Made by a program: the position numbers and the translations under genes. Positions 1 to 54,960 of a stretch of DNA of 54,960 nucleotides are shown here, in pieces; the stretch's first letter is position 1; every line of letters starts with the position of its first letter. The stretch covers positions 1 to 54,960 of the forward strand of contig JAIYDW010000055.1 of the NCBI GenBank assembly GCA_027487315.1. Direction: 5' to 3'. The notes below the pieces were generated by a model. That model had not been told where the DNA came from, made no database searches, and saw nothing but the letters and a program-made list of their open reading frames with translations. The DNA is from Verrucomicrobiaceae bacterium (lineage in GTDB: Bacteria; Verrucomicrobiota; Verrucomicrobiia; Verrucomicrobiales; Verrucomicrobiaceae).

Positions 1-177
1 CAAAGCGACCTCACCCGCAATGGCGAGTTCTTCAGCGTCATGCTCATCGCCCTCACCAACGCCGGCCTGCTCATGCTCATGTTCATCTCCGCCTCCCCCC
101 ACCCGGAAATGGGCCTCGCCCAAACCCTCCGCTGCTGGTGGGGCGTCGCCACCAGTCTCCTCCCCTGGTCCGTCTAG
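1..177 (+). CDS. C-terminal end of a membrane protein (5' truncated by window)
   Basis: An open frame enters at base 1 and ends with TAG at 175-177, giving the last 58 residues of a protein. A hydrophobic stretch (about residues 13-30, rich in Leu, Met, Ala and Ile) is followed by a Trp-rich tail with two adjacent Trp and a final LLPWSV. This looks like the last one or two membrane segments of an integral membrane protein. The fragment is too short to assign a family. Its stop codon lies in a hairpin shared with the stop codon of the convergent dehydrogenase gene. Confidence 0.6.
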   Translation, partial: QSDLTRNGEFFSVMLIALTNAGLLMLMFISASPHPEMGLAQTLRCWWGVATSLLPWSV

Positions 178-191
178 CTTGACGCAAGCTA
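175..191. terminator. hairpin containing both convergent stop codons
   Basis: TAGCTTG-ACG-CAAGCTA is a perfect 7-bp stem with a 3-base loop. Its left edge is the TAG stop of the upstream membrane protein and its right edge, read on the minus strand, is the TAG stop of the dehydrogenase. It probably ends transcription or stabilises 3' ends in both directions. No T-run follows on either side, so intrinsic termination is inferred only from position. Confidence 0.45.
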
Positions 192-980
192 AACAGGCTT
201 GATCTCCAAACCCGCCAGCCAAGGCGCAGAAATCACCGGTGGCATCCCGCCAAAAGGCTGATACGCAGGCAGCTGAATGATGCTCATGCTGTGGGCCTGA
301 CTGGCAATGAAAAACAAAGCCTCAGCGCAGTCCGTCGTCTGAATCATCGCCGCGCGATGCTCCGGATTCGGCAGCACCGGACGCTTGTCCACGATCGGCG
401 TATTCGCCTCCCCGGGCGCGTACTCAGAAAGCACTATCCCATGCGCATTGAGCTGGGCTCGCGCCGTGAAAAGCAAACCATGCACCGCCCACTTGCTCGC
501 CGTGTACGGCACACCCGCATAAGAGTCAAACCCATGCCCGGCCGTGGACGACACCACCACAATCTTACCCCCGCCATTCGCCGCCATCGGCTTCGCAACC
601 GCCTGGATCATGTTCACCACACCCAGCACATTGATGTCCATGACCTTCTGCCAAGTCTCCAAACTGGCGATTCTCCCCGGGTCACCATGGGCCATGAAAC
701 GGTCAGGCGTATTGATCCCAGCCGTATGAATGAGCACGTTCGGCGCACCATGCTTCAATACAACTTCCATCGCACTTCCAATGCTGGCCGCATCAGCCAC
801 ATCACAAACCACAGGCACAATGTTCGGTGAAAAATTGGCACATTCCTGGAGCGATTCCAAAGTGCGCCCAAACACAAACGTCTTCGCACCAGCCTCCGCA
901 AACCGCTTCGCCGCAGCCTGCCCCATCCCGCCACCCCCACCGGTGACAATCACAATCTGATCTGTCCAATTTGGAACCAT
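189..980 (-). CDS. short-chain dehydrogenase/reductase (SDR)
   Basis: A 263-residue classical SDR, a cytoplasmic NAD(P)-dependent oxidoreductase. The N-terminal Rossmann motif TGGGGGMG is at residues 13-20, the TAG variant of the NAG motif at 86-88, the structural Asn at 117, the catalytic Ser at 144/145, and YTASK at 159-163 with Tyr159 and Lys163. The active site is therefore complete. No substrate can be read from the sequence. It is divergent from the flavoenzyme at 1117 with 136 bases between the starts, and convergent with the gene to its left. The ATG at 978-980 gives a normal SDR length. Confidence 0.9.
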   Translation of the reverse strand: MVPNWTDQIVIVTGGGGGMGQAAAKRFAEAGAKTFVFGRTLESLQECANFSPNIVPVVCDVADAASIGSAMEVVLKHGAPNVLIHTAGINTPDRFMAHGDPGRIASLETWQKVMDINVLGVVNMIQAVAKPMAANGGGKIVVVSSTAGHGFDSYAGVPYTASKWAVHGLLFTARAQLNAHGIVLSEYAPGEANTPIVDKRPVLPNPEHRAAMIQTTDCAEALFFIASQAHSMSIIQLPAYQPFGGMPPVISAPWLAGLEIKPV

Positions 981-1116
981 CTTGCATTCCTAGCCGAGCC
1001 CCATCCACTCGTCCAGCCCATCGCTTTGGCAAATTTAGGGCAGCACGCCCAAAAACCATCCAAGACTGTCATCCGAACCCCCTCCAGCTTCCCAAAATGC
1101 CCCTTTTCCTGACACC

Positions 1117-2355
1117 ATGAAGCAAGTCACCATCATCGGCGCTGGTGTCATCGGACTCACCACAGCCCTCTATTGCGCCAGACGCGGCATGAAGGTCACC
1201 CTGATCGAAAGAAATCTCCCTCAGCGCGACGGCTGCTCCTTTGGCAACGCAGGCATGATCGTCCCCAGCCACTTCATCCCGCTAGCAGCCCCGGGCATGG
1301 TCAAACTCGGCCTCAAATGGATGTGGAACCCCGAATCACCCTTCTACATCAAACCCAGACTCAATCTCGACCTCATCACCTGGAGTTTGCGCTTCTGGCA
1401 GGCCTCCACTCAACAAAAAGTCGATCGCGCCGCCCCCGTCCTGCGCGACCTGAGCCTGCTAAGCCGCCAAAGCTTCGAAGAGATCGGTCTCGACTTCGGC
1501 CTCGTCAAAAAAGGCCTGCTCATGCTCTGCAAAAAGCAACAAACCCTCGATGAAGAAGCCCACATGGCCCAACACGCTCGCGCTCTCGGCATCCCAGCCG
1601 AAGTGCTAGATTCCAAAGCCACCGCAGCCCTCGATCCATCCGTCACCATGGATGTCGCAGGCAGCGTCTTCTTCCCCAAAGATTGCCATCTTTCTCCCGA
1701 ACGATTCGTCGCCGCCATCGAAGCCGAACTGAAAAGCCTCCAAACAAAGATTCTCTGGCAAACCGAGGTGCAGGGCTTCGCAACGGAAGCAGGCCTCATC
1801 AAGGCCGTCAAAACCAGCCAAGGTGAAATTCCCACCGATGAACTCGTCCTCAGTGGCGGCGTTTGGTCCGCTGAAATCGCCCGCGCATTGCACCTGAAAC
1901 TCCCCATGCAAGCAGGCAAAGGCTATAGCCTGACCCTCAAGAATCCCCGCCAACTTCCAGCCCTCTGCAGCATCTGCACCGAAGCCCGCCTCGCCGTCAC
2001 CCCCATGAACGGTTCCCTCCGATTCGGCGGCACGATGGAACTGGCGGGAATCGACGAAACCATCAATCCATGCCGCATCAAAGGCATCGTCCGTGCCATA
2101 CCCGACTACTTCCCTGCCTTCAAGGAAAGCGACTTCGCTGAAATCCAACCCTGGAGCGGTATGCGCCCCTGCTCACCCGACGGACTCCCCTACATCGGCC
2201 GCACCCAGCGCTGGAAAAACCTCTCCCTCGCCGCAGGCCACGCCATGATGGGCCTAAGCCTCGCCCCCGCCACCGGCCAAATCATCGCCTCAATCCTTGA
2301 GGGCGAGCCCACTCCAATCCCTCTTTCACTCTTCGACCCGGATCGATTCAGCTAA
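1117..2355 (+). CDS. FAD-dependent D-amino acid dehydrogenase-like oxidoreductase (DAO family)
   Basis: A 412-residue DAO-fold flavoenzyme. The N-terminal FAD Rossmann motif IIGAGVIGL lies at residues 5-13, followed by the E-R pair after strand 2. The C-terminal block [14 protein letters not shown] followed by AAGH is typical of DadA and hydroxyproline-dehydrogenase-like members and binds the isoalloxazine ring. The likely reaction is oxidative deamination of a D-amino or imino acid with electrons passed to the respiratory chain. The substrate cannot be chosen from sequence. The 3' end overlaps the convergent nitrate reductase gene by 8 bases, which leaves no room for a terminator. Confidence 0.85.
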
Positions 2356-4534
2356 CTTTTTCCACCTTTACGGCACACGCCTTATAGCCCGGCTGCCTGC
2401 TTTCCGGGTCAAACACACCCAAAGTCACCTTGTTCACGTCCGGGTCATGCATCGGCAAAAACACCTGCCCACGCCTCATCGTGCTAGTCTCACGGACCCA
2501 CGCCTCCACCTCACCCCTTTTCGATACCACGCGCACTCGATCCCCATCATCAAGTCCCTGCCCCACCAAATCCTCCGAGTTCATGTCCAAAAGCAACCTG
2601 TCCGAATGCAACTTTCTAAGCAAAGCCGACTTCTTTGTCCTTGTCTCCGTGTGCCATTGAGCGCTACTCCCTCGACCCGTTATCAACAATAAAGGAAAGT
2701 GTTCATCAGGCACTTCCGGCAGACCCTTTGGCTCTTCGAAAATAAAATTTGCCTTCCCGGTTGGCGTATAAAAGCGACCGTCCTCAAAAAGTCGTCTCTC
2801 GGTTCTCTTTGCGTCTCTCTTCGGACCAGACTCAGCCAACGGCCACTGAATCCCCCCACAAACCTCAAGCATGTCGAAGCCCTCAATCCCACTGATATCA
2901 CACGGCTGACCACGGCTCACTCGGGTCATTAAACGAAATACTGCCTCCGGGCTTGTCCATTCCCGAAACATCTCACCGCAGCCCCACCCATCGGCAATCA
3001 AACGGAAGATGGAAAAATCAGCCAACGCTTGCCCGGGTGCCTTGGACACTTTCCGACTCACGCCAAATCGACGTTCCGCATTGATGAACGTCCCGTCCTT
3101 CTCCCCCCAAGCCGCAGCAGGCAAATACAGATGCGCTAACTTCGCGGTCTCAGTGTTCGAATACATGTCTTGCACCACAAAGAACTCCAGTTTCTTCACC
3201 GCATCGGTAAATGACTTTTGATTGATCCATGAATGCCCAGGATTCGTCGCAATCATCCAGAGCCCCTTGATCTTCCCATCGTGGATTCCTTGAATGATTT
3301 GATCGTAAGCCCAACTGTTCTCTTTCGGAATACGCTCCTCAGGAATCCCTAACACACCCGCCACCTTCATCCGATCCTCATCCTTCGTAAAATCGTGCCC
3401 TCCCAACAAACAGGTTGTATTCGAAAACAAACGCGACCCCATGGCATTGCACTGCCCCGTAATCGAATTTGGCCCAGTACCAGGGCGCCCAATGTTCCCT
3501 GTCATCAGACAAAGGTTGATGATCGCCTGCGCCGTACGCGTCGCCTGATGCCCCTGATTCACACCCATCGTCCACCACATCGACACCCGCTTGCCCTTAG
3601 CAATAAGATCCGCACATCGTTCAAACACTTCCATCGTCAACCCCATCATCAATAGATGCTTGCTTGGCTCATAGTCCTCCAAAAACTCACAGAACGCCTC
3701 AAAGCCGGCCGTCGACTTCTCGACAAATTCACGATCCACTACGCACCGTTTGAGCATTTCATGGGCCAGGCAATACAACAGCACAATGTCCATTTTCGGT
3801 GCTATCGGCACATGCAATGTCCCCGCCATCGCCGTCTCAGTCATCCTCGGATCAATCACAATGATCTCAGGACTGTTCCGATTCCTCTCCACCCTCTGCC
3901 ACATGATGGGATGTGCGATCGCTGGATTACTCCCCACAAACACCAGCACATCACTCTCTTCAAAATCCGCATAAGTAAACGGCGGCGCATCGAAACCAAA
4001 GCTCTGCTTGTACGCCGTCACAGCCGTCGCCATGCATTGCCGCGTATTGCCATCTCCGTGAATCATCCCCATCCCAAACTTGGCCAATGACCCAAGAAAG
4101 GCCATCTCTTCCACCATGATTTGACCCGTACTCAAAAAAGCAGTGCTTCGAGCCCCATGCTTCGCTTGAACCTCCTTGAACCGGTCACAAAACACCCCAA
4201 GAGCCTCGCCCCAGCCTACCGCTTTCCCGCTCACCATCGGCGTCGTCCCACGATCATCCGACCAAAGTGGAGTCAACGCCTCCCACCCCTTAGGACATGC
4301 CATCCCCAGGTTAACGGGATACTCCGGATCGGGTGTCACATTGATCGCCTGCCCCTGCGAATCCAAATGCACCTTGAGACCGCATCCCGTCGCACAAAAC
4401 CCGCAAATTGCCTTGGCAACACTCACCGGCTTAAGCGACGTCGGCAGCTGCCCCAAGCCGAAACGTCCAGGCTCCCGCAACAACTCCCGTGTCATCGCCC
4501 CGTCCCATTCTCGAAGTGGCGGAATCGACATCAT
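2348..4534 (-). CDS. nasA: assimilatory nitrate reductase, molybdopterin catalytic subunit (NarB/NasA type)
   Basis: A 728-residue molybdopterin oxidoreductase reducing nitrate to nitrite. Cys44, Cys47, Cys51 and Cys80 form the N-terminal 4Fe-4S site (Cx2Cx3Cx28C), and Cys167 in NTRQCM is the expected Mo ligand of Nap/Nas enzymes. The C-terminal domain ends in the usual beta-barrel with [14 protein letters not shown]. There is no Tat signal, so it acts in the cytoplasm, and no C-terminal 2Fe-2S or FAD domain, which matches cyanobacterial NarB length. The ATG at 4534 is chosen because it makes an ATGA overlap with the stop of the iron-sulfur/anchor gene; another ATG at 4552 would overlap more. 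It is the last gene of the operon. Electrons probably come from the preceding gene product. Confidence 0.93.
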
Positions 4535-6015
4535 GCCCCAGGCATCCTCCAAGCCTTCACCGTTTTGAAATACAACGCACGCTCCAAGATCTCAACTCCA
4601 ACAAGTCCAGCCAACGCAAAAACAGGACTAACCCACGTCAAACCCATCACGCCAATAGCACCCATCACTCGTGCCCACGTCCATCTCGGTAGCGCTTCCC
4701 AGTGCATTCGACTCCGGTAGCTCTTTCGGTTCCACCCAACATTCAAAACTTCCCACCCTAGTTTAGCCCCTTGGACTGCCACCGCGAACCCAACCCAATG
4801 TCCATTCACACACGCCATCGCCAAAGCCATGAACAACGCCACAGTCCCGAAAAATCGAACCGCAGTGTTCCCCATCGACCAGTCCGGCCTTTGGGTGTCG
4901 ACATACACCATGATTGAACAATACACGCCCAACACTCCAGCCCCTACCGCCCACCAAGCACTCCACCCGATTAGAACCGCCGCACCCGCTCCAGCAAACC
5001 CACCAACCACCATGATCTCACGGCTCAACCAACTCTTACGCCACCCCAAGAAAACCCGCCAAGCCCGCAACGGCTGACCCAAGTGCAGCACACTTGCGGC
5101 CAAGCCCGCCTGCAAAAGACCGTTGGCCACCCATCCAAGCCAATCCTGACCCGAAACCGCCGTCGCCACAAACACACCCAGCGCCGCCTGAGTCAACACA
5201 AGCATCACCACAAGCGGCCAATGCGCATGCTCCACCCTTAATGTCCCTTCATCCGCTGCCTCAGCACTCTCCGGCATCTTCTTGGAAGAAAAATAACTCG
5301 TCGTAGGTCGAGTGTAGGAACTCCTCACCACCCCAGGCAAAAGGCTCTCCGCCGCCTCGCCCAACTCCCGCTCCCGCGGAACGATCTGAATTCCAATCGC
5401 TCCGTTCGGACAAGCCTGCACACAAGCAGGTGCCTCCCCTTCAGCCAGACGCGATGAGCACATGTCACACTTTCGCACGATGCCTAGCCGCAGATTAAAT
5501 TTTGGCACCTCATAAGGACACTTCAGCATGCAGTAGGAACAGCCAATGCACTGATCGTCCAAGTGCCGAACGATTCCTGTTTCAGCATCTTTCTCATAAG
5601 CCAAAACCGGACATCCATTCGCGCAGGCAGGATCTTCACAGTGATGGCAAGCAGTAGTCACCGTTTGCGTGTAAACGGGAGCTTGCCGTGTCATCAGCGC
5701 ACCCACATCCCTCCAACTTTCATCATCGTCCAATCCGTTCAGCGAGTGGCAAGCCGCCACACAAGCCTTGCAGCCCGTGCACTCATCCAATTTCACCTCA
5801 AAGGCATACTGCTCCCCTTGGCTTGGCTTCGCCATCGGAATCAACTGCCGATAGTGCCCTGCCATCAATGGCTCTTCCTCATGCCACTCGGAAAAGGCCA
5901 TAACGGCTGTTTCCAGCTTACCCTGCTCAGCCAGAAGTTCTTCAAGAAGCAGACTTCCGCCGACACCAGCCACTCGTGGTTTGATGCCGACCGACTCCGG
6001 GCTGCAAGCGTTCAT
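4531..6015 (-). CDS. DmsB-DmsC-like fusion: four-cluster ferredoxin plus membrane anchor
   Basis: A 494-residue fusion. Residues 75-210 carry four 4Fe-4S motifs: C79/82/85/89, C123/126/131/135, C156/159/162/166 and C183/186/198/202, the pattern of DmsB/NrfC electron-transfer subunits. From about residue 263 to the end are roughly eight hydrophobic segments with [10 protein letters not shown] and SWLSREI, hallmarks of the DmsC/NrfD-type quinol anchor. There is no Tat signal, so the clusters should face the cytoplasm. The ATG at 6015 overlaps the nirA stop as ATGA, and the gene's own stop overlaps the nasA start the same way. It most likely carries electrons from membrane quinol to the nitrate reductase. 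That role is inferred from gene order. Confidence 0.85.
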
Positions 6016-7745
6016 GACACGAACGCCTCCTGCAACTGGCCGACAGAGTGACGATTGCAAAACGCATGAAAGCTTTCTCCCTCCTGCCTTCGGGACTGAT
6101 AGCCCTTCAACATCGCCTCAAGCACTTCTACCAACTCTTCAGCGGGGACACCCGCAAAAACTTGTCGCCCAATCTTTCGATTGTCTCCAAACCCCCCTCC
6201 AACGGTGATGTGATATCCCTCTCCAGAAGCCGTCTTTACCTTCGTCCCCAACAGTCCAATGTCACCCATGAAATGTTGAGCGCAACTGTGCGCACACCCT
6301 GTAAAATGAATGTTAACGGGTCGATCCAATACCACCCGCTTATCCAACGCATTCATCACCGCAATCGCGTGACCCTTGGTATCCGTCGCCGCGAATTTAC
6401 AGTATCGGCTTCCAGTACACGCAATGAATCCACTCTTCAAATTTGACTGCTCAGTCGGAAAGCCCGCTTTCCTTAAAGCCTTCGCCGCACTTCCGACAAA
6501 AGCCTCTTTCACATTCGGAACAATCACATTCTGCCAAACCGTCAACCTCACTTCACTCGTTCCGTAGCTGTCCGCAATATCGGCCAGTCGATCCAGCTGC
6601 TTGTCTGTCATCTGGCCCACCGGCACTTGCGCCCCAAGGTAAAACAAACTCTTTTGTTTTTGTGGATAAACCCCGATGTGGCTGTGCCCCTGCTGGGAAA
6701 ATTCACGTGGCATCTGCGCGGTGGAATCGGCAGCCAAACGGATCAACTTAAAATCCAACTGCTTCTCCGTCTCCATCAGCACGCCTTCCAACCCCAGCGC
6801 TTCAACCACATACTTAAACCGAGCCTTCTTCCGGTTGGTGCGGTCTCCGTGCTCAATAAAAACTCGCAACAAAGCGACAATCACTTGATTTAACTTCGCC
6901 TCAGGCACCACAACACCCCAGTCACTGGCGAAAGTCTGATGCCCAGTCACTCCTCCCAGAGCAATCCTAAAGTAGACCCCAGGATCGATTCCCTCCGCAT
7001 TCTCGCCAATCCTCACGGCCGATGCACCAATGTCGTTGGTATCTTCCACGCTGCTAATCAACCCACCCCCATCATACGCAATGTTGAACTTCCTCGGCAG
7101 GTCGTAAAACTCCCGACCCGAAATGATCAGCGTTCCCAACTCATTCACTAGCGGCCGCACATCTGTAATCTCATGCGGATCATATCCCGCACAAGGATTC
7201 ATGGTTATGTTCCGAATGTTATCCGCCCCCGCCCCACGTGAATGCAAACCGCACCCTTGAATCCGTCGCAACACCTCAGGACAATCTTTGGGCTCAATCA
7301 AACGAACCTGAAAATTGTTCCGTGTTGTGATTTGGATGTAACCCGTTGTCAATTCCCGGGCAATCGCCGCCAACTCCCGAAGTTGAAAAGACTTCACGAC
7401 TCCCCCGGGTATGCGCAATCGGCACATGTAACCGTCCTTGACAGGGTTCAGCCAAAACAATCCATTCCACTTGAATCGAAACACATCCTCACTCTCCGGC
7501 TTTGCATTCCATCTTGCCTTCAAGATCAACTCCTCCGTCGCATCCAAAGGATTCAACTCTCTCTTAATGCGCTCCTCCTTCGTAAGATCCTCCCAGTTAA
7601 CACCTACCTTTTCCTCGACCTTGACGCTTACACCCGCAACGTCGCCAAAAGTGACTCCCTGCGCCGCTACGCCCGCAAAGAAGCCTTCCAGATAGCGCTT
7701 CTGCTCACTGGAAAAATCACCTGTGGTAGAAAGCTGCGAAACCAT
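6012..7745 (-). CDS. nirA: NirA-type sirohaem nitrite (sulfite) reductase
   Basis: A 577-residue enzyme of the nitrite/sulfite reductase family, six-electron reduction of nitrite to ammonium. Two ferredoxin-like half domains are visible. The sirohaem/4Fe-4S ligands are Cys443, Cys449 (CTGSRYC) and Cys484, Cys488 (CAHSC). The placement with nitrate transport and reduction genes favours nitrite as substrate. Residues 10-28 (DFSSEQKRYLEGFFAG core) resemble the N-terminus of the neighbouring diflavin reductase. The ATG at 7745 is chosen; an in-frame TTG at 7772 touching the upstream stop would add nine residues. The 3' end overlaps the iron-sulfur/anchor gene by four bases. Confidence 0.92.
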   Translation of the reverse strand: MVSQLSTTGDFSSEQKRYLEGFFAGVAAQGVTFGDVAGVSVKVEEKVGVNWEDLTKEERIKRELNPLDATEELILKARWNAKPESEDVFRFKWNGLFWLNPVKDGYMCRLRIPGGVVKSFQLRELAAIARELTTGYIQITTRNNFQVRLIEPKDCPEVLRRIQGCGLHSRGAGADNIRNITMNPCAGYDPHEITDVRPLVNELGTLIISGREFYDLPRKFNIAYDGGGLISSVEDTNDIGASAVRIGENAEGIDPGVYFRIALGGVTGHQTFASDWGVVVPEAKLNQVIVALLRVFIEHGDRTNRKKARFKYVVEALGLEGVLMETEKQLDFKLIRLAADSTAQMPREFSQQGHSHIGVYPQKQKSLFYLGAQVPVGQMTDKQLDRLADIADSYGTSEVRLTVWQNVIVPNVKEAFVGSAAKALRKAGFPTEQSNLKSGFIACTGSRYCKFAATDTKGHAIAVMNALDKRVVLDRPVNIHFTGCAHSCAQHFMGDIGLLGTKVKTASGEGYHITVGGGFGDNRKIGRQVFAGVPAEELVEVLEAMLKGYQSRRQEGESFHAFCNRHSVGQLQEAFVS

Positions 7746-7768
7746 AGTCGTGTCAGTCAAGTTTGAAT

Positions 7769-9409
7769 TCAATACACATCCCGCGCATAGCGCTTCGCCT
7801 TCTTCAGCGCCGCCACATAGGCCACAGCCTCATCACCAGACTTGCCTCCATGAACCTGAACGACCTCGTGTAAGGCAGCATCCACATCCTTCGCCATTCG
7901 CGAGGCATCGCCACAAACATAGAAGTGAGCGCCTTCTTCTAGCCAGGCCCACAGCATCGCTCCCTTCTCAATCATCCGATGCTGCACATAAACCTTCTCC
8001 GCTTGATCCCTGGAGAAAGCCAAATCCAGCTCAGTCAGCAAGCCAGACTCTTTCCACCCCTGAATCTGTTCTCGATACAAAAAATCCGTCTCCGCACGCT
8101 GATCACCGTAAAAAAGCCAATTCTTGCCACTAGCATGCGTCGCCTCACGTTCTTCCAAAAAGGCACGGAACGGCGCGATACCCGTGCCAGGCCCAACCAT
8201 AATCACCGGCACTGCTTCGGAAGCAGGCAATCGGAAGTGCTTAGCCACCTGAAAGAAAATACCAGTCGTTTCCCCAATCGGAAGACGATCCGCCATGAAA
8301 GTCGACGCCACCCCCTCATGGGCTACCCCACCCACTTCATATCGAACTGCTGCTACACACAAATGCACCTCATTTGGATGAGCCTTCAAAGACGAAGCAA
8401 TGGAATAAAGTCTTGGCTGCAATTTGCGCAAACTTGAGACCCAACTTGTGAGGTCAGTCGGACCATCAGGGATTACCCCATGGAACTTCCGACATTCATA
8501 ATAGCCCAAAAGCGCTTCCCTTAAGGTCGCCTCTCCACCGTCAGGAAGCGGCACCACCGCGGACGCATTCAACCTATGCGCCGCGATGATGCCATCCACC
8601 ATCAATGGACCATTTCTGGCAAAGACTCCGAGTGCATCGCCCGGTTCATAACTCAATCCTGATCCCTCCAGGGAAAACGCCAGATGGCGTGTATCCTTCG
8701 CCGACCCCTCTGCGTTCAACGCCACATTAGCAACCAAAGCCGCAGGAAATGGCTTCTTTTTTGACCATCCCACATCCACCTCTTCAACTGCCTTCGAAAC
8801 AGGCTCAGCCGCAACTTGCTTATCCAAACCCTCCCCAAAGACCTTCCAGGCCATCGCCGCCCAGGCCGAAGCCGGTTCGTCAAAATCCACATCGCAATCG
8901 ACTCGGTCAATCAAACGCTTAGCGCCAAGCGCAGCCAAGCGCTCATCGATCATCTTTCCCGCTAAACAAAAAGTATCCCCGTAATTGTGATCACCCAAAG
9001 CAAGCACTCCATACCGTACCCCATCAAGCACGGGCGAGGACCCATTCTGATTCAGTTGTTCCCAAAACGAAACCGCATTGTCCGGCATCTCCCCCTCTCC
9101 CCAAGTGCTCGTTATCAGCAGGAGATTCGGATGCTTAATCAAATCGGCAGCTTGCAGCGAGTCGAGACCTGCGACACACGCCGCAAACCCCCGACTCGCT
9201 GCTTCCTTGGCCAGCCGCTTGGCCAAACTTTCTGCATTCCCACTCTGACTGCCAAAAGCAATCGTGAGCGGTATCTTCGCTGCTACACCCTCAATGAGCC
9301 CAGTTCTCGCCGTGCCACGATTTAGCGCGCCAGCAAGGAATCCGTTCAACCACGCGCGCTGTTCAGCCGTGAATGGAGCAGATTCAGGAATCAAAGGAAC
9401 AAGGCTCAT
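7769..9409 (-). CDS. CysJ-like diflavin (FMN/FAD) NADPH reductase
   Basis: A 546-residue diflavin reductase. The order is a short N-terminal QxxWLNGFLAG motif (residues 17-27), a flavodoxin domain (FMN loop SQSGNAE about 54-60), an FAD domain with RLYSIAS (333-339) and GVAST (366-370), an NADPH domain with GPGTGIAPFRAFLEER (406-421), and the family C-terminus YARDVY. It is the size of CysJ but shorter (E. coli CysJ is about 599 residues). Next to nirA it most likely moves electrons from NADPH to the sirohaem reductase in place of ferredoxin. A sulfite-reductase role cannot be excluded from sequence alone. Confidence 0.9.
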   Translation of the reverse strand: MSLVPLIPESAPFTAEQRAWLNGFLAGALNRGTARTGLIEGVAAKIPLTIAFGSQSGNAESLAKRLAKEAASRGFAACVAGLDSLQAADLIKHPNLLLITSTWGEGEMPDNAVSFWEQLNQNGSSPVLDGVRYGVLALGDHNYGDTFCLAGKMIDERLAALGAKRLIDRVDCDVDFDEPASAWAAMAWKVFGEGLDKQVAAEPVSKAVEEVDVGWSKKKPFPAALVANVALNAEGSAKDTRHLAFSLEGSGLSYEPGDALGVFARNGPLMVDGIIAAHRLNASAVVPLPDGGEATLREALLGYYECRKFHGVIPDGPTDLTSWVSSLRKLQPRLYSIASSLKAHPNEVHLCVAAVRYEVGGVAHEGVASTFMADRLPIGETTGIFFQVAKHFRLPASEAVPVIMVGPGTGIAPFRAFLEEREATHASGKNWLFYGDQRAETDFLYREQIQGWKESGLLTELDLAFSRDQAEKVYVQHRMIEKGAMLWAWLEEGAHFYVCGDASRMAKDVDAALHEVVQVHGGKSGDEAVAYVAALKKAKRYARDVY

Positions 9410-9433
9410 AAGGTGAGACGCAGCTAAAGTCTG

Positions 9434-10789
9434 TTAAAAGTTAATTTGCACCTGGGCATACGCGAAATTCGCATCATCGGCAGCACCAGTGTCAGACAGA
9501 TAATCTCCGGCGAAGAAGTGGCTGTAACCCAACAAGAAACTCAGATTCTTGTTGTACTTGTATGCCACTGTCACATCCAGTTCCGATCCTCTAAATGCGC
9601 TGGCACCGGGTGCAACGCCACGAACTTGAGTGAATCCGTTCACGCGATACCACGCATCGTTACTCGTCGCATTCCAATAGAGGTGATAGTCGAGCGAAAG
9701 CTTAAGTTTTTCAGTCGGTTGCACACTCAGATTGAACTGGGGATTGTGCATGTTAACCCATCCAGTCGTATCCATGAAACCATAGAACAAATGGTTTGTC
9801 GGAAACAGGTTTTGGAATGTGCCCACATCACCATCGCCCGCGTTGCTGTCGCCCGTCGCATAATTGTATTGAAACCCAATGTTTGGCTTCCAAGTGCTGT
9901 CATACTGGTATCCTACTTTCCAGTGACCGGCAAAAGCCGCCAAATCCTTATCGGCTACCTCACCAAACTGAACAGCCATCTCGGTGTTGTAGTAAAATCC
10001 ACCCATCTTCTTCGGATCACCTTTCCAAAGGGTGCCGAGGGTGACAAAGTTACTGCTCCCGGCGGGAGTATTCTGGTCTAGATGGAACGCATAAAAATCC
10101 GTCGTCGTATTGAACGGCACCCACTTGGTTGCCAGATACGCTCCAGAAAAGATTTGATCACGCCCACTCTCACCAAACCAGTCGGATTCGTTAAAAGTAC
10201 CGTCCTCAAAATTAACGACACTCGAAGTAAACAAATCCAACGACCAGGACTGCGCCGCAAAACGCAGCTTCGCTGCATCAAAAGTGCGGGAGGGGTTCAA
10301 CCACTCCAAAGGCCCAACTAGGCGTTGATCTCCATAGGACAGCTTCTGGCGACCCACCTTAAAGCTGAGACCCTCCGTTTGACTTCCCAGCATCATCCAA
10401 CCTTCAAGTAGGTCAAAGGTGTCATCACCTTCTGCCCCCAACTGGCCGATCACGTTTGGACGATCGGAATCAATTTCCCTCGCATCCTGACCTTGCGCAT
10501 AAAACGACAGCCATGAAGTGGGTTTGATGAGCATACCCAATCGCACACGCTGCAATAGCCAGGAATCATCGGTCAACGAATCGATTCCGCTATTGAAGTC
10601 GAAATTGTTGTCCCGAACCTCATACCGCATCTTCTCTTCAAAATCGAAGACCAGTTTGCCATCCATAAAGGACAACGGATTACCAGCAGGTGGAGTGACA
10701 GCCACCGGAGGCGGTGCCTTGGCTAAATCGCCGCCGCTGGCGATAGACGCAGCGCCGAGCGCCGCAAACAGGAGAGTTTTGTGTTTCAT
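9434..10789 (-). CDS. alginate-export-family outer membrane porin
   Basis: A 451-residue protein with a signal peptide (MKHKTLLFAALGAASIASGG) followed by a long series of alternating aromatic/hydrophobic beta strands and a C-terminal strand ending in Phe (YAQVQINF), as expected for an outer membrane beta-barrel. The motif MRYEVRDNNFDFNSGID and the FYAQGQDAR block fit the alginate_exp (AlgE-like) family. It is in the same direction as the transporter and reductase genes and only 24 bases from the diflavin gene. It may serve as an outer membrane channel for nitrate or nitrite. Substrate is inferred from context only. Confidence 0.8.
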   Translation of the reverse strand: MKHKTLLFAALGAASIASGGDLAKAPPPVAVTPPAGNPLSFMDGKLVFDFEEKMRYEVRDNNFDFNSGIDSLTDDSWLLQRVRLGMLIKPTSWLSFYAQGQDAREIDSDRPNVIGQLGAEGDDTFDLLEGWMMLGSQTEGLSFKVGRQKLSYGDQRLVGPLEWLNPSRTFDAAKLRFAAQSWSLDLFTSSVVNFEDGTFNESDWFGESGRDQIFSGAYLATKWVPFNTTTDFYAFHLDQNTPAGSSNFVTLGTLWKGDPKKMGGFYYNTEMAVQFGEVADKDLAAFAGHWKVGYQYDSTWKPNIGFQYNYATGDSNAGDGDVGTFQNLFPTNHLFYGFMDTTGWVNMHNPQFNLSVQPTEKLKLSLDYHLYWNATSNDAWYRVNGFTQVRGVAPGASAFRGSELDVTVAYKYNKNLSFLLGYSHFFAGDYLSDTGAADDANFAYAQVQINF

Positions 10790-10824
10790 TGGGATGTTGT
10801 TGTTTTGTTTTTCGGTTTTTTCGA

Positions 10825-11667
10825 TCAGGCGGCAGCCAAGGAAAGGGGGGCGTTCGGGGTTTCTCCTCTAGAAGGACGCAAATGAGAGCGTTCGTTGAGA
10901 TAGGTAATGAGGTGCTCTCTCAATTCGTAGTATCGGGGATCCTCCATGATCTCCTTCCGCACACGCGGACGCTCAAAGGGAATGTGCAAAATCTCGCCCA
11001 CTTCAGCCTCCGGTCCGTCCGTCATCATCACCACGCGATCTGACAGGTAGATGGCTTCATCCACATCGTGGGTAACCATCAAAGTCGTAATTCGATTCTT
11101 CCTCCACAAATTGAGCAAAACATCCTGTAGTTCATACCTCGTCAGTGAATCAAGCATTCCAAACGGCTCATCCAAAAGCAGCATCTTTGGCTGCAAGGCA
11201 AACGCCCGTGCAATTCCCACTCGCTGCCTCATCCCCTGCGAAAGTTCAGATGGATACTTCTGCATTGCATCCGCCAAGCCAACCACACTCAAATAATATT
11301 CCACCATCTGCCGACGCTCATCTTTCGAGGCCGTGTAGTAGACCTGTTCCACACCCAGCATGACATTCTCAAACGCTGTCATCCAAGGAAGCAGACACGG
11401 AGACTGAAACACAATGCCCCGATCCGGCCCAGGACCAACGGCTTCCCGCCCCGCCAAAATCATATTCCCACGAGTAATGTCACTCAATCCCGCCACCATC
11501 ATGAGCACAGTGCTCTTGCCACATCCACTATGTCCAATAAGCGTTGCAAACTCACCCTCCTTCATCCTCAAATTGAAGTCCTTTACAATCGTCGCAGGAC
11601 CTTTTGGCGTGTCGTAGATCTTCCACAACCGGTCAAGCTCCAACATTTTAGGGTTGGGCAAACTCAT
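10825..11667 (-). CDS. nrtD: nitrate ABC transporter ATP-binding protein (NrtD type)
   Basis: A 280-residue ABC ATPase of the nitrate/taurine class. Walker [10 protein letters not shown], signature LSQGMRQRV, Walker [12 protein letters not shown] and the switch His in THDVDEA are all present. It is translationally coupled to the preceding ATPase gene by ATGA at 11664-11667. Two different ATPase subunits with one permease gene is the cyanobacterial NrtCD arrangement. It lacks the C-terminal NrtA-like domain of cyanobacterial NrtC; that domain may be replaced by the separate NrtA paralogue at the head of the operon. Confidence 0.88.
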
Positions 11668-12566
11668 ACGGATACCTCCACTTCTTCCTTCTTGTTCTCA
11701 TTCCGACGCTTGGGTGCGCGCCGGCTCCACCGGCCAAAGGCATTCACATCCTCAACATTTTCAGGAAGGATGTCAGGCAGCGTCAACTTCATGGAAACCT
11801 TTGACGTTCGACTTGCCTTGGAGTCCAAAAGCGTTGTGATCAACTCTGCACGCAGCGCCTTAAAGCGTTCATCATGATTCACCGCTCGACGATCTCGGGG
11901 CCGCTCCAACTCCACTGCAATCGACTTACCCAAAGTGGCAGGTGCCGTTGGCAATAGGGGTATCACCCTGTCGGCCACCAGAATTGCCTCATCCGGATCG
12001 TTGGTAATCCAAATCACCGTCGTTTTGTTCTGCAACCAGATGTCCGCGATCTCATCCTGCAATGTGGCTCGCGTTAAGGCATCCAAGGCACTCAAAGGTT
12101 CATCCATCAAAAGCACTTTCGGATTCATAGCCAACGTCCTGGCAACCGAAACTCGCTGGCGCATTCCTCCCGACAGTTCCTTCGGCAGCTTGTGAGCCGC
12201 CGGCCCAAGCTTCACCATTTCAATGTGCCGAGTCACATGGGCTTCGCGCTCTTCTTTGGTCCAAGAACGAAAGACCTCATCAACCGCCAAATCGATATTC
12301 TCCCGCACCGTAAGCCAGGGCAAAAGCGAATAGTTCTGGAAGACCAATCCACGTTCAGGTCCGGGTTCAACAATGGGTTCACCATTCATTGTCACCGTGC
12401 CACTATCAGGCCTCACCAACCCTGAAATCAGATTGATCAGGGTGCTTTTCCCGCTTCCGGAATAGCCCACGATGGCAACAAACTCCCCTTCTTTGACGGA
12501 GAGGTCAATGTCCCGAAGTACTTGAGTTCCATCGTAACTCTTGGAAGCGTTTTTGATTTCAATCAT
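11664..12566 (-). CDS. nrtC: nitrate ABC transporter ATP-binding protein (NrtC-like)
   Basis: A 300-residue ABC ATPase with Walker [10 protein letters not shown], signature LSGGMRQRV and Walker [12 protein letters not shown]. The switch position reads TNDPDEA, so the usual switch His is replaced by Asn, which would be expected to slow hydrolysis at that site. The C-terminus carries a basic tail ([12 protein letters not shown]) in place of the regulatory NrtA-like domain of cyanobacterial NrtC. It follows nrtB by 14 bases and overlaps nrtD by four. The heterodimer with the next gene product would power nitrate import. The C/D naming is by gene order and not firm. Confidence 0.85.
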
Positions 12567-12580
12567 ACAACGTTACCTCA

Positions 12581-13465
12581 TCAAACTGACTTAAAACGGC
12601 CCTCGATCACGCTCATGAGCCGATCCAAGACATACCCGATTACCCCGATCGCCAGGATGCATAGAATGATGTGAGCAAAGCTATTGGCATTGTACTGCTG
12701 CCATAGGAAGCCACCTACGCCTGGTCGCCCAGTCAACATCTCCACCGCCACAATGACCAGCCAAGCAATGCCCAAACTAAGCCGAAAACCCGTGAACATA
12801 TAAGGCAGAGTCGCTGGCACCAACACCTTCCACAGTGTCTTGCTTTTCGACAGCTTCAGCACCTTCGCCACATTCAGGTAGTCCTGTGGCACCGCTCTAA
12901 CGCCCACTGCTGTGTTCATCACGGTGGGCCACATGGCACAGATCGCGATCGTAAACAGCGCAGCTGCGTCCGATGCCCCAAACGTTGTCCGTCCATTTGC
13001 ATCCATGACCTGGACGCCGCTAAAAAGGATCATTCCCAAAGGCAACCATGCCAGGGGTGAGACCGGCCTCAGAATCTGAATCACCGGATCAAATGCAGTG
13101 GTAAATCGTTTTGAGAGTCCGAGGAAAAACCCAATTGGAGTTCCGATTACCAACGCAAGGAAATATCCTTGGGCTACCAACTTCAGTGACAGCCATGAAA
13201 ACCGCAAAATGCCCTGGTCCAATTCACCACGCTTGGCGAACGGTTCCAGGACATAGAGCTTACTCGCATTCCAAGTTTCAACGGGCGTGGGCAAGTCTTT
13301 CGATATCCCCAACCGCTTTGTCACTGTCACTTTGTCCCCCCAATCATCCACCTTGGTCGAAACAACTGATTTGCCGGCGATCATTTGCCAAATCAGGCAG
13401 CAGACAAGGATCGCAGCCAAAGGAAGCAGCACAGAGTCAAGTTTGAAACGTTGGAGGAACTTCAT
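12581..13465 (-). CDS. nrtB: nitrate ABC transporter permease NrtB
   Basis: A 294-residue inner membrane permease of the BPD_transp_1 type. An N-terminal membrane helix (LLPLAAILVCCLIWQ) is followed by a charged periplasmic stretch and five to six further helices. The EAA-like loop for ATPase contact lies around residues 194-225 (AVPQDYLNVAKVL then LWKVLVPATLPYM). It sits between the binding protein and the two ATPase genes. The length fits NrtB/TauC-type permeases, and its neighbours indicate nitrate. Confidence 0.9.
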   Translation of the reverse strand: MKFLQRFKLDSVLLPLAAILVCCLIWQMIAGKSVVSTKVDDWGDKVTVTKRLGISKDLPTPVETWNASKLYVLEPFAKRGELDQGILRFSWLSLKLVAQGYFLALVIGTPIGFFLGLSKRFTTAFDPVIQILRPVSPLAWLPLGMILFSGVQVMDANGRTTFGASDAAALFTIAICAMWPTVMNTAVGVRAVPQDYLNVAKVLKLSKSKTLWKVLVPATLPYMFTGFRLSLGIAWLVIVAVEMLTGRPGVGGFLWQQYNANSFAHIILCILAIGVIGYVLDRLMSVIEGRFKSV

Positions 13466-13485
13466 ATCGTTTTTGTGACAAGGGT

Positions 13486-14796
13486 TCAGCCTTTGATGGA
13501 CTTGATAGCAAATGAAGCGGCGTAGGCTTCCATATCCCCTGCTGGATCGAACACACTTCCATCAAAGAATGTCTCCGAAGCTGCGCTGGCACCTCCATGC
13601 ACATAGCCAATTTCCTTCATCGCTTGTTCATAGATGTCAGAGCGCATGACCTGTTTTGTGACCGCTTCATAGTCTGGAGCGCCTTCTGTGAAACCCCAGC
13701 GACGCAACTGCGTAAGCCACCATTTGCCGTACTTGGCTTGGGGATAGTTGCAGTTTCGGTCGCTGAAGATCATGTAGTCTGGATCTTTGAACTTCCGACC
13801 GTCACCCATGTCATACTTGCCCTGCAACCTGCCCAGAATCGTTTCAGGCGGACAATTAATGTAAGTAGGGGCGCTGACGATCTTCGCCTGCTCCTCGCGG
13901 TTCTCCATTTTGTCCAACCAAACACTTGCTTCATGAAGTCCTTTTAGGATCGCCTTTACCGTTTTCGGATTCTTATCCGCAAATTCCTCCGTGAAAGCAC
14001 AGACCTTCTCAGGATGATCCTTCCAGATGGCCTGCGTCGTGATCGAGGTGAAACCAATATCATCACTGATCGTTCGTGCATTCCACGGTTCACCCACACA
14101 AAAGCCATCCATTTGCCCCACCTTCATGTTCGCTACCATCTGAGGGGGTGGAATGGTGATCAGGGAAACATCCGCTCCGGCACCACCCGCATCACCAGGA
14201 TGAATACCACCTGCGGCAAGGTAGTAACGAATCCACATGGCATGCGTTCCTGGCGGGAACGTCATGGCAAATGTCATTGGCTTCCCAGCCGCTTTCGCCT
14301 CGTCCACAAATGGCTTCAACGCTTTGGGATCGTCGGCCACCTTCCCTTTGAGCTCCTTCTTCAGTGAAATGGCTTGTCCATTCCGATTGAGCAAAAAGGG
14401 AACCACCATCGGCTTCTTCGGCGCTCCCCCTAAGCCCATCGTGCTCGCAATGGGCATGCCCAGCAGCATGTGGGTCGCCTGCAGATCCCCATTGCTCAGG
14501 GAATCCCGAATCGCCGCCCAACTTGCCCCCTTGGTTACCGTCGAATTGATTCCGAACTTCTTAAAATGCCCTTTTTCGTGACCAATAATGATGCTCGAGC
14601 AGTCGGTAAGTGCAATGATTCCAAGGTTCACGTCCGCTCGCTCGGGAGAGTCATCAGCATAGGCCCCGCCGGTCCATGCTACTGGTAAACCAGCAAGCAA
14701 TGAGCTAAGTCCAGCTGTAGTCGATTTAGCAAGAAACGAGCGGCGGCTCTGATTCTGAAGAACTGACAGGGTTTCTGTTTCGATTTTGGTTTTCAT
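13486..14796 (-). CDS. nrtA: nitrate-binding protein NrtA, Tat-exported
   Basis: A 436-residue periplasmic binding protein. The N-terminus has a twin-arginine signal (SRRSFLAK at residues 17-24, hydrophobic core to about 41, cleavage near AYA-DD around residue 47). The body follows NrtA/CmpA: INSTVTKGASWAAIRD near the binding cleft and DGFCVGEPWN in the second lobe. It would deliver nitrate (or bicarbonate in the CmpA branch) to NrtB; the reductase genes favour nitrate. It starts 28 bases after the signal-less paralogue. Confidence 0.92.
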   Translation of the reverse strand: MKTKIETETLSVLQNQSRRSFLAKSTTAGLSSLLAGLPVAWTGGAYADDSPERADVNLGIIALTDCSSIIIGHEKGHFKKFGINSTVTKGASWAAIRDSLSNGDLQATHMLLGMPIASTMGLGGAPKKPMVVPFLLNRNGQAISLKKELKGKVADDPKALKPFVDEAKAAGKPMTFAMTFPPGTHAMWIRYYLAAGGIHPGDAGGAGADVSLITIPPPQMVANMKVGQMDGFCVGEPWNARTISDDIGFTSITTQAIWKDHPEKVCAFTEEFADKNPKTVKAILKGLHEASVWLDKMENREEQAKIVSAPTYINCPPETILGRLQGKYDMGDGRKFKDPDYMIFSDRNCNYPQAKYGKWWLTQLRRWGFTEGAPDYEAVTKQVMRSDIYEQAMKEIGYVHGGASAASETFFDGSVFDPAGDMEAYAASFAIKSIKG

Positions 14797-14824
14797 GGGT
14801 TTTGTTTCGGGGATCTCATCAGGG

Positions 14825-16024
14825 TCAGGCGGCGACCACCGACTTGCGTTTCATTTTGGGTTTTGGGGAAATCGATTCGCGGTTTAGCGCCGCATCGTAA
14901 TGGGACGAATTCCAGCATTGATCCATGGCCCCTAGGGCCTCCGTCTGCTGTTCCGCACTCAAAATGCCATGCTTAAAGAAGCCATTGAGCAGCCACCTGG
15001 ATTGCGTTGAAGAAGGGCGATTGATGCCGTCGCGGTGAAAGACATGAAAGCGATCCGCTGAAACCCGTGCTAAGCCCGTATCATATGGACCAGTCAGCGA
15101 TTGACCCAATAAGGCTTGGTCGTCTCGACTCCTAAATGCCGCTGCAAGGATACCAGGCAATTGCCTCCGATTTTTTGATTCATCACAAAAGGCACAGGCT
15201 TGATCTAATGCTCGCAAAATTGCTTGAAATTCATCGCGTCTTTCCTCGGCAAAGTCTTCCGTTGTAAGTAACACCTTCTCTGGGTGTCCAGGCGCAATCG
15301 TCTCACTAGTCGCTGGACACCAACCGGTCCCGGTCAGAATGGCGGCAGAATTCCATGGCTCTCCGGCACAATAGCCATCAAGCAAACCCGCCGCCAAAGA
15401 CCCCGCCATTTGGGGTGGCGGCAGCATGACCACTCTCACGTCCTTGTCAGGATTTATCCCGCCTGCCGTCATCCACTCCCGCAAAAGAATGTGATGCGAA
15501 GACCAAAGTGCCACCACTCCAAAAGTAAACAGCTGTTGCGGCATACTCCGGATCAGCTTCAGCAATGAAACCGCATCTCGCACACCGCGCTGATAGAGAT
15601 TCCGACTCAATGTGATCGCATTGCCATTCACATTGAACACAAAAGGAGCCAAACTCCGACAGCGATGTCCGTGAACACCCAGTCTTAGTGACAAGACCAA
15701 TCCAGCTGGCGCGTGGGCTGCATCGAGCTCATGATACAGAATCTTCTCTCGAATCGTCGCCCACCCCACTTCTCGGTGCAGTTCCACCTCGACCCCCTGC
15801 TCCTCAAAGTAGCCGAGTTGGTCGGCTGCCATTAGAGGAGCCACGTCAGCCAACGGCACAAACCCGATCCTTACAGGACGACCTGAGCCTGATTTGGAAC
15901 GCTTGGGGGATTGAATCGACCTACTTTTCACAATGCCTTCAAAGAGCCCATGCCGTGCCAAGTCATCCAACCAACCGATAAACCATTCGACATTGTTTTG
16001 ATCTAAAGCATGAATTCCATTCAT
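14825..16024 (-). CDS. cytoplasmic NrtA paralogue without signal peptide (NasS-like nitrate sensor candidate)
   Basis: A 399-residue protein whose residues from about 50 on match NrtA/NasS: VRIGFVPLADVAPL at the start of lobe 1 and DGYCAGEPWN in lobe 2, the same cleft motif as in the Tat-exported NrtA beside it. The N-terminus (MNGIHALDQNNVEW...) has no signal peptide and no hydrophobic run, so it should stay in the cytoplasm. The family precedent is NasS, a cytosolic nitrate sensor, or the C-terminal domain of cyanobacterial NrtC. No NasT-like ANTAR partner is present; instead a LysR gene is head to head. The ATG at 16024 is chosen; an ATG at 16036 is possible, and translation could also extend further into the lysR gene. 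The C-terminus is basic (KPKMKRKS). Confidence 0.8.
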   Translation of the reverse strand: MNGIHALDQNNVEWFIGWLDDLARHGLFEGIVKSRSIQSPKRSKSGSGRPVRIGFVPLADVAPLMAADQLGYFEEQGVEVELHREVGWATIREKILYHELDAAHAPAGLVLSLRLGVHGHRCRSLAPFVFNVNGNAITLSRNLYQRGVRDAVSLLKLIRSMPQQLFTFGVVALWSSHHILLREWMTAGGINPDKDVRVVMLPPPQMAGSLAAGLLDGYCAGEPWNSAAILTGTGWCPATSETIAPGHPEKVLLTTEDFAEERRDEFQAILRALDQACAFCDESKNRRQLPGILAAAFRSRDDQALLGQSLTGPYDTGLARVSADRFHVFHRDGINRPSSTQSRWLLNGFFKHGILSAEQQTEALGAMDQCWNSSHYDAALNRESISPKPKMKRKSVVAA

Positions 16025-16029
16025 GAATG
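16018..16029. promoter_or_regulatory. 12-bp palindrome spanning overlapping divergent start codons
   Basis: CATTCATGAATG is a perfect inverted repeat. Its central CATG holds both start codons: ATG of the LysR gene on the plus strand (16023-16025) and ATG of the NrtA-like gene on the minus strand (16024-16022). There is therefore no intergenic region, and promoters and any LysR site for either gene must lie inside coding sequence. The palindrome itself could be an operator, or may simply follow from both proteins beginning Met-Asn. Confidence 0.5.
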
Positions 16030-16943
16030 AACTCATCGACACACGGCAACTTCGGGCCTTTTTGACCCTGTCTCGCTTGGGTAGTTTCACCGCTGCGGGT
16101 AAGGAGTTGCACCTGACACAGTCGGCTGTCAGCCATGCCATCAAAGCCCTCGAAACCGACCTGGATTGCGATCTTTTCTATCGCCAAGGCCGCGAGGTCT
16201 ACCTCACTCCGCACGGCCGTGAACTTGTTGCCCACGCTGAAGCGATAGAAAAGCAAATGAACCAGGCCCGAGGTAATCTTGGTGCACTGGACCAGAATCC
16301 TCGTGGTGAAATGCGTATCGGCTGCACTCCGGCGGCCGCCCAGTTTATCCTTCCTACCGTCCTTCGTGAGTTCAAAGACAGCTTTCCACAATACAATATC
16401 AGCATTCTCCCCGGTGAGTCCCCTGAGATCCTCGACCGTCTAGAGAAGAACAAGATTGACGTGGCACTATGTTTGAAACCTCGCGATGCCTCTCACCTTG
16501 AATGGCAAACCCTTCTTACCGATAAACTTTCGTTCCTGACTGACTCATTGCACCCTTGGTTGACTCAGGCACCCAAGGCCCGCGATCTGGTTGACCAAAC
16601 CTACATCGTGTCAGGTCGCAATAGCGCGACCTTTGATCTCATTCAAGACTACTTCCTCAAATTGGGTGTGAGACCACGCTCGTTCATCGAACTAGGAAAC
16701 ACAGAAGCAATCAAGGAACTTGTCAAACTTGGGTTGGGCATCGCCATAACCGCACCTTGGGTTGCCGGAGCGGAACTCTCAGCGGGGAGTCTCGCATCCG
16801 TGCCATTGCTGCGCGGCAAGATATCTCGGCAGTGGATCGTTGCCCGCCTCAAAGATCGCCCAACCACCCTACCCGAACGAACTTTTTCCGGTCTGTGTCT
16901 AGAAGTCGGCGCTGAACTCGCTGACCGCTTCCGAGATCTTTAA
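16023..16943 (+). CDS. LysR family transcriptional regulator (probable nitrate regulator)
   Basis: A 306-residue LysR regulator. The winged helix-turn-helix spans about residues 5-65 (RQLRAFLTL, SFTAAGKEL, TQSAVSHAI), followed by a substrate-binding-like effector domain from about 92. The divergent position relative to the nitrate operon suggests control of that operon, as NtcB does in cyanobacteria; this is inference. The start overlaps that of the NrtA-like gene and no Shine-Dalgarno sequence is visible. The stop codon overlaps the convergent glycosyltransferase stop within TTAA at 16940-16943. Confidence 0.88.
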   Translation: MNELIDTRQLRAFLTLSRLGSFTAAGKELHLTQSAVSHAIKALETDLDCDLFYRQGREVYLTPHGRELVAHAEAIEKQMNQARGNLGALDQNPRGEMRIGCTPAAAQFILPTVLREFKDSFPQYNISILPGESPEILDRLEKNKIDVALCLKPRDASHLEWQTLLTDKLSFLTDSLHPWLTQAPKARDLVDQTYIVSGRNSATFDLIQDYFLKLGVRPRSFIELGNTEAIKELVKLGLGIAITAPWVAGAELSAGSLASVPLLRGKISRQWIVARLKDRPTTLPERTFSGLCLEVGAELADRFRDL

Positions 16944-18238
16944 CCCTTTGGTGAAAGCACGGCTGCCTGCATCACCCCCTCAAATCGTTCCGCCATCCGC
17001 GACGCCGTGAATTCAGCCCTCGCCGCCGTTCGCCCCCCATTCACCAGTTGAGTCCTCAAAGCTTCGTCCTTGAGCACATTCTCGAGTTGATCGGCAAGAG
17101 ACACAGCATCGTCTGGTCGGCAAAGCAGACCTCCACCAGTCCGCTCAATCAACTCAGGAAATGCCCCATGATCCGGCTGTACCACCGGCACCCCGCTCGC
17201 CATCGCCTCAACCACATACAATCCAAACGCTTCTCCATAGGTCGCCGGAACGCTAAAGACCGACAACTCACTGAGAAACTTCAGCTTCTCTTCAAAGCTC
17301 AAATTGGGATGCCAGCTGACTCGCTCCAAACAACCCGCCTCGGCCAACTTCTTCTTCAGTTCATTCACGTAAGCCTCATCCATTGAGGTGAAGGCCCCAC
17401 CAATTCTCAATCTTACCCGCGGCAGCGATTGACGCCGAATCAGCTCGATGAAGGCGTCCACCAGCGTCCCCAGCCCTTTACCGTGGATCATCCGCGCCAA
17501 ATAACCGATCATGGGTGTATTCGGATCCGCCTCAGCAATCGGAAACGGCGTCAAATCCAGTCCATTCGGAATGACCGCTATCTGATCACGCGATACAGCC
17601 AGACGCTCCCCCATCACTTCCTGATAAAAGGAACTCGGCGCAATGAATCGAGACACGGACTTCGCATTCAACTGCATCGCCTCCCAAGCCTCTGTGCGCC
17701 AGGGTTCCACCAGCGTGTCCAAAAACGAATCTTCACCCTGCAAAGAAACCAGCACCGGCACTCCCACCTCCTCCACCAACGCTGGTGCCAAGCCACTCAG
17801 CAAACTGTTCGACAGCGACACAACCTCCGGCTTCACCTCCTCTTTGATCCATTTGATCAATTGATGCCATTCTCCCCATTGACGCCCCTCACAACCCTTC
17901 AAACTGCCTACCGTCATCTCACCCAACATCCTCGCGCTGGTCATGCCCATCCCCTTCGCCGCCAACCTTAACAAACCCGGACGATTCAGCCACCGATGCA
18001 CCACTCGCGGCATCCTGTGAAACCACGTCATCTTCTGCTGCAAATACAGCGAAATGCCTCCCACTCGGATCGGCTCCTCCGGACTGGCCTCCTCTCGATC
18101 CGTCACCAACGGCAAATAAAGCGGCGACATGATCGCGTCATGCCCCCGCACCCGTAAGGCTTTGATCAGCGCATTGTCTCTGAGGCAACTGCCGCAGTGA
18201 AAATTCCCGGTTCCCGGCGTGAGATGAAGAAGACGCAT
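16940..18238 (-). CDS. glycosyltransferase family 4 protein
   Basis: A 432-residue GT-B fold glycosyltransferase. The N-terminal lobe begins MRLLHLTPGTGNFHCGSC, and the C-terminal lobe carries GYLARMIHGKGLGTLVDAF (UDP-sugar side) and the E-x7-E motif EAFGLYVVEAMASG. It likely transfers a sugar from a nucleotide donor to an envelope or polysaccharide acceptor. No acceptor can be named. The HCGSCLRDN block near the N-terminus marks a GT4 subgroup. It stands alone between convergent lysR and a lipoprotein gene. Confidence 0.88.
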   Translation of the reverse strand: MRLLHLTPGTGNFHCGSCLRDNALIKALRVRGHDAIMSPLYLPLVTDREEASPEEPIRVGGISLYLQQKMTWFHRMPRVVHRWLNRPGLLRLAAKGMGMTSARMLGEMTVGSLKGCEGRQWGEWHQLIKWIKEEVKPEVVSLSNSLLSGLAPALVEEVGVPVLVSLQGEDSFLDTLVEPWRTEAWEAMQLNAKSVSRFIAPSSFYQEVMGERLAVSRDQIAVIPNGLDLTPFPIAEADPNTPMIGYLARMIHGKGLGTLVDAFIELIRRQSLPRVRLRIGGAFTSMDEAYVNELKKKLAEAGCLERVSWHPNLSFEEKLKFLSELSVFSVPATYGEAFGLYVVEAMASGVPVVQPDHGAFPELIERTGGGLLCRPDDAVSLADQLENVLKDEALRTQLVNGGRTAARAEFTASRMAERFEGVMQAAVLSPKG

Positions 18239-18273
18239 GGCAAATCGATCCTATCCCGCTTGCGGGCCAAGGG

Positions 18274-18711
18274 TCAACGATACGACGGATAGACTGGCGT
18301 TGGTCGACTCAAGCGACTCTCAAACATACGCAGCGCTTGGTAGAAGGAATCCGCCAGGATCCGATTGCGGTTGAGCAGCGGAGGGCCCGAAGCACGCCCT
18401 TCCCCAAGACCCACCACTCGACCATGATCCGCTAATCGAATGAAGGTCAACACATTGATCGGCCCCTCATCAATCGTGAATTCCAACAAGTGGTCAGCGT
18501 CCCCCCGATAGATCGTGTCATACCCAGCACGCCGCAGCACATTCTCAATCTCAGGCAAATACGCCTGTTCACGCGGATTCAGATTGACCGGCATCAGCAC
18601 TCGCGGTGGTGGCGGAGGAATGTATCCAGGACCTCCAATAGGAGGCGTCACGACACAACTCGAAAGCATCCCGATCAAGAGGCAACAAAAAACAGGCGCG
18701 GCGATATTCAT
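18274..18711 (-). CDS. small lipoprotein of unknown function
   Basis: A 145-residue protein starting at the ATG at 18711, chosen because it gives a clean lipoprotein signal (MNIAAPVFCCLLIGMLSSC, lipobox LSSC, acylated Cys19). A proline run (YIPPPPPRVLMP) follows, then a compact domain of about 100 residues with alternating strands and helices (LEFTIDEGPI, GLGEGRASG). The domain layout resembles small DUF4136-like lipoproteins but the match is not firm. An upstream in-frame start at 18756 would bury the signal. Confidence 0.7.
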   Translation of the reverse strand: MNIAAPVFCCLLIGMLSSCVVTPPIGGPGYIPPPPPRVLMPVNLNPREQAYLPEIENVLRRAGYDTIYRGDADHLLEFTIDEGPINVLTFIRLADHGRVVGLGEGRASGPPLLNRNRILADSFYQALRMFESRLSRPTPVYPSYR

Positions 18712-18779
18712 AGACACGTTGCATTTAGTCCAGCCCACGAAAAACTCAAGGTTCACCCTGCAATCAAAGTTATTCCCCT

Positions 18780-19196
18780 CTACCCCGCCCCTTCTACCTC
18801 ACCCGCCCGTCGCTTGAGGGTGACCCGGTGCACACCCTTGCGCAAGGTGGTCACATCAAAATTCACCATCATCCCTTCCCGATACCCGCCGAGCCGCAGC
18901 AAAGTCTCCAAACCAGCCAAGTCCACCGACTTAATCTCCTCTCGCGCTACGACTTGCACAAGCAAGACCCCTTCGACCAGTAAATCCAGTCTCGCAGCGT
19001 TCTCCACCTGCTTCCCTCGATACTGAAACCGCAATTTTTCCCCTCGGACAAAAGGCACCTCCATCTCCCGAAGTTCGATGCAAAGACATTCCTCATACGC
19101 TTCGCGGGTCAACCCAGGTCCCAAATGCTTATGCACCTCAAGAGCGGCTGCTAGCACACGATGCGGGAGATCTGGGTCCATGACCGAAACATTCAT
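18780..19196 (-). CDS. GxxExxY family protein with altered nuclease motif
   Basis: A 138-residue member of the GxxExxY family: HKHLGPGLTREAYEECL carries the naming motif, followed by the strand LDLLVEGVLLVQVVAREE. Family members normally have a PD-(D/E)XK-like D...E-x-K at that strand. Here the Glu and Lys positions read Gln and Val, so catalysis by the usual route is doubtful. Function of the family is unknown. The start at 19196 (MNVSVMDPDL) is used; the ATG at 19181 is also possible. Confidence 0.75.
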   Translation of the reverse strand: MNVSVMDPDLPHRVLAAALEVHKHLGPGLTREAYEECLCIELREMEVPFVRGEKLRFQYRGKQVENAARLDLLVEGVLLVQVVAREEIKSVDLAGLETLLRLGGYREGMMVNFDVTTLRKGVHRVTLKRRAGEVEGAG

Positions 19197-19524
19197 GATG
19201 AGCAAATTGACTGGTGAACGCTAGCCTCGGAATCCAAACAGGCAACTCACAGCCGCCATCCCAGAAAAATCGGCCCAAATCCTGCTCATAAGAAAACCCA
19301 TGACTCCAACCCATACCCCGCTTCACCCGCCGATACACCCAATCTAAACCTCATCACCGAGCAAGGAATCCAGTCGCATTTCGCTAGAAATGCACTATCC
19401 TTCCCCAGGTCGATTAAGCCCAGTTCGCCACCCTCAATACTGATTCGGTATTAATTTACAGAGTTTACTCCAATAGCCATAATTTAAGTTGCATTTATAG
19501 TTAACTGAGACTAAATTTGTTCTT
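19197..19524. other. 328-bp intergenic region, AT-rich on the right
   Basis: No coding sequence, tRNA or clear repeat was seen between the divergent GxxExxY and L,D-transpeptidase genes. The last 90 bases (about 19435-19524) are much richer in A and T than anything nearby and probably hold the transpeptidase promoter. One weak candidate is TTGCAT at 19489-19494 with TAAATT at 19512-19517, 17 bases apart, which would suit the inner start codon at 19573 better than the one at 19525. Confidence 0.4.
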
Positions 19525-20133
19525 ATGAGACTGTTCCAATCTCCCCTCCTTCTCGATCAGCCCAGTCGGTGGATGACGACTCCCTTCATTCGCTTGGTCG
19601 TGCTCCCTCTGTTAGCCATCAACGCCCTCTTTAGCGTCTCCTGCAAAACCGCGTCCAAAGACTCTGACGTGATTGTCAGCGTGAGAGACCAGAAACTCGG
19701 AATCTACGATCCCGACGGCAAACTCGTTAAATCCTACAAAATTTCGACTTCGAAGTTCGGCCTGGGGGACAGACCCGGCAGCAACTGCACCCCTCTGGGC
19801 AAACATGAGATCATTGCCAAAATCGGCCATGGACTTCCAAAAGGTGCCGTGCTGAAAAGCCGCAACTGGAATGGAGAAGTCCTTCCACCGAACGCTCCCG
19901 GTCGGGACCCCATCGTCTCACGCATTCTCTGGCTGAAGGGACTCGAAGGTCAAAACAAGAACGCCTACAAACGCTTCATCTACATTCACGGCACCCCCGA
20001 GGAGCAAAAACTCGGCAAGCCCGCCAGCTACGGTTGCATCCGCATGGGAATGACAGACGTCATCAAACTTTTCGAAGACCTTGGCATCGGTTCAACTGTC
20101 GAGATTACCCAAAAGCACCTTCCTCGCGGCTAA
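19525..20133 (+). CDS. L,D-transpeptidase (YkuD domain)
   Basis: A 202-residue exported enzyme that forms 3-3 cross-links in peptidoglycan or attaches proteins to it. After a hydrophobic signal segment (residues 20-40, possibly ending in acylated Cys40, weak lipobox) the YkuD domain begins near residue 48. The catalytic motif is complete: HGT at 155-157 and SYGCIRM at 168-174 with Cys171 and Arg173. The ATG at 19525 leaves a long N-terminus; Met17 (base 19573) would give a more normal signal peptide. It is monocistronic. Confidence 0.9.
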   Translation: MRLFQSPLLLDQPSRWMTTPFIRLVVLPLLAINALFSVSCKTASKDSDVIVSVRDQKLGIYDPDGKLVKSYKISTSKFGLGDRPGSNCTPLGKHEIIAKIGHGLPKGAVLKSRNWNGEVLPPNAPGRDPIVSRILWLKGLEGQNKNAYKRFIYIHGTPEEQKLGKPASYGCIRMGMTDVIKLFEDLGIGSTVEITQKHLPRG

Positions 20134-20191
20134 GTGCTGAATCTCCCTGGCCGATCCAGCCATTCCTGAAAAGGAGGCGAACAGTTCTTCC

Positions 20192-21655
20192 TCAAAGTAG
20201 AGGAATAAACAACCTCGCCACCCCATTGCGCAGCCGTTCGCCAAACGTCATTCCCTCCAGCATCGCAAGCGTCACCTCGACGCTCTGATCCCGCTTCACT
20301 TCAACCTCCTGAGTCAGCCTCGCCCCCAGCTCCGAATCGTAGCAAACAATGTTGAACTCAAAGTTCAGCCGCAAACTTCTGGGATCCCAATTGGTGCTCC
20401 CCACAAAACTCCACACCTCATCCACCACAAAGATCTTCGAATGATCAAACGGAGCTGGTGATTCAAAAATCCGGCACCCTCGCTCCATCAACTCCGGATA
20501 CAACGTCCGTGCCGCCCAGGAGACCAGCGCGATGTTGTTCTTCGCCGGTGTGATGATCGTCACTTCAACACCTCTTAAAGCACAGAGATTCAATGCGCCC
20601 ATCAACGTTGGTGAGGGCAGAAAATAAGGAGTCAAGATTCGTACCGAACGCCTCGCCGCATTCAGGGTTGCAAACAACGCTGTCGGCATCACCTCCAAAT
20701 CCGCATCCGGACCGTCCGGCAACCCCAGCGCACTGGTTCCCCCTACCGCCTCCAGTTGCGGGTAAAACACCTCTCCTTCCAACACTTCCCCGCAGCAGAA
20801 TTCCCAGTCTTCCGCAAAGACATGCTGCAATTGCTCCACCACCGGACCCCGAACCTCAAAATGCAAATCCTGCACCGGATGCCCCGGCTTCCGCGACAGC
20901 ATGTTACCTTCTCGAATATTCATTCCTCCAGTGAACCCGACCCGGCCGTCAACCACTATCACCTTACGGTGGTTCCTCAAATTCAGCGTCAACAACCTCT
21001 TGATGAATCGGTTCGGCATGAATCGCCTCACCGGCACCCCCAACCGCCTCAACTCCCGCGTCACCGGCGGCCACCCATACCGCGTTCCCGCATCATCGAC
21101 CATGACCCGCACTGCCACCCCACGCTTCACGGCCCTATCCAATGCCATCACAAACTCCCCACCAATCCCGGTCGCCTCAAAAATGTAACTCGCCAACGTC
21201 ACTGACACCTTCGCACCCTCAATCGCTCCAATCATCGCCGGCAACGCCTCATCCCCATTGTGCAAAACCCGCACCACATTCCCCACCGTGAAATGAAACC
21301 GCGAGATCCGATCCAAAGTCTGCGCTAGGTGGCAGTCACCTTCCCTCATTGACGGATCCAAATCCGCCGGAAGCGGACAAAACAGTCCCGGTTCCGTCAT
21401 GGCCACTCCAGGCAGAGCCTGCCTCAATTTCCGCCCTTGCCTTCGAATCAAATTGATCCCGAACAACAAGTAAAACACCGACCCCAGAAGCGGCACAAAC
21501 GTCACAATGACCAGCCAATAAGCAGCGGATCGTGCATCACGCTTTTTCAACAACACATGCACTCCGGTCGACACCGCCGCCGTCAAAGAAATCAGAGCCA
21601 GCACCACCGCCCAGACCCCAGGATTCTCAATTGCGCCCTCTAAATCTTCAAACAC
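20192..21655 (-). CDS. cls: cardiolipin synthase, phospholipase D family
   Basis: A 487-residue membrane enzyme joining phosphatidylglycerol units into cardiolipin. Two N-terminal helices (about residues 14-70) are followed by two HKD motifs: NHRKVIVVDGRVGFTGG and DHSKIFVVDEVWSFVGS, both complete with H-x-K-x4-D. The length fits ClsA. The start codon is GTG at 21655. It lies 57 bases downstream of the B12-dependent regulator in the same direction, so the two may be cotranscribed, which would tie lipid composition to light or cobalamin state. That link is inference. Confidence 0.9.
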   Translation of the reverse strand: MFEDLEGAIENPGVWAVVLALISLTAAVSTGVHVLLKKRDARSAAYWLVIVTFVPLLGSVFYLLFGINLIRRQGRKLRQALPGVAMTEPGLFCPLPADLDPSMREGDCHLAQTLDRISRFHFTVGNVVRVLHNGDEALPAMIGAIEGAKVSVTLASYIFEATGIGGEFVMALDRAVKRGVAVRVMVDDAGTRYGWPPVTRELRRLGVPVRRFMPNRFIKRLLTLNLRNHRKVIVVDGRVGFTGGMNIREGNMLSRKPGHPVQDLHFEVRGPVVEQLQHVFAEDWEFCCGEVLEGEVFYPQLEAVGGTSALGLPDGPDADLEVMPTALFATLNAARRSVRILTPYFLPSPTLMGALNLCALRGVEVTIITPAKNNIALVSWAARTLYPELMERGCRIFESPAPFDHSKIFVVDEVWSFVGSTNWDPRSLRLNFEFNIVCYDSELGARLTQEVEVKRDQSVEVTLAMLEGMTFGERLRNGVARLFIPLL

Positions 21656-21712
21656 CTCTCAAACTAACATCTTCCATCCTCATCGCCACAGAAACGATCA
21701 AACAGGGCAACC

Positions 21713-22636
21713 CTACGCCGTCCCCAACATGCGATCCAAACTCGGCAGATCCTTCAGCCACTCAATCTTAACGTCTCGACCACCAATGGCCGCCTCATAC
21801 CCGCTCGCAGCACGTCCTCCCACAACCAAGAGAATCTCATCAGGCAGCAACTTCCTCAACTCACGAATCTGCGCGAGCACAGTCGGACAGTTCTCAGGAT
21901 ACACCACACTCAACCCAACAGCCCTCGCCTTGCGCGCCCGCGCGCACGCCGCAATTTCCTCCGCCGGCAAATTCGGTCCCAAATAAGTCACTCGCCACCC
22001 CAAATCTCGCGCTGATGCCGCCACCAGCAAGGCTCCCAGCTCATGAATTTCCCCGCTCGGCGTCGCCACAACCAGTTCTGGCGCATTCGTCGCCGTTTGG
22101 CTCCCCGGCACCGGTGACATCAGCACCTCCCGAATCACCGCCGTCCCCAGATGCTCCTGACCCGACCGCAAATGCCCATCCTGCCAAGCCACTCCAATCT
22201 GACCAATCAACGGCGTAATCACCTGACGCAGCATCCCCCTCTGCCCAAACTGCAACCTGGCTCTTTGCAGCAGCCGCCGCAGCCGATCGCCCTCAAACGC
22301 CCTCGCCGCCGCCAAACACGCTCCCACATAGTCCTCCGTCGTCGTCAGTTCAGGACTCGCATCAACCGCAAAACTCCGATCCCCTTTCGGCCGCTCCTCA
22401 TGCAACAACCGCTCCAATGCCTCCATTTCCAACTCCGCCAAACAGCCAATCCGATGCCCCTTCGTCGTCAATTCCCCGAGCAGCCTCAATCGGCGCACAT
22501 CCTCCTCCGAATACATTCTCCGATTCGTCCCCGTCCGCGTCGGCGCCAGCGCTTGATAACGACGCTCCCAAATCCGGATCACATGCGCTGTCACGCCGCT
22601 CCTCTGACTGGCAATTTGAATGGGGACCATCAACAT
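21713..22636 (-). CDS. MerR-type regulator with cobalamin-binding light-sensor domain (CarH-like)
   Basis: A 307-residue protein. An N-terminal MerR winged helix (residues 4-72, VIRIWERRYQALAPTRT with RRMYSEEDV) is followed by the four-helix methionine-synthase-type cap and a B12-binding domain. The cap has W151-x9-E161-H162, the Wx9EH motif of CarH/LitR photoreceptors, and the B12 domain has E196-x-H198-x2-G201 (ExHxxG), with His198 as expected lower ligand. Family knowledge: adenosylcobalamin holds the tetramer on DNA in the dark and light releases it. The residue after Trp151 is Gln152, where I recall a His in Thermus CarH. Divergent from the SpmAB gene, upstream of cls. Confidence 0.88.
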   Translation of the reverse strand: MLMVPIQIASQRSGVTAHVIRIWERRYQALAPTRTGTNRRMYSEEDVRRLRLLGELTTKGHRIGCLAELEMEALERLLHEERPKGDRSFAVDASPELTTTEDYVGACLAAARAFEGDRLRRLLQRARLQFGQRGMLRQVITPLIGQIGVAWQDGHLRSGQEHLGTAVIREVLMSPVPGSQTATNAPELVVATPSGEIHELGALLVAASARDLGWRVTYLGPNLPAEEIAACARARKARAVGLSVVYPENCPTVLAQIRELRKLLPDEILLVVGGRAASGYEAAIGGRDVKIEWLKDLPSLDRMLGTA

Positions 22637-22716
22637 GAAAAAAAGTACGACTGATAAATACGCAAACTAGCACCGGACGGTTGCCCCAACATCCTCCTTC
22701 CTTTCTAGCTATCCTG

Positions 22717-22745
22717 TTGACGCAGCCTGCACCCCCCTTTATCTC
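22717..22745 (+). promoter_or_regulatory. candidate promoter for spmAB fusion
   Basis: TTGACG at 22717-22722 and TATCTC at 22740-22745 are 17 bases apart, a fair sigma-70 layout. Transcription would start close to the ATG at 22752, giving a leaderless or nearly leaderless message. The site lies in the 115-bp gap shared with the CarH-like gene and could be under its control. Weak evidence. Confidence 0.3.
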
Positions 22746-22751
22746 CCGCCC

Positions 22752-24194
22752 ATGCTGAACTACATCTGGGCCGCTATCGTCCTCGGCGGAATCCTCATCG
22801 CCGGCCTCCTCGGCAACCTCTCCGGTGAAAACGGAGTCATCCCCGCCGCCCTCGACATGGCCAAAACCGCCGTCATGGGCATCGCGCTACCCCTCTCTGG
22901 CATGATGATGTTCTGGCTCGGCACCATGCGCCTGATGGAAAAGGCCGGGCTCCTCGCCGCCGTCTCCCATCTCCTCCACCCCCTCATGCGCCGCCTTTTC
23001 CCGGAGGTTCCCGCCGGCCACCCCGCCCTCAGCGCCATGATCATGAACTTTGCCGCCAACATGCTCGGCCTCGGAAACAGCGCCACCCCGCTCGGGCTTA
23101 AAGCCATGGACCACCTGCAGCAGCTGAATCCGCACAAACAGACCGCCAGCAACGCCATGGTCACCTTCCTGGCCCTCAATACCGCCGCCTTCACCCTGGT
23201 CCCCATGACCGCCATCAACTACCTCGCCGCCGCCGGCATCAAAAACGCCTACGAAGTCATCTTCCCCACCATCCTCGCCACCGCCTGCACCACCGTCACC
23301 GCCATCGTCATGGCCAAGTCCCTCCAGCGCCTCTCCCGCTTCCGCGTCGAACCCGACACCGTCGATCCATCCGAATCGTCCTCGTCCAATCCGCAATCCG
23401 AAATCCCCAATCCGAAATCCCCATCCACCCGCTTCTCCCCGCGCGGCAAACTCTTCCTCACCCTGCTCCTCGCCGCCTTCGCCGGTGTCGCCGTGCTCGA
23501 ACTCGCCGCCCCCACCCTGCGCCAATCCGTCCTCGAAAAAACCGGTATCGCCAATGTCGTCAAAGCCGCCGAACAACGCAGCGCCGACGCCAAAGCCCAA
23601 GCCGCCGCAGCGAAACCCGTCGCCACCGAGACCACCGCCACCGTGACCCCCACCGGCTTCCGCGCCAGCCTCAACTCAGCCTCCGCTCTCGCCATCCCCT
23701 TCCTCCTCGTCCTCACCCTCGGCGTCGCCCTCGCCCGCCGCGTCAAAGTCTACGAGGAGTTCGTCGACGGTGCCAAAGAAGGCTTCGCTGTCGCCACCCG
23801 CATCATGCCCTTCCTCGTCGCCATGTTCGCCGCCCTTGCCATCTTCCGCTACTCCGGCGCCCTTCTCCTTCTGGAATACATGCTCGCCCCCCTCCTCGGA
23901 GCCGTCGGTTTCCCCGTCGACCTCCTCCCCATGGCCCTCATGCGCCCACTCAGCGGCTCCGGCTCCCTAGGTGTCCTCACCGAAATCCTCGCCCGCCCGG
24001 ATGCCTCCGAATTCCTCAAAATGACCGCTGCCATCATGTTCGGCTCCACTGAGACCACCTTCTATGTCCTCGCCGTTTACTTCGGCTCCGTTGGCGTCAA
24101 AAAAATCCGCCATGCCCTCATCGCAGGCCTCACCGCCGACTTCGTCGGCCTCACCATGTCCGTCGTCATTGGCCGCCTCATGTTCCCTTCCTGA
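22752..24194 (+). CDS. fused spore maturation proteins A and B (SpmAB), nucleoside recognition domains
   Basis: A 480-residue membrane protein. Residues 1-200 match SpmA (MNFAANMLGLGNSATPLGLKA) and residues about 240-480 match SpmB (PFLVAMFAALAIFRYSGA, LMRPLSGSGSLG, FGSTETTFYVLAVYFG), both of the Gate/nucleoside-recognition fold. Its role in non-sporulating bacteria is unknown; transport is likely. The linker (about residues 200-240) contains a heptad DNA repeat translated as SNPQSEIPNPKS, then an Ala-rich segment after a membrane helix. It is divergent from the CarH-like regulator. Confidence 0.87.
   Translation: MLNYIWAAIVLGGILIAGLLGNLSGENGVIPAALDMAKTAVMGIALPLSGMMMFWLGTMRLMEKAGLLAAVSHLLHPLMRRLFPEVPAGHPALSAMIMNFAANMLGLGNSATPLGLKAMDHLQQLNPHKQTASNAMVTFLALNTAAFTLVPMTAINYLAAAGIKNAYEVIFPTILATACTTVTAIVMAKSLQRLSRFRVEPDTVDPSESSSSNPQSEIPNPKSPSTRFSPRGKLFLTLLLAAFAGVAVLELAAPTLRQSVLEKTGIANVVKAAEQRSADAKAQAAAAKPVATETTATVTPTGFRASLNSASALAIPFLLVLTLGVALARRVKVYEEFVDGAKEGFAVATRIMPFLVAMFAALAIFRYSGALLLLEYMLAPLLGAVGFPVDLLPMALMRPLSGSGSLGVLTEILARPDASEFLKMTAAIMFGSTETTFYVLAVYFGSVGVKKIRHALIAGLTADFVGLTMSVVIGRLMFPS
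23388..23422 (+). repeat. five AATCCGC-type heptads inside spmAB
   Basis: Five tandem 7-base units: AATCCGC, AATCCGA, AATCCCC, AATCCGA, AATCCCC. The unit is not a multiple of three, so successive units are read in different frames. The array is 35 bases long and lies in the linker between the SpmA and SpmB halves, where it does not interrupt the frame. The same heptads fill the creB-creC gap and lie after 47028. Confidence 0.8.
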
Positions 24195-24226
24195 TTCTGC
24201 CCAGCACCGACAAATTTCAGAACCCC

Positions 24227-25333
24227 ATGCACCCCGCAGACCTCCTCCCCTTGGCTGACCTCCGCACCGTCGCCAACGCGATGCTCCAGCCCTACCGCGT
24301 GCATGTCCAGCTCGATTCCCTCACCGAACGCACCACCTCCATCGGCAGCCCCTACCTCGAAGCCCGCCTCGTCGACGCCACCGACTCTCTCCTCTGGCGC
24401 CTCTTCGACAACAACCCCTGCTTCCACCAACTCAAAGACCTTCCCCGCTCCGCCTTCATCGAACTCGACGCCGAATGGATCGACACAGGCAAATACGGCA
24501 TCGAACCCCGCTCCCCCAAAGTCCGACTCCTCTCCGAAGATGAGAAACAATCCCTCCTCCTCGGCGACCCCGAAACAGCCGCCCGCCAGCAATCCGACTG
24601 GCACACCATCCTGGAAAAACTCGCCTCCCTCTCCGACCCCCGTCTCCACCACCTCTGCCAACTCTTCCTCGACCGCTTCGCCGACCGCTACAAACGCACA
24701 GCCGCCGCCCGCGAAAATCACCACGCCCGCCGCGGCGGCCTCGTCGAGCACGTTGCCCAAATGATGCGCGCCTCGGACGCCCTCTGCTCCGTCTATCCCG
24801 ACCTCAATCGCGACCTCCTCATCGCTGGCATCCTCTTTCACGACTGCGGCAAAATGTGGGAAAACAGCTACCCCGAGACCGGCTTCTCCCAGCCCTACAA
24901 TCTCCACGGCGAAATGCTCGGCCACATCCCCCTCGGCCTCGAACTCGTCAACAAACTCTGGCGCGACCTCATGGACCTCCCAGAAGCCACCGACTGGACC
25001 CTCCTCGACCCCAACAGCGAGCACGTCCGCCTCCACCTCCTCCACCTCGTCGCCGCCCACCACGGCCAACTCGAATACGGCTCCCCCGTCCTCCCTAAAA
25101 CCCCCGAGGCCATCGCCCTTCACCACATCGACAACATCGACGCCAAACTCGAAATGTTCCGCCGCGGCTACCAGACCGCCAAAGAACTCGCCCCCCACAT
25201 CTACGACCGCTTCCGCCCCTGGCCCACCCGCATCGTCTCCCCCCTCAAATCCATCCCCCCACCCCCTCCTACAGAAGAAACCCCAGGCCCGGAATCACCT
25301 CCCATCACTGACAATCACCCTCCCGGCGACTAA
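24227..25333 (+). CDS. YhaM-like 3'-5' exoribonuclease / HD domain protein
   Basis: A 368-residue protein. Residues about 20-125 look like an OB-fold nucleic-acid-binding domain, and residues 155-330 form an HD phosphohydrolase domain with HH at 165-166, His175 (GGLVEHV), HD at 205-206 (ILFHDCGK) and a later His pair (VAAHHGQLEYG). This order matches YhaM/CBF1-type 3'-5' exoribonucleases. The C-terminus is proline-rich (SIPPPPPTEETPGPE). It follows spmAB by 32 bases and may be cotranscribed. Confidence 0.82.
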   Translation: MHPADLLPLADLRTVANAMLQPYRVHVQLDSLTERTTSIGSPYLEARLVDATDSLLWRLFDNNPCFHQLKDLPRSAFIELDAEWIDTGKYGIEPRSPKVRLLSEDEKQSLLLGDPETAARQQSDWHTILEKLASLSDPRLHHLCQLFLDRFADRYKRTAAARENHHARRGGLVEHVAQMMRASDALCSVYPDLNRDLLIAGILFHDCGKMWENSYPETGFSQPYNLHGEMLGHIPLGLELVNKLWRDLMDLPEATDWTLLDPNSEHVRLHLLHLVAAHHGQLEYGSPVLPKTPEAIALHHIDNIDAKLEMFRRGYQTAKELAPHIYDRFRPWPTRIVSPLKSIPPPPPTEETPGPESPPITDNHPPGD

Positions 25334-25413
25334 CGTCAGCCGCTGTCTGCCTAGTCGATCCAAAACAATGCAAATCCTCTGGCAAAGTCCATCCTTCACG
25401 GTAACTTCGTACC

Positions 25414-25638
25414 ATGGTCATCGAACAGCACCCGTCCTTGCAAAGCCTGTCACCCGCAGAAAAACTGCAATTGTCAGAGGAATTGTGTCTGGAGCTTTTG
25501 CTTGATGCAAAAAACAACGCCCTCTTGAACGAAGAGATCAAACGCCGCTACGATGCTTTTGAATCTGGCGAAGACACTGGCACCACCTGGAATGAACTCA
25601 AAACACGTCTTCTTTCCAGGCTCGCCGCCAATTCGTGA
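25414..25638 (+). CDS. addiction module antitoxin component (RelB-like)
   Basis: A 74-residue acidic helical protein of the putative addiction module component type: an N-terminal LSPAEKLQLSEEL block and a C-terminal GTTWNELKTRLLS block. This family sits upstream of ParE/RelE-like toxins, and here a ParE-like gene follows after three bases. It should neutralise the toxin and bind the module's own promoter. The promoter probably lies in the 80 bases before it. Confidence 0.8.
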   Translation: MVIEQHPSLQSLSPAEKLQLSEELCLELLLDAKNNALLNEEIKRRYDAFESGEDTGTTWNELKTRLLSRLAANS

Positions 25639-25641
25639 AGA

Positions 25642-25950
25642 ATGGACGTTATCTGGACAACGGGAGCCACGCATGAATTTCAGCAAGCATTCGAATATCT
25701 ACTTCTGAAAGACGAGTCGTCTGCTGCAGCATTGATAAACGAGGTTACCTCCGGAATCGACCTCATTCAGCGCCATCCGAATCTTGGCTCGTTCTTTGAA
25801 AAGCCTGTTCGAAAATGGCTTGTTGGTGGGCGCTATGGCCTAATTTATCGAGTGGAGAATCGGGGCATCATTATCCTCGCCTTCGCCAACATGATCGGTG
25901 ACCTGCGTCCGCTTCACGATCGCCTTCGTCATCTATTTGACACCCCATGA
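25642..25950 (+). CDS. type II toxin, RelE/ParE superfamily
   Basis: A 102-residue RelE/ParE-fold protein: helical hairpin [17 protein letters not shown], then the beta sheet with [24 protein letters not shown] and the C-terminal LHDRLRHLF. The GRYGLIYRV strand is typical of ParE/HigB-like toxins. The target (gyrase or mRNA) cannot be told. Its stop codon overlaps the uvrB start as ATGA (25947-25950), so uvrB translation may be coupled to that of the toxin. Confidence 0.82.
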
Positions 25951-28133
25951 CCACCTTCCGCCTCAACACCGAATACTCCCCCCAGGGCGACCAGGGCCAG
26001 GCCATCGCCAAACTCGTCAAATCCATCCGCGCCGGCAACCGCCACCAAACCCTCCTCGGCGTCACCGGCTCCGGCAAAACCTTCACCATGGCCAACGTCA
26101 TCGAGCAGATCGGCAAACCGACGCTCATCATGAGCCATAACAAAACGTTGGCCGCCCAGCTCTACTCCGAGTTCAAGAACTTCTTCCCCGAAAACGCCGT
26201 CGAATACTTCGTCTCCTACTTCGACTACTACCAGCCCGAGGCCTACATCCCCCGCACCGACACCTACATCGAAAAGGACTCCAGCATCAACGACGAGATC
26301 GAGCGCCTCCGCCTCTCCTCCATGGGCGGCCTCCTCAGCCGGGAGGACGTCATCGTCGTCGCCTCCGTCTCCTGCATCTACGGCTTGGGCTCCCCCGAAG
26401 ACTACGAAGGCATGATGCTCCCCTTCAAAGTCGGCGGCCAGATCTCACGCGAACTCTTCCTCACCAAACTCGTCGACATGCTCTACGAGCGCAATGACAT
26501 CGTCCTCAAACGCGGCTCCTTCCGCGCCCGCGGCGACGTCGTCGAGATCGTCCCCGCCTACCTCGACTCCGAAGCCATCCGCATCGAGTTCTTTGGAGAT
26601 GAAATCGATCGCATTTCCGTCATCGACGTCCTCACCGGCACCGTCACGCTCAAGCTCCCCCACTACACCCTCTACCCCGCCAAACAATTCGTCACCCCCG
26701 CCGACAAACTCCGCCGCGCCATCGTCGCCATCCGCGCCGAACTCGACGAACGCGTCGCCTGGTTTGAAAAAGAAGGCAAACTCCTCGAAGCCCAGCGCAT
26801 CAAAATGCGCACCGAGTATGACATCGAAATGATGCAGGAAATGGGCTTCTGCCAGGGCATCGAGAATTACTCCCGCCACCTCACCAATCGCGTCCCCGGC
26901 GCCACCCCCGGCACCCTGCTCGACTTCTTCCCAGACGACTTCCTTCTCTTCCTCGACGAAAGCCACGCCACCGTCCCCCAAATCGGCGGCATGTATGAAG
27001 GCGACCGCTCCCGCAAAACCGTCCTCGTCGAACACGGCTTTCGCCTCCCCAGCGCCCTCGACAACCGCCCCCTCAAGTTCAATGAATTCATGGCCAACGT
27101 GCCACAGGTCCTTTACGTCAGCGCCACCCCCGCCCGCTTCGAAATCGAAAACTCCGTCGTCGGAAACACCGACTACATCCCCCATCAGCGCGACCGCATC
27201 GGCGAACCCGAAACCACCCCCGCCCTCCTCCCCCGCGTCTCCGGCAGCAAACAATCCATAGACGCCTTCGACGTCACCACCCCCGGCAAAGCCCTCATCG
27301 TCGAGCAAATCATCCGCCCCACCGGCCTGCTTGACCCCGTCATCACCATTAAACCCCTCAAAGGCCAGATCGACGAAACCATCGAACTCTGCCGTCAGCG
27401 CATCGAGCGCGGCGAGCGCGTCCTCGTCACCACCCTCACCAAACGCACAGCCGAGGATCTCACCGACTACCTCCGCGACATCGGCCTCAAAGTCCGCTAC
27501 CTCCACAGCGACATCGACGCCATCGAACGCGTCGAAATCCTCCGCTCTCTCCGCAAAGGCGACTGCGACATCCTCGTCGGCATCAACCTCCTCCGCGAAG
27601 GCCTCGACCTCCCCGAAGTCTCCCTCGTCTGCATTCTCGACGCCGACAAAGAAGGTTTCCTCCGCAGCGAAACCTCCCTCATCCAAACCTCTGGCCGCGC
27701 CGCCCGCCACGTCGCCGGCGAAGTCGTCCTCTTCGCCGATCAACAAACCAAAAGCATCCAGGCCCTCCTCGCTATCAGCGGTTATCGCCGCCAAGTCCAA
27801 ATCGACCACAACACCAAACACGGCATCACCCCCCAGACCACCAAGCGCGCCATCCAGGAGTCGCTGCAAATGTTCAATAAAGCCCGCGAGGTCGAAGAAG
27901 GCATCGTCCGCGAAGACGGCACCGAATACGCCATCACCGAAGTCATCCGCGAGCTCGAAGGCGAAATGGCCGAAGCCGCCTCCAAACTCGAATTCGAACG
28001 CGCCGCCCTCATCCGCGACCAAATCAACGAACTCAAAAAACAAGCCGGCCTCGCCCCCGACAAACCCACCGTCCACAAAGGCACCCGCAAACCCACCACC
28101 TACCCCAAAGGCACCAGCAAACGCCGCAAATAG
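25947..28133 (+). CDS. uvrB: excinuclease ABC subunit UvrB
   Basis: A 728-residue UvrB, the damage-verification helicase of nucleotide excision repair. Walker A GVTGSGKT is at residues 38-45. The beta-hairpin block [20 protein letters not shown] is complete, helicase motif [13 protein letters not shown] is present, SGRAARH is motif VI, and a C-terminal UVR domain ([18 protein letters not shown]) binds UvrC. A basic tail of about 30 residues ([14 protein letters not shown]) extends beyond the usual end. It is downstream of, and overlapping, a toxin-antitoxin pair, an unusual setting for uvrB. Confidence 0.97.
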
Positions 28134-28151
28134 CCCCCCTTTCCCAAGCGA

Positions 28152-28742
28152 TCAATCCATGAGACGCTTGTCAGTAAGAACCTTGGCTTTCTCCACCGAA
28201 CCGGTTTGCAAGGATTGTTCCAACTCCAGTATCATCTTACCTCGTTCCACACCAACCAACTGAACGAACTGCGCTTCCGCCAGCGCCTTTTCAACTTCAT
28301 AGGACGCCTTGAAGTCGTCCAAACCCTTCCTCCCAGCCAAATTGTGATCGCGATGGGCATCAAACAGCATCTCCTCTCTTTCTCGAATCACATTCAGTAA
28401 ATTCTCCTGCGTTGCTCCATCAAGGTTCCAACCTTCAAAAAGCTCCTCATAAATCGGCCTTCGAGTTTCCATCAATCGATTGATCAAAAGAACTTTGGTC
28501 TCCGAGTCCATCCTCCGGCCATTTCTCGCCATCACTTTGTCTGCCTCTTCGATCTTCCGCTGCTTTTCAGCCCGAATCTCCATCACTTTATCTGTCAAAA
28601 TCGGACTCTTTCCACCCCTGGACGTCTCGCCACCCATCATAGCCAGAGGCACTTCATCGACACCATGAGTCTTTTCTCTCGACTGTATCCACCTGTAACC
28701 AATTAGGCCGAGCAGACTCAAGACTAGTAACAGGATTTTCAT
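28152..28742 (-). CDS. hypothetical protein with N-terminal membrane anchor
   Basis: A 196-residue protein. The first 20 residues (MKILLLVLSLLGLIGYRWIQ) form a signal anchor or signal peptide. The remainder is highly charged and helical, with long Glu/Lys/Arg-rich stretches (residues 50-190) that suggest coiled coil. No catalytic motif was recognised. It faces uvrB with 18 bases between stop codons. Possibly a periplasmic helical protein; function unknown. Confidence 0.65.
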   Translation of the reverse strand: MKILLLVLSLLGLIGYRWIQSREKTHGVDEVPLAMMGGETSRGGKSPILTDKVMEIRAEKQRKIEEADKVMARNGRRMDSETKVLLINRLMETRRPIYEELFEGWNLDGATQENLLNVIREREEMLFDAHRDHNLAGRKGLDDFKASYEVEKALAEAQFVQLVGVERGKMILELEQSLQTGSVEKAKVLTDKRLMD

Positions 28743-28789
28743 CTTCTACGACTCAAAAACACTAAATCGCTAATCCCTGCGCCCCACCA

Positions 28790-28894
28790 TCACAACCGTT
28801 CAATCCAATACTCCGGTCGTCGCACGACATGCCCAATGGCAGCCACGACCCTAAGTAGCCGATAAATAGCCCAATCATCATCAAATGGTTCATA
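28790..28894 (-). pseudogene. possible gene remnant or very small protein without normal start
   Basis: On the minus strand an open stretch of 34 codons, bounded by a TAA just before it and ending in TGA at 28790, reads like real protein: DDDWAIYRLLRVVAAIGHVV then RRPEYWIERL. There is no ATG in frame. It may be the C-terminal remnant of a lost gene or a short protein starting at GTG. No homologue was recognised. Confidence 0.3.
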
Positions 28895-28918
28895 TTAGTT
28901 CAGTCTCCTTCATCTCAT

Positions 28919-28952
28919 ATCCCGTTAATCCCAAAATCCTGTAATCCTGTCC
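28919..28952 (+). repeat. ATCCTGT-type dispersed repeat (copy 1)
   Basis: Runs of ATCC(C/T)GT units with AT-rich spacers: ATCCCGTTAATCCC then ATCCTGTAATCCTGTCC. Similar stretches lie at 34687-34730 and 41781-41821. This copy is 24 bases after the stop codon of the response regulator gene. Confidence 0.6.
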
Positions 28953-28976
28953 GAAAAAGCCGCCGCCCCGCTCACC

Positions 28977-29657
28977 TCACAAGATCGTCACCTGCACACT
29001 GCTCTCAATGATCCCCGTGGCAATCGCATGCCGCGTCAGCCCCGCCGTATCGTGAATGTTCAACTTCTCCATCAAACTCTGCCGATGCTTCTCCACCGTC
29101 TTGATGCTGATTCCCAACTCCGCCGCCGTCTCCTTGTTCGCCTTGCCCTCAGCCACCAGTTGAAGCACCTCCACCTCTCGGGACGTGAGTCGCGTTGACT
29201 TGCTATCATGCCTCAAATCTCCACGGGCATACGCTTTGTTTTGGTGGTGATTCAGCCGCTTCGCGACAATCGGGCTGAAACAAGTCTTCCCAGCATGCAC
29301 CTTCCGAATCGCCTCCGGCAGCACATGCGCTGCCGACTGCTTGATCAAATAACCCTTTGCGCCAATGGCAGACACTAGCGCCACATAAGCGTCATCGCTG
29401 TGGGCGGAAAGAATCAGCACCTTGGTCTCCGGCTGCGACTCCAAAATCTGCCTCGTCGCCTCCATCCCATTGAGCAACGGCATCGCAATGTCCATCACCA
29501 CCACATCCGGTCGCAAATGATCCGTCAATTCCACCGCCTCCCGCCCATTCCCCGCCTCACCCACGACAGTCATGTCTTGCTCATGACCCAACAGTGCGCG
29601 CAAGCCCTCCCGCACGATAAGGTGGTCTTCCGCCAATAGCACAGTGATCGGTTTCAT
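28977..29657 (-). CDS. LuxR-type response regulator (NarL/FixJ family)
   Basis: A 226-residue two-component regulator. The receiver domain has DD-like acidic residues at 10-11 and the phosphorylated Asp56 (VVVMDIAMPL), with Lys at ILSAHSD...GYLIK. The C-terminal LuxR helix-turn-helix (LTSREVEVLQLVAEGKANKE, then ISIKTVEKH) binds DNA. The start overlaps the stop of the sensor kinase gene as ATGA (29654-29657), so it pairs with that kinase. Signal and target genes are unknown. Confidence 0.92.
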   Translation of the reverse strand: MKPITVLLAEDHLIVREGLRALLGHEQDMTVVGEAGNGREAVELTDHLRPDVVVMDIAMPLLNGMEATRQILESQPETKVLILSAHSDDAYVALVSAIGAKGYLIKQSAAHVLPEAIRKVHAGKTCFSPIVAKRLNHHQNKAYARGDLRHDSKSTRLTSREVEVLQLVAEGKANKETAAELGISIKTVEKHRQSLMEKLNIHDTAGLTRHAIATGIIESSVQVTIL

Positions 29658-30823
29658 AGATTTTCACGGGTTAGTTCCTCGCTTTTCCCCTTTTTGGATT
29701 GGTGCGTGCGCTGAGGTATCCGAATGCGAACAGCCGTTCCTTTGCCCGGAGCAGACTCAACTGAAAAGCTACCCCCCACCATCTCCACACGCTCCCTCAT
29801 GCCCAGCAGGCCCAGCCGCTTGCTACCCCGCCCCATTCGCGCCCCTTCAACCTCAAAGCCGCAGCCATTATCATCGATCTCCAGTCGCACGGCCTTCCCC
29901 TCTTCGTAAAATCGAACCCGCACCTCGCTTGCTCTCGAGTGCTTGCCTGCATTCATCAGCGCCTCCTGCGCCACCCGATACAAAACCGTTCGCGTCTCGC
30001 TTCGCAGTTTCTCCAACCCCGCATACGCCACCAGAAACACTCGGATGCCACTCTGCGCCATGAAGTCCTCAAAATACGACTTCAATGCCGGAATCAACCC
30101 CAAGTCATCCAGCAGCGTTGGCCGCAGATCCCTCGCAAATCGGTGCACCACCTCCACTGACTTCTCCACCAACCGTTGAGTCGCAGCAATCTTCTTCTGC
30201 AGGTCTCGGCTGCCCTTCGTCGTCTCTGACTTAAGCCCCGCCAACCGCAAGTTGATGCCCGTCAGCGTTTGCACGACGACATCATGCAGATCCCGGCTGA
30301 TTCGCCGCCGCTCTTCTTCCTGCGCCGCTATGAGCCTCCGGGACAAATGCCGCAGTTCCTCCTGCATTTGACGCGACTTCGTCAGCAATTGGCTTGTCGT
30401 CAACTCACTAACTCGAAGCGAATCCTCCACCACACGTCGCTGCACGATTTCCCCCTTCAAAGTCTCATTGGATTTGGCCAGTTCCACCGTCCGCTCCGTC
30501 AGTGTCTCAAGCAGCAACTTCAAATGCTCATTCGCCTCCTGCACTCCCCGGTGCGTGCCTTCCAACGGGATCACAGCCTCAGCAAAAAACGCCACACCCC
30601 GCCGCACCATTCTTTTGCCGATGCGTAGCGTCTGGCGTGGCAACTTCACATGAAGCAGTGCTTCCTCATGCATCTTGGCCAAATCGAGCGTCTCCAAACC
30701 CATCTTCACCGCACGCTCCCCCAGCTTGCGCGCCGTCTCCAGATCAATCGCCTCTCCCTCAGACAAACACTTCCTCAGCGCCGTGCGATGGTTCTGCGAA
30801 AGTCGGGATAGTTTAAGCTTCAT
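29654..30823 (-). CDS. sensor histidine kinase, HisKA_3 type, soluble
   Basis: A 389-residue kinase. The N-terminal helical region (residues 10-100, LGLETLDLAKMHEEAL-like) resembles RsbU N-terminal domains. A coiled coil follows (100-170), then the HisKA_3 box with phospho-acceptor His180 (RISRDLHD) and an HATPase domain with DNGCGFE, GLGMRERV-type GLLGMRERV and GKGTAVRI. No membrane segment is visible, so it is cytoplasmic. Residues 25-215 resemble the upstream gene at 30813-31544. It overlaps that gene by 11 bases and the regulator by four. Confidence 0.9.
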   Translation of the reverse strand: MKLKLSRLSQNHRTALRKCLSEGEAIDLETARKLGERAVKMGLETLDLAKMHEEALLHVKLPRQTLRIGKRMVRRGVAFFAEAVIPLEGTHRGVQEANEHLKLLLETLTERTVELAKSNETLKGEIVQRRVVEDSLRVSELTTSQLLTKSRQMQEELRHLSRRLIAAQEEERRRISRDLHDVVVQTLTGINLRLAGLKSETTKGSRDLQKKIAATQRLVEKSVEVVHRFARDLRPTLLDDLGLIPALKSYFEDFMAQSGIRVFLVAYAGLEKLRSETRTVLYRVAQEALMNAGKHSRASEVRVRFYEEGKAVRLEIDDNGCGFEVEGARMGRGSKRLGLLGMRERVEMVGGSFSVESAPGKGTAVRIRIPQRTHQSKKGKSEELTRENL

Positions 30824-31544
30824 GCTGAATGCCGAATTCCCGATTGAAATGATTGATCGTCTTGACGGACTGCTTCACCAGCCGACTGGCCGTCGCAATC
30901 TCCTGCGTCAAACTCGCCTGGTTGACAGAGGCTTCCTTCTTCAACGCTAACAGTCTGACATGGATTGCCAGTAGAGTCACGGCGATTTCCTCATGCAAAT
31001 GCACACTCATCGTCTTTCGTTGCGATTCATGGGTGTCGAAAAGCTTCTGAGTCACCGCATTCAACTCCCCTTCCAGCAACCGGGACTGTTTCAGCAAACG
31101 CGCTGATTTCTCCCGACTGGTCTTTAAAAACCCGTCAGCCGCCTTCCTCTTGGCAACTCCCGCCTTCAGCTTCCGCCCCGCTTCGGCAAGTTCCAACGCG
31201 CGCTTCTTCAACTCCCGCTTCACCTTGATGATCCCGCTCTCAACCCCCATGACACCTGCGTGCGATTTTTCGATCGGCGTCAACACCGCATGGAAAAACA
31301 CGCCCGCACAAGCTACTAGGCGCGCCTCGCCTTCCGTGTCGCCCTCTCCCGGGAGCAGTTCAGCCACCGCTTCTTCATGAATCCTCGCCAAATCAAGGGT
31401 GTCCAAACCAAGCGCCGCCGCCTGAGACCCCAACTCCGTGGCACGCTCCGACGCCTCTTCAGTCGAACCAGCCATGACCGCAGCATGCAGGGCGCTAAAA
31501 TAACGTACGCTAAACCGCTTCAATGAATTGGCTTGAGTGATCAT
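30813..31544 (-). CDS. kinase-like protein with His box but no ATPase domain
   Basis: A 243-residue protein colinear with the N-terminal half of the following kinase: RsbU-N-like helices (LGLDTLDLARIHEEAV, residues 46-61), coiled coil (100-170), and the HisKA_3 box VHLHEEIAVTLLAIHVRL with His184 aligned to His180 of the kinase. The protein ends shortly after the dimerisation helices (NHFNREFGI), so the ATP-binding domain is absent, not frameshifted: the next gene begins its own complete kinase. It could dimerise with the kinase or act as a phosphotransfer or sensing partner. First gene of the operon. Confidence 0.75.
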   Translation of the reverse strand: MITQANSLKRFSVRYFSALHAAVMAGSTEEASERATELGSQAAALGLDTLDLARIHEEAVAELLPGEGDTEGEARLVACAGVFFHAVLTPIEKSHAGVMGVESGIIKVKRELKKRALELAEAGRKLKAGVAKRKAADGFLKTSREKSARLLKQSRLLEGELNAVTQKLFDTHESQRKTMSVHLHEEIAVTLLAIHVRLLALKKEASVNQASLTQEIATASRLVKQSVKTINHFNREFGIQHEA

Positions 31545-31574
31545 AACGCCATGGGGGAACCTGCTCGCTCGCCA

Positions 31575-31862
31575 TCAAAAACGTGTTGCCCGTCCAGCCA
31601 AAACCATCGACGCACCGACCAAAATCGCCAGACCAACAGAGGTGAACGGATTCGCCCCAATCCAACGCCCGGTCTGTCGGCAAAGTCGGCTCAGACTCTC
31701 CTGCGCCTCGTTTGCATCTGCCATGAGTACGGCCCCCGCCTGATGCACTCCATTTTCCATCGCCGTCTTGGCATCCTGAATCAGATCCTTGGCCGGATCA
31801 ATAACGCGTTCGAGGGCCAGCTTGCTCGCATCTTGCCCGAGTTCGTGAAGGGTATTGCTCAT
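31575..31862 (-). CDS. DUF883-like (ElaB/YqjD type) small membrane protein
   Basis: A 95-residue protein starting at the ATG at 31862 (MSNTLHELGQDASKL). A helical, charged N-terminal region (residues 1-65) is followed by a single C-terminal membrane helix, NPFTSVGLAILVGASMVLAG, and a short RATRF tail, as in the ElaB/YqjD/YgaM stress proteins that tether ribosomes to the membrane. An upstream in-frame start at 31931 would run across a palindromic element and is not favoured. It lies just upstream of the kinase operon on the same strand (30-base gap). Confidence 0.72.
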   Translation of the reverse strand: MSNTLHELGQDASKLALERVIDPAKDLIQDAKTAMENGVHQAGAVLMADANEAQESLSRLCRQTGRWIGANPFTSVGLAILVGASMVLAGRATRF

Positions 31863-31897
31863 AGCCTCACCCTTCGCCCACCCCCGATTCACATACC

Positions 31898-31915
31898 ATG
31901 GGGTCTTCACCCCAT
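31898..31915 (-). promoter_or_regulatory. GGGGT-N4-ACCCCAT element, copy A
   Basis: On the minus strand the sequence reads ATGGGGT-GAAG-ACCCCAT, a perfect 7-bp inverted repeat. The right half ends 35 bases before the ATG (31862) of the DUF883-like gene. Two related copies stand 36 and 35 bases before the starts at 32523 and 37027. Likely an operator or a leader hairpin. Confidence 0.55.
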
Positions 31916-31918
31916 CGC

Positions 31919-31943
31919 AATCATTCAGCAACGATGAATGATT
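31919..31943. repeat. 8-bp inverted repeat AATCATTC-N9-GAATGATT
   Basis: A perfect 8-bp inverted repeat with a 9-base spacer, three bases from element copy A, on the upstream side relative to the DUF883-like gene. Its half-site spacing would suit a dimeric regulator. No second copy was found in the window. Confidence 0.4.
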
Positions 31944-32470
31944 GAAAGGTCGTCAGCCTCCACGGATTGGCCCAACTCCAAGAACCCCACTAATCCCCAA
32001 CCCCAGCACACAATGAATGACCTTGCCCCATGCCTAAACTGCACCCTCGAATGTCAATTCTACAATAGCCCCATGTGCCTGAGCAATCTCGTCATCTTGG
32101 CCGACGAGCGAACACCGATCACCCTCGGACTCCACATTGGCCTTACCCACATCTATGCTGACGAAGGCCTGCCACCCTGCGTCCTCGGTTCCATCGGCTC
32201 CGCGCATTGGTCCATCCACCCACACACAGACAACCCGCGAAGCATTAACCGACTGGTTGAAATCGCTCATTGAGTTCGACTTTCCTGTTCCAGCCGCATC
32301 CACCTGCCTTACTAAACCGATTCTGAAAAAGACCGTCATTTTGATCCAGCGAGCGCAGTAGCATCTGGGGCAAGGAAGTCGCGCAGCCCGCTAAATCCTG
32401 ATCCGCAGAATCGGTGCTGCCTAAAGGGCCATCACCGCTTTTTCATGTCTCGGCTCTCACCATCAGCAGG

Positions 32471-32486
32471 TGGGGTTTCACCCCAT
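32471..32486 (+). promoter_or_regulatory. GGGGT-N3-ACCCCAT element, copy B
   Basis: TGGGGT-TTC-ACCCCAT, a 6-bp inverted repeat with a three-base loop. The right half ends 36 bases before the ATG at 32523 of a small membrane protein gene. Together with copies A and C the spacing to the start codon is almost constant. Confidence 0.55.
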
Positions 32487-32522
32487 GGATTTTAACCCCC
32501 TATCTGCGTCACGTTGGAACAC

Positions 32523-32849
32523 ATGAATGCTTCCTCCTGCCCCGCCGCCCCCTGCTTCTCGCTGAGCCGCCTGCTCGGAGACCTGAAAGCCTTCGCCCGC
32601 CGCGAGCCCGTTCAAGCCATGGCCATCGCTGTCGGAACTGGACTGCTCGTCAACCTGCTCCCAAAACGCGCCATTGTTGGCACAGCGACCACGCTCGGCA
32701 CAGCCCTGCTTCACCCTGTTCTTCTAACCCTGGGTATCACCAAGGCCATGGAACTTTGCTGCCGGAGCACCACTGGCCCCGTCCCTCCAGATGGGAACAC
32801 CCTTTCGCCCTCCGACAGTTCCAGACCTTCCCAATGGATCACACCCTGA
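32523..32849 (+). CDS. small membrane protein, DUF883-like context
   Basis: A 108-residue protein starting at ATG 32523. The motif RREPVQAMAIAVGTGLLVNLLP (first 20 residues of it being the helix entry) resembles the C-terminal membrane helix of DUF883/YqjD-like proteins, and a second hydrophobic segment follows (TLGTALLHPVLLTLGITKAM). The tail is Ser/Pro-rich and polar. Family not certain. It is the first of four small membrane protein genes on the plus strand, preceded by element copy B. Confidence 0.6.
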   Translation: MNASSCPAAPCFSLSRLLGDLKAFARREPVQAMAIAVGTGLLVNLLPKRAIVGTATTLGTALLHPVLLTLGITKAMELCCRSTTGPVPPDGNTLSPSDSSRPSQWITP

Positions 32850-32897
32850 CCTCCCACACGACACTCCCTCTAACCATTAGCCGCAACCCCTACCTCC

Positions 32898-33047
32898 ATG
32901 TTATACACCATCGCCCTCATCCTCATCGTCCTCTGGCTGCTCGGACTCGTCAGCAGCTACACCATCGGCGGCTTCATCCACATCCTCCTCGTGATCGCCG
33001 TCATCATCCTCCTCGTCCGCCTCATCCAGGGCCGCCGAATTCTCTGA
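32898..33047 (+). CDS. lmo0937-like small membrane protein (DUF5670)
   Basis: A 49-residue protein: MLYTIALILIVLWLLGLVSS, then YTIGGFIHILLVIAVIILLV and RLIQGRRIL. Two short membrane helices joined by the GGFIH turn and a basic RLIQGRR end are exactly the lmo0937 family pattern. These proteins are very widespread and often stress induced; molecular role unknown. It lies 48 bases after the preceding gene and 38 before the next. Confidence 0.85.
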   Translation: MLYTIALILIVLWLLGLVSSYTIGGFIHILLVIAVIILLVRLIQGRRIL

Positions 33048-33085
33048 CCCTTTTCTCAACAAGACCCTCCAGGCCCCGCCTCCTC

Positions 33086-33316
33086 ATGAATACCAAACTC
33101 ATCATCGGTCTCCTCCTCACCGCCGTCGGCATCTTCATCCTCGTCGGCCAAGGCATCAGCTTCACCACAACGGAGAAAGCCATCGATCTCGGCCCCCTCC
33201 AAGTCACCGCTGAAAAAGAGCACCTAGTTCCTCCAGTGGTCGGCGTCATCGCCCTCGCAGGAGGCACCCTCCTTCTCCTCAGCGGCGGCCTCTCCATGAA
33301 GCGTTCGCAAAACTAG
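33086..33316 (+). CDS. small two-helix membrane protein
   Basis: A 76-residue protein with an N-terminal helix (LIIGLLLTAVGIFILVGQGI), a polar middle (FTTTEKAIDLGPLQVTAEKE) and a second helix (PPVVGVIALAGGTLLLLSGG) with a basic end. The two-helix layout resembles DUF3185-like proteins. Function unknown. Same small-protein cluster as its neighbours. Confidence 0.7.
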   Translation: MNTKLIIGLLLTAVGIFILVGQGISFTTTEKAIDLGPLQVTAEKEHLVPPVVGVIALAGGTLLLLSGGLSMKRSQN

Positions 33317-33334
33317 TTCTTGCCACCCACTCCC

Positions 33335-33490
33335 ATGCAAATCACCAAGAACATCGGCATGCTCCTGCTTGCCATCTACCTCATCCTCATCGGCGTGATG
33401 AGCCTCTTCGGAATCAACCTCGGAGAACTCAACGTCCTCTTACCCATCCTCGCTCTCGCTTCAGGCGTGTTCATTTTGATCGGGCGTTAA
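33335..33490 (+). CDS. 51-residue two-helix membrane protein
   Basis: A protein of 51 residues: N-terminal helix NIGMLLLAIYLILIGVMSLF, a short turn, and a second helix (LLPILALASGVFILIGR). It starts 18 bases after the stop of the preceding small gene and ends seven bases before the stop of the convergent serine hydrolase. The pattern is seen in many short bacterial envelope proteins; function unknown. Confidence 0.7.
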   Translation: MQITKNIGMLLLAIYLILIGVMSLFGINLGELNVLLPILALASGVFILIGR

Positions 33491-33497
33491 CGAAAAC

Positions 33498-34637
33498 TCA
33501 GCGCCCCACCGACTCCATCACCAACCGCTGAAACACCTCCTTCGGCTTCCCTCCAGCAGGCACCAACACGTTCTGCACCAGGAACACCGTCGCAATCTTC
33601 CGCTCCAAATCCACCCACCCATTCGTCCCGAACGCACCCCCATGCCCAAATGTCCCCACTCCCAGTGGCGACATCTTCGCATTCGCCTCCGTGCAGCACT
33701 GCCACCCCAGCCCATAGGTGATCGGCTTCCCTCCCGCACTCACCGGAGTCGTCATCTCCTTAACACCCTTCTCAGATAAAATCCGCTTCCCGTCCAGTTC
33801 ACCGCCATTTGCCACCATCGCGTAAAAGCGACCCATATCCGTCGCCGTCGAAAACAATCCACCCGCCGGCTCCACCATCCGCTTCACCGCCGCAGATGAG
33901 GTGAAAAACGGATTGTAACTCACCGCCAGTTCTTTCGTCTCCTCGTCCAGCTTATACGTCTGCGCAATCCGCGCCCGCCGCGCCTCATCCGGGTGGAACA
34001 TCGTGTCCACCATGCCCAGTGGCTCAAACAGGCGCTCCTTCAAAAACACCTCATACGGCTTCCCCGTCACCACCTCCAGCAACCGCCCCGCCACCGTCGG
34101 CCCAAACCCATACTCATAGTCACTCCCCGGCTCAAACGCCAACGGGGCAGCAAGCAGTCGATCCACATACTGCTTCAAAGACACCGCCCCATCATCCGCC
34201 TTGCGTGGTGGAAAAGCGATGCCCGCCGTGTGACTCAGCAGCATCCGCAAAGTGATCGCCGTCTTCGGAACCGAACCATCCTTCATCTTCACCTTCGCCA
34301 ACCCAGGCAACCACTTCGCCGCCGGTTCATCCAATGTCACCTTGCCCTCTTCCACCAACATCATCAGCGCCGTCCCGTTGATCGACTTCGTCATCGACGC
34401 AATCCAAAACACCGCATCCTTCGTCATGGCCTTCCCACCTGCCACATCCGCCATCCCCACCGCTTCATGATGCACCACCTTCCCCTCCTTCATCACCAGC
34501 GTCACAATCCCCGCAGCCTCTTTCCCTGCCACCGCCGCCTCCATCGCCGGCCCAATCTTCCCCAGCACCCCCGGATTCAACTCCAGAGCCAGTGACGAAC
34601 CCGCTACAACCAACCAACAACAAATCAAATAACGCAT
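33498..34637 (-). CDS. serine hydrolase, class C beta-lactamase-like
   Basis: A 379-residue exported protein (signal peptide MRYLICCWLVVAGSSLALEL). The active-site SMTK is at residues 81-84 (Ser81, Lys84), the second motif is YEYGFG (YxN variant), and HGGAFGTNG supplies the third (K/H)xG motif. This is the beta-lactamase/transpeptidase-like family of esterases, D-aminopeptidases and AmpC. Real beta-lactamase activity cannot be assumed. It is divergent from creB (122-bp gap), a regulator that controls beta-lactamases in other bacteria. Confidence 0.88.
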   Translation of the reverse strand: MRYLICCWLVVAGSSLALELNPGVLGKIGPAMEAAVAGKEAAGIVTLVMKEGKVVHHEAVGMADVAGGKAMTKDAVFWIASMTKSINGTALMMLVEEGKVTLDEPAAKWLPGLAKVKMKDGSVPKTAITLRMLLSHTAGIAFPPRKADDGAVSLKQYVDRLLAAPLAFEPGSDYEYGFGPTVAGRLLEVVTGKPYEVFLKERLFEPLGMVDTMFHPDEARRARIAQTYKLDEETKELAVSYNPFFTSSAAVKRMVEPAGGLFSTATDMGRFYAMVANGGELDGKRILSEKGVKEMTTPVSAGGKPITYGLGWQCCTEANAKMSPLGVGTFGHGGAFGTNGWVDLERKIATVFLVQNVLVPAGGKPKEVFQRLVMESVGR

Positions 34638-34686
34638 CTCTCACAAACGCCCCTCCACCTCTCGCCATTGCATCCATTTGCAGCCT

Positions 34687-34730
34687 CAAAATCCTGTTAA
34701 TCCCTCTTCAATCCCGTTAATCCTGTCGAA
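34687..34730 (+). repeat. ATCCTGT-type dispersed repeat (copy 2)
   Basis: AAAATCCTGTTAATCCC, then AATCCCGTTAATCCTGTCGAA, in the gap between the divergent serine hydrolase and creB genes and 29 bases before the creB start. Same units as the copies at 28919 and 41781. Confidence 0.6.
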
Positions 34731-34759
34731 ACTCACGCATTTCCCGCTACCCTCCCGCC

Positions 34760-35458
34760 ATGTCCCGCCGCGTCCTCGTTGTCGAAGATGAACCCTCCAT
34801 CGCCGAAACCATCTGGTATGCCCTCCGCACCGAAGGCTTCGAAGTCTCCGATGCCGCCACCGGTGGCGACGCCCTCTCCAAACTCGCCTCCGAATCCTTC
34901 GACTGCCTCATCCTCGATGTCGGACTCCCCGACATGAGCGGCTTTGACGTCTGCCGCACTCTCCGCCAATCCTCCTCCGTCCCCATCCTCTTTCTCACCG
35001 CTCGTGACAGCGAAATCGACCGCATCGTCGGCCTCGAACTCGGTGCTGACGACTACGTCGCCAAACCCTTCAGCCCCCGCGAACTCGCCGCCCGCGTCCG
35101 CGCCATCCTTCGCCGCACCAACGGCAACACCCTCAATCACTCCAACACAGCCCCCAATCCTCCTCCCGGCACAACCACCCTCGACCACGACCCACTCCGC
35201 AAAGTCATCCGCTGCGCAGGCCAATCCCTCGACCTCTCCCGCAACGAATACCACCTCCTTCTCGCCCTCATGAAAAACCCCGGCCGCGTACTCACACGCG
35301 ACCAACTCATGGACCTCGCCTGGCAGGATCCCGGCACCGCCTCAGACCGCACCGTCGATGCCCACATCAAATCCGTCCGCTCCAAAATCCGCGCCCTCGC
35401 CCCCGACTTCGACCCCATCGAAACCCGCCGCGGCCTAGGCTACGCCCTTCGCGAGTGA
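34760..35458 (+). CDS. creB: two-component response regulator CreB (OmpR family)
   Basis: A 232-residue OmpR-type regulator: receiver with acidic pair E9-D10, phosphorylated Asp53 (LILDVGLPDMSG) and Lys in VAKPFSP, then a winged-helix DNA-binding domain (about 135-230; LSRNEYHLLLALM, SDRTVDAHIKSVRSKI). The next gene encodes a CreC-like kinase, which supports the CreB assignment. The gap to creC is 40 bases and consists of heptad repeats. Confidence 0.87.
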   Translation: MSRRVLVVEDEPSIAETIWYALRTEGFEVSDAATGGDALSKLASESFDCLILDVGLPDMSGFDVCRTLRQSSSVPILFLTARDSEIDRIVGLELGADDYVAKPFSPRELAARVRAILRRTNGNTLNHSNTAPNPPPGTTTLDHDPLRKVIRCAGQSLDLSRNEYHLLLALMKNPGRVLTRDQLMDLAWQDPGTASDRTVDAHIKSVRSKIRALAPDFDPIETRRGLGYALRE

Positions 35459-35461
35459 ACC

Positions 35462-35496
35462 AATCCGCATTCCAAAATCCGCATTCCGCAATCAAA
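35462..35496 (+). repeat. five AATCCGC-type heptads filling the creB-creC gap
   Basis: Units AATCCGC, ATTCCAA, AATCCGC, ATTCCGC, AATCAAA run from three bases after the creB stop to two bases before the creC ATG. The whole 40-base intercistronic space is therefore repeat. Confidence 0.75.
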
Positions 35497-35498
35497 CC

Positions 35499-36938
35499 AT
35501 GCGCATCACCCTCCTCAGCCTCGCCCTCATCGCCGCCATCGTCGTCGGCGGCTTCGGCCTGCTGATCGACCAATCTCTGCGCAACCTCTCCCGCGAAGTC
35601 TTCCAAGCCACCGAAGAGGTCCTCATCGACAACGCCAACATCCTCGCCGCCATCGCCGAGACCCACATCAAAGACGACCACATCGATGTCGAATGGCTAC
35701 GCGCCACCTTCCCCAAAGCCCTCGACCGCACCCTCCACGCCCCCATCTTCGAGATCATCAAAAAACGCGTCGGCTGCCACGTCTACGTCGCCGACAAAGA
35801 CGGTCTCGTCCTCTACGACTCCGACAACGGCACGCTCGAAGGCACCTCCGTTAGCGATATGCGCGACGTCGTCCTCACCCTTCGCGGCGTCTACGGCGCT
35901 CGCTCCACCCGCACCAACCAAAACGTCGAGAAAAGCTCCGTCCTCCACATCGCTGCCCCCATCCGCTCCGGCAAAGACATCATCGGCGTCCTCACCATTC
36001 GCAAACCCAAACTCGATCAGTGGGAAATCCTCGAACGCCGGCAAAAAAAGATCATCCTCTCCTCCGCACTCATCGCCATCGGCATCCTCCTCTTCTGCGC
36101 CGCCGTTCTCTTCTGGGTCCTGCGCCCTCTCCGCCGCCTCACCGACTACACCCTCGAAGTAAGCGCCGGCAAACGCCCGCCACTCCCCAACCTCGGCGGC
36201 GGCATGGAAGTCAGCACCCTCGGCGCCGCCATTGAAACCATGCGCGAGGAACTCGAAGGCCGCGACTACGCCACCAGCTACGTCCAAACCCTCACCCACG
36301 AACTAAAGAGCCCCCTCGCAGCCATCCGCGGCACCGCCGAACTCCTCCAGGAACCCGGCATGGCCGAACCCGATCGCCTCCGCTTCCTCTCCAATCTCCA
36401 AGCCGAATCCGACCGCGCCGAACGCCTCCTCCGCCAGCTCCTCCGCCTCAGCGAAATCGAACGCCGCAAAGCCCTGCACCAAAACGAACCCATCAATCTC
36501 GCCGACCTCCTCACCGAAACCATCGCCGAAGCCACCGCCCACGCCTCCCACAAAAGCATCCATTTCAGCTTCACCCCCGACTCTCCCGCCATCGTCTCCG
36601 GCGAACCCGCACTCCTCCACCGCGCCCTGCTAAACCTCCTCGAAAACGCCGCCGACTTCTCCCCTCCCAACGCCACCGTCACCGTCCGCCTCACCACCAC
36701 CCAAGACACCGCTACCATCACCATCCACGATCAAGGCCCCGGCCTCCCAGACTACGCCCTCCCTCGCCTCTTCGAGCGCTTCTACTCCCTCAAGCACCAA
36801 CTCACCGGCCGCAAAGGCACCGGCCTCGGTCTTTGCTTCGTCAAAGAAGCCGCCGAACTCCACCACGGCTCCGTCACCCTCACCAACCACCCCACCTCCG
36901 GCGCCCTCGCTACCCTCATGCTCCCCCTCCAGCGGTAA
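35499..36938 (+). CDS. creC: sensor histidine kinase CreC
   Basis: A 479-residue membrane kinase. N-terminal helix (5-24), periplasmic sensor domain (25-184) with the CreC-type block ETHIKDDHIDVEWLR, second helix (185-208), HAMP-like linker, HisKA with His267 (TLTHELKSPL), and HATPase (NLLENAADF, DQGPGLPD, GTGLGLCFVKEAAELHHG). This order and length match CreC. It should phosphorylate CreB. It is the last clear gene of that operon; a plus-strand lipoprotein gene follows after 88 bases. Confidence 0.88.
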   Translation: MRITLLSLALIAAIVVGGFGLLIDQSLRNLSREVFQATEEVLIDNANILAAIAETHIKDDHIDVEWLRATFPKALDRTLHAPIFEIIKKRVGCHVYVADKDGLVLYDSDNGTLEGTSVSDMRDVVLTLRGVYGARSTRTNQNVEKSSVLHIAAPIRSGKDIIGVLTIRKPKLDQWEILERRQKKIILSSALIAIGILLFCAAVLFWVLRPLRRLTDYTLEVSAGKRPPLPNLGGGMEVSTLGAAIETMREELEGRDYATSYVQTLTHELKSPLAAIRGTAELLQEPGMAEPDRLRFLSNLQAESDRAERLLRQLLRLSEIERRKALHQNEPINLADLLTETIAEATAHASHKSIHFSFTPDSPAIVSGEPALLHRALLNLLENAADFSPPNATVTVRLTTTQDTATITIHDQGPGLPDYALPRLFERFYSLKHQLTGRKGTGLGLCFVKEAAELHHGSVTLTNHPTSGALATLMLPLQR

Positions 36939-36978
36939 AACACCCATTCCGCCACAGATGTCTCTCTTCCAAAGGCAG

Positions 36979-36991
36979 GGTTACACCCCAT
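36979..36991 (+). promoter_or_regulatory. GGGT-N3-ACCCCAT element, copy C
   Basis: GGGT-TAC-ACCCCAT (with GG for the left half's first bases degraded to AG). The right half ends 35 bases before the ATG at 37027. It lies between TCTCTC at 36961-36966 and GAGAGA at 36993-36998, which could form a wider stem. Confidence 0.5.
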
Positions 36992-37026
36992 AGAGAGAAT
37001 CCACCCGCCTGGGTAAGGATGCCAAC

Positions 37027-37497
37027 ATGCGTCCAAACACTTCTTCCTTGGCCAGTCGACACGCACTCTCAATTGGCGCCTTCATCCTCCTCACCTTCAC
37101 CAGTTGCGTCGACTACACGAGCGGACCCGGCATGGCCTCCGTCGGCGTCTATTCCGGCAACAGCTACAGCCCGCCTTACACCTCCGGCTACGGCTACGGT
37201 TACGCCGGCCTGAACAGCGTCAGCAACTACAGCTACTACCCCCGCTACGGCACCTATTACAGCCCGCAGTCCCGCCAATACTACTATCAAAGAGGCTCCA
37301 CATGGCAGACCCGCTCCTCTCCCTACGGCGTGTCTAATCGCACCTTCTTCGCCTCCCCATACGTCCCTCTAAACCTCCACAGCCACCCTTCCAATCACCA
37401 CGCCAGCGTCAGCCAAAGCTACCCGCACAATTGGTCGCCTCCCAGTCACAGCGGGCACTCCGGACACGGCCACTCCTCCTCCAGTCACCGCCGCTGA
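37027..37497 (+). CDS. Tyr/Ser/His-rich secreted lipoprotein
   Basis: A 156-residue protein with a signal peptide ending in FTSC (Cys27 as likely acylated residue). The mature part is rich in Tyr, Ser and Gly (SGYGYGYAG, SYYPRYGTYYSPQSRQYYY), and the C-terminus is His/Ser-rich (HSGHSGHGHSSSSHRR), which could bind metal. No catalytic domain is visible. It begins a run of three small secreted-protein genes and is preceded by element copy C. Confidence 0.65.
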   Translation: MRPNTSSLASRHALSIGAFILLTFTSCVDYTSGPGMASVGVYSGNSYSPPYTSGYGYGYAGLNSVSNYSYYPRYGTYYSPQSRQYYYQRGSTWQTRSSPYGVSNRTFFASPYVPLNLHSHPSNHHASVSQSYPHNWSPPSHSGHSGHGHSSSSHRR

Positions 37498-37524
37498 ACA
37501 TCACCCTTGCCCATCCCCAATCCC

Positions 37525-37659
37525 ATGAAAACAAACACCATACGCATCGCCCTCCTCCTGCTCATCGCCGCCCTCGGCACCAGTTGCAACACCGTCCGTG
37601 GCCTCGGCCGCGACGTCCGCCATGCCGGCAGCCACATCGAACACGCCGTCGATCACTAA
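37525..37659 (+). CDS. entericidin A/B-like lipoprotein
   Basis: A 44-residue lipoprotein: MKTNTIRIALLLLIAALGTS then CNTVRGLGRDVRHAG and SHIEHAVDH. The Cys-Asn-Thr followed by GxGxD and a helical amphipathic tail is the entericidin pattern. In Enterobacteria entericidins are envelope lipoproteins proposed as a bacteriolytic toxin/antidote pair under osmotic stress. Only one copy is present here, so a paired system is not supported. Confidence 0.82.
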   Translation: MKTNTIRIALLLLIAALGTSCNTVRGLGRDVRHAGSHIEHAVDH

Positions 37660-37746
37660 CCGATTCCTCGACTCTCTTCACGTTCGACACCCTCGCCGTC
37701 AGCCGCTCCATCCAGGGCCGCAAATACCCCTGAACTGATCCTCCTC

Positions 37747-39300
37747 ATGAAAACTCTTCTCGCCCTATTTCTCACCTTCACCCTGCTCACCACAGGCACA
37801 TCCCGCGCCCAAAACGGCGGCTCCGTCTCGCTCGACTTCTTCTATGAAAATCTCGACCCCTACGGCGACTGGCGTGAAGTCGGCGACTACGGCTACTGCT
37901 GGCAACCCCGCGACGTCAACCCCGGCTGGAGCCCCTACAGCGACGGTCGCTGGCTCTACTCCGACGTCGGTTGGACCTGGGACTCCGACGAACCCTACAG
38001 CTGGGCCGTCTACCACTATGGCCGCTGGGCCAACGTCGCCTCCATCGGCTGGATCTGGGTCCCCGGCACCGAGTGGGGCCCCGGCTGGGTCTCCTGGCGC
38101 AACAATTCGCAATACACCGGCTGGGCCCCCCTGCCACCCGAAGCCCGCTTTCAGGTCAGCATCGGCTTCAGTGGCTGGGTCGATGACTACTACGACATCG
38201 GCCCCGGCAACTACCGCTTTGTACAAAATCGCCAGTTCGGGTCACGCAATCTCGGTTCCGTCTTCATCGATCAAAGCCGCAACACCACCATCATCAACCA
38301 GACCACAAACATCACCAACATCCGCTACGAGAACAACACCATCCGAAACGACGGCCCTCGCTACGACGACATTTCCCGAATGAGTTCCGATCCCATCCCC
38401 CGCTACAACCTCCAACGCCGCCAGGAATTCGATCGCGACTCCCGCCGCCACTCCCCAGATCACCTCCGCTCCCGCTTGGATGGCGATTCCCTAAGCGTCT
38501 TCGCCCCTCCCTTGGACGACCGCCGGCCTTCCTCCACCCCCGGTCGGCATTCCGAAAAAATCGACAACGCCCGCATCAATCGCGGTTGGGACCGCTCGGG
38601 CTCCCCGGATGAAATCGCCGCCCTGCGCCGCAAAATGAAAAGCACCGTGGACGCCCCCAAAGACCTCCCTCCACCACCCCGCCTTGACCGCAAACCCGAC
38701 CGCCCAAAAGACCCTTCGTCCACTCCCAACGCAGACCGCCCCCCAGGTCCCCGTGACCCAGCCGGCAAGGGCAAACCCGGTAAACCCGGTCCCCCTGTCC
38801 TCGATACCCCTCCCAAAGGACGCCCCGGCCCCAACTTGGACAAAGAAAAACCCCAGAAACGCCCACCCCCCAACACCAGACCCACCGAAAAACCCGGCCC
38901 AGACCCCAAAGTCAGAATACCCGAGTCACACAAACCCGACTCCCAACGTCCCGACATGAAGAAGCCAGAGACACTCAAGCCAGAGTCCAAAAAACCAGAA
39001 GCCCGCAAGCCCGAGTCCAAGCCACCCCAGACCAAAAAACCCGCAGCAAAACCTCCAGAAACCAAGCGCTCGGAAATGAAGCGGCCCGAGCCCCAACAGT
39101 GCGCCCCCAAAAAGCCCGAAGCACGCCCCGAGCCCCCCAAACCAAAGAAACCCCAGACCAAGCCCCCTCAGCAGAAAAAACCCGAAGCCTCGCGCCCACC
39201 TCCCCAGTCACGCCCACCCACCGCCCCCAAGTCACCACCACGCAAAGGCAAGAGCGGCGGCAAGCCCGACAAAAAGAAATCCGAAGAGGAACGCAAGTAA
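37747..39300 (+). CDS. DUF6600 family secreted W/Y-rich protein with Lys/Pro-rich tail
   Basis: A 517-residue protein with a signal peptide (cleavage after SRA, residue 21). Residues 30-165 are Trp/Tyr-rich repeats (YGDWREVGDYGYCWQP, GWIWVPGTEWGPGWVSWR), the DUF6600 pattern. From about residue 200 the chain becomes charged and disordered, and residues 300-517 are Lys/Pro/Glu/Ser repeats of KPE(S/T) type. The first part probably faces the outer membrane or surface; the tail resembles cell-wall-spanning or DNA/polyanion-binding linkers. Function unknown. Confidence 0.72.
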   Translation: MKTLLALFLTFTLLTTGTSRAQNGGSVSLDFFYENLDPYGDWREVGDYGYCWQPRDVNPGWSPYSDGRWLYSDVGWTWDSDEPYSWAVYHYGRWANVASIGWIWVPGTEWGPGWVSWRNNSQYTGWAPLPPEARFQVSIGFSGWVDDYYDIGPGNYRFVQNRQFGSRNLGSVFIDQSRNTTIINQTTNITNIRYENNTIRNDGPRYDDISRMSSDPIPRYNLQRRQEFDRDSRRHSPDHLRSRLDGDSLSVFAPPLDDRRPSSTPGRHSEKIDNARINRGWDRSGSPDEIAALRRKMKSTVDAPKDLPPPPRLDRKPDRPKDPSSTPNADRPPGPRDPAGKGKPGKPGPPVLDTPPKGRPGPNLDKEKPQKRPPPNTRPTEKPGPDPKVRIPESHKPDSQRPDMKKPETLKPESKKPEARKPESKPPQTKKPAAKPPETKRSEMKRPEPQQCAPKKPEARPEPPKPKKPQTKPPQQKKPEASRPPPQSRPPTAPKSPPRKGKSGGKPDKKKSEEERK

Positions 39301-39306
39301 CCCCCC

Positions 39307-39328
39307 AGCGGCGCCACTCGGCGCCGCT
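39307..39328. terminator. strong GC hairpin between convergent genes
   Basis: AGCGGCGCC-ACTC-GGCGCCGCT is a perfect 9-bp stem with a 4-base loop, six bases after the DUF6600 stop and 17 before the stop of the GspG-like gene. It likely terminates or protects both transcripts. No T-run follows. Confidence 0.55.
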
Positions 39329-39344
39329 TCCATGTCCCCCCCCC

Positions 39345-39941
39345 TCACCTCGCCCCCTCACTCGCCTCAAACAAGCTGCCCGCGTTCAAAGCCTCCCCCC
39401 TCAAATACCGCCCATCGTGCAGCCGATGCACATCATCCCCCGTCCACATCTTCCGATCCGGACCCGCGCTCCGAATGTCCACCTCATCCCGCGCCCTGGC
39501 ATGAAAAAACAACGGCGTCCCCCATCGATCCACCAACTGCCCCTTTTCATTCAGCGCCGCCGACTCCCCCGAAACAAATTCCAACCCCACCGCATTCTTC
39601 CCCATCAACGCCGCCGCCAACTCCTCATTCGCCCCCAGCGGCAGCGGATCATTCCCCTTCACCAATAGCGCAAAATTCCCCACCACCTCCGCCATCGCCG
39701 TCAAATCCCCCTGCACCGTCCCCTCCGTCTTCCCATACCCCTTCAAAATCGCATCCCCAGGCTTCACCTTCTCAGGACGCACCACCGGCCTCGACACAGG
39801 AACATTGGACCGATTTCCACCCTCCTCTTTCCCACCTCCGCTGATCATCCACACCCGCACCGTCACCAGCATCCCCACCACGATCAACCACTTCACCCCA
39901 AGCGTGCCACCACTCCGTTGCCGAGGCACCTTGCGACTCAT
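39345..39941 (-). CDS. membrane-anchored protein with GspG-like C-terminal motif
   Basis: A 198-residue protein. An N-terminal helix (about 15-34, LGVKWLIVVGMLVTVRVWMI) is followed by a spacer, then a domain ending DRWGTPLFFHAR, DEVDIRSAGPD and WTGDDV, the pattern of type II secretion pseudopilin C-termini. It lacks a prepilin cleavage site, so it is not a normal pseudopilin. The ATG at 39941 overlaps the DUF1501 stop as ATGA, so it is coupled to that gene. Confidence 0.7.
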   Translation of the reverse strand: MSRKVPRQRSGGTLGVKWLIVVGMLVTVRVWMISGGGKEEGGNRSNVPVSRPVVRPEKVKPGDAILKGYGKTEGTVQGDLTAMAEVVGNFALLVKGNDPLPLGANEELAAALMGKNAVGLEFVSGESAALNEKGQLVDRWGTPLFFHARARDEVDIRSAGPDRKMWTGDDVHRLHDGRYLRGEALNAGSLFEASEGAR

Positions 39942-41377
39942 ACCGCCAAAAATCCCACCGGCCTCCCCGTCACCGTCGGCTGATAAAAATTCCCCACATT
40001 CGGCAGCACCATCTCCATGCTCGAAGCCGGCACCCCAAACCAATCCAGCATCTCCCCGAAAAACGCATCCACACTCACCTTCGGCACCAGCCTCCCGCCA
40101 TACCCCACATCATCCGGACCCTCCAACGCCAAGTCCGGAAACACCCCGTGCACCCGCCCCCCCAGCACCGGCCCACCCATCGCAAACGCATTGCCTCCCC
40201 ACGCATGGTCTGTCCCCCTCCCGTTACTCCTTAGAGTCCGACCAAAATCCGACGCCGTGAACGTCACCACCGAATCCTGCAACCCCAATTGATCCAACGC
40301 CTTCTGAAACCCCGTCAACGCCTCGCTCAACACCGTCAGCATCCCCGCCTGCGTCGTCAGCAACTCACCATGATGATCCCATCCCCCCAAGCTCAGATAA
40401 ATCGTCTGCCGCTTCAACCCCAACTGCGGCCTCAGCGCAATCGCCTTCGCCGCCGCCCGAAACTGACTCATCAATGACCCACCACCCGGAAAAAACCCCG
40501 CCACCGCACTGTCATCATACCCATTGAACTGCGACAGAAAAAACTCCTGCGCCTCCAGGCTCGACTTTGTCAACTGCGCAAACGACTCCTGCATCAGCCC
40601 CGTATAGTGCTGCTCAATCAAACTCTTCTGCGTCGCATTCTTCAACCTCAGGGGATTCAGCGGATCATCCCCGACACTCGTATTCGGCCCCGCCAAAGTC
40701 AGCGCCCCATCCGCCGTGATCACAAACTGCCGCACCGTGTTCCCCACCTGAAACAGATTGTTCCCCGCCAGACTAATTCCCATCGCCGTCTGCCCCGTAT
40801 TCGCCGTCGCATGCAGCACATCCGCCGCCCGCCCGCCCCACCCCGTCAGCTCACTCATCCCCTGCGGCACACTCGTCTGCCATTGGTCAATCTGATCGCT
40901 GTGTGAAAACAGCGCCCTCGGCAGCCGCACCGACTCCGCCAAAAACCCCGCCTTCGTCGTCGGCTCAATCAGCGTCCCCACATTCGCAATGAACGCCGCC
41001 CGCCGCTTCCCCGTATCCCCGCCCAACCCATTGAAAAGCTCCTGCAACCCCGCGCACGACGGATGAATCCCATACAACTGCCCATCCCCCTGCGCCGTCT
41101 GATTCAGCGGCAACAAACTCCCCGTCCCCAATGCCAGCCCACCCCGCGCCGTCGAGTAAATTGCATGCCGCCCCGCATCCCTCGGCACCAGCCAATTGAA
41201 CGAATCATTCCCCCCGTTCAAAAACAAACACACCAGTGTCTTGTAGTCACTCGGAGCCCCCTGCGCACTCGCCCGCTGCGCCAACTGCAAATTCACCAAC
41301 GTATTCAGCACCGCCACCCCGCTCACAGCCGCACAGCTGCTCTCGCCCAGAAATCGACGTCGAGTAAATCCACTCAT
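39938..41377 (-). CDS. DUF1501 family protein, Tat-exported
   Basis: A 479-residue protein with a twin-arginine signal (TRRRFLGESSCAAVSG) and a body typical of DUF1501: LVCLFLNGGNDSFNW near the N-terminus, the block FTASDFGRTLRSNGRGTDHA, WGGNAFAMGG, and GGWDHHGEL. It resembles alkaline-phosphatase-fold sulfatase-like proteins common in Verrucomicrobiota and Planctomycetes, usually paired with DUF1800. No DUF1800 gene is in this window. The role is not established. Confidence 0.9.
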   Translation of the reverse strand: MSGFTRRRFLGESSCAAVSGVAVLNTLVNLQLAQRASAQGAPSDYKTLVCLFLNGGNDSFNWLVPRDAGRHAIYSTARGGLALGTGSLLPLNQTAQGDGQLYGIHPSCAGLQELFNGLGGDTGKRRAAFIANVGTLIEPTTKAGFLAESVRLPRALFSHSDQIDQWQTSVPQGMSELTGWGGRAADVLHATANTGQTAMGISLAGNNLFQVGNTVRQFVITADGALTLAGPNTSVGDDPLNPLRLKNATQKSLIEQHYTGLMQESFAQLTKSSLEAQEFFLSQFNGYDDSAVAGFFPGGGSLMSQFRAAAKAIALRPQLGLKRQTIYLSLGGWDHHGELLTTQAGMLTVLSEALTGFQKALDQLGLQDSVVTFTASDFGRTLRSNGRGTDHAWGGNAFAMGGPVLGGRVHGVFPDLALEGPDDVGYGGRLVPKVSVDAFFGEMLDWFGVPASSMEMVLPNVGNFYQPTVTGRPVGFLAV

Positions 41378-41436
41378 TCCAATAATTTAACACCCCGCGC
41401 CAAAAAAACCACCCCCGTTCTGCACCCCCCCAAGGA

Positions 41437-41457
41437 GTGACGGCTTCCAGCCGTCAC
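41437..41457. terminator. hairpin GTGACGGCT-TCC-AGCCGTCAC
   Basis: A perfect 9-bp stem with a TCC loop, flanked by C-rich sequence. It lies after the stop (41494) of the small minus-strand gene and before the DUF1501 start. It may terminate the former. The layout and loop match the hairpin at 44966-44984, so it may also be a member of a repeat family. Confidence 0.5.
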
Positions 41458-41493
41458 CCACCCCCCAAGCGGCCCCGCCGCCACTTAACGAGC

Positions 41494-41706
41494 TCACCCC
41501 TGCTTCGCATCCCGCTTCCCTTGACTCCTCCGCCCCGCCTCCTCCACATGCCCCTTGATTCGACTGTCACTGCCACTCTTCGCCACCGCCGCCGCTGTCG
41601 TCCGTTGCTTCATCTCCGCCGCCTTCGTGGCCTGATCCGTCCTCGACAAATGCGCCTCATGCCCAATTAACGCCCCTTCTGCGATCCGATTCCGTTCTGA
41701 TTTCAT
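41494..41706 (-). CDS. small basic protein of unknown function
   Basis: A 70-residue, very polar protein. The C-terminal half is strongly basic (SRIKGHVEEAGRRSQGKRDA), with no hydrophobic segment. It could bind nucleic acid. It is divergent from the IlvD/Edd gene (120-bp gap), and a hairpin follows its stop. Coding status is supported by its start and by the hairpin position but not by a recognised family. Confidence 0.5.
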   Translation of the reverse strand: MKSERNRIAEGALIGHEAHLSRTDQATKAAEMKQRTTAAAVAKSGSDSRIKGHVEEAGRRSQGKRDAKQG

Positions 41707-41780
41707 GGTTTGATTGCCCTCGATTGGTTTTCTCGCGTTGTCCTCCCATTGAACTCCATCTTCACCCCCAACTCACTCAC

Positions 41781-41821
41781 AAAAATCCTGTCAATCTTGC
41801 CCAAATCCTGTAAATCCTGTC
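41781..41821 (+). repeat. ATCCTGT-type dispersed repeat (copy 3)
   Basis: AAAAATCCTGTCAATCTTG then CCAAATCCTGTAAATCCTGTC, ending five bases before the ATG of the IlvD/Edd gene at 41827. The unit repeats with period 7-10. Same family as at 28919 and 34687. Confidence 0.6.
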
Positions 41822-41826
41822 TCCTC

Positions 41827-43566
41827 ATGTCCGATTCCCAGCCCACCCGCAAAACCCCCGAACAACTCCGCTCCTACCGCTGGTACGGCCGCGACGAACT
41901 CCGCTCCTTCGGCCACCGCTCCCGCGCCAAACAAGCCGGCTGGGGCGCCGAAGACTACGTCGGCAAACCCATCATCGGCATCCTCAACACCTGGAGCGAT
42001 CTCAACTCCTGTCACATGCACCTCCGCCTCACCGCCGACGCCGTCAAACGCGGCATCCTCCAGGCCGGAGGCCACCCCATGGAGATCCCCGTCATGTCCG
42101 TCGGCGAGATGCTCACCAAACCCACCGCCATGTTCCATCGCAACTTCCTCGCCATGGAAACCGAGGAAGTCCTCCGCGCCCACCCCATCGACGGCGCCGT
42201 CCTCCTCGGCGGCTGTGACAAATCCACCCCCGGCCTCCTCATGGGAGCCTTCTCCGCCGACATCCCTGTCATCTACATGCCCTGCGGCCCCATGATGAAA
42301 GGCAACTGGCGCGGCACCACCCTCGGCTCCGGCTCCGACGTCTGGAAATACTGGGACGAAAAACGTGCCGGCAACCTCTCCTGGGACGAATGGTGCGAGA
42401 TCGAAGACGGCATCGCCCGCTCCCCCGGCCACTGCATGACCATGGGCACCGCCTCCACCCTCACCGCCCTCGCCGAAACCCTCGGCCTCGTCCTCCCCGG
42501 CGCCTCCTCCATCCCCGCCGTCGACAGCGCCCACACCCGCATGGCCGCCGCCGCCGGCCGCCAAATCATCGAGAACACCTGGCTCGACCGCAAACCCTCC
42601 ACCATCGTCGACTCACGCTCCTTCGAAAACGCCATCGCCGTCGACATGGCCCTCGGCGGCTCCACCAACGCCATTGTCCACCTCGTCGCCATGGCCGGAC
42701 GCCTCGGCATCAAACTCCCCCTCGACAAGTTCGACGAAATCTCCCGCCGCGTTCCCCTCCTCGCCAACCTCCGCCCCGCCGGCCAATACCTCATGGAAGA
42801 GTTCTTCCTCGCCGGTGGCCTCCCCGCCCTCCTCCACGGCATGCAGGACCTCCTCCACACCGACGTCCCCACCATCACCGGCAAAACCCTCGGCGAAAAC
42901 ATCGCCTCCGCCATCACCCACAATCCCGACGTCATCCGCCCCCTGTCCAACCCCATCCAACCCGATGGCGGCACCGCCATCCTCCGCGGCAACCTCTGCC
43001 CCGACGGCGCCGTCATCAAACACGCCGCCGCCACCCCGCACCTCTGCACCCACACCGGCCCCGCCCTCGTCTTCGACTCCTACCCCGCCATGAAAGCCGC
43101 CGTCGAGGACATGGACCTCGACGTCACCCCGGACACCGTCCTCATCCTCCGCAACGCCGGACCCGTCGGCGCTCCCGGCATGCCTGAATGGGGCCAGCTC
43201 CCCATCCCGAAAAAACTCATCCTGCAAGGCGTGCGCGACATGGTTCGCCTCAGCGACTGCCGCATGTCCGGCACCTCTTACGGCGCCTGCGCCCTCCACA
43301 TCGCCCCCGAATCCGCCATCGGCGGCCCCCTTGCCCTCGTCCAAAATGGCGACCTCATCACCCTCGACGTCCCCAACCGCAAATTGCACCTCCACGTCAG
43401 CGACGAAGACCTCGCCACCCGCCGCGCCGCCTGGAAACCCGCCCCCCCACGCTACCACCGCGGCTACCCCAAACTCTACGTCGAACACGTCACCCAATCC
43501 AACGAAGGCGCCGACTTCGACTTCCTCCAACACGGCCCCGCCCTCCCCGAACCCGAAATCTTCTAA
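41827..43566 (+). CDS. IlvD/Edd family sugar-acid dehydratase (arabinonate/galactonate type)
   Basis: A 579-residue 2Fe-2S dehydratase of the IlvD/Edd family. Ligand cysteines are Cys62 (LNSCHMH), Cys130 (GGCDKSTPG) and Cys203 (GHCMTMGTAS). The N-terminus SYRWYGRDELRSFGHR and the block MPCGPMMKGNWRG are characteristic of the L-arabinonate/pentonate dehydratase branch rather than dihydroxy-acid dehydratase. Start at ATG 41827, where homology begins. Followed by VOC and DapA-like genes, it probably dehydrates an aldonate to a 2-keto-3-deoxy acid. Confidence 0.85.
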   Translation: MSDSQPTRKTPEQLRSYRWYGRDELRSFGHRSRAKQAGWGAEDYVGKPIIGILNTWSDLNSCHMHLRLTADAVKRGILQAGGHPMEIPVMSVGEMLTKPTAMFHRNFLAMETEEVLRAHPIDGAVLLGGCDKSTPGLLMGAFSADIPVIYMPCGPMMKGNWRGTTLGSGSDVWKYWDEKRAGNLSWDEWCEIEDGIARSPGHCMTMGTASTLTALAETLGLVLPGASSIPAVDSAHTRMAAAAGRQIIENTWLDRKPSTIVDSRSFENAIAVDMALGGSTNAIVHLVAMAGRLGIKLPLDKFDEISRRVPLLANLRPAGQYLMEEFFLAGGLPALLHGMQDLLHTDVPTITGKTLGENIASAITHNPDVIRPLSNPIQPDGGTAILRGNLCPDGAVIKHAAATPHLCTHTGPALVFDSYPAMKAAVEDMDLDVTPDTVLILRNAGPVGAPGMPEWGQLPIPKKLILQGVRDMVRLSDCRMSGTSYGACALHIAPESAIGGPLALVQNGDLITLDVPNRKLHLHVSDEDLATRRAAWKPAPPRYHRGYPKLYVEHVTQSNEGADFDFLQHGPALPEPEIF

Positions 43567-43611
43567 CCCTTTCCCTATCCCCCCGCCCTCACCTGTGCCA
43601 CAGCTACTCCC

Positions 43612-43959
43612 ATGCAAGTAGAACGCCTCAAATACATCATCTGGGCCGCCGATACCGATCGCGCCATCGCCTTTTACACCCAGGTCTTCGGTGCCACCAT
43701 CCTCCGTCAAAATCCCGCCATCACGGAAATCGAAATCGCCAATGGCGTCATCGGCATTCATGGCGGCGGCGAAGGCAACCGCACCTGGACTGGACTTAGC
43801 TTCCAGGTCCCCGATGTCATCTCAGGCGCCGCCGAAGTCACCGCCGCCGGTGGCCAGCTCACCCGCGAACCCCAACCCGAAAACGACGAACCACCCCACC
43901 TCGCCATGTGTATGGACACCGAAGGCAACGAGTTCATGCTCACCCGCAAACGCCACTAA
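43612..43959 (+). CDS. VOC family protein
   Basis: A 115-residue single vicinal-oxygen-chelate domain: DTDRAIAFYTQVFGATILR at the first beta-alpha-beta and MDTEGNEFMLTRKR at the C-terminus, with Glu in the expected metal position of the last strand. VOC proteins include lyases, isomerases and resistance proteins. Between two sugar-acid genes it may act on a pathway intermediate; the substrate is not known. Confidence 0.8.
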   Translation: MQVERLKYIIWAADTDRAIAFYTQVFGATILRQNPAITEIEIANGVIGIHGGGEGNRTWTGLSFQVPDVISGAAEVTAAGGQLTREPQPENDEPPHLAMCMDTEGNEFMLTRKRH

Positions 43960-44006
43960 CCGTTCTTGCAATCCCCCGCTCCCTAGCTTTAAAACCCTCC
44001 TCTCCG

Positions 44007-44930
44007 ATGCAAACCACCACCATCACTCCCGCCGACCTCCGCCGCTCCGTCATCGCCGTCCCCCCGCTCTGCCGCAACGCCGATTACTCCCTCGCCGACG
44101 CTGAAAACACCAAGCTCATCCGCCACATGGAGTCCGGCGGCATCAGCATCCTCCTCTACGGCGGCAATGCTAACTTCTACAACATCGCCGTCAGCGAATA
44201 CGCCCAACTCCTCTCTTTCCTCGCCACCACCGCCGCCCCCGACACCCTCGTCGTCCCCGCCGTCGGCCCCCTCTACGGAACCATGATGGACCAGGCCGCC
44301 ATCCTCCGGGACTTCCAGTTCCCCACCGCCATGGTCCTCCCCACCCTCTTCCCCTCCAAACCCGAGGGCGTCGCCACCGGCATCCGTCACTTCGTCGAAA
44401 AAGCCGGCATCCCCGCCGTCCTCTACATGAAGGACCCCTCCTACATCACCCCCGAACTCGCCGCCTCCCTCGTCGACGACGGCCTCATCTCCTGGATCAA
44501 ATACGCCATCGTCCGCGAAGACCCCGCCGATGACCCCATCCTTCGCGAACTCGTGGGCCTCGTGAACCCCGAAATCATCGTCAGCGGCATCGGTGAGCAA
44601 CCCGCCCTCGTCCACCTCCGCGACTTCGGCATCAACGGCTTCACCGCCGGCTGCGTCTGCGTCGCCCCCACCCTCTCCACCCAAATGATGCACGCCATCC
44701 ACGCCGGTGACGAAACCCGCGCCGAAGACCTCCGCAAACAGTTCCTCCCCCTCGAAGACCTCCGCAACGCCCACAGCCCCATCCTCGTCCTCCACCACGC
44801 CGTCGCCCTCGCCGGCATCGCCGACACCGGCCCCGTCCTCCCCCTCCTCACCAGCCTCCCCGGAGACCTCATCGCCCCCATCGACGAAGCCGCCAAATCC
44901 CTCCTAGCCCTCGAACTCGCCGCCCGCTAA
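44007..44930 (+). CDS. dihydrodipicolinate synthase-family lyase (DapA-like)
   Basis: A 307-residue TIM-barrel Schiff-base lyase. Tyr140 (AVLYMKDP) and Lys165 (ISWIKYAIV) fill the usual catalytic Tyr and Lys positions; GGNANFYNI replaces the usual GTTGE nucleophile loop. This resembles the 2-keto-3-deoxy-sugar-acid dehydratase/aldolase branch of the family more than true DapA. Start at ATG 44007; the frame continues upstream into the VOC gene. Third member of the sugar-acid cluster. Confidence 0.8.
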   Translation: MQTTTITPADLRRSVIAVPPLCRNADYSLADAENTKLIRHMESGGISILLYGGNANFYNIAVSEYAQLLSFLATTAAPDTLVVPAVGPLYGTMMDQAAILRDFQFPTAMVLPTLFPSKPEGVATGIRHFVEKAGIPAVLYMKDPSYITPELAASLVDDGLISWIKYAIVREDPADDPILRELVGLVNPEIIVSGIGEQPALVHLRDFGINGFTAGCVCVAPTLSTQMMHAIHAGDETRAEDLRKQFLPLEDLRNAHSPILVLHHAVALAGIADTGPVLPLLTSLPGDLIAPIDEAAKSLLALELAAR

Positions 44931-44965
44931 ACGCCCCCTCCCCAAGCGCCGCGCACTTAACGTAC

Positions 44966-44984
44966 CACGCCTGTCCCAGGCGTG
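44966..44984. terminator. hairpin CACGCCTG-TCC-CAGGCGTG
   Basis: A perfect 8-bp stem with a TCC loop between the convergent DapA-like and RluA-type genes. It ends two bases before the RluA-type stop codon. Same loop and design as the hairpin at 41437-41457. A bidirectional terminator role fits; no T-run follows. Confidence 0.5.
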
Positions 44985-44986
44985 TG

Positions 44987-45865
44987 TCACTTCCCACTCA
45001 AAAGCCGCGCCAGATCCCCCGGCAACTCCGACTCAAACACCATCACCTCCCCGGTGATCGGGTGCTTGATCTTCAGCCCCGAAGAATGCAGCGCCAGCCG
45101 CTCATCCTCCACCCCGGACGGATGATACTTCGGATCCCCCACCACCGGGCACCCGATCTCCGCCAACTGCACCCGAATCTGGTGCCGCCTCCCCGTCTCC
45201 AGCGTCAACTCCACTAGCGCACGCTTCGCCGTCGCCTGCTTCACCACATAGTGCGTCACCGCCTCCCGCGTCACCTCGCTCGCCTTCGTGCTCCGCACTC
45301 GATACGGATTCGTCTCGTCCAAATGACTCCGCAGCGTCCCTTTATCCGCCTTCGGCCGCCCATCCACCACCGCCAGATACTTCTTCTCACATTGATTCCA
45401 GTTCGCCTGCAAAGCCCGCTTCGCCACCTCCGTCCGCGCAAACACCATCAGCCCTGACGTCTCCCGGTCCAGCCGGTGCACAATCCAAACCCGCGCCCCC
45501 CGCCCCCGCTGTGTCTGCCTCACATAGTCCATCAGTTTCGCATACACCGTCGCCTCCTGCTCCGCCTTCGTCGCGATCGACAACAAATTCGCCGGCTTCT
45601 CGATCACCATCAAAGCCTCATCCTCATGCACAATCTTCATCCCCGACGGCAACCTGGGACCCGTCACCGGCTTGCTCTTCGGATCCAGCAGCACCACATC
45701 CCCGGGCTTGATCGCATGATCCCCCCGCACCATCACCCGCCCATTCACCCGCACCCCCTCAAACTTCAGCCACTGCCTCACCTTCGTCCGCTTCACCTCC
45801 GGCAACTTGTCGAAAAGAAAACTCAACAGCGCCCCCGCCTCCGTCACTTGAAAAGACCCATTCAT
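44987..45865 (-). CDS. RluA family pseudouridine synthase
   Basis: A 292-residue rRNA/tRNA pseudouridine synthase. An S4-like RNA-binding domain (about residues 1-60) precedes the catalytic domain with HRLDRETSG (130-138, catalytic Asp133) and the end strand RRHQIRVQLAEIGCPVVGD. The ATG at 45865 gives a normal RluA-family N-terminus; an upstream start would overlap the next gene. The target uridine cannot be told from sequence. Confidence 0.88.
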   Translation of the reverse strand: MNGSFQVTEAGALLSFLFDKLPEVKRTKVRQWLKFEGVRVNGRVMVRGDHAIKPGDVVLLDPKSKPVTGPRLPSGMKIVHEDEALMVIEKPANLLSIATKAEQEATVYAKLMDYVRQTQRGRGARVWIVHRLDRETSGLMVFARTEVAKRALQANWNQCEKKYLAVVDGRPKADKGTLRSHLDETNPYRVRSTKASEVTREAVTHYVVKQATAKRALVELTLETGRRHQIRVQLAEIGCPVVGDPKYHPSGVEDERLALHSSGLKIKHPITGEVMVFESELPGDLARLLSGK

Positions 45866-45884
45866 CAGAAAAAAAATCAAACCC

Positions 45885-46970
45885 TCACAGCGCCGGCAAA
45901 GGAGCCAAATCCACCACCGGACTCGTCTCCCCACTCACCAATTCACTCTCCACAGCACCCGCCACACGCACCATCTCATCTAGCCGCACCCGCACCGTCT
46001 CCACCAGCGCCCCACACCCCCGTGGAAACCGCAGCGTCACCAGTCTCGACGCCGTCTGCACGACCACGTGATCACTTAGCAGCCGCGACTCCACCTCCAC
46101 CCGCGCCCCATCCAAAGGCAAAGGCATCACCATGTCTCGGAACATCCCGCGCAGCACCAGCAGCGCCCCGCCACCCTTCCTCGCCACCACCAGCGTCTTC
46201 ACATTCGGCTTCATCCCGCGCATCCCCTTACTCTTCCCCGTCAAGCACTCCACCGTCCACGCCACATCATGCTCCGCCGTGTCAGACTTCACCGCCAGCA
46301 ACCCCAGCACATCCACCGGCAGTTCCGCCTTCAACTCCACCATCCCCGCACCCGTCTCCCGCTGCCCCGGCATCCGCACCTTGTTCCAAACCAGCCACAA
46401 CGTCGAACGTATCACCCTCACCAATCTCGGAAACACCATCCACAAAAGGATCAGGATCCCCAGGAACACCCCAAACGCCACCACCGGATTCAACAGCACC
46501 AACGCCATCCCGCCGACCACCCCCACATCTTCCGCCAAACTCATCGACACATTCGTAAACGGCTCAGGCGAATGATTGATCAACAACCGCGACCCCGCCT
46601 TCGCACTGTGCATCGTCATCGCCGCACTCCCCGCCGCAAGCGCCGCCACCACCTCCATATACGGCGGCATCTCACCCAAAGCCTGCAACGCCAGCAGCGT
46701 CCCCCCCACCGGACGGATCACCGTATGCACACTGTCCCACAGCGAATCCACCCACGGCACCTTGTCCGCAAAAAACTCCATCACAAAAAACACCCCCGCC
46801 ACCGCCAACACCCACGGATGCCCCAACGCCTCAAAATGCGCATAACTCCCCGCCAACTCCACCCACCCCATCCGAATCGCCAACCCGGCGATCAAGACCG
46901 TCAAATACAAATTCACCCCCGCCAGCGACGCCAAGCCGAGAGCCACTCCGAGTTGTTCGATCATTTCCAT
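45885..46970 (-). CDS. DUF4126 family membrane protein
   Basis: A 361-residue protein. The N-terminal two-thirds have several membrane helices (GVALGLASLAGVNLYLTVLI, HPWVLAVAGVFFVMEFFADK), the DUF4126 pattern with DKVPWVDSLWDSVHTVIRPV and GSAAMTMHSAKAGSR. The C-terminal third (about 240-361) is soluble and unlike other DUF4126 proteins. Function unknown. The start lies 58 bases from a heptad repeat array. Confidence 0.82.
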   Translation of the reverse strand: MEMIEQLGVALGLASLAGVNLYLTVLIAGLAIRMGWVELAGSYAHFEALGHPWVLAVAGVFFVMEFFADKVPWVDSLWDSVHTVIRPVGGTLLALQALGEMPPYMEVVAALAAGSAAMTMHSAKAGSRLLINHSPEPFTNVSMSLAEDVGVVGGMALVLLNPVVAFGVFLGILILLWMVFPRLVRVIRSTLWLVWNKVRMPGQRETGAGMVELKAELPVDVLGLLAVKSDTAEHDVAWTVECLTGKSKGMRGMKPNVKTLVVARKGGGALLVLRGMFRDMVMPLPLDGARVEVESRLLSDHVVVQTASRLVTLRFPRGCGALVETVRVRLDEMVRVAGAVESELVSGETSPVVDLAPLPAL

Positions 46971-47028
46971 GCTTCTCCCATAACACGTCCCCCCCTCCCC
47001 CGCGATTGCAAGTCTTCAAATTTTTTAC

Positions 47029-47084
47029 AATCCGCAATCCGCAATCCGCAATCCAAAATCCAAAATCCAAAATCCAAAATCCCC
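47029..47084 (+). repeat. eight AATCCGC/AATCCAA heptads
   Basis: Three AATCCGC, four AATCCAA and one AATCCCC in perfect tandem, 56 bases. It follows the stop codon of the minus-strand gene ending at 47087 and precedes the DUF4126 gene. The longest and most regular of the three heptad arrays. Confidence 0.85.
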
Positions 47085-47086
47085 CC

Positions 47087-47575
47087 TCACCGCGGCGGTC
47101 GATACTTGATGATGTTCCGATGATACACCTCGCACTCCTTCTTGTGCATCCAAATCGAAAACCAAAACAACGCCGCCGTCCCCATCACCATCACCCCCAC
47201 AAACCACTTCCCCTTGCCAGCCAACTGCAACACCAGCGTCACCGCCCCGGCCACCGCCAGCGTGTAGTAAAGCCAGTTGTACCGCTTCCTCCGGTCAGTT
47301 TGATCTTGAATCAAAGGCCCCAAGGTCGGGTCTCGTGTCGCCAAAATTCGGGGTGACGCCTCCTCCCTCAAAATCTGATACGGCCACACACTCGCACAAC
47401 TCAGCGTGATCACCAAAATCGCCAACACCCGCGTCTTCCTCTCCCCCGCCAGCATCGCAAAACTCAAAAACACCAACCCAACCCCCAGCCCATAAAGCGG
47501 CAGCGACTCCAGCAGCAAATGCAGATACTCCGGATCACAGATACTGCTCCAAAGATGAATCAGTTCGTCCCACAT
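47087..47575 (-). CDS. small integral membrane protein of unknown function
   Basis: A 162-residue protein with about four hydrophobic segments (LPLYGLGVGLVFLSFAMLAG, VLAILVITLSCASVWPYQIL, TLAVAGAVTLVLQLAG, VGVMVMGTAALFWFSIWM), a polar middle and a basic tail (HRNIIKYRPPR). No family recognised. It lies between ruvB and a heptad array, 20 bases from the ruvB stop, so it may be cotranscribed with ruvB. Confidence 0.65.
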   Translation of the reverse strand: MWDELIHLWSSICDPEYLHLLLESLPLYGLGVGLVFLSFAMLAGERKTRVLAILVITLSCASVWPYQILREEASPRILATRDPTLGPLIQDQTDRRKRYNWLYYTLAVAGAVTLVLQLAGKGKWFVGVMVMGTAALFWFSIWMHKKECEVYHRNIIKYRPPR

Positions 47576-47595
47576 AACTCAGCACGCCGATCCAA

Positions 47596-48600
47596 TCAAA
47601 ACAACTCCGTCTGCCCGCTCAATGGCGGCACCAGCCCCAGCTTCCGATACGCCGACGGCATCGCCACCCGCCCCCTCGGCGTCCGCTTGATGAACCCCTG
47701 CATCACCAAAAACGGCTCATGCACATCCTCCAGCGTCGACGCATCCTCACCCACCGCCACCGCCACCGAATTCAGTCCCACCGGCCCCCCGTCAAACTTG
47801 CTGATGATCGCCTCCAGCACCCGAATGTCCATCTCATCCAGCCCCGTCTCGTCAATGTCCCGCATCGTCAGCGCCTGCCCCGCCACCTCCTCCGTCACCA
47901 CACTCTGCGCCTTTACCTGCGCAAAATCACGCACCCACCGCAGCAAGTGATTCGCAATCCGCGGCGTCCCCCGCGACCGCCGCGCAATCTCATGCGCCCC
48001 ACCCGGATGCATCTCCACCTTCATCAACCGCGCCGACCGCATCAAAATATGCTGCAACTCCTCTGTCGTGTAATAATCCAACCGATTCGGAATCCCAAAC
48101 CGCGACCGCATCGGCGACGTCAGCATCCCCGCCCGCGTCGTCGCCCCCACCAAAGTAAACGGAGGCAAATCAATCCGGATCGTCCGTGCCTTCGGCCCCT
48201 GATCAATGATGATGTCCAACCGAAAATCCTCAATCGCCGGATACAAATACTCCTCCACACTTGGATGCAGCCGATGAATCTCATCGATAAACAGAATGTC
48301 CCGCTCCTGCAAATTCGTCAGAATCCCCGCCAAATCCCCCGCCCGCTCAATCTGCGGCCCGCTCGTCGTGTGCAGCCTCGAACCCACCGCGCTCGCAATC
48401 AAATTCGCCAGCGTCGTCTTCCCCAACCCCGGCGGTCCGCACAACAACACATGATCCAGCGACTCCTCCCGCAGCTTCGCCGCCTCCACCATCACCAGCA
48501 GTTGCTCCTTCACCTTCGTCTGCCCATGAAAGTCCGAGAAATCGGCCGGGCGCAAAGCCAGGTCAAAAGGCGAGTCGGGTTCGTTCAAGACAGGGTTCAC
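47596..48600 (-). CDS. ruvB: Holliday junction branch migration helicase RuvB
   Basis: A 334-residue RuvB, the hexameric motor that moves Holliday junctions. Walker [10 protein letters not shown], Walker [11 protein letters not shown], sensor [19 protein letters not shown] and the C-terminal winged helix ([17 protein letters not shown]) are complete. Start codon is GTG at 48600. ruvA and ruvC are not adjacent. Length is standard. Confidence 0.96.
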
Positions 48601-48686
48601 AGCAGCAAAAAGACAGTCACAGCCTAACGCCCTTCAAAGTGGGGCGCGCCACCGAAAAGAAAAGAAAGAAATCCAACTCCCACCCA

Positions 48687-49157
48687 TCAAAACCCCATCC
48701 CCACCGCAGCCCGCTGCCTCACCGCCTCATACAGCACAATCGCCGCCGCCGTCGCCAAGTTCAAACTCCGCGTCCCCACCATCGGAATCCTCAACACCCG
48801 CTCCCTATTCTCCGCCAGCATCCCATCCGGCAGCCCCCGCGTCTCAGGCCCAAACACCAGCCACACATCCTCCTCCGTAAAATCCCGGTCCCAGTAACTC
48901 TGCCCACCCTTCGTACTCAGCAAAAACAACCCACCCGCAGGCGCCCCCGACCCCTCAACAAACGCCTCCCATCCCTCCCACACCTTCAAGTCCACCTCAG
49001 CCCAGTAATCCAAACCCGCCCGCTTCAACTGCTTGTCATCCAGTGAAAACCCCAGCGGCTTGATCAAATGCAACCGCGCCCCCGTCCCCAAACTCAACCT
49101 CCCCAGCGCTCCCGTATTGTGCGGAATCTCCGGCTGATAGAGGACCAAATGAATCAT
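48687..49157 (-). CDS. trmL: tRNA (cytidine(34)-2'-O)-methyltransferase TrmL
   Basis: A 156-residue SPOUT methyltransferase that modifies the wobble nucleotide of leucine tRNAs. The N-terminal EIPHNTGALGRL and the knot motifs VFGPETRGLP and RIPMVGTRSLNLATA are the TrmL pattern (SNA replaced by ATA at the last motif). Length is standard. Nine bases from the secretin gene stop. Confidence 0.92.
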   Translation of the reverse strand: MIHLVLYQPEIPHNTGALGRLSLGTGARLHLIKPLGFSLDDKQLKRAGLDYWAEVDLKVWEGWEAFVEGSGAPAGGLFLLSTKGGQSYWDRDFTEEDVWLVFGPETRGLPDGMLAENRERVLRIPMVGTRSLNLATAAAIVLYEAVRQRAAVGMGF

Positions 49158-49166
49158 GCCCTCACC

Positions 49167-51629
49167 CTACTGCCCTGCCGCGGCCGTTGGCATCGCCTCC
49201 AATTGATTCACCGGCTGCCCCGAAGGATCCAGCACCCGAACCGACACAAACACCACAAACGCCTTCTTATCCACCTGATCCACCTTGCTCTTCCAAAACT
49301 GACCCACCAGCGGAATGTCCCCGATCACAGGCACCTTGTCCTGAATGTTCACCCGCCGATCCTGCAACACCCCGCCCAGCACCACCGTGCTCCCATCATA
49401 AATCTTCAACGCCGTCGAAATCTTGTTGGTCCGGAAAATCGGCTGAATGATCCGATTGTCCACCGGCTGGTTCACGAGAGCCCCTGCCGTTTGCACCTGA
49501 TTGTTAATGTCCGACCCGTAATCAATGAATCCCTCAAACTCCGTCGACTCCGGCGTCAGCAAAATCTCCACCTCCTTGCCGTTCGCCGATATCACCGGCT
49601 CCATCTCGATCACCGTCCCCACCTTCCTCATCTCAAACGTTGTCGGCGTCGAGGGCGTGATCGGCCCCGTGTTATTGTCGGCGATGATAAAAATGTTCCC
49701 TCCGGTCGGGATTCTGCCCACAGTTTGCGGAATCTCCGGTGGATCAAACTCCGTCGGATACCGAAACTCCCTCGCCAAATCAATCGTCGCCTTCTGCCCG
49801 CCCTTCGTCACAATGCTCGGCATCGCCAGCAAATCGACCCCCTTCTTCTGATTCAACGCCCGCACCACCACCTGAAACTGCGGATCCGTCAGCACCCCCG
49901 ATACCGCAAACTGCCCCGGTGACCGCGCACTCGGAAGACCCTGCGTGAGATTCTCTCCCAGCAAATTCTCAATCGTCGGCTTCGCAAAAATCTCCCCGGA
50001 ACTCCGCAATCCCGCCGTCACCGGATTCTGTCCAACAGGAACATTCGTCCCCGGAAACTGCATCGGAAAATTCTGCGACGGCGCATCACCCGCCTGCGCA
50101 TTCCCCGTCGTTCCCCCACTCAAAAACACACCATCCGACCCAGGCGCATTGAACGACCCTAGCAACCAATCAAATCCCATCTCCTCCAAGTTCGACTGAT
50201 TGATCTCAATCATCTTGATCGAAATCAAAGCCTGCTTCGGCGCGCTCTCCGCTGCGGACTCCACCATCGACTCCACCATCTCCAAATTAGAAGCCGTATT
50301 CCTCACAACTAACCGGTTCGACGACAAATTGTAGTTCGCTGTCGCCCCCTCAGGAAACGCCACCCCACGCGCCTCCAAAAACTCCCGAGCCGTCAGCCGC
50401 CGAATCGCCGACACACCTCCTGCTGGAGCCGCATTCGCCGCAAAAGGATCCGCCGGCGCCGCCGCCGCTGCCGCAGGCGCCGACTCAATGAACCCTGGTG
50501 GCACCCGATATGTCCGCACAAAAAACTCCGTGGAACTCTCCGTCAACGACACAAACTTCACCGCAAACTCATCCACCTTGAACGCCGCTCCCACCTTGTC
50601 CGCGCAATACCTAACCACCTCCTCCATCGGCATGTTCGTCACCGCCAAATCAATGGTCGCTCCTGATGTCTCAGGCGGCAGGTTCAACACAAAATCCACC
50701 CCCTTGCCCGTCGGATCCAAATCCCGGCTCCGCACCCGCAAAAACTCCACCACCTCATCCAATGACGCTCCCGCAAAATCCACCTTCGGCACGATCATCG
50801 TCCGCAGCTTCTGCACGATCTTCTCCCGATTCCCCTGCACATTCCGCAACGAATCCCCCCGCGCCTGACTGTACTTCTCCAGATCAGCCGTTGTCGGCGG
50901 CACCGCATCCTCCCACAACGCATTCACCCCATTCAACATCCTCGCCCTCGTGTGATCCCTCGCCGCATTGAAATACCGCGCCCGTTCCTGCTCAGCCCGC
51001 TCCATCCCACGCCGCGCCGCCGTGTTGTAAGGATCCACCCTCAAAACATCCGTAAACAATACCGACGCCGCATCAAAATCCCCCAACTCCAACTTCGAGT
51101 GCCCCATCGCCAGCGTCTCCGCCACCCGCTTCACATTCGTCACATGCTTCGCCGTCAACGCCGGCGGAAACCGCTCCGGATCACCCATCTCCTTCAACAA
51201 TCGCACCGCCTTCTCATTCCCCGGATCCATCTCAGGCGAAATCACCGTCTTCACCAAATTCTCAGCCTCCTGCATACGCCCCTCCCGCAACAACTCCCGC
51301 GCCCACCCCATCGCCGCCGCCGCATACCCGTCCCTCGCACTCGCCCGCGTCGCCTCAGTTAGCGGCGAAGTCGGCATCGACCGATACGCCGACCCAAAAA
51401 TCGTCACCGCCTCCTGATTCTTACCCGAATTCAAAAGCAGATACCCCTCGCGAACCTGCGCATCAGCCTCCGCCACCAGCGCACTCCGCCGCCTCACCTC
51501 CTTGTTCGCCAAAACATCCAAATCCTCAGCCCCCACACTCAACCCACCCAAAATCACCCCAGTCCCGCAAATGAACACGCAGGCACGGGTCAAGGTCTGA
51601 CATAAGGTCACTGGCTGAAGATACGACAT
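49167..51629 (-). CDS. secretin, type IV pilus/type II secretion outer membrane pore (Amuc_1098-like)
   Basis: An 820-residue exported protein (start ATG 51629, signal peptide MSYLQPVTLCQTLTRAC...). Residues 30-270 look like TPR/helical repeats, 300-460 N-domains with repeated beta-alpha-beta, then a secretin barrel: VDNRIIQPIFRTNKISTALK, GSTVVLGGVLQDRR and VPVIGDIPLVGQFWKS. This TPR-plus-secretin design is that of Amuc_1098 from Akkermansia pilus clusters. It would form the outer membrane pore for a pilus. Other pilus genes are not in the window. Confidence 0.86.
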   Translation of the reverse strand: MSYLQPVTLCQTLTRACVFICGTGVILGGLSVGAEDLDVLANKEVRRRSALVAEADAQVREGYLLLNSGKNQEAVTIFGSAYRSMPTSPLTEATRASARDGYAAAAMGWARELLREGRMQEAENLVKTVISPEMDPGNEKAVRLLKEMGDPERFPPALTAKHVTNVKRVAETLAMGHSKLELGDFDAASVLFTDVLRVDPYNTAARRGMERAEQERARYFNAARDHTRARMLNGVNALWEDAVPPTTADLEKYSQARGDSLRNVQGNREKIVQKLRTMIVPKVDFAGASLDEVVEFLRVRSRDLDPTGKGVDFVLNLPPETSGATIDLAVTNMPMEEVVRYCADKVGAAFKVDEFAVKFVSLTESSTEFFVRTYRVPPGFIESAPAAAAAAPADPFAANAAPAGGVSAIRRLTAREFLEARGVAFPEGATANYNLSSNRLVVRNTASNLEMVESMVESAAESAPKQALISIKMIEINQSNLEEMGFDWLLGSFNAPGSDGVFLSGGTTGNAQAGDAPSQNFPMQFPGTNVPVGQNPVTAGLRSSGEIFAKPTIENLLGENLTQGLPSARSPGQFAVSGVLTDPQFQVVVRALNQKKGVDLLAMPSIVTKGGQKATIDLAREFRYPTEFDPPEIPQTVGRIPTGGNIFIIADNNTGPITPSTPTTFEMRKVGTVIEMEPVISANGKEVEILLTPESTEFEGFIDYGSDINNQVQTAGALVNQPVDNRIIQPIFRTNKISTALKIYDGSTVVLGGVLQDRRVNIQDKVPVIGDIPLVGQFWKSKVDQVDKKAFVVFVSVRVLDPSGQPVNQLEAMPTAAAGQ

Positions 51630-51851
51630 GAAAAACATCCCCGCACGCAGATGCGGAACCAAGTCTGTAGCAGAATCTGCCGCCTCGCCCAAGTCAAATC
51701 CTGCGCATTTTGAACTTTTTGCCGTTTTTATCGTCTTTCCCTGCTCCGCCGGATTCATCGCAACCTTTTGACAGAAAGACGGTTCTCAAGTATCAGGTTA
51801 GGCATTTTGCTCGCTCTCTACGTTGTTCAAAACAATCACTCCCTTCACTTA

Positions 51852-53090
51852 GTGCTTCATTCCCCAATCTCCACCGTCCAACTCCGCGTCGGTCTGCTCT
51901 CCCTCGGACTCGGCCTCGCTTGTCCATCACTGCCCGCTCAAACCCCATCCAGTGATGCTCCGGCACCATCATCTTCAAACCTTGAGAAGTCCACAGGCCC
52001 CTGGGGCACCCTGACCAAAATCCCCATCTTCCTGGATGCTCCAGACTCCATCATCGACACCTACCCCCTCCCTAGCAGCGCCACCCGCTGGAGTCTCCCG
52101 GTAAGCGACACCCCTAACTTGCCGACGATCTTAGCCTCCCTTGGCCTGCCCAACCGACTGGTCGATCTACTCAACCAACCCACCCTCCAAGTCCGCGATA
52201 GCAATTGGCTTCACCTCTTTCCACCTGCCGAAGAGGTCGCAATCCTCGACCCCGAAGTGCGCTCCCGCCTTTACCTCCATTTGGGCAACTTCGAGGTCAA
52301 CGAATTCCACCGAGATCCCGTCTACATCCTGACTCCCACCGTCGAAGAGTGGTACCGCTCTTCCGACCTCAATCCAAACCTCATCGCTGCGATCGCCAAA
52401 CTCGCCTATCGCCGGGGCAACGTTTGGGCTTTCAGCGACCTCCCTTATCTCATAAACCTCACCGCAAGTGAACCCGAGGCCCGTCGCCTGTTCCAATCCT
52501 TCACTCGAACCCGTTCCTATCTCGTCAAACTTGTGGTCTCTACCGACACGGACACCGAATCCGTCCGAAACTATTGGTCCATTGGAGGCAAGTCTTTCCG
52601 CCTCAAAGCGCTCGGCCCCCTCCTCAACTCAATCAAAGAGACACGGCAAACCGTCGAACTAGATATCTCCCACATCATTCCCGCCTTGCCCCGCAAACTG
52701 ATTTACAACTACCAGTCTCCCAGTTTCGCAACCAAAGGCATTTTCCCGGACTGTCACTGGACCTCCCTCAACTTTTTCAATTACGAGCCCCATGAGTATC
52801 TCCTAGACTCGAGACTCGCCACCAGCAAGGTGATCGACGACTATCTCCCCGTCTCACCACCTTACGCCTATGGGGACATCCTCTTCTTTCTCCGAGAGGA
52901 CGACGGCAACGCCTTCCACTCTTGCCTCTTCCTGGCAGACGATCTGGTCTTCACCAAAAACGGTCGCAACCAACTTATCCCCTGGATCATCAGCACCCTG
53001 AAAGACGTGTCCTCAATCTATCTCGCCTCAACTCCCGGCATCATCCAGGCCTACCGCCGAAAAGATAATTTCGCCGAATACAACGAATAG
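51852..53090 (+). CDS. secreted protein with probable NlpC/P60-like C-terminal domain, no internal Met
   Basis: The open frame runs from a TTG at 51768, but no ATG occurs anywhere in it. The GTG at 51852 is preferred because it gives a signal peptide (LRVGLLSLGLGLACPSLPAQ). The protein is then 412 residues. The C-terminal 130 residues have DCHWTSLNFF (Cys), AYGDILFF, and FHSCLFLADDLVFTKNG (His), the order of Cys and His in NlpC/P60 or related papain-like amidases. The middle part is not recognised. The gene is divergent from the secretin gene, and the next gene is convergent. Function inferred only from the fold pattern. Confidence 0.65.
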   Translation: MLHSPISTVQLRVGLLSLGLGLACPSLPAQTPSSDAPAPSSSNLEKSTGPWGTLTKIPIFLDAPDSIIDTYPLPSSATRWSLPVSDTPNLPTILASLGLPNRLVDLLNQPTLQVRDSNWLHLFPPAEEVAILDPEVRSRLYLHLGNFEVNEFHRDPVYILTPTVEEWYRSSDLNPNLIAAIAKLAYRRGNVWAFSDLPYLINLTASEPEARRLFQSFTRTRSYLVKLVVSTDTDTESVRNYWSIGGKSFRLKALGPLLNSIKETRQTVELDISHIIPALPRKLIYNYQSPSFATKGIFPDCHWTSLNFFNYEPHEYLLDSRLATSKVIDDYLPVSPPYAYGDILFFLREDDGNAFHSCLFLADDLVFTKNGRNQLIPWIISTLKDVSSIYLASTPGIIQAYRRKDNFAEYNE

Positions 53091-53098
53091 GGTTCGGT

Positions 53099-54871
53099 TC
53101 AGCCTCCTCCGGTCGCCTTCTGCACCCCAATCTTAATCGTCGGCTCCCCGGGATCCGCCAGCGGTGCCAAATGAGCCCGCCCTCCAGAAGCCTCCAAATC
53201 ACTCCCTACCGAGTAAATCAAACCCCTGCCCGAGTCATAATGAAACGCTTCCCCTGAAAAGGGATCCGTCAGCCGGGATTTCAGGTACTTCGGCACCAGC
53301 GACTCAAGCGTCTGCGGAAGCCCCTTTTCTCCCACCACAAAACGGCGCATCGCAAACAGCTGCACCACCAGCAAATGCCTCGTTCGCGCCAATTGCTGCC
53401 TCGCCGGCACATCCAAATAAGGCTCCAATTCCCGTCGCGCATACACCACCCCCCGACCATTCGGCTGATACGCCGCCACTTCTCGACTGCCAGACACCCC
53501 CTCCCAAACCTCACGCAGGGCCGTCGCACCCGCCGACGTCTGTCCCACCTGCCTCACCAAATGGCGCATCGTATTGGCCATGATTCCCAACGTCTCATTC
53601 GTCTTGAAAAACAACTGCTTCGGCACAGGCCGCCTCACCCCGGCCGGCATCGTGTCAATCGGCTCGCCGCTCTGAATGCCCATCAACCTCTTCTTCTCAT
53701 ACAAATAAAACCCGGGCAGAACATTCCTTTTCACTTGCTCATCCAAGGGCTCACAGGCCTCAAACTGCTGTTGAAACGAACCCAGCGCCTCCTCACTCGC
53801 TAACGTGCGTTGTAACAACTCCGCCAAAGTGTCCGTGCAACGCCGATGCGTCTCAATCGACCTAAAATAGAATGATGGCCACGCATGAATGTCCTGCAAC
53901 CGCCGCGCCAATTCCGCCAAATCCAACGCCGCCGATAACGCCGCCTCATGTTTCCCATCCCTCTGCAAATAGGCTGCTTCAACCTGCTTCAACATCATCG
54001 CTGCCGCCCAGTTCGGATGATTGCCCAAATCCGCAAAATGCCAGCTCGCATGCCGCCCATGCCAGTCAAGGTCCTCCAGCAAATCCTTCAAATTATCCAG
54101 CGCCTGACTGTTCTCCACCAGCCAGTTGACCATCGCCCCCGTATCCCATTCCCAGACTGGTCTCCCAATCAAATCCGCGTTCGGCACTGCCGTTACGCTC
54201 CCCAGAAACACCGCCAACCGCCCCGGCGCGGTAATCGTCGGCGTCAAATCAGCAGGCGTCGCAATCATCAAGTCCTTGTCCTCCACCTCCTCCGCATCCG
54301 ACACATACAACCATGCCAAAAACGTCAAACTCAATACCGCCATCGCCATCAACACCAAACTCGTCCACGACGTCCCCACCCGCTTCACTCCCCTCCTTCT
54401 CCGCTTCGCCCTTCGCCGATACTGACTTCGGATCTCCTCTCCATTCCACCCCTCCTCCTCTCCCTCAGCCAAATCATCCTCATCCGTCTCGCGCCTCGAC
54501 TCTTGCTTGACCGTCACCGTTGGCTCCTCAATTCGCTCCACTTCAATCGGCTCGCTCACCACCTCTGGAACGATCTTCTCTTCTTGAACCGGCGCTACAA
54601 CCCTCTCCACCAACCTCTCTGGCGGTCGCACCTTCGGCACCACCACTCGCTCCACCTCCATCCCCTTCGCCAACCCATTCGGCAAAGCACGACTTGTCGG
54701 CACCTCTTCCTTTGGCACCTCCACACGGATTTTAACCTCCTCCTTCACCACAGGCGCCGCCACCGGTTCTTCCTCTTCATCAAAACTCCAAGGCGAACGC
54801 CACCTAGGCCGACTCCCCGCCCACCAGGGTCGGTTCTCCTCGTTGGAATCGGGGTCAGACAAAAAAGACAT
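53099..54871 (-). CDS. large membrane-anchored protein of unknown function
   Basis: A 590-residue protein. Residues 1-150 are acidic, Pro/Glu/Val-rich and probably disordered; a basic block (YRRRAKRRRRGVKR) precedes one membrane helix (about 169-190). The rest (200-590) is a helical extracytoplasmic domain with EEALGSFQQQFE and a C-terminal segment KGLPQTLESLVPKYLKSRLT then DPFSGEAFHYDSGRGLIYSVG. That last block resembles the C-terminal motif of pseudopilin-like and DUF1559-type proteins in Planctomycetes/Verrucomicrobiota. Function unknown. The stop is 8 bases from the convergent gene. Confidence 0.7.
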   Translation of the reverse strand: MSFLSDPDSNEENRPWWAGSRPRWRSPWSFDEEEEPVAAPVVKEEVKIRVEVPKEEVPTSRALPNGLAKGMEVERVVVPKVRPPERLVERVVAPVQEEKIVPEVVSEPIEVERIEEPTVTVKQESRRETDEDDLAEGEEEGWNGEEIRSQYRRRAKRRRRGVKRVGTSWTSLVLMAMAVLSLTFLAWLYVSDAEEVEDKDLMIATPADLTPTITAPGRLAVFLGSVTAVPNADLIGRPVWEWDTGAMVNWLVENSQALDNLKDLLEDLDWHGRHASWHFADLGNHPNWAAAMMLKQVEAAYLQRDGKHEAALSAALDLAELARRLQDIHAWPSFYFRSIETHRRCTDTLAELLQRTLASEEALGSFQQQFEACEPLDEQVKRNVLPGFYLYEKKRLMGIQSGEPIDTMPAGVRRPVPKQLFFKTNETLGIMANTMRHLVRQVGQTSAGATALREVWEGVSGSREVAAYQPNGRGVVYARRELEPYLDVPARQQLARTRHLLVVQLFAMRRFVVGEKGLPQTLESLVPKYLKSRLTDPFSGEAFHYDSGRGLIYSVGSDLEASGGRAHLAPLADPGEPTIKIGVQKATGGG

Positions 54872-54960
54872 GGCACACTAAAATCAGCAACCCCTACACG
54901 AACACAAGCCAACCCATTTGCCAATCGCGATTTGACCCCAATTCCTGAGTGCCCCCTCCA
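54872..54960. other. 89-bp upstream region at window edge
   Basis: Non-coding bases upstream of the gene starting at 54871. No motif or repeat from the rest of the window recurs here. Confidence 0.4.

Follow-up and report, generated by a model that had tools for sequence, protein, structure and literature searches.

A predicted CarH-type B12 photoreceptor gene divergently paired with an SpmAB-like membrane protein gene across Verrucomicrobiaceae

CarH is the textbook B12-dependent photoreceptor, and the known targets of its class (class I) are almost all carotenoid genes. The closest described system is the CarH/LitR of Thermus thermophilus, a class I LitR (PDB 5c8d and 5c8e) built from a MerR helix-turn-helix (HTH), a four-helix bundle and a Rossmann cobalamin domain. 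In Thermus CarH the residue following the key tryptophan is His132, a ligand of the light state; in the H132A variant the light state is hydroxo-Co(III), at 352 nm rather than 359 nm, and the protein remains mostly tetrameric (excerpts of PMC10442372). Natural variants at this position are already published, with Gln in SasPcob and Arg in CtMerR (WP_157850694; PDB 8jbs and 8jbt). CtMerR, despite its Arg, passes from tetramer to monomer in the light, and its DNA-binding domain is diverged, with 25% identity to that of Thermus CarH (excerpts of PMC11796333). The histidine, and the bis-His light state with it, varies among photoreceptors and is therefore not a defining criterion. Pseudomonas class II LitR (PplR/PmlR) is without the full B12 module and works with a LOV partner; its light regulons extend to non-carotenoid genes, among them those for photolyase and a furan fatty acid synthase (PMC9758184, in part). 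In Streptomyces, a CarH-type photoreceptor, LitR, is wired to the sigma factor LitS by promoting litS transcription (PMC12705666, in part), and LitS is an ECF sigma factor by the title of a reference cited in that source.

The window analysed here, a stretch of 54,960 nucleotides, is one contig of a Verrucomicrobiaceae genome of 5.87 Mb (256 contigs, 98.67% complete; G000, contig C128). It contains a MerR/cobalamin regulator gene, hereafter carH, whose features and neighbours are collected in Table 1. Two further genes of the window were seen in passing: a ParE-type toxin gene (25642-25950, plus strand; PF05016, E 2.6e-7) directly upstream of uvrB, and a gene for a GxxExxY / PDDEXK_3 nuclease-superfamily protein (18780-19205, minus strand).

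Table 1. Features of the carH locus, in window coordinates.
Feature	Position	Strand	Basis or remark
CarH-type (class I LitR-like) MerR/cobalamin regulator, 307 aa	21713..22636	-	ORF, Pfam, phmmer, motifs, AlphaFold2/Foldseek
MerR HTH, residues 9-63, RIWERRY recognition motif	22448..22612	-	Pfam PF13411 and motif
B12-binding_2 four-helix bundle with W151-Q152...E161-H162	22121..22315	-	PF02607 and motif
B12-binding Rossmann domain; lower-ligand His198 (GEIHELG), LGPNLP (GxxxP)	21788..22075	-	PF02310 and motif
Cardiolipin synthase-like gene	20192..21655	-	57 bp downstream of carH; TIGR04265
Divergent carH/spmAB intergenic region, 115 bp	22637..22751		Presumed place of regulation
Two-box promoter-like element of carH: GCAACC (22684-22679), 16 bases, CGTAT (22662-22658)	22658..22684	-	ECF-type by resemblance
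480-aa SpmAB-like membrane protein with two Gate domains	22752..24194	+, divergent	Pfam (Gate/nucleoside-recognition), neighbourhood survey

All sequence and fold criteria that could be tested support the regulator as a CarH-type B12 photoreceptor, for which a response to light is predicted. Its Pfam matches are MerR_1 (E 2.7e-15), B12-binding (E 1.8e-17) and B12-binding_2 (E 3.1e-4), the last borderline, falling just below the curated cut-off in one search and just above it in another. The RxWERRY motif of CarH and class I LitR is found in the N-terminal HTH. The first-pass annotation had read both CarH motifs, Wx9EH and ExHxxG, in this protein, and both are there. The former, which separates CarH from CarA, is intact as GVAW-QDGHLRSGQ-EH (W151, Q152, E161, H162; residues counted from the ATG at 22636, positions checked on the DNA). 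The latter begins a complete long B12 motif (EIHELG with H198, x41, SVV, x27, GG) of the published form D/ExHx2G/Px41SxT/Vx22-27GG (excerpts of PMC9304148). Additionally, all four elements of the published light-response signature of photoreceptors, GxxW, EH, GxxH and GxxxP (excerpts of PMC11796333), are present as GVAW, EH, GEIH and GPNLP.

Thermus CarH is also the best PDB sequence match to the regulator (phmmer, E 4.9e-23 and 5.8e-23). CarH ranks first among NCBIfam models (NF052513 TransRegCarH, 107.5 bits, E 6.9e-31), far under the curated equivalog cut-off of 400 bits, so that the protein is related to that model and not filed there. The AlphaFold2 model has a mean pLDDT of 90, and its top Foldseek matches are Thermus CarH 5c8e and 5c8d (E 6.5e-18), with an rmsd of mostly about 2.7-4 A for the cobalamin-domain chains. 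A genome_contigs scan with this single protein as the query, which gave 7 loci only, included two nearly identical proteins (98% and 95%) from records labelled Verrucomicrobiaceae and one at 59% labelled Prosthecobacter. Orthologues at 37-60% identity retain the motifs.

Compared with Thermus CarH, the regulator shares the three-domain build, Wx9EH, the lower-ligand His and the GxxW/EH/GxxH/GxxxP set at about 28-29% identity, and differs in carrying Gln instead of His132 and Asn (LGPN) instead of Asp (LGPD). This Asp of Thermus CarH we take to be the dimer salt-bridge Asp201, the number being counted from the alignment with the regulator. Unlike the Thermus system, this locus has an SpmAB partner, with no TnnACA repeats found upstream of carH and no CrtI gene above cut-off in the genome. 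CtMerR is alike in being a MerR-type cobalamin photoreceptor with the same signature and no bis-His histidine, and differs in its Arg at that position, in its diverged DNA-binding domain and in that the partner gene of the regulator is known here purely from genomics. Class II LitR belongs to the same LitR family but has no full B12 module, whereas the regulator has both B12 domains.

The neighbours of carH were followed through a sample of 57 genomes, the window's own included. A carH match (E <= 1e-10) was found in 40 of them and in 31 of the 36 belonging to the same family; in a phylum-wide draw the family profile matched 10 of 288 genomes at E <= 1e-40. Among the 31 carH-positive family genomes, 27 have a divergent SpmAB neighbour (26 from neighbourhood reading and one, G016, from coordinates), and in four (G002, G008, G011, G018) SpmAB is not adjacent. 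The pairing spans CarH identities down to 46-49%. In the CarH tree, SpmAB-linked copies occur in both large family groups, with 4 changes over 26 rows vs 9.7 with shuffled labels. Outside the family, SpmAB was not found in the fetched stretch beside carH at any of 7 order-level loci or of 4 class- and phylum-level loci (one of these partial, at a contig end). SpmAB itself is present in 45 of the 57 genomes, commonly without carH, and is therefore not dependent on it.

The first-pass annotation had proposed control of lipid and membrane genes, naming cardiolipin synthase on the same strand and SpmAB on the divergent one. Both neighbours are as described, by TIGR04265 (288.1 bits, cut-off 290) and by two Gate domains. 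Of that proposal, a membrane-protein gene is supported as the stable partner, its control by the regulator being presumed; the lipid half is not supported, as cardiolipin synthase follows carH at only 3 nearly identical loci of one genus among the 31 carH-positive genomes and is ruled out as a stable partner. Elsewhere, carH is followed by FAA hydrolase and aldehyde dehydrogenase genes (L033-L035, L042) or by LMW phosphatase and fructosamine kinase genes (L037, L040), annotation covering one or two loci per cluster and clustering assigning the rest. The flanking genes are thus swapped while the carH-spmAB adjacency is retained. This conserved pair, across Verrucomicrobiaceae genomes that are mostly without carotenoid desaturases, is a stronger finding than the lipid reading. 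A literature search over titles and abstract openings found no link between CarH and SpmAB.

The structure model of SpmAB has a mean pLDDT of only 69 and gave no PDB match under E 0.001. It weakly resembles transporters of the VcINDY and YdaH types, the best match being VcINDY-type (E 0.0055, TM 0.3-0.4). With such low confidence and weak matches, SpmAB can be called at most transporter-like.

The carotenoid genes that are usual for CarH were sought elsewhere in the genome, a check that the first-pass annotation had proposed, and no CrtI-family gene was found above cut-off in G000. Its two SQS_PSY genes are HpnD-like (270.8 bits vs a cut-off of 278.6) and squalene-synthase-like, and carotenoid regulation was accordingly rejected for this genome. 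CrtI-family genes above cut-off occur in 13 of the 57 genomes and in 4 of the 31 carH-positive family genomes (G003, G005, G015, G031), never beside carH. Since full-length CrtI-type genes are missing from G000 and from 27 of the 31, the clade is mostly uncoupled from carotenoids. Separately, an order-level genome (G038) holds, alongside a non-crt paralogue (L047), a second CarH copy (L048 9436-10398, on G038:C92) in divergent orientation to a cluster that includes two CrtI-family genes, which is the classic layout for a link to carotenoids. Genome G003, whose CarH is 99% identical to that of the window, has CrtI and SQS_PSY genes in succession, in that order (L088; G003:C44:8-2181); with none over cut-off in G000, carotenoid genes appear to be accessory within the genus.

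We propose, at about even probability, that the regulator is a class I LitR/CarH-type adenosylcobalamin (AdoCbl) regulator that represses the divergent spmAB in the dark, light ending the repression. Without light, the protein would bind AdoCbl with His198 below the cobalt and Trp151 and Glu161 around the adenosyl group, oligomerise and bind the 115-bp intergenic region, holding down spmAB and perhaps carH too. Light would break the Co-C bond. With Gln152 in place of the bis-His histidine, an aquo- or hydroxo-cobalamin light state is expected, as in CtMerR; this form would let go of the DNA, and the transporter-like membrane protein would be made. The carH gene is probably transcribed from an ECF-type promoter of its own.

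The intergenic region was searched for the DNA site that such a repressor would use. The published CarH operator consists of TnnACA repeats (11 bp), and CarH operators are known to be plastic (excerpts of PMC9304148). A TnnACA repeat operator near the target promoter is usual for CarH, not strictly defining. The look for MerR-type operators at 22637-22751 that the first-pass annotation had proposed found none of this form: a tandem pair of 11-bp TnnACA repeats occurs in 0 of 21 non-redundant upstream regions. A general search for dyads in 18 intergenic regions between carH and spmAB gave nothing beyond the two-box element of Table 1: the only dyads above shuffles, ACG-N20-ACA (11/18) and TAC-N21-ACA (10/18; maximum of 9 in 15 shuffles), correspond to that element on the opposite strand. 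A sigma70 and terminator scan of 21600-22800 returned no sites.

Upstream of carH and on its strand, 15 of 21 non-redundant loci carry the two-box pattern [CG][AT][AT]n(0-1)CC-N15/16-CGTA, vs 0.26 in Markov shuffles, 0.17 expected in an equal amount of DNA of these genomes (from 28 matches in long loci, carH ones included) and 0 on the opposite strand. CGTA alone is found in 21 of 21 loci, vs 6.6 expected. In 26 rows aligned on CGTA, position -22 is G in 22, and positions -18 and -17 are C in 26 and 21, respectively; these figures are somewhat generous, since the choice of rows favoured CGTAs after a first box and the pattern itself had been derived from the sequences in which it was counted. 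The element stays with carH away from spmAB (L017, L029 and, by CAACT, L030) and does not occur at spmAB promoters unlinked to carH; it thus belongs to carH itself. ECF promoters carry AAC in the -35 and CGT in the -10 box (PMC8103513, in part). The CGT box of the element fits fully, whereas an AAC core appears in just 8 of its 26 rows; by resemblance it is a putative ECF-type promoter, an assignment made with moderate confidence.

A sigma factor for this putative promoter was sought in G000. None of 28 sigma-factor matches carries the element convincingly upstream (best score 9.7, vs 12.6-18.0 for carH), so no convincing case of an autoregulated ECF gene sharing it was obtained. A regulon was also rejected: GCAACC-N15/16-CGTAW has 6 sites in G000 vs 5 for a reversed control, and 4 of the 5 non-carH element sites (L054 left out) each lie, by reading, inside a long ORF. 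Five relatives gave 14 sites vs 36 in controls, 5 of them at carH and 8 of the 9 others inside ORFs; the element is not enriched genome-wide in G000 or these relatives. In Streptomyces, LitR promotes litS transcription, whereas the carH of the window has an ECF-like promoter only, with no sigma gene tied to it. At L053 738-2686 (on G000:C72) lies what is, by reading, an ECF sigma-like gene followed by a long gene for a possible anti-sigma factor, inside which the element has a chance match.

The strongest counterpoint to the dark-repressor reading is that the searches brought up no operator shared by the carH/spmAB regions, either because the operators are plastic or because spmAB is not regulated by the protein. 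Also weighing against this reading are the four family genomes in which carH persists with no SpmAB beside it, the 0 of 11 carH loci outside the family with SpmAB in the fetched stretch, the commonness of SpmAB without carH, the linked copy L020 that has lost its B12 ligands, and genome G007 with carH and SpmAB but neither adenosyltransferase type; for the ECF part, the sigma-factor, AAC-core and genome-wide results above count against it. A lack of regulation would make the protein a CarH-type photoreceptor whose adjacency to spmAB is inherited and whose regulated genes lie elsewhere, for example carH itself or photoprotection genes. Its promoter element, kept away from spmAB, and the wide occurrence of spmAB without carH are in line with this. 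Against it, the pair is retained in 27 of 31 family genomes while the other neighbours are replaced, and we regard it as rather unlikely.

A second alternative concerns the signal. The regulator might sense the level of AdoCbl and not light, as a B12-status switch for the transporter-like protein, its photolability being incidental. CarH by its nature binds DNA in an AdoCbl-dependent manner (excerpts of PMC9304148). G000 has one PduO-type adenosyltransferase and none of the BtuR type, a set that would suit such a switch; it has a further gene with a strong B12-binding_2 match, a 1274-aa open frame taken to be MetH, the name being inferred. The adenosyltransferase and the putative MetH gene make a supply of AdoCbl plausible. 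The PduO type occurs in 49 of the 57 genomes; among the 31 carH-positive family genomes 29 have it, the exceptions being G007 and G016. Of these, G007 has carH and SpmAB, yet no adenosyltransferase of either searched family. Both belong to genus g5 (G016:C183:3308-4106; G007:C70, L021/L038), in which neither genome has an enzyme of the two families; the carH of G016 is split over two frames and has in-frame stops, as though it were degenerating, and that of G007 is intact.

The residue after the key Trp also bears on this switch. Counting duplicate loci of one gene once, it is Gln in 19 and Arg in 12 of the 36 loci that have the motif; Glu occurs twice, Lys, Asp and Thr once each, and His never. 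The Gln of the window, which the first-pass annotation had set against the light-state His of Thermus CarH, is confirmed on both counts, by the sequence and by excerpts of PMC10442372, and the substitution is real and lineage-wide; it is not new, given the published Gln and Arg variants (excerpts of PMC11796333). A lineage without the bis-His histidine would fit a B12-status switch. Yet Trp and EH, which would surround the adenosyl group, are retained in 36 of the 37 loci read (30 family, 7 order-level), and CtMerR without that histidine still monomerises in light (same excerpts). In addition, the whole window has no cobalamin riboswitch or other Rfam match, and no B12 gene was found among the annotated neighbours of carH. 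Sensing of B12 status is hence judged improbable. G000 has two photolyase-family genes, which suggests that the organism is exposed to light.

In the one exception to Wx9EH, L020 (1501-2427 of that locus; genome G024), the Trp, the EH histidine and the lower-ligand His (now Gln) are all gone, and the divergent SpmAB gene is nonetheless retained. This CarH represents a natural B12-blind copy and in principle resembles M. xanthus CarA. It is very improbable that the regulator of the window is B12-independent in this CarA-like way, under other control and with the cobalamin fold as a mere scaffold, for although L020 and the precedent of CarA (excerpts of PMC9304148) speak for it, the joint loss of three positions there and their joint retention elsewhere imply that the other copies are under selection to bind cobalamin.

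Taken in full, the dark-repressor reading describes a carotenoid-independent, family-wide branch of B12 photoreceptors in which a photocycle without the bis-His state would light-switch a Gate-family (SpmAB) transporter, with carH under an ECF sigma factor; this fuller version is offered tentatively, at somewhat less than even probability. If true, it would be, to our knowledge, the first case of a CarH light signal controlling membrane transport. The natural Gln and Arg variants, with the one ligand-less copy, form a set for testing the light state without the second histidine. In Verrucomicrobiaceae, a photoreceptor that is kept while the carotenoid desaturase is mostly absent, with a membrane-protein gene kept beside it, provides a handle on other uses of green-light sensing.
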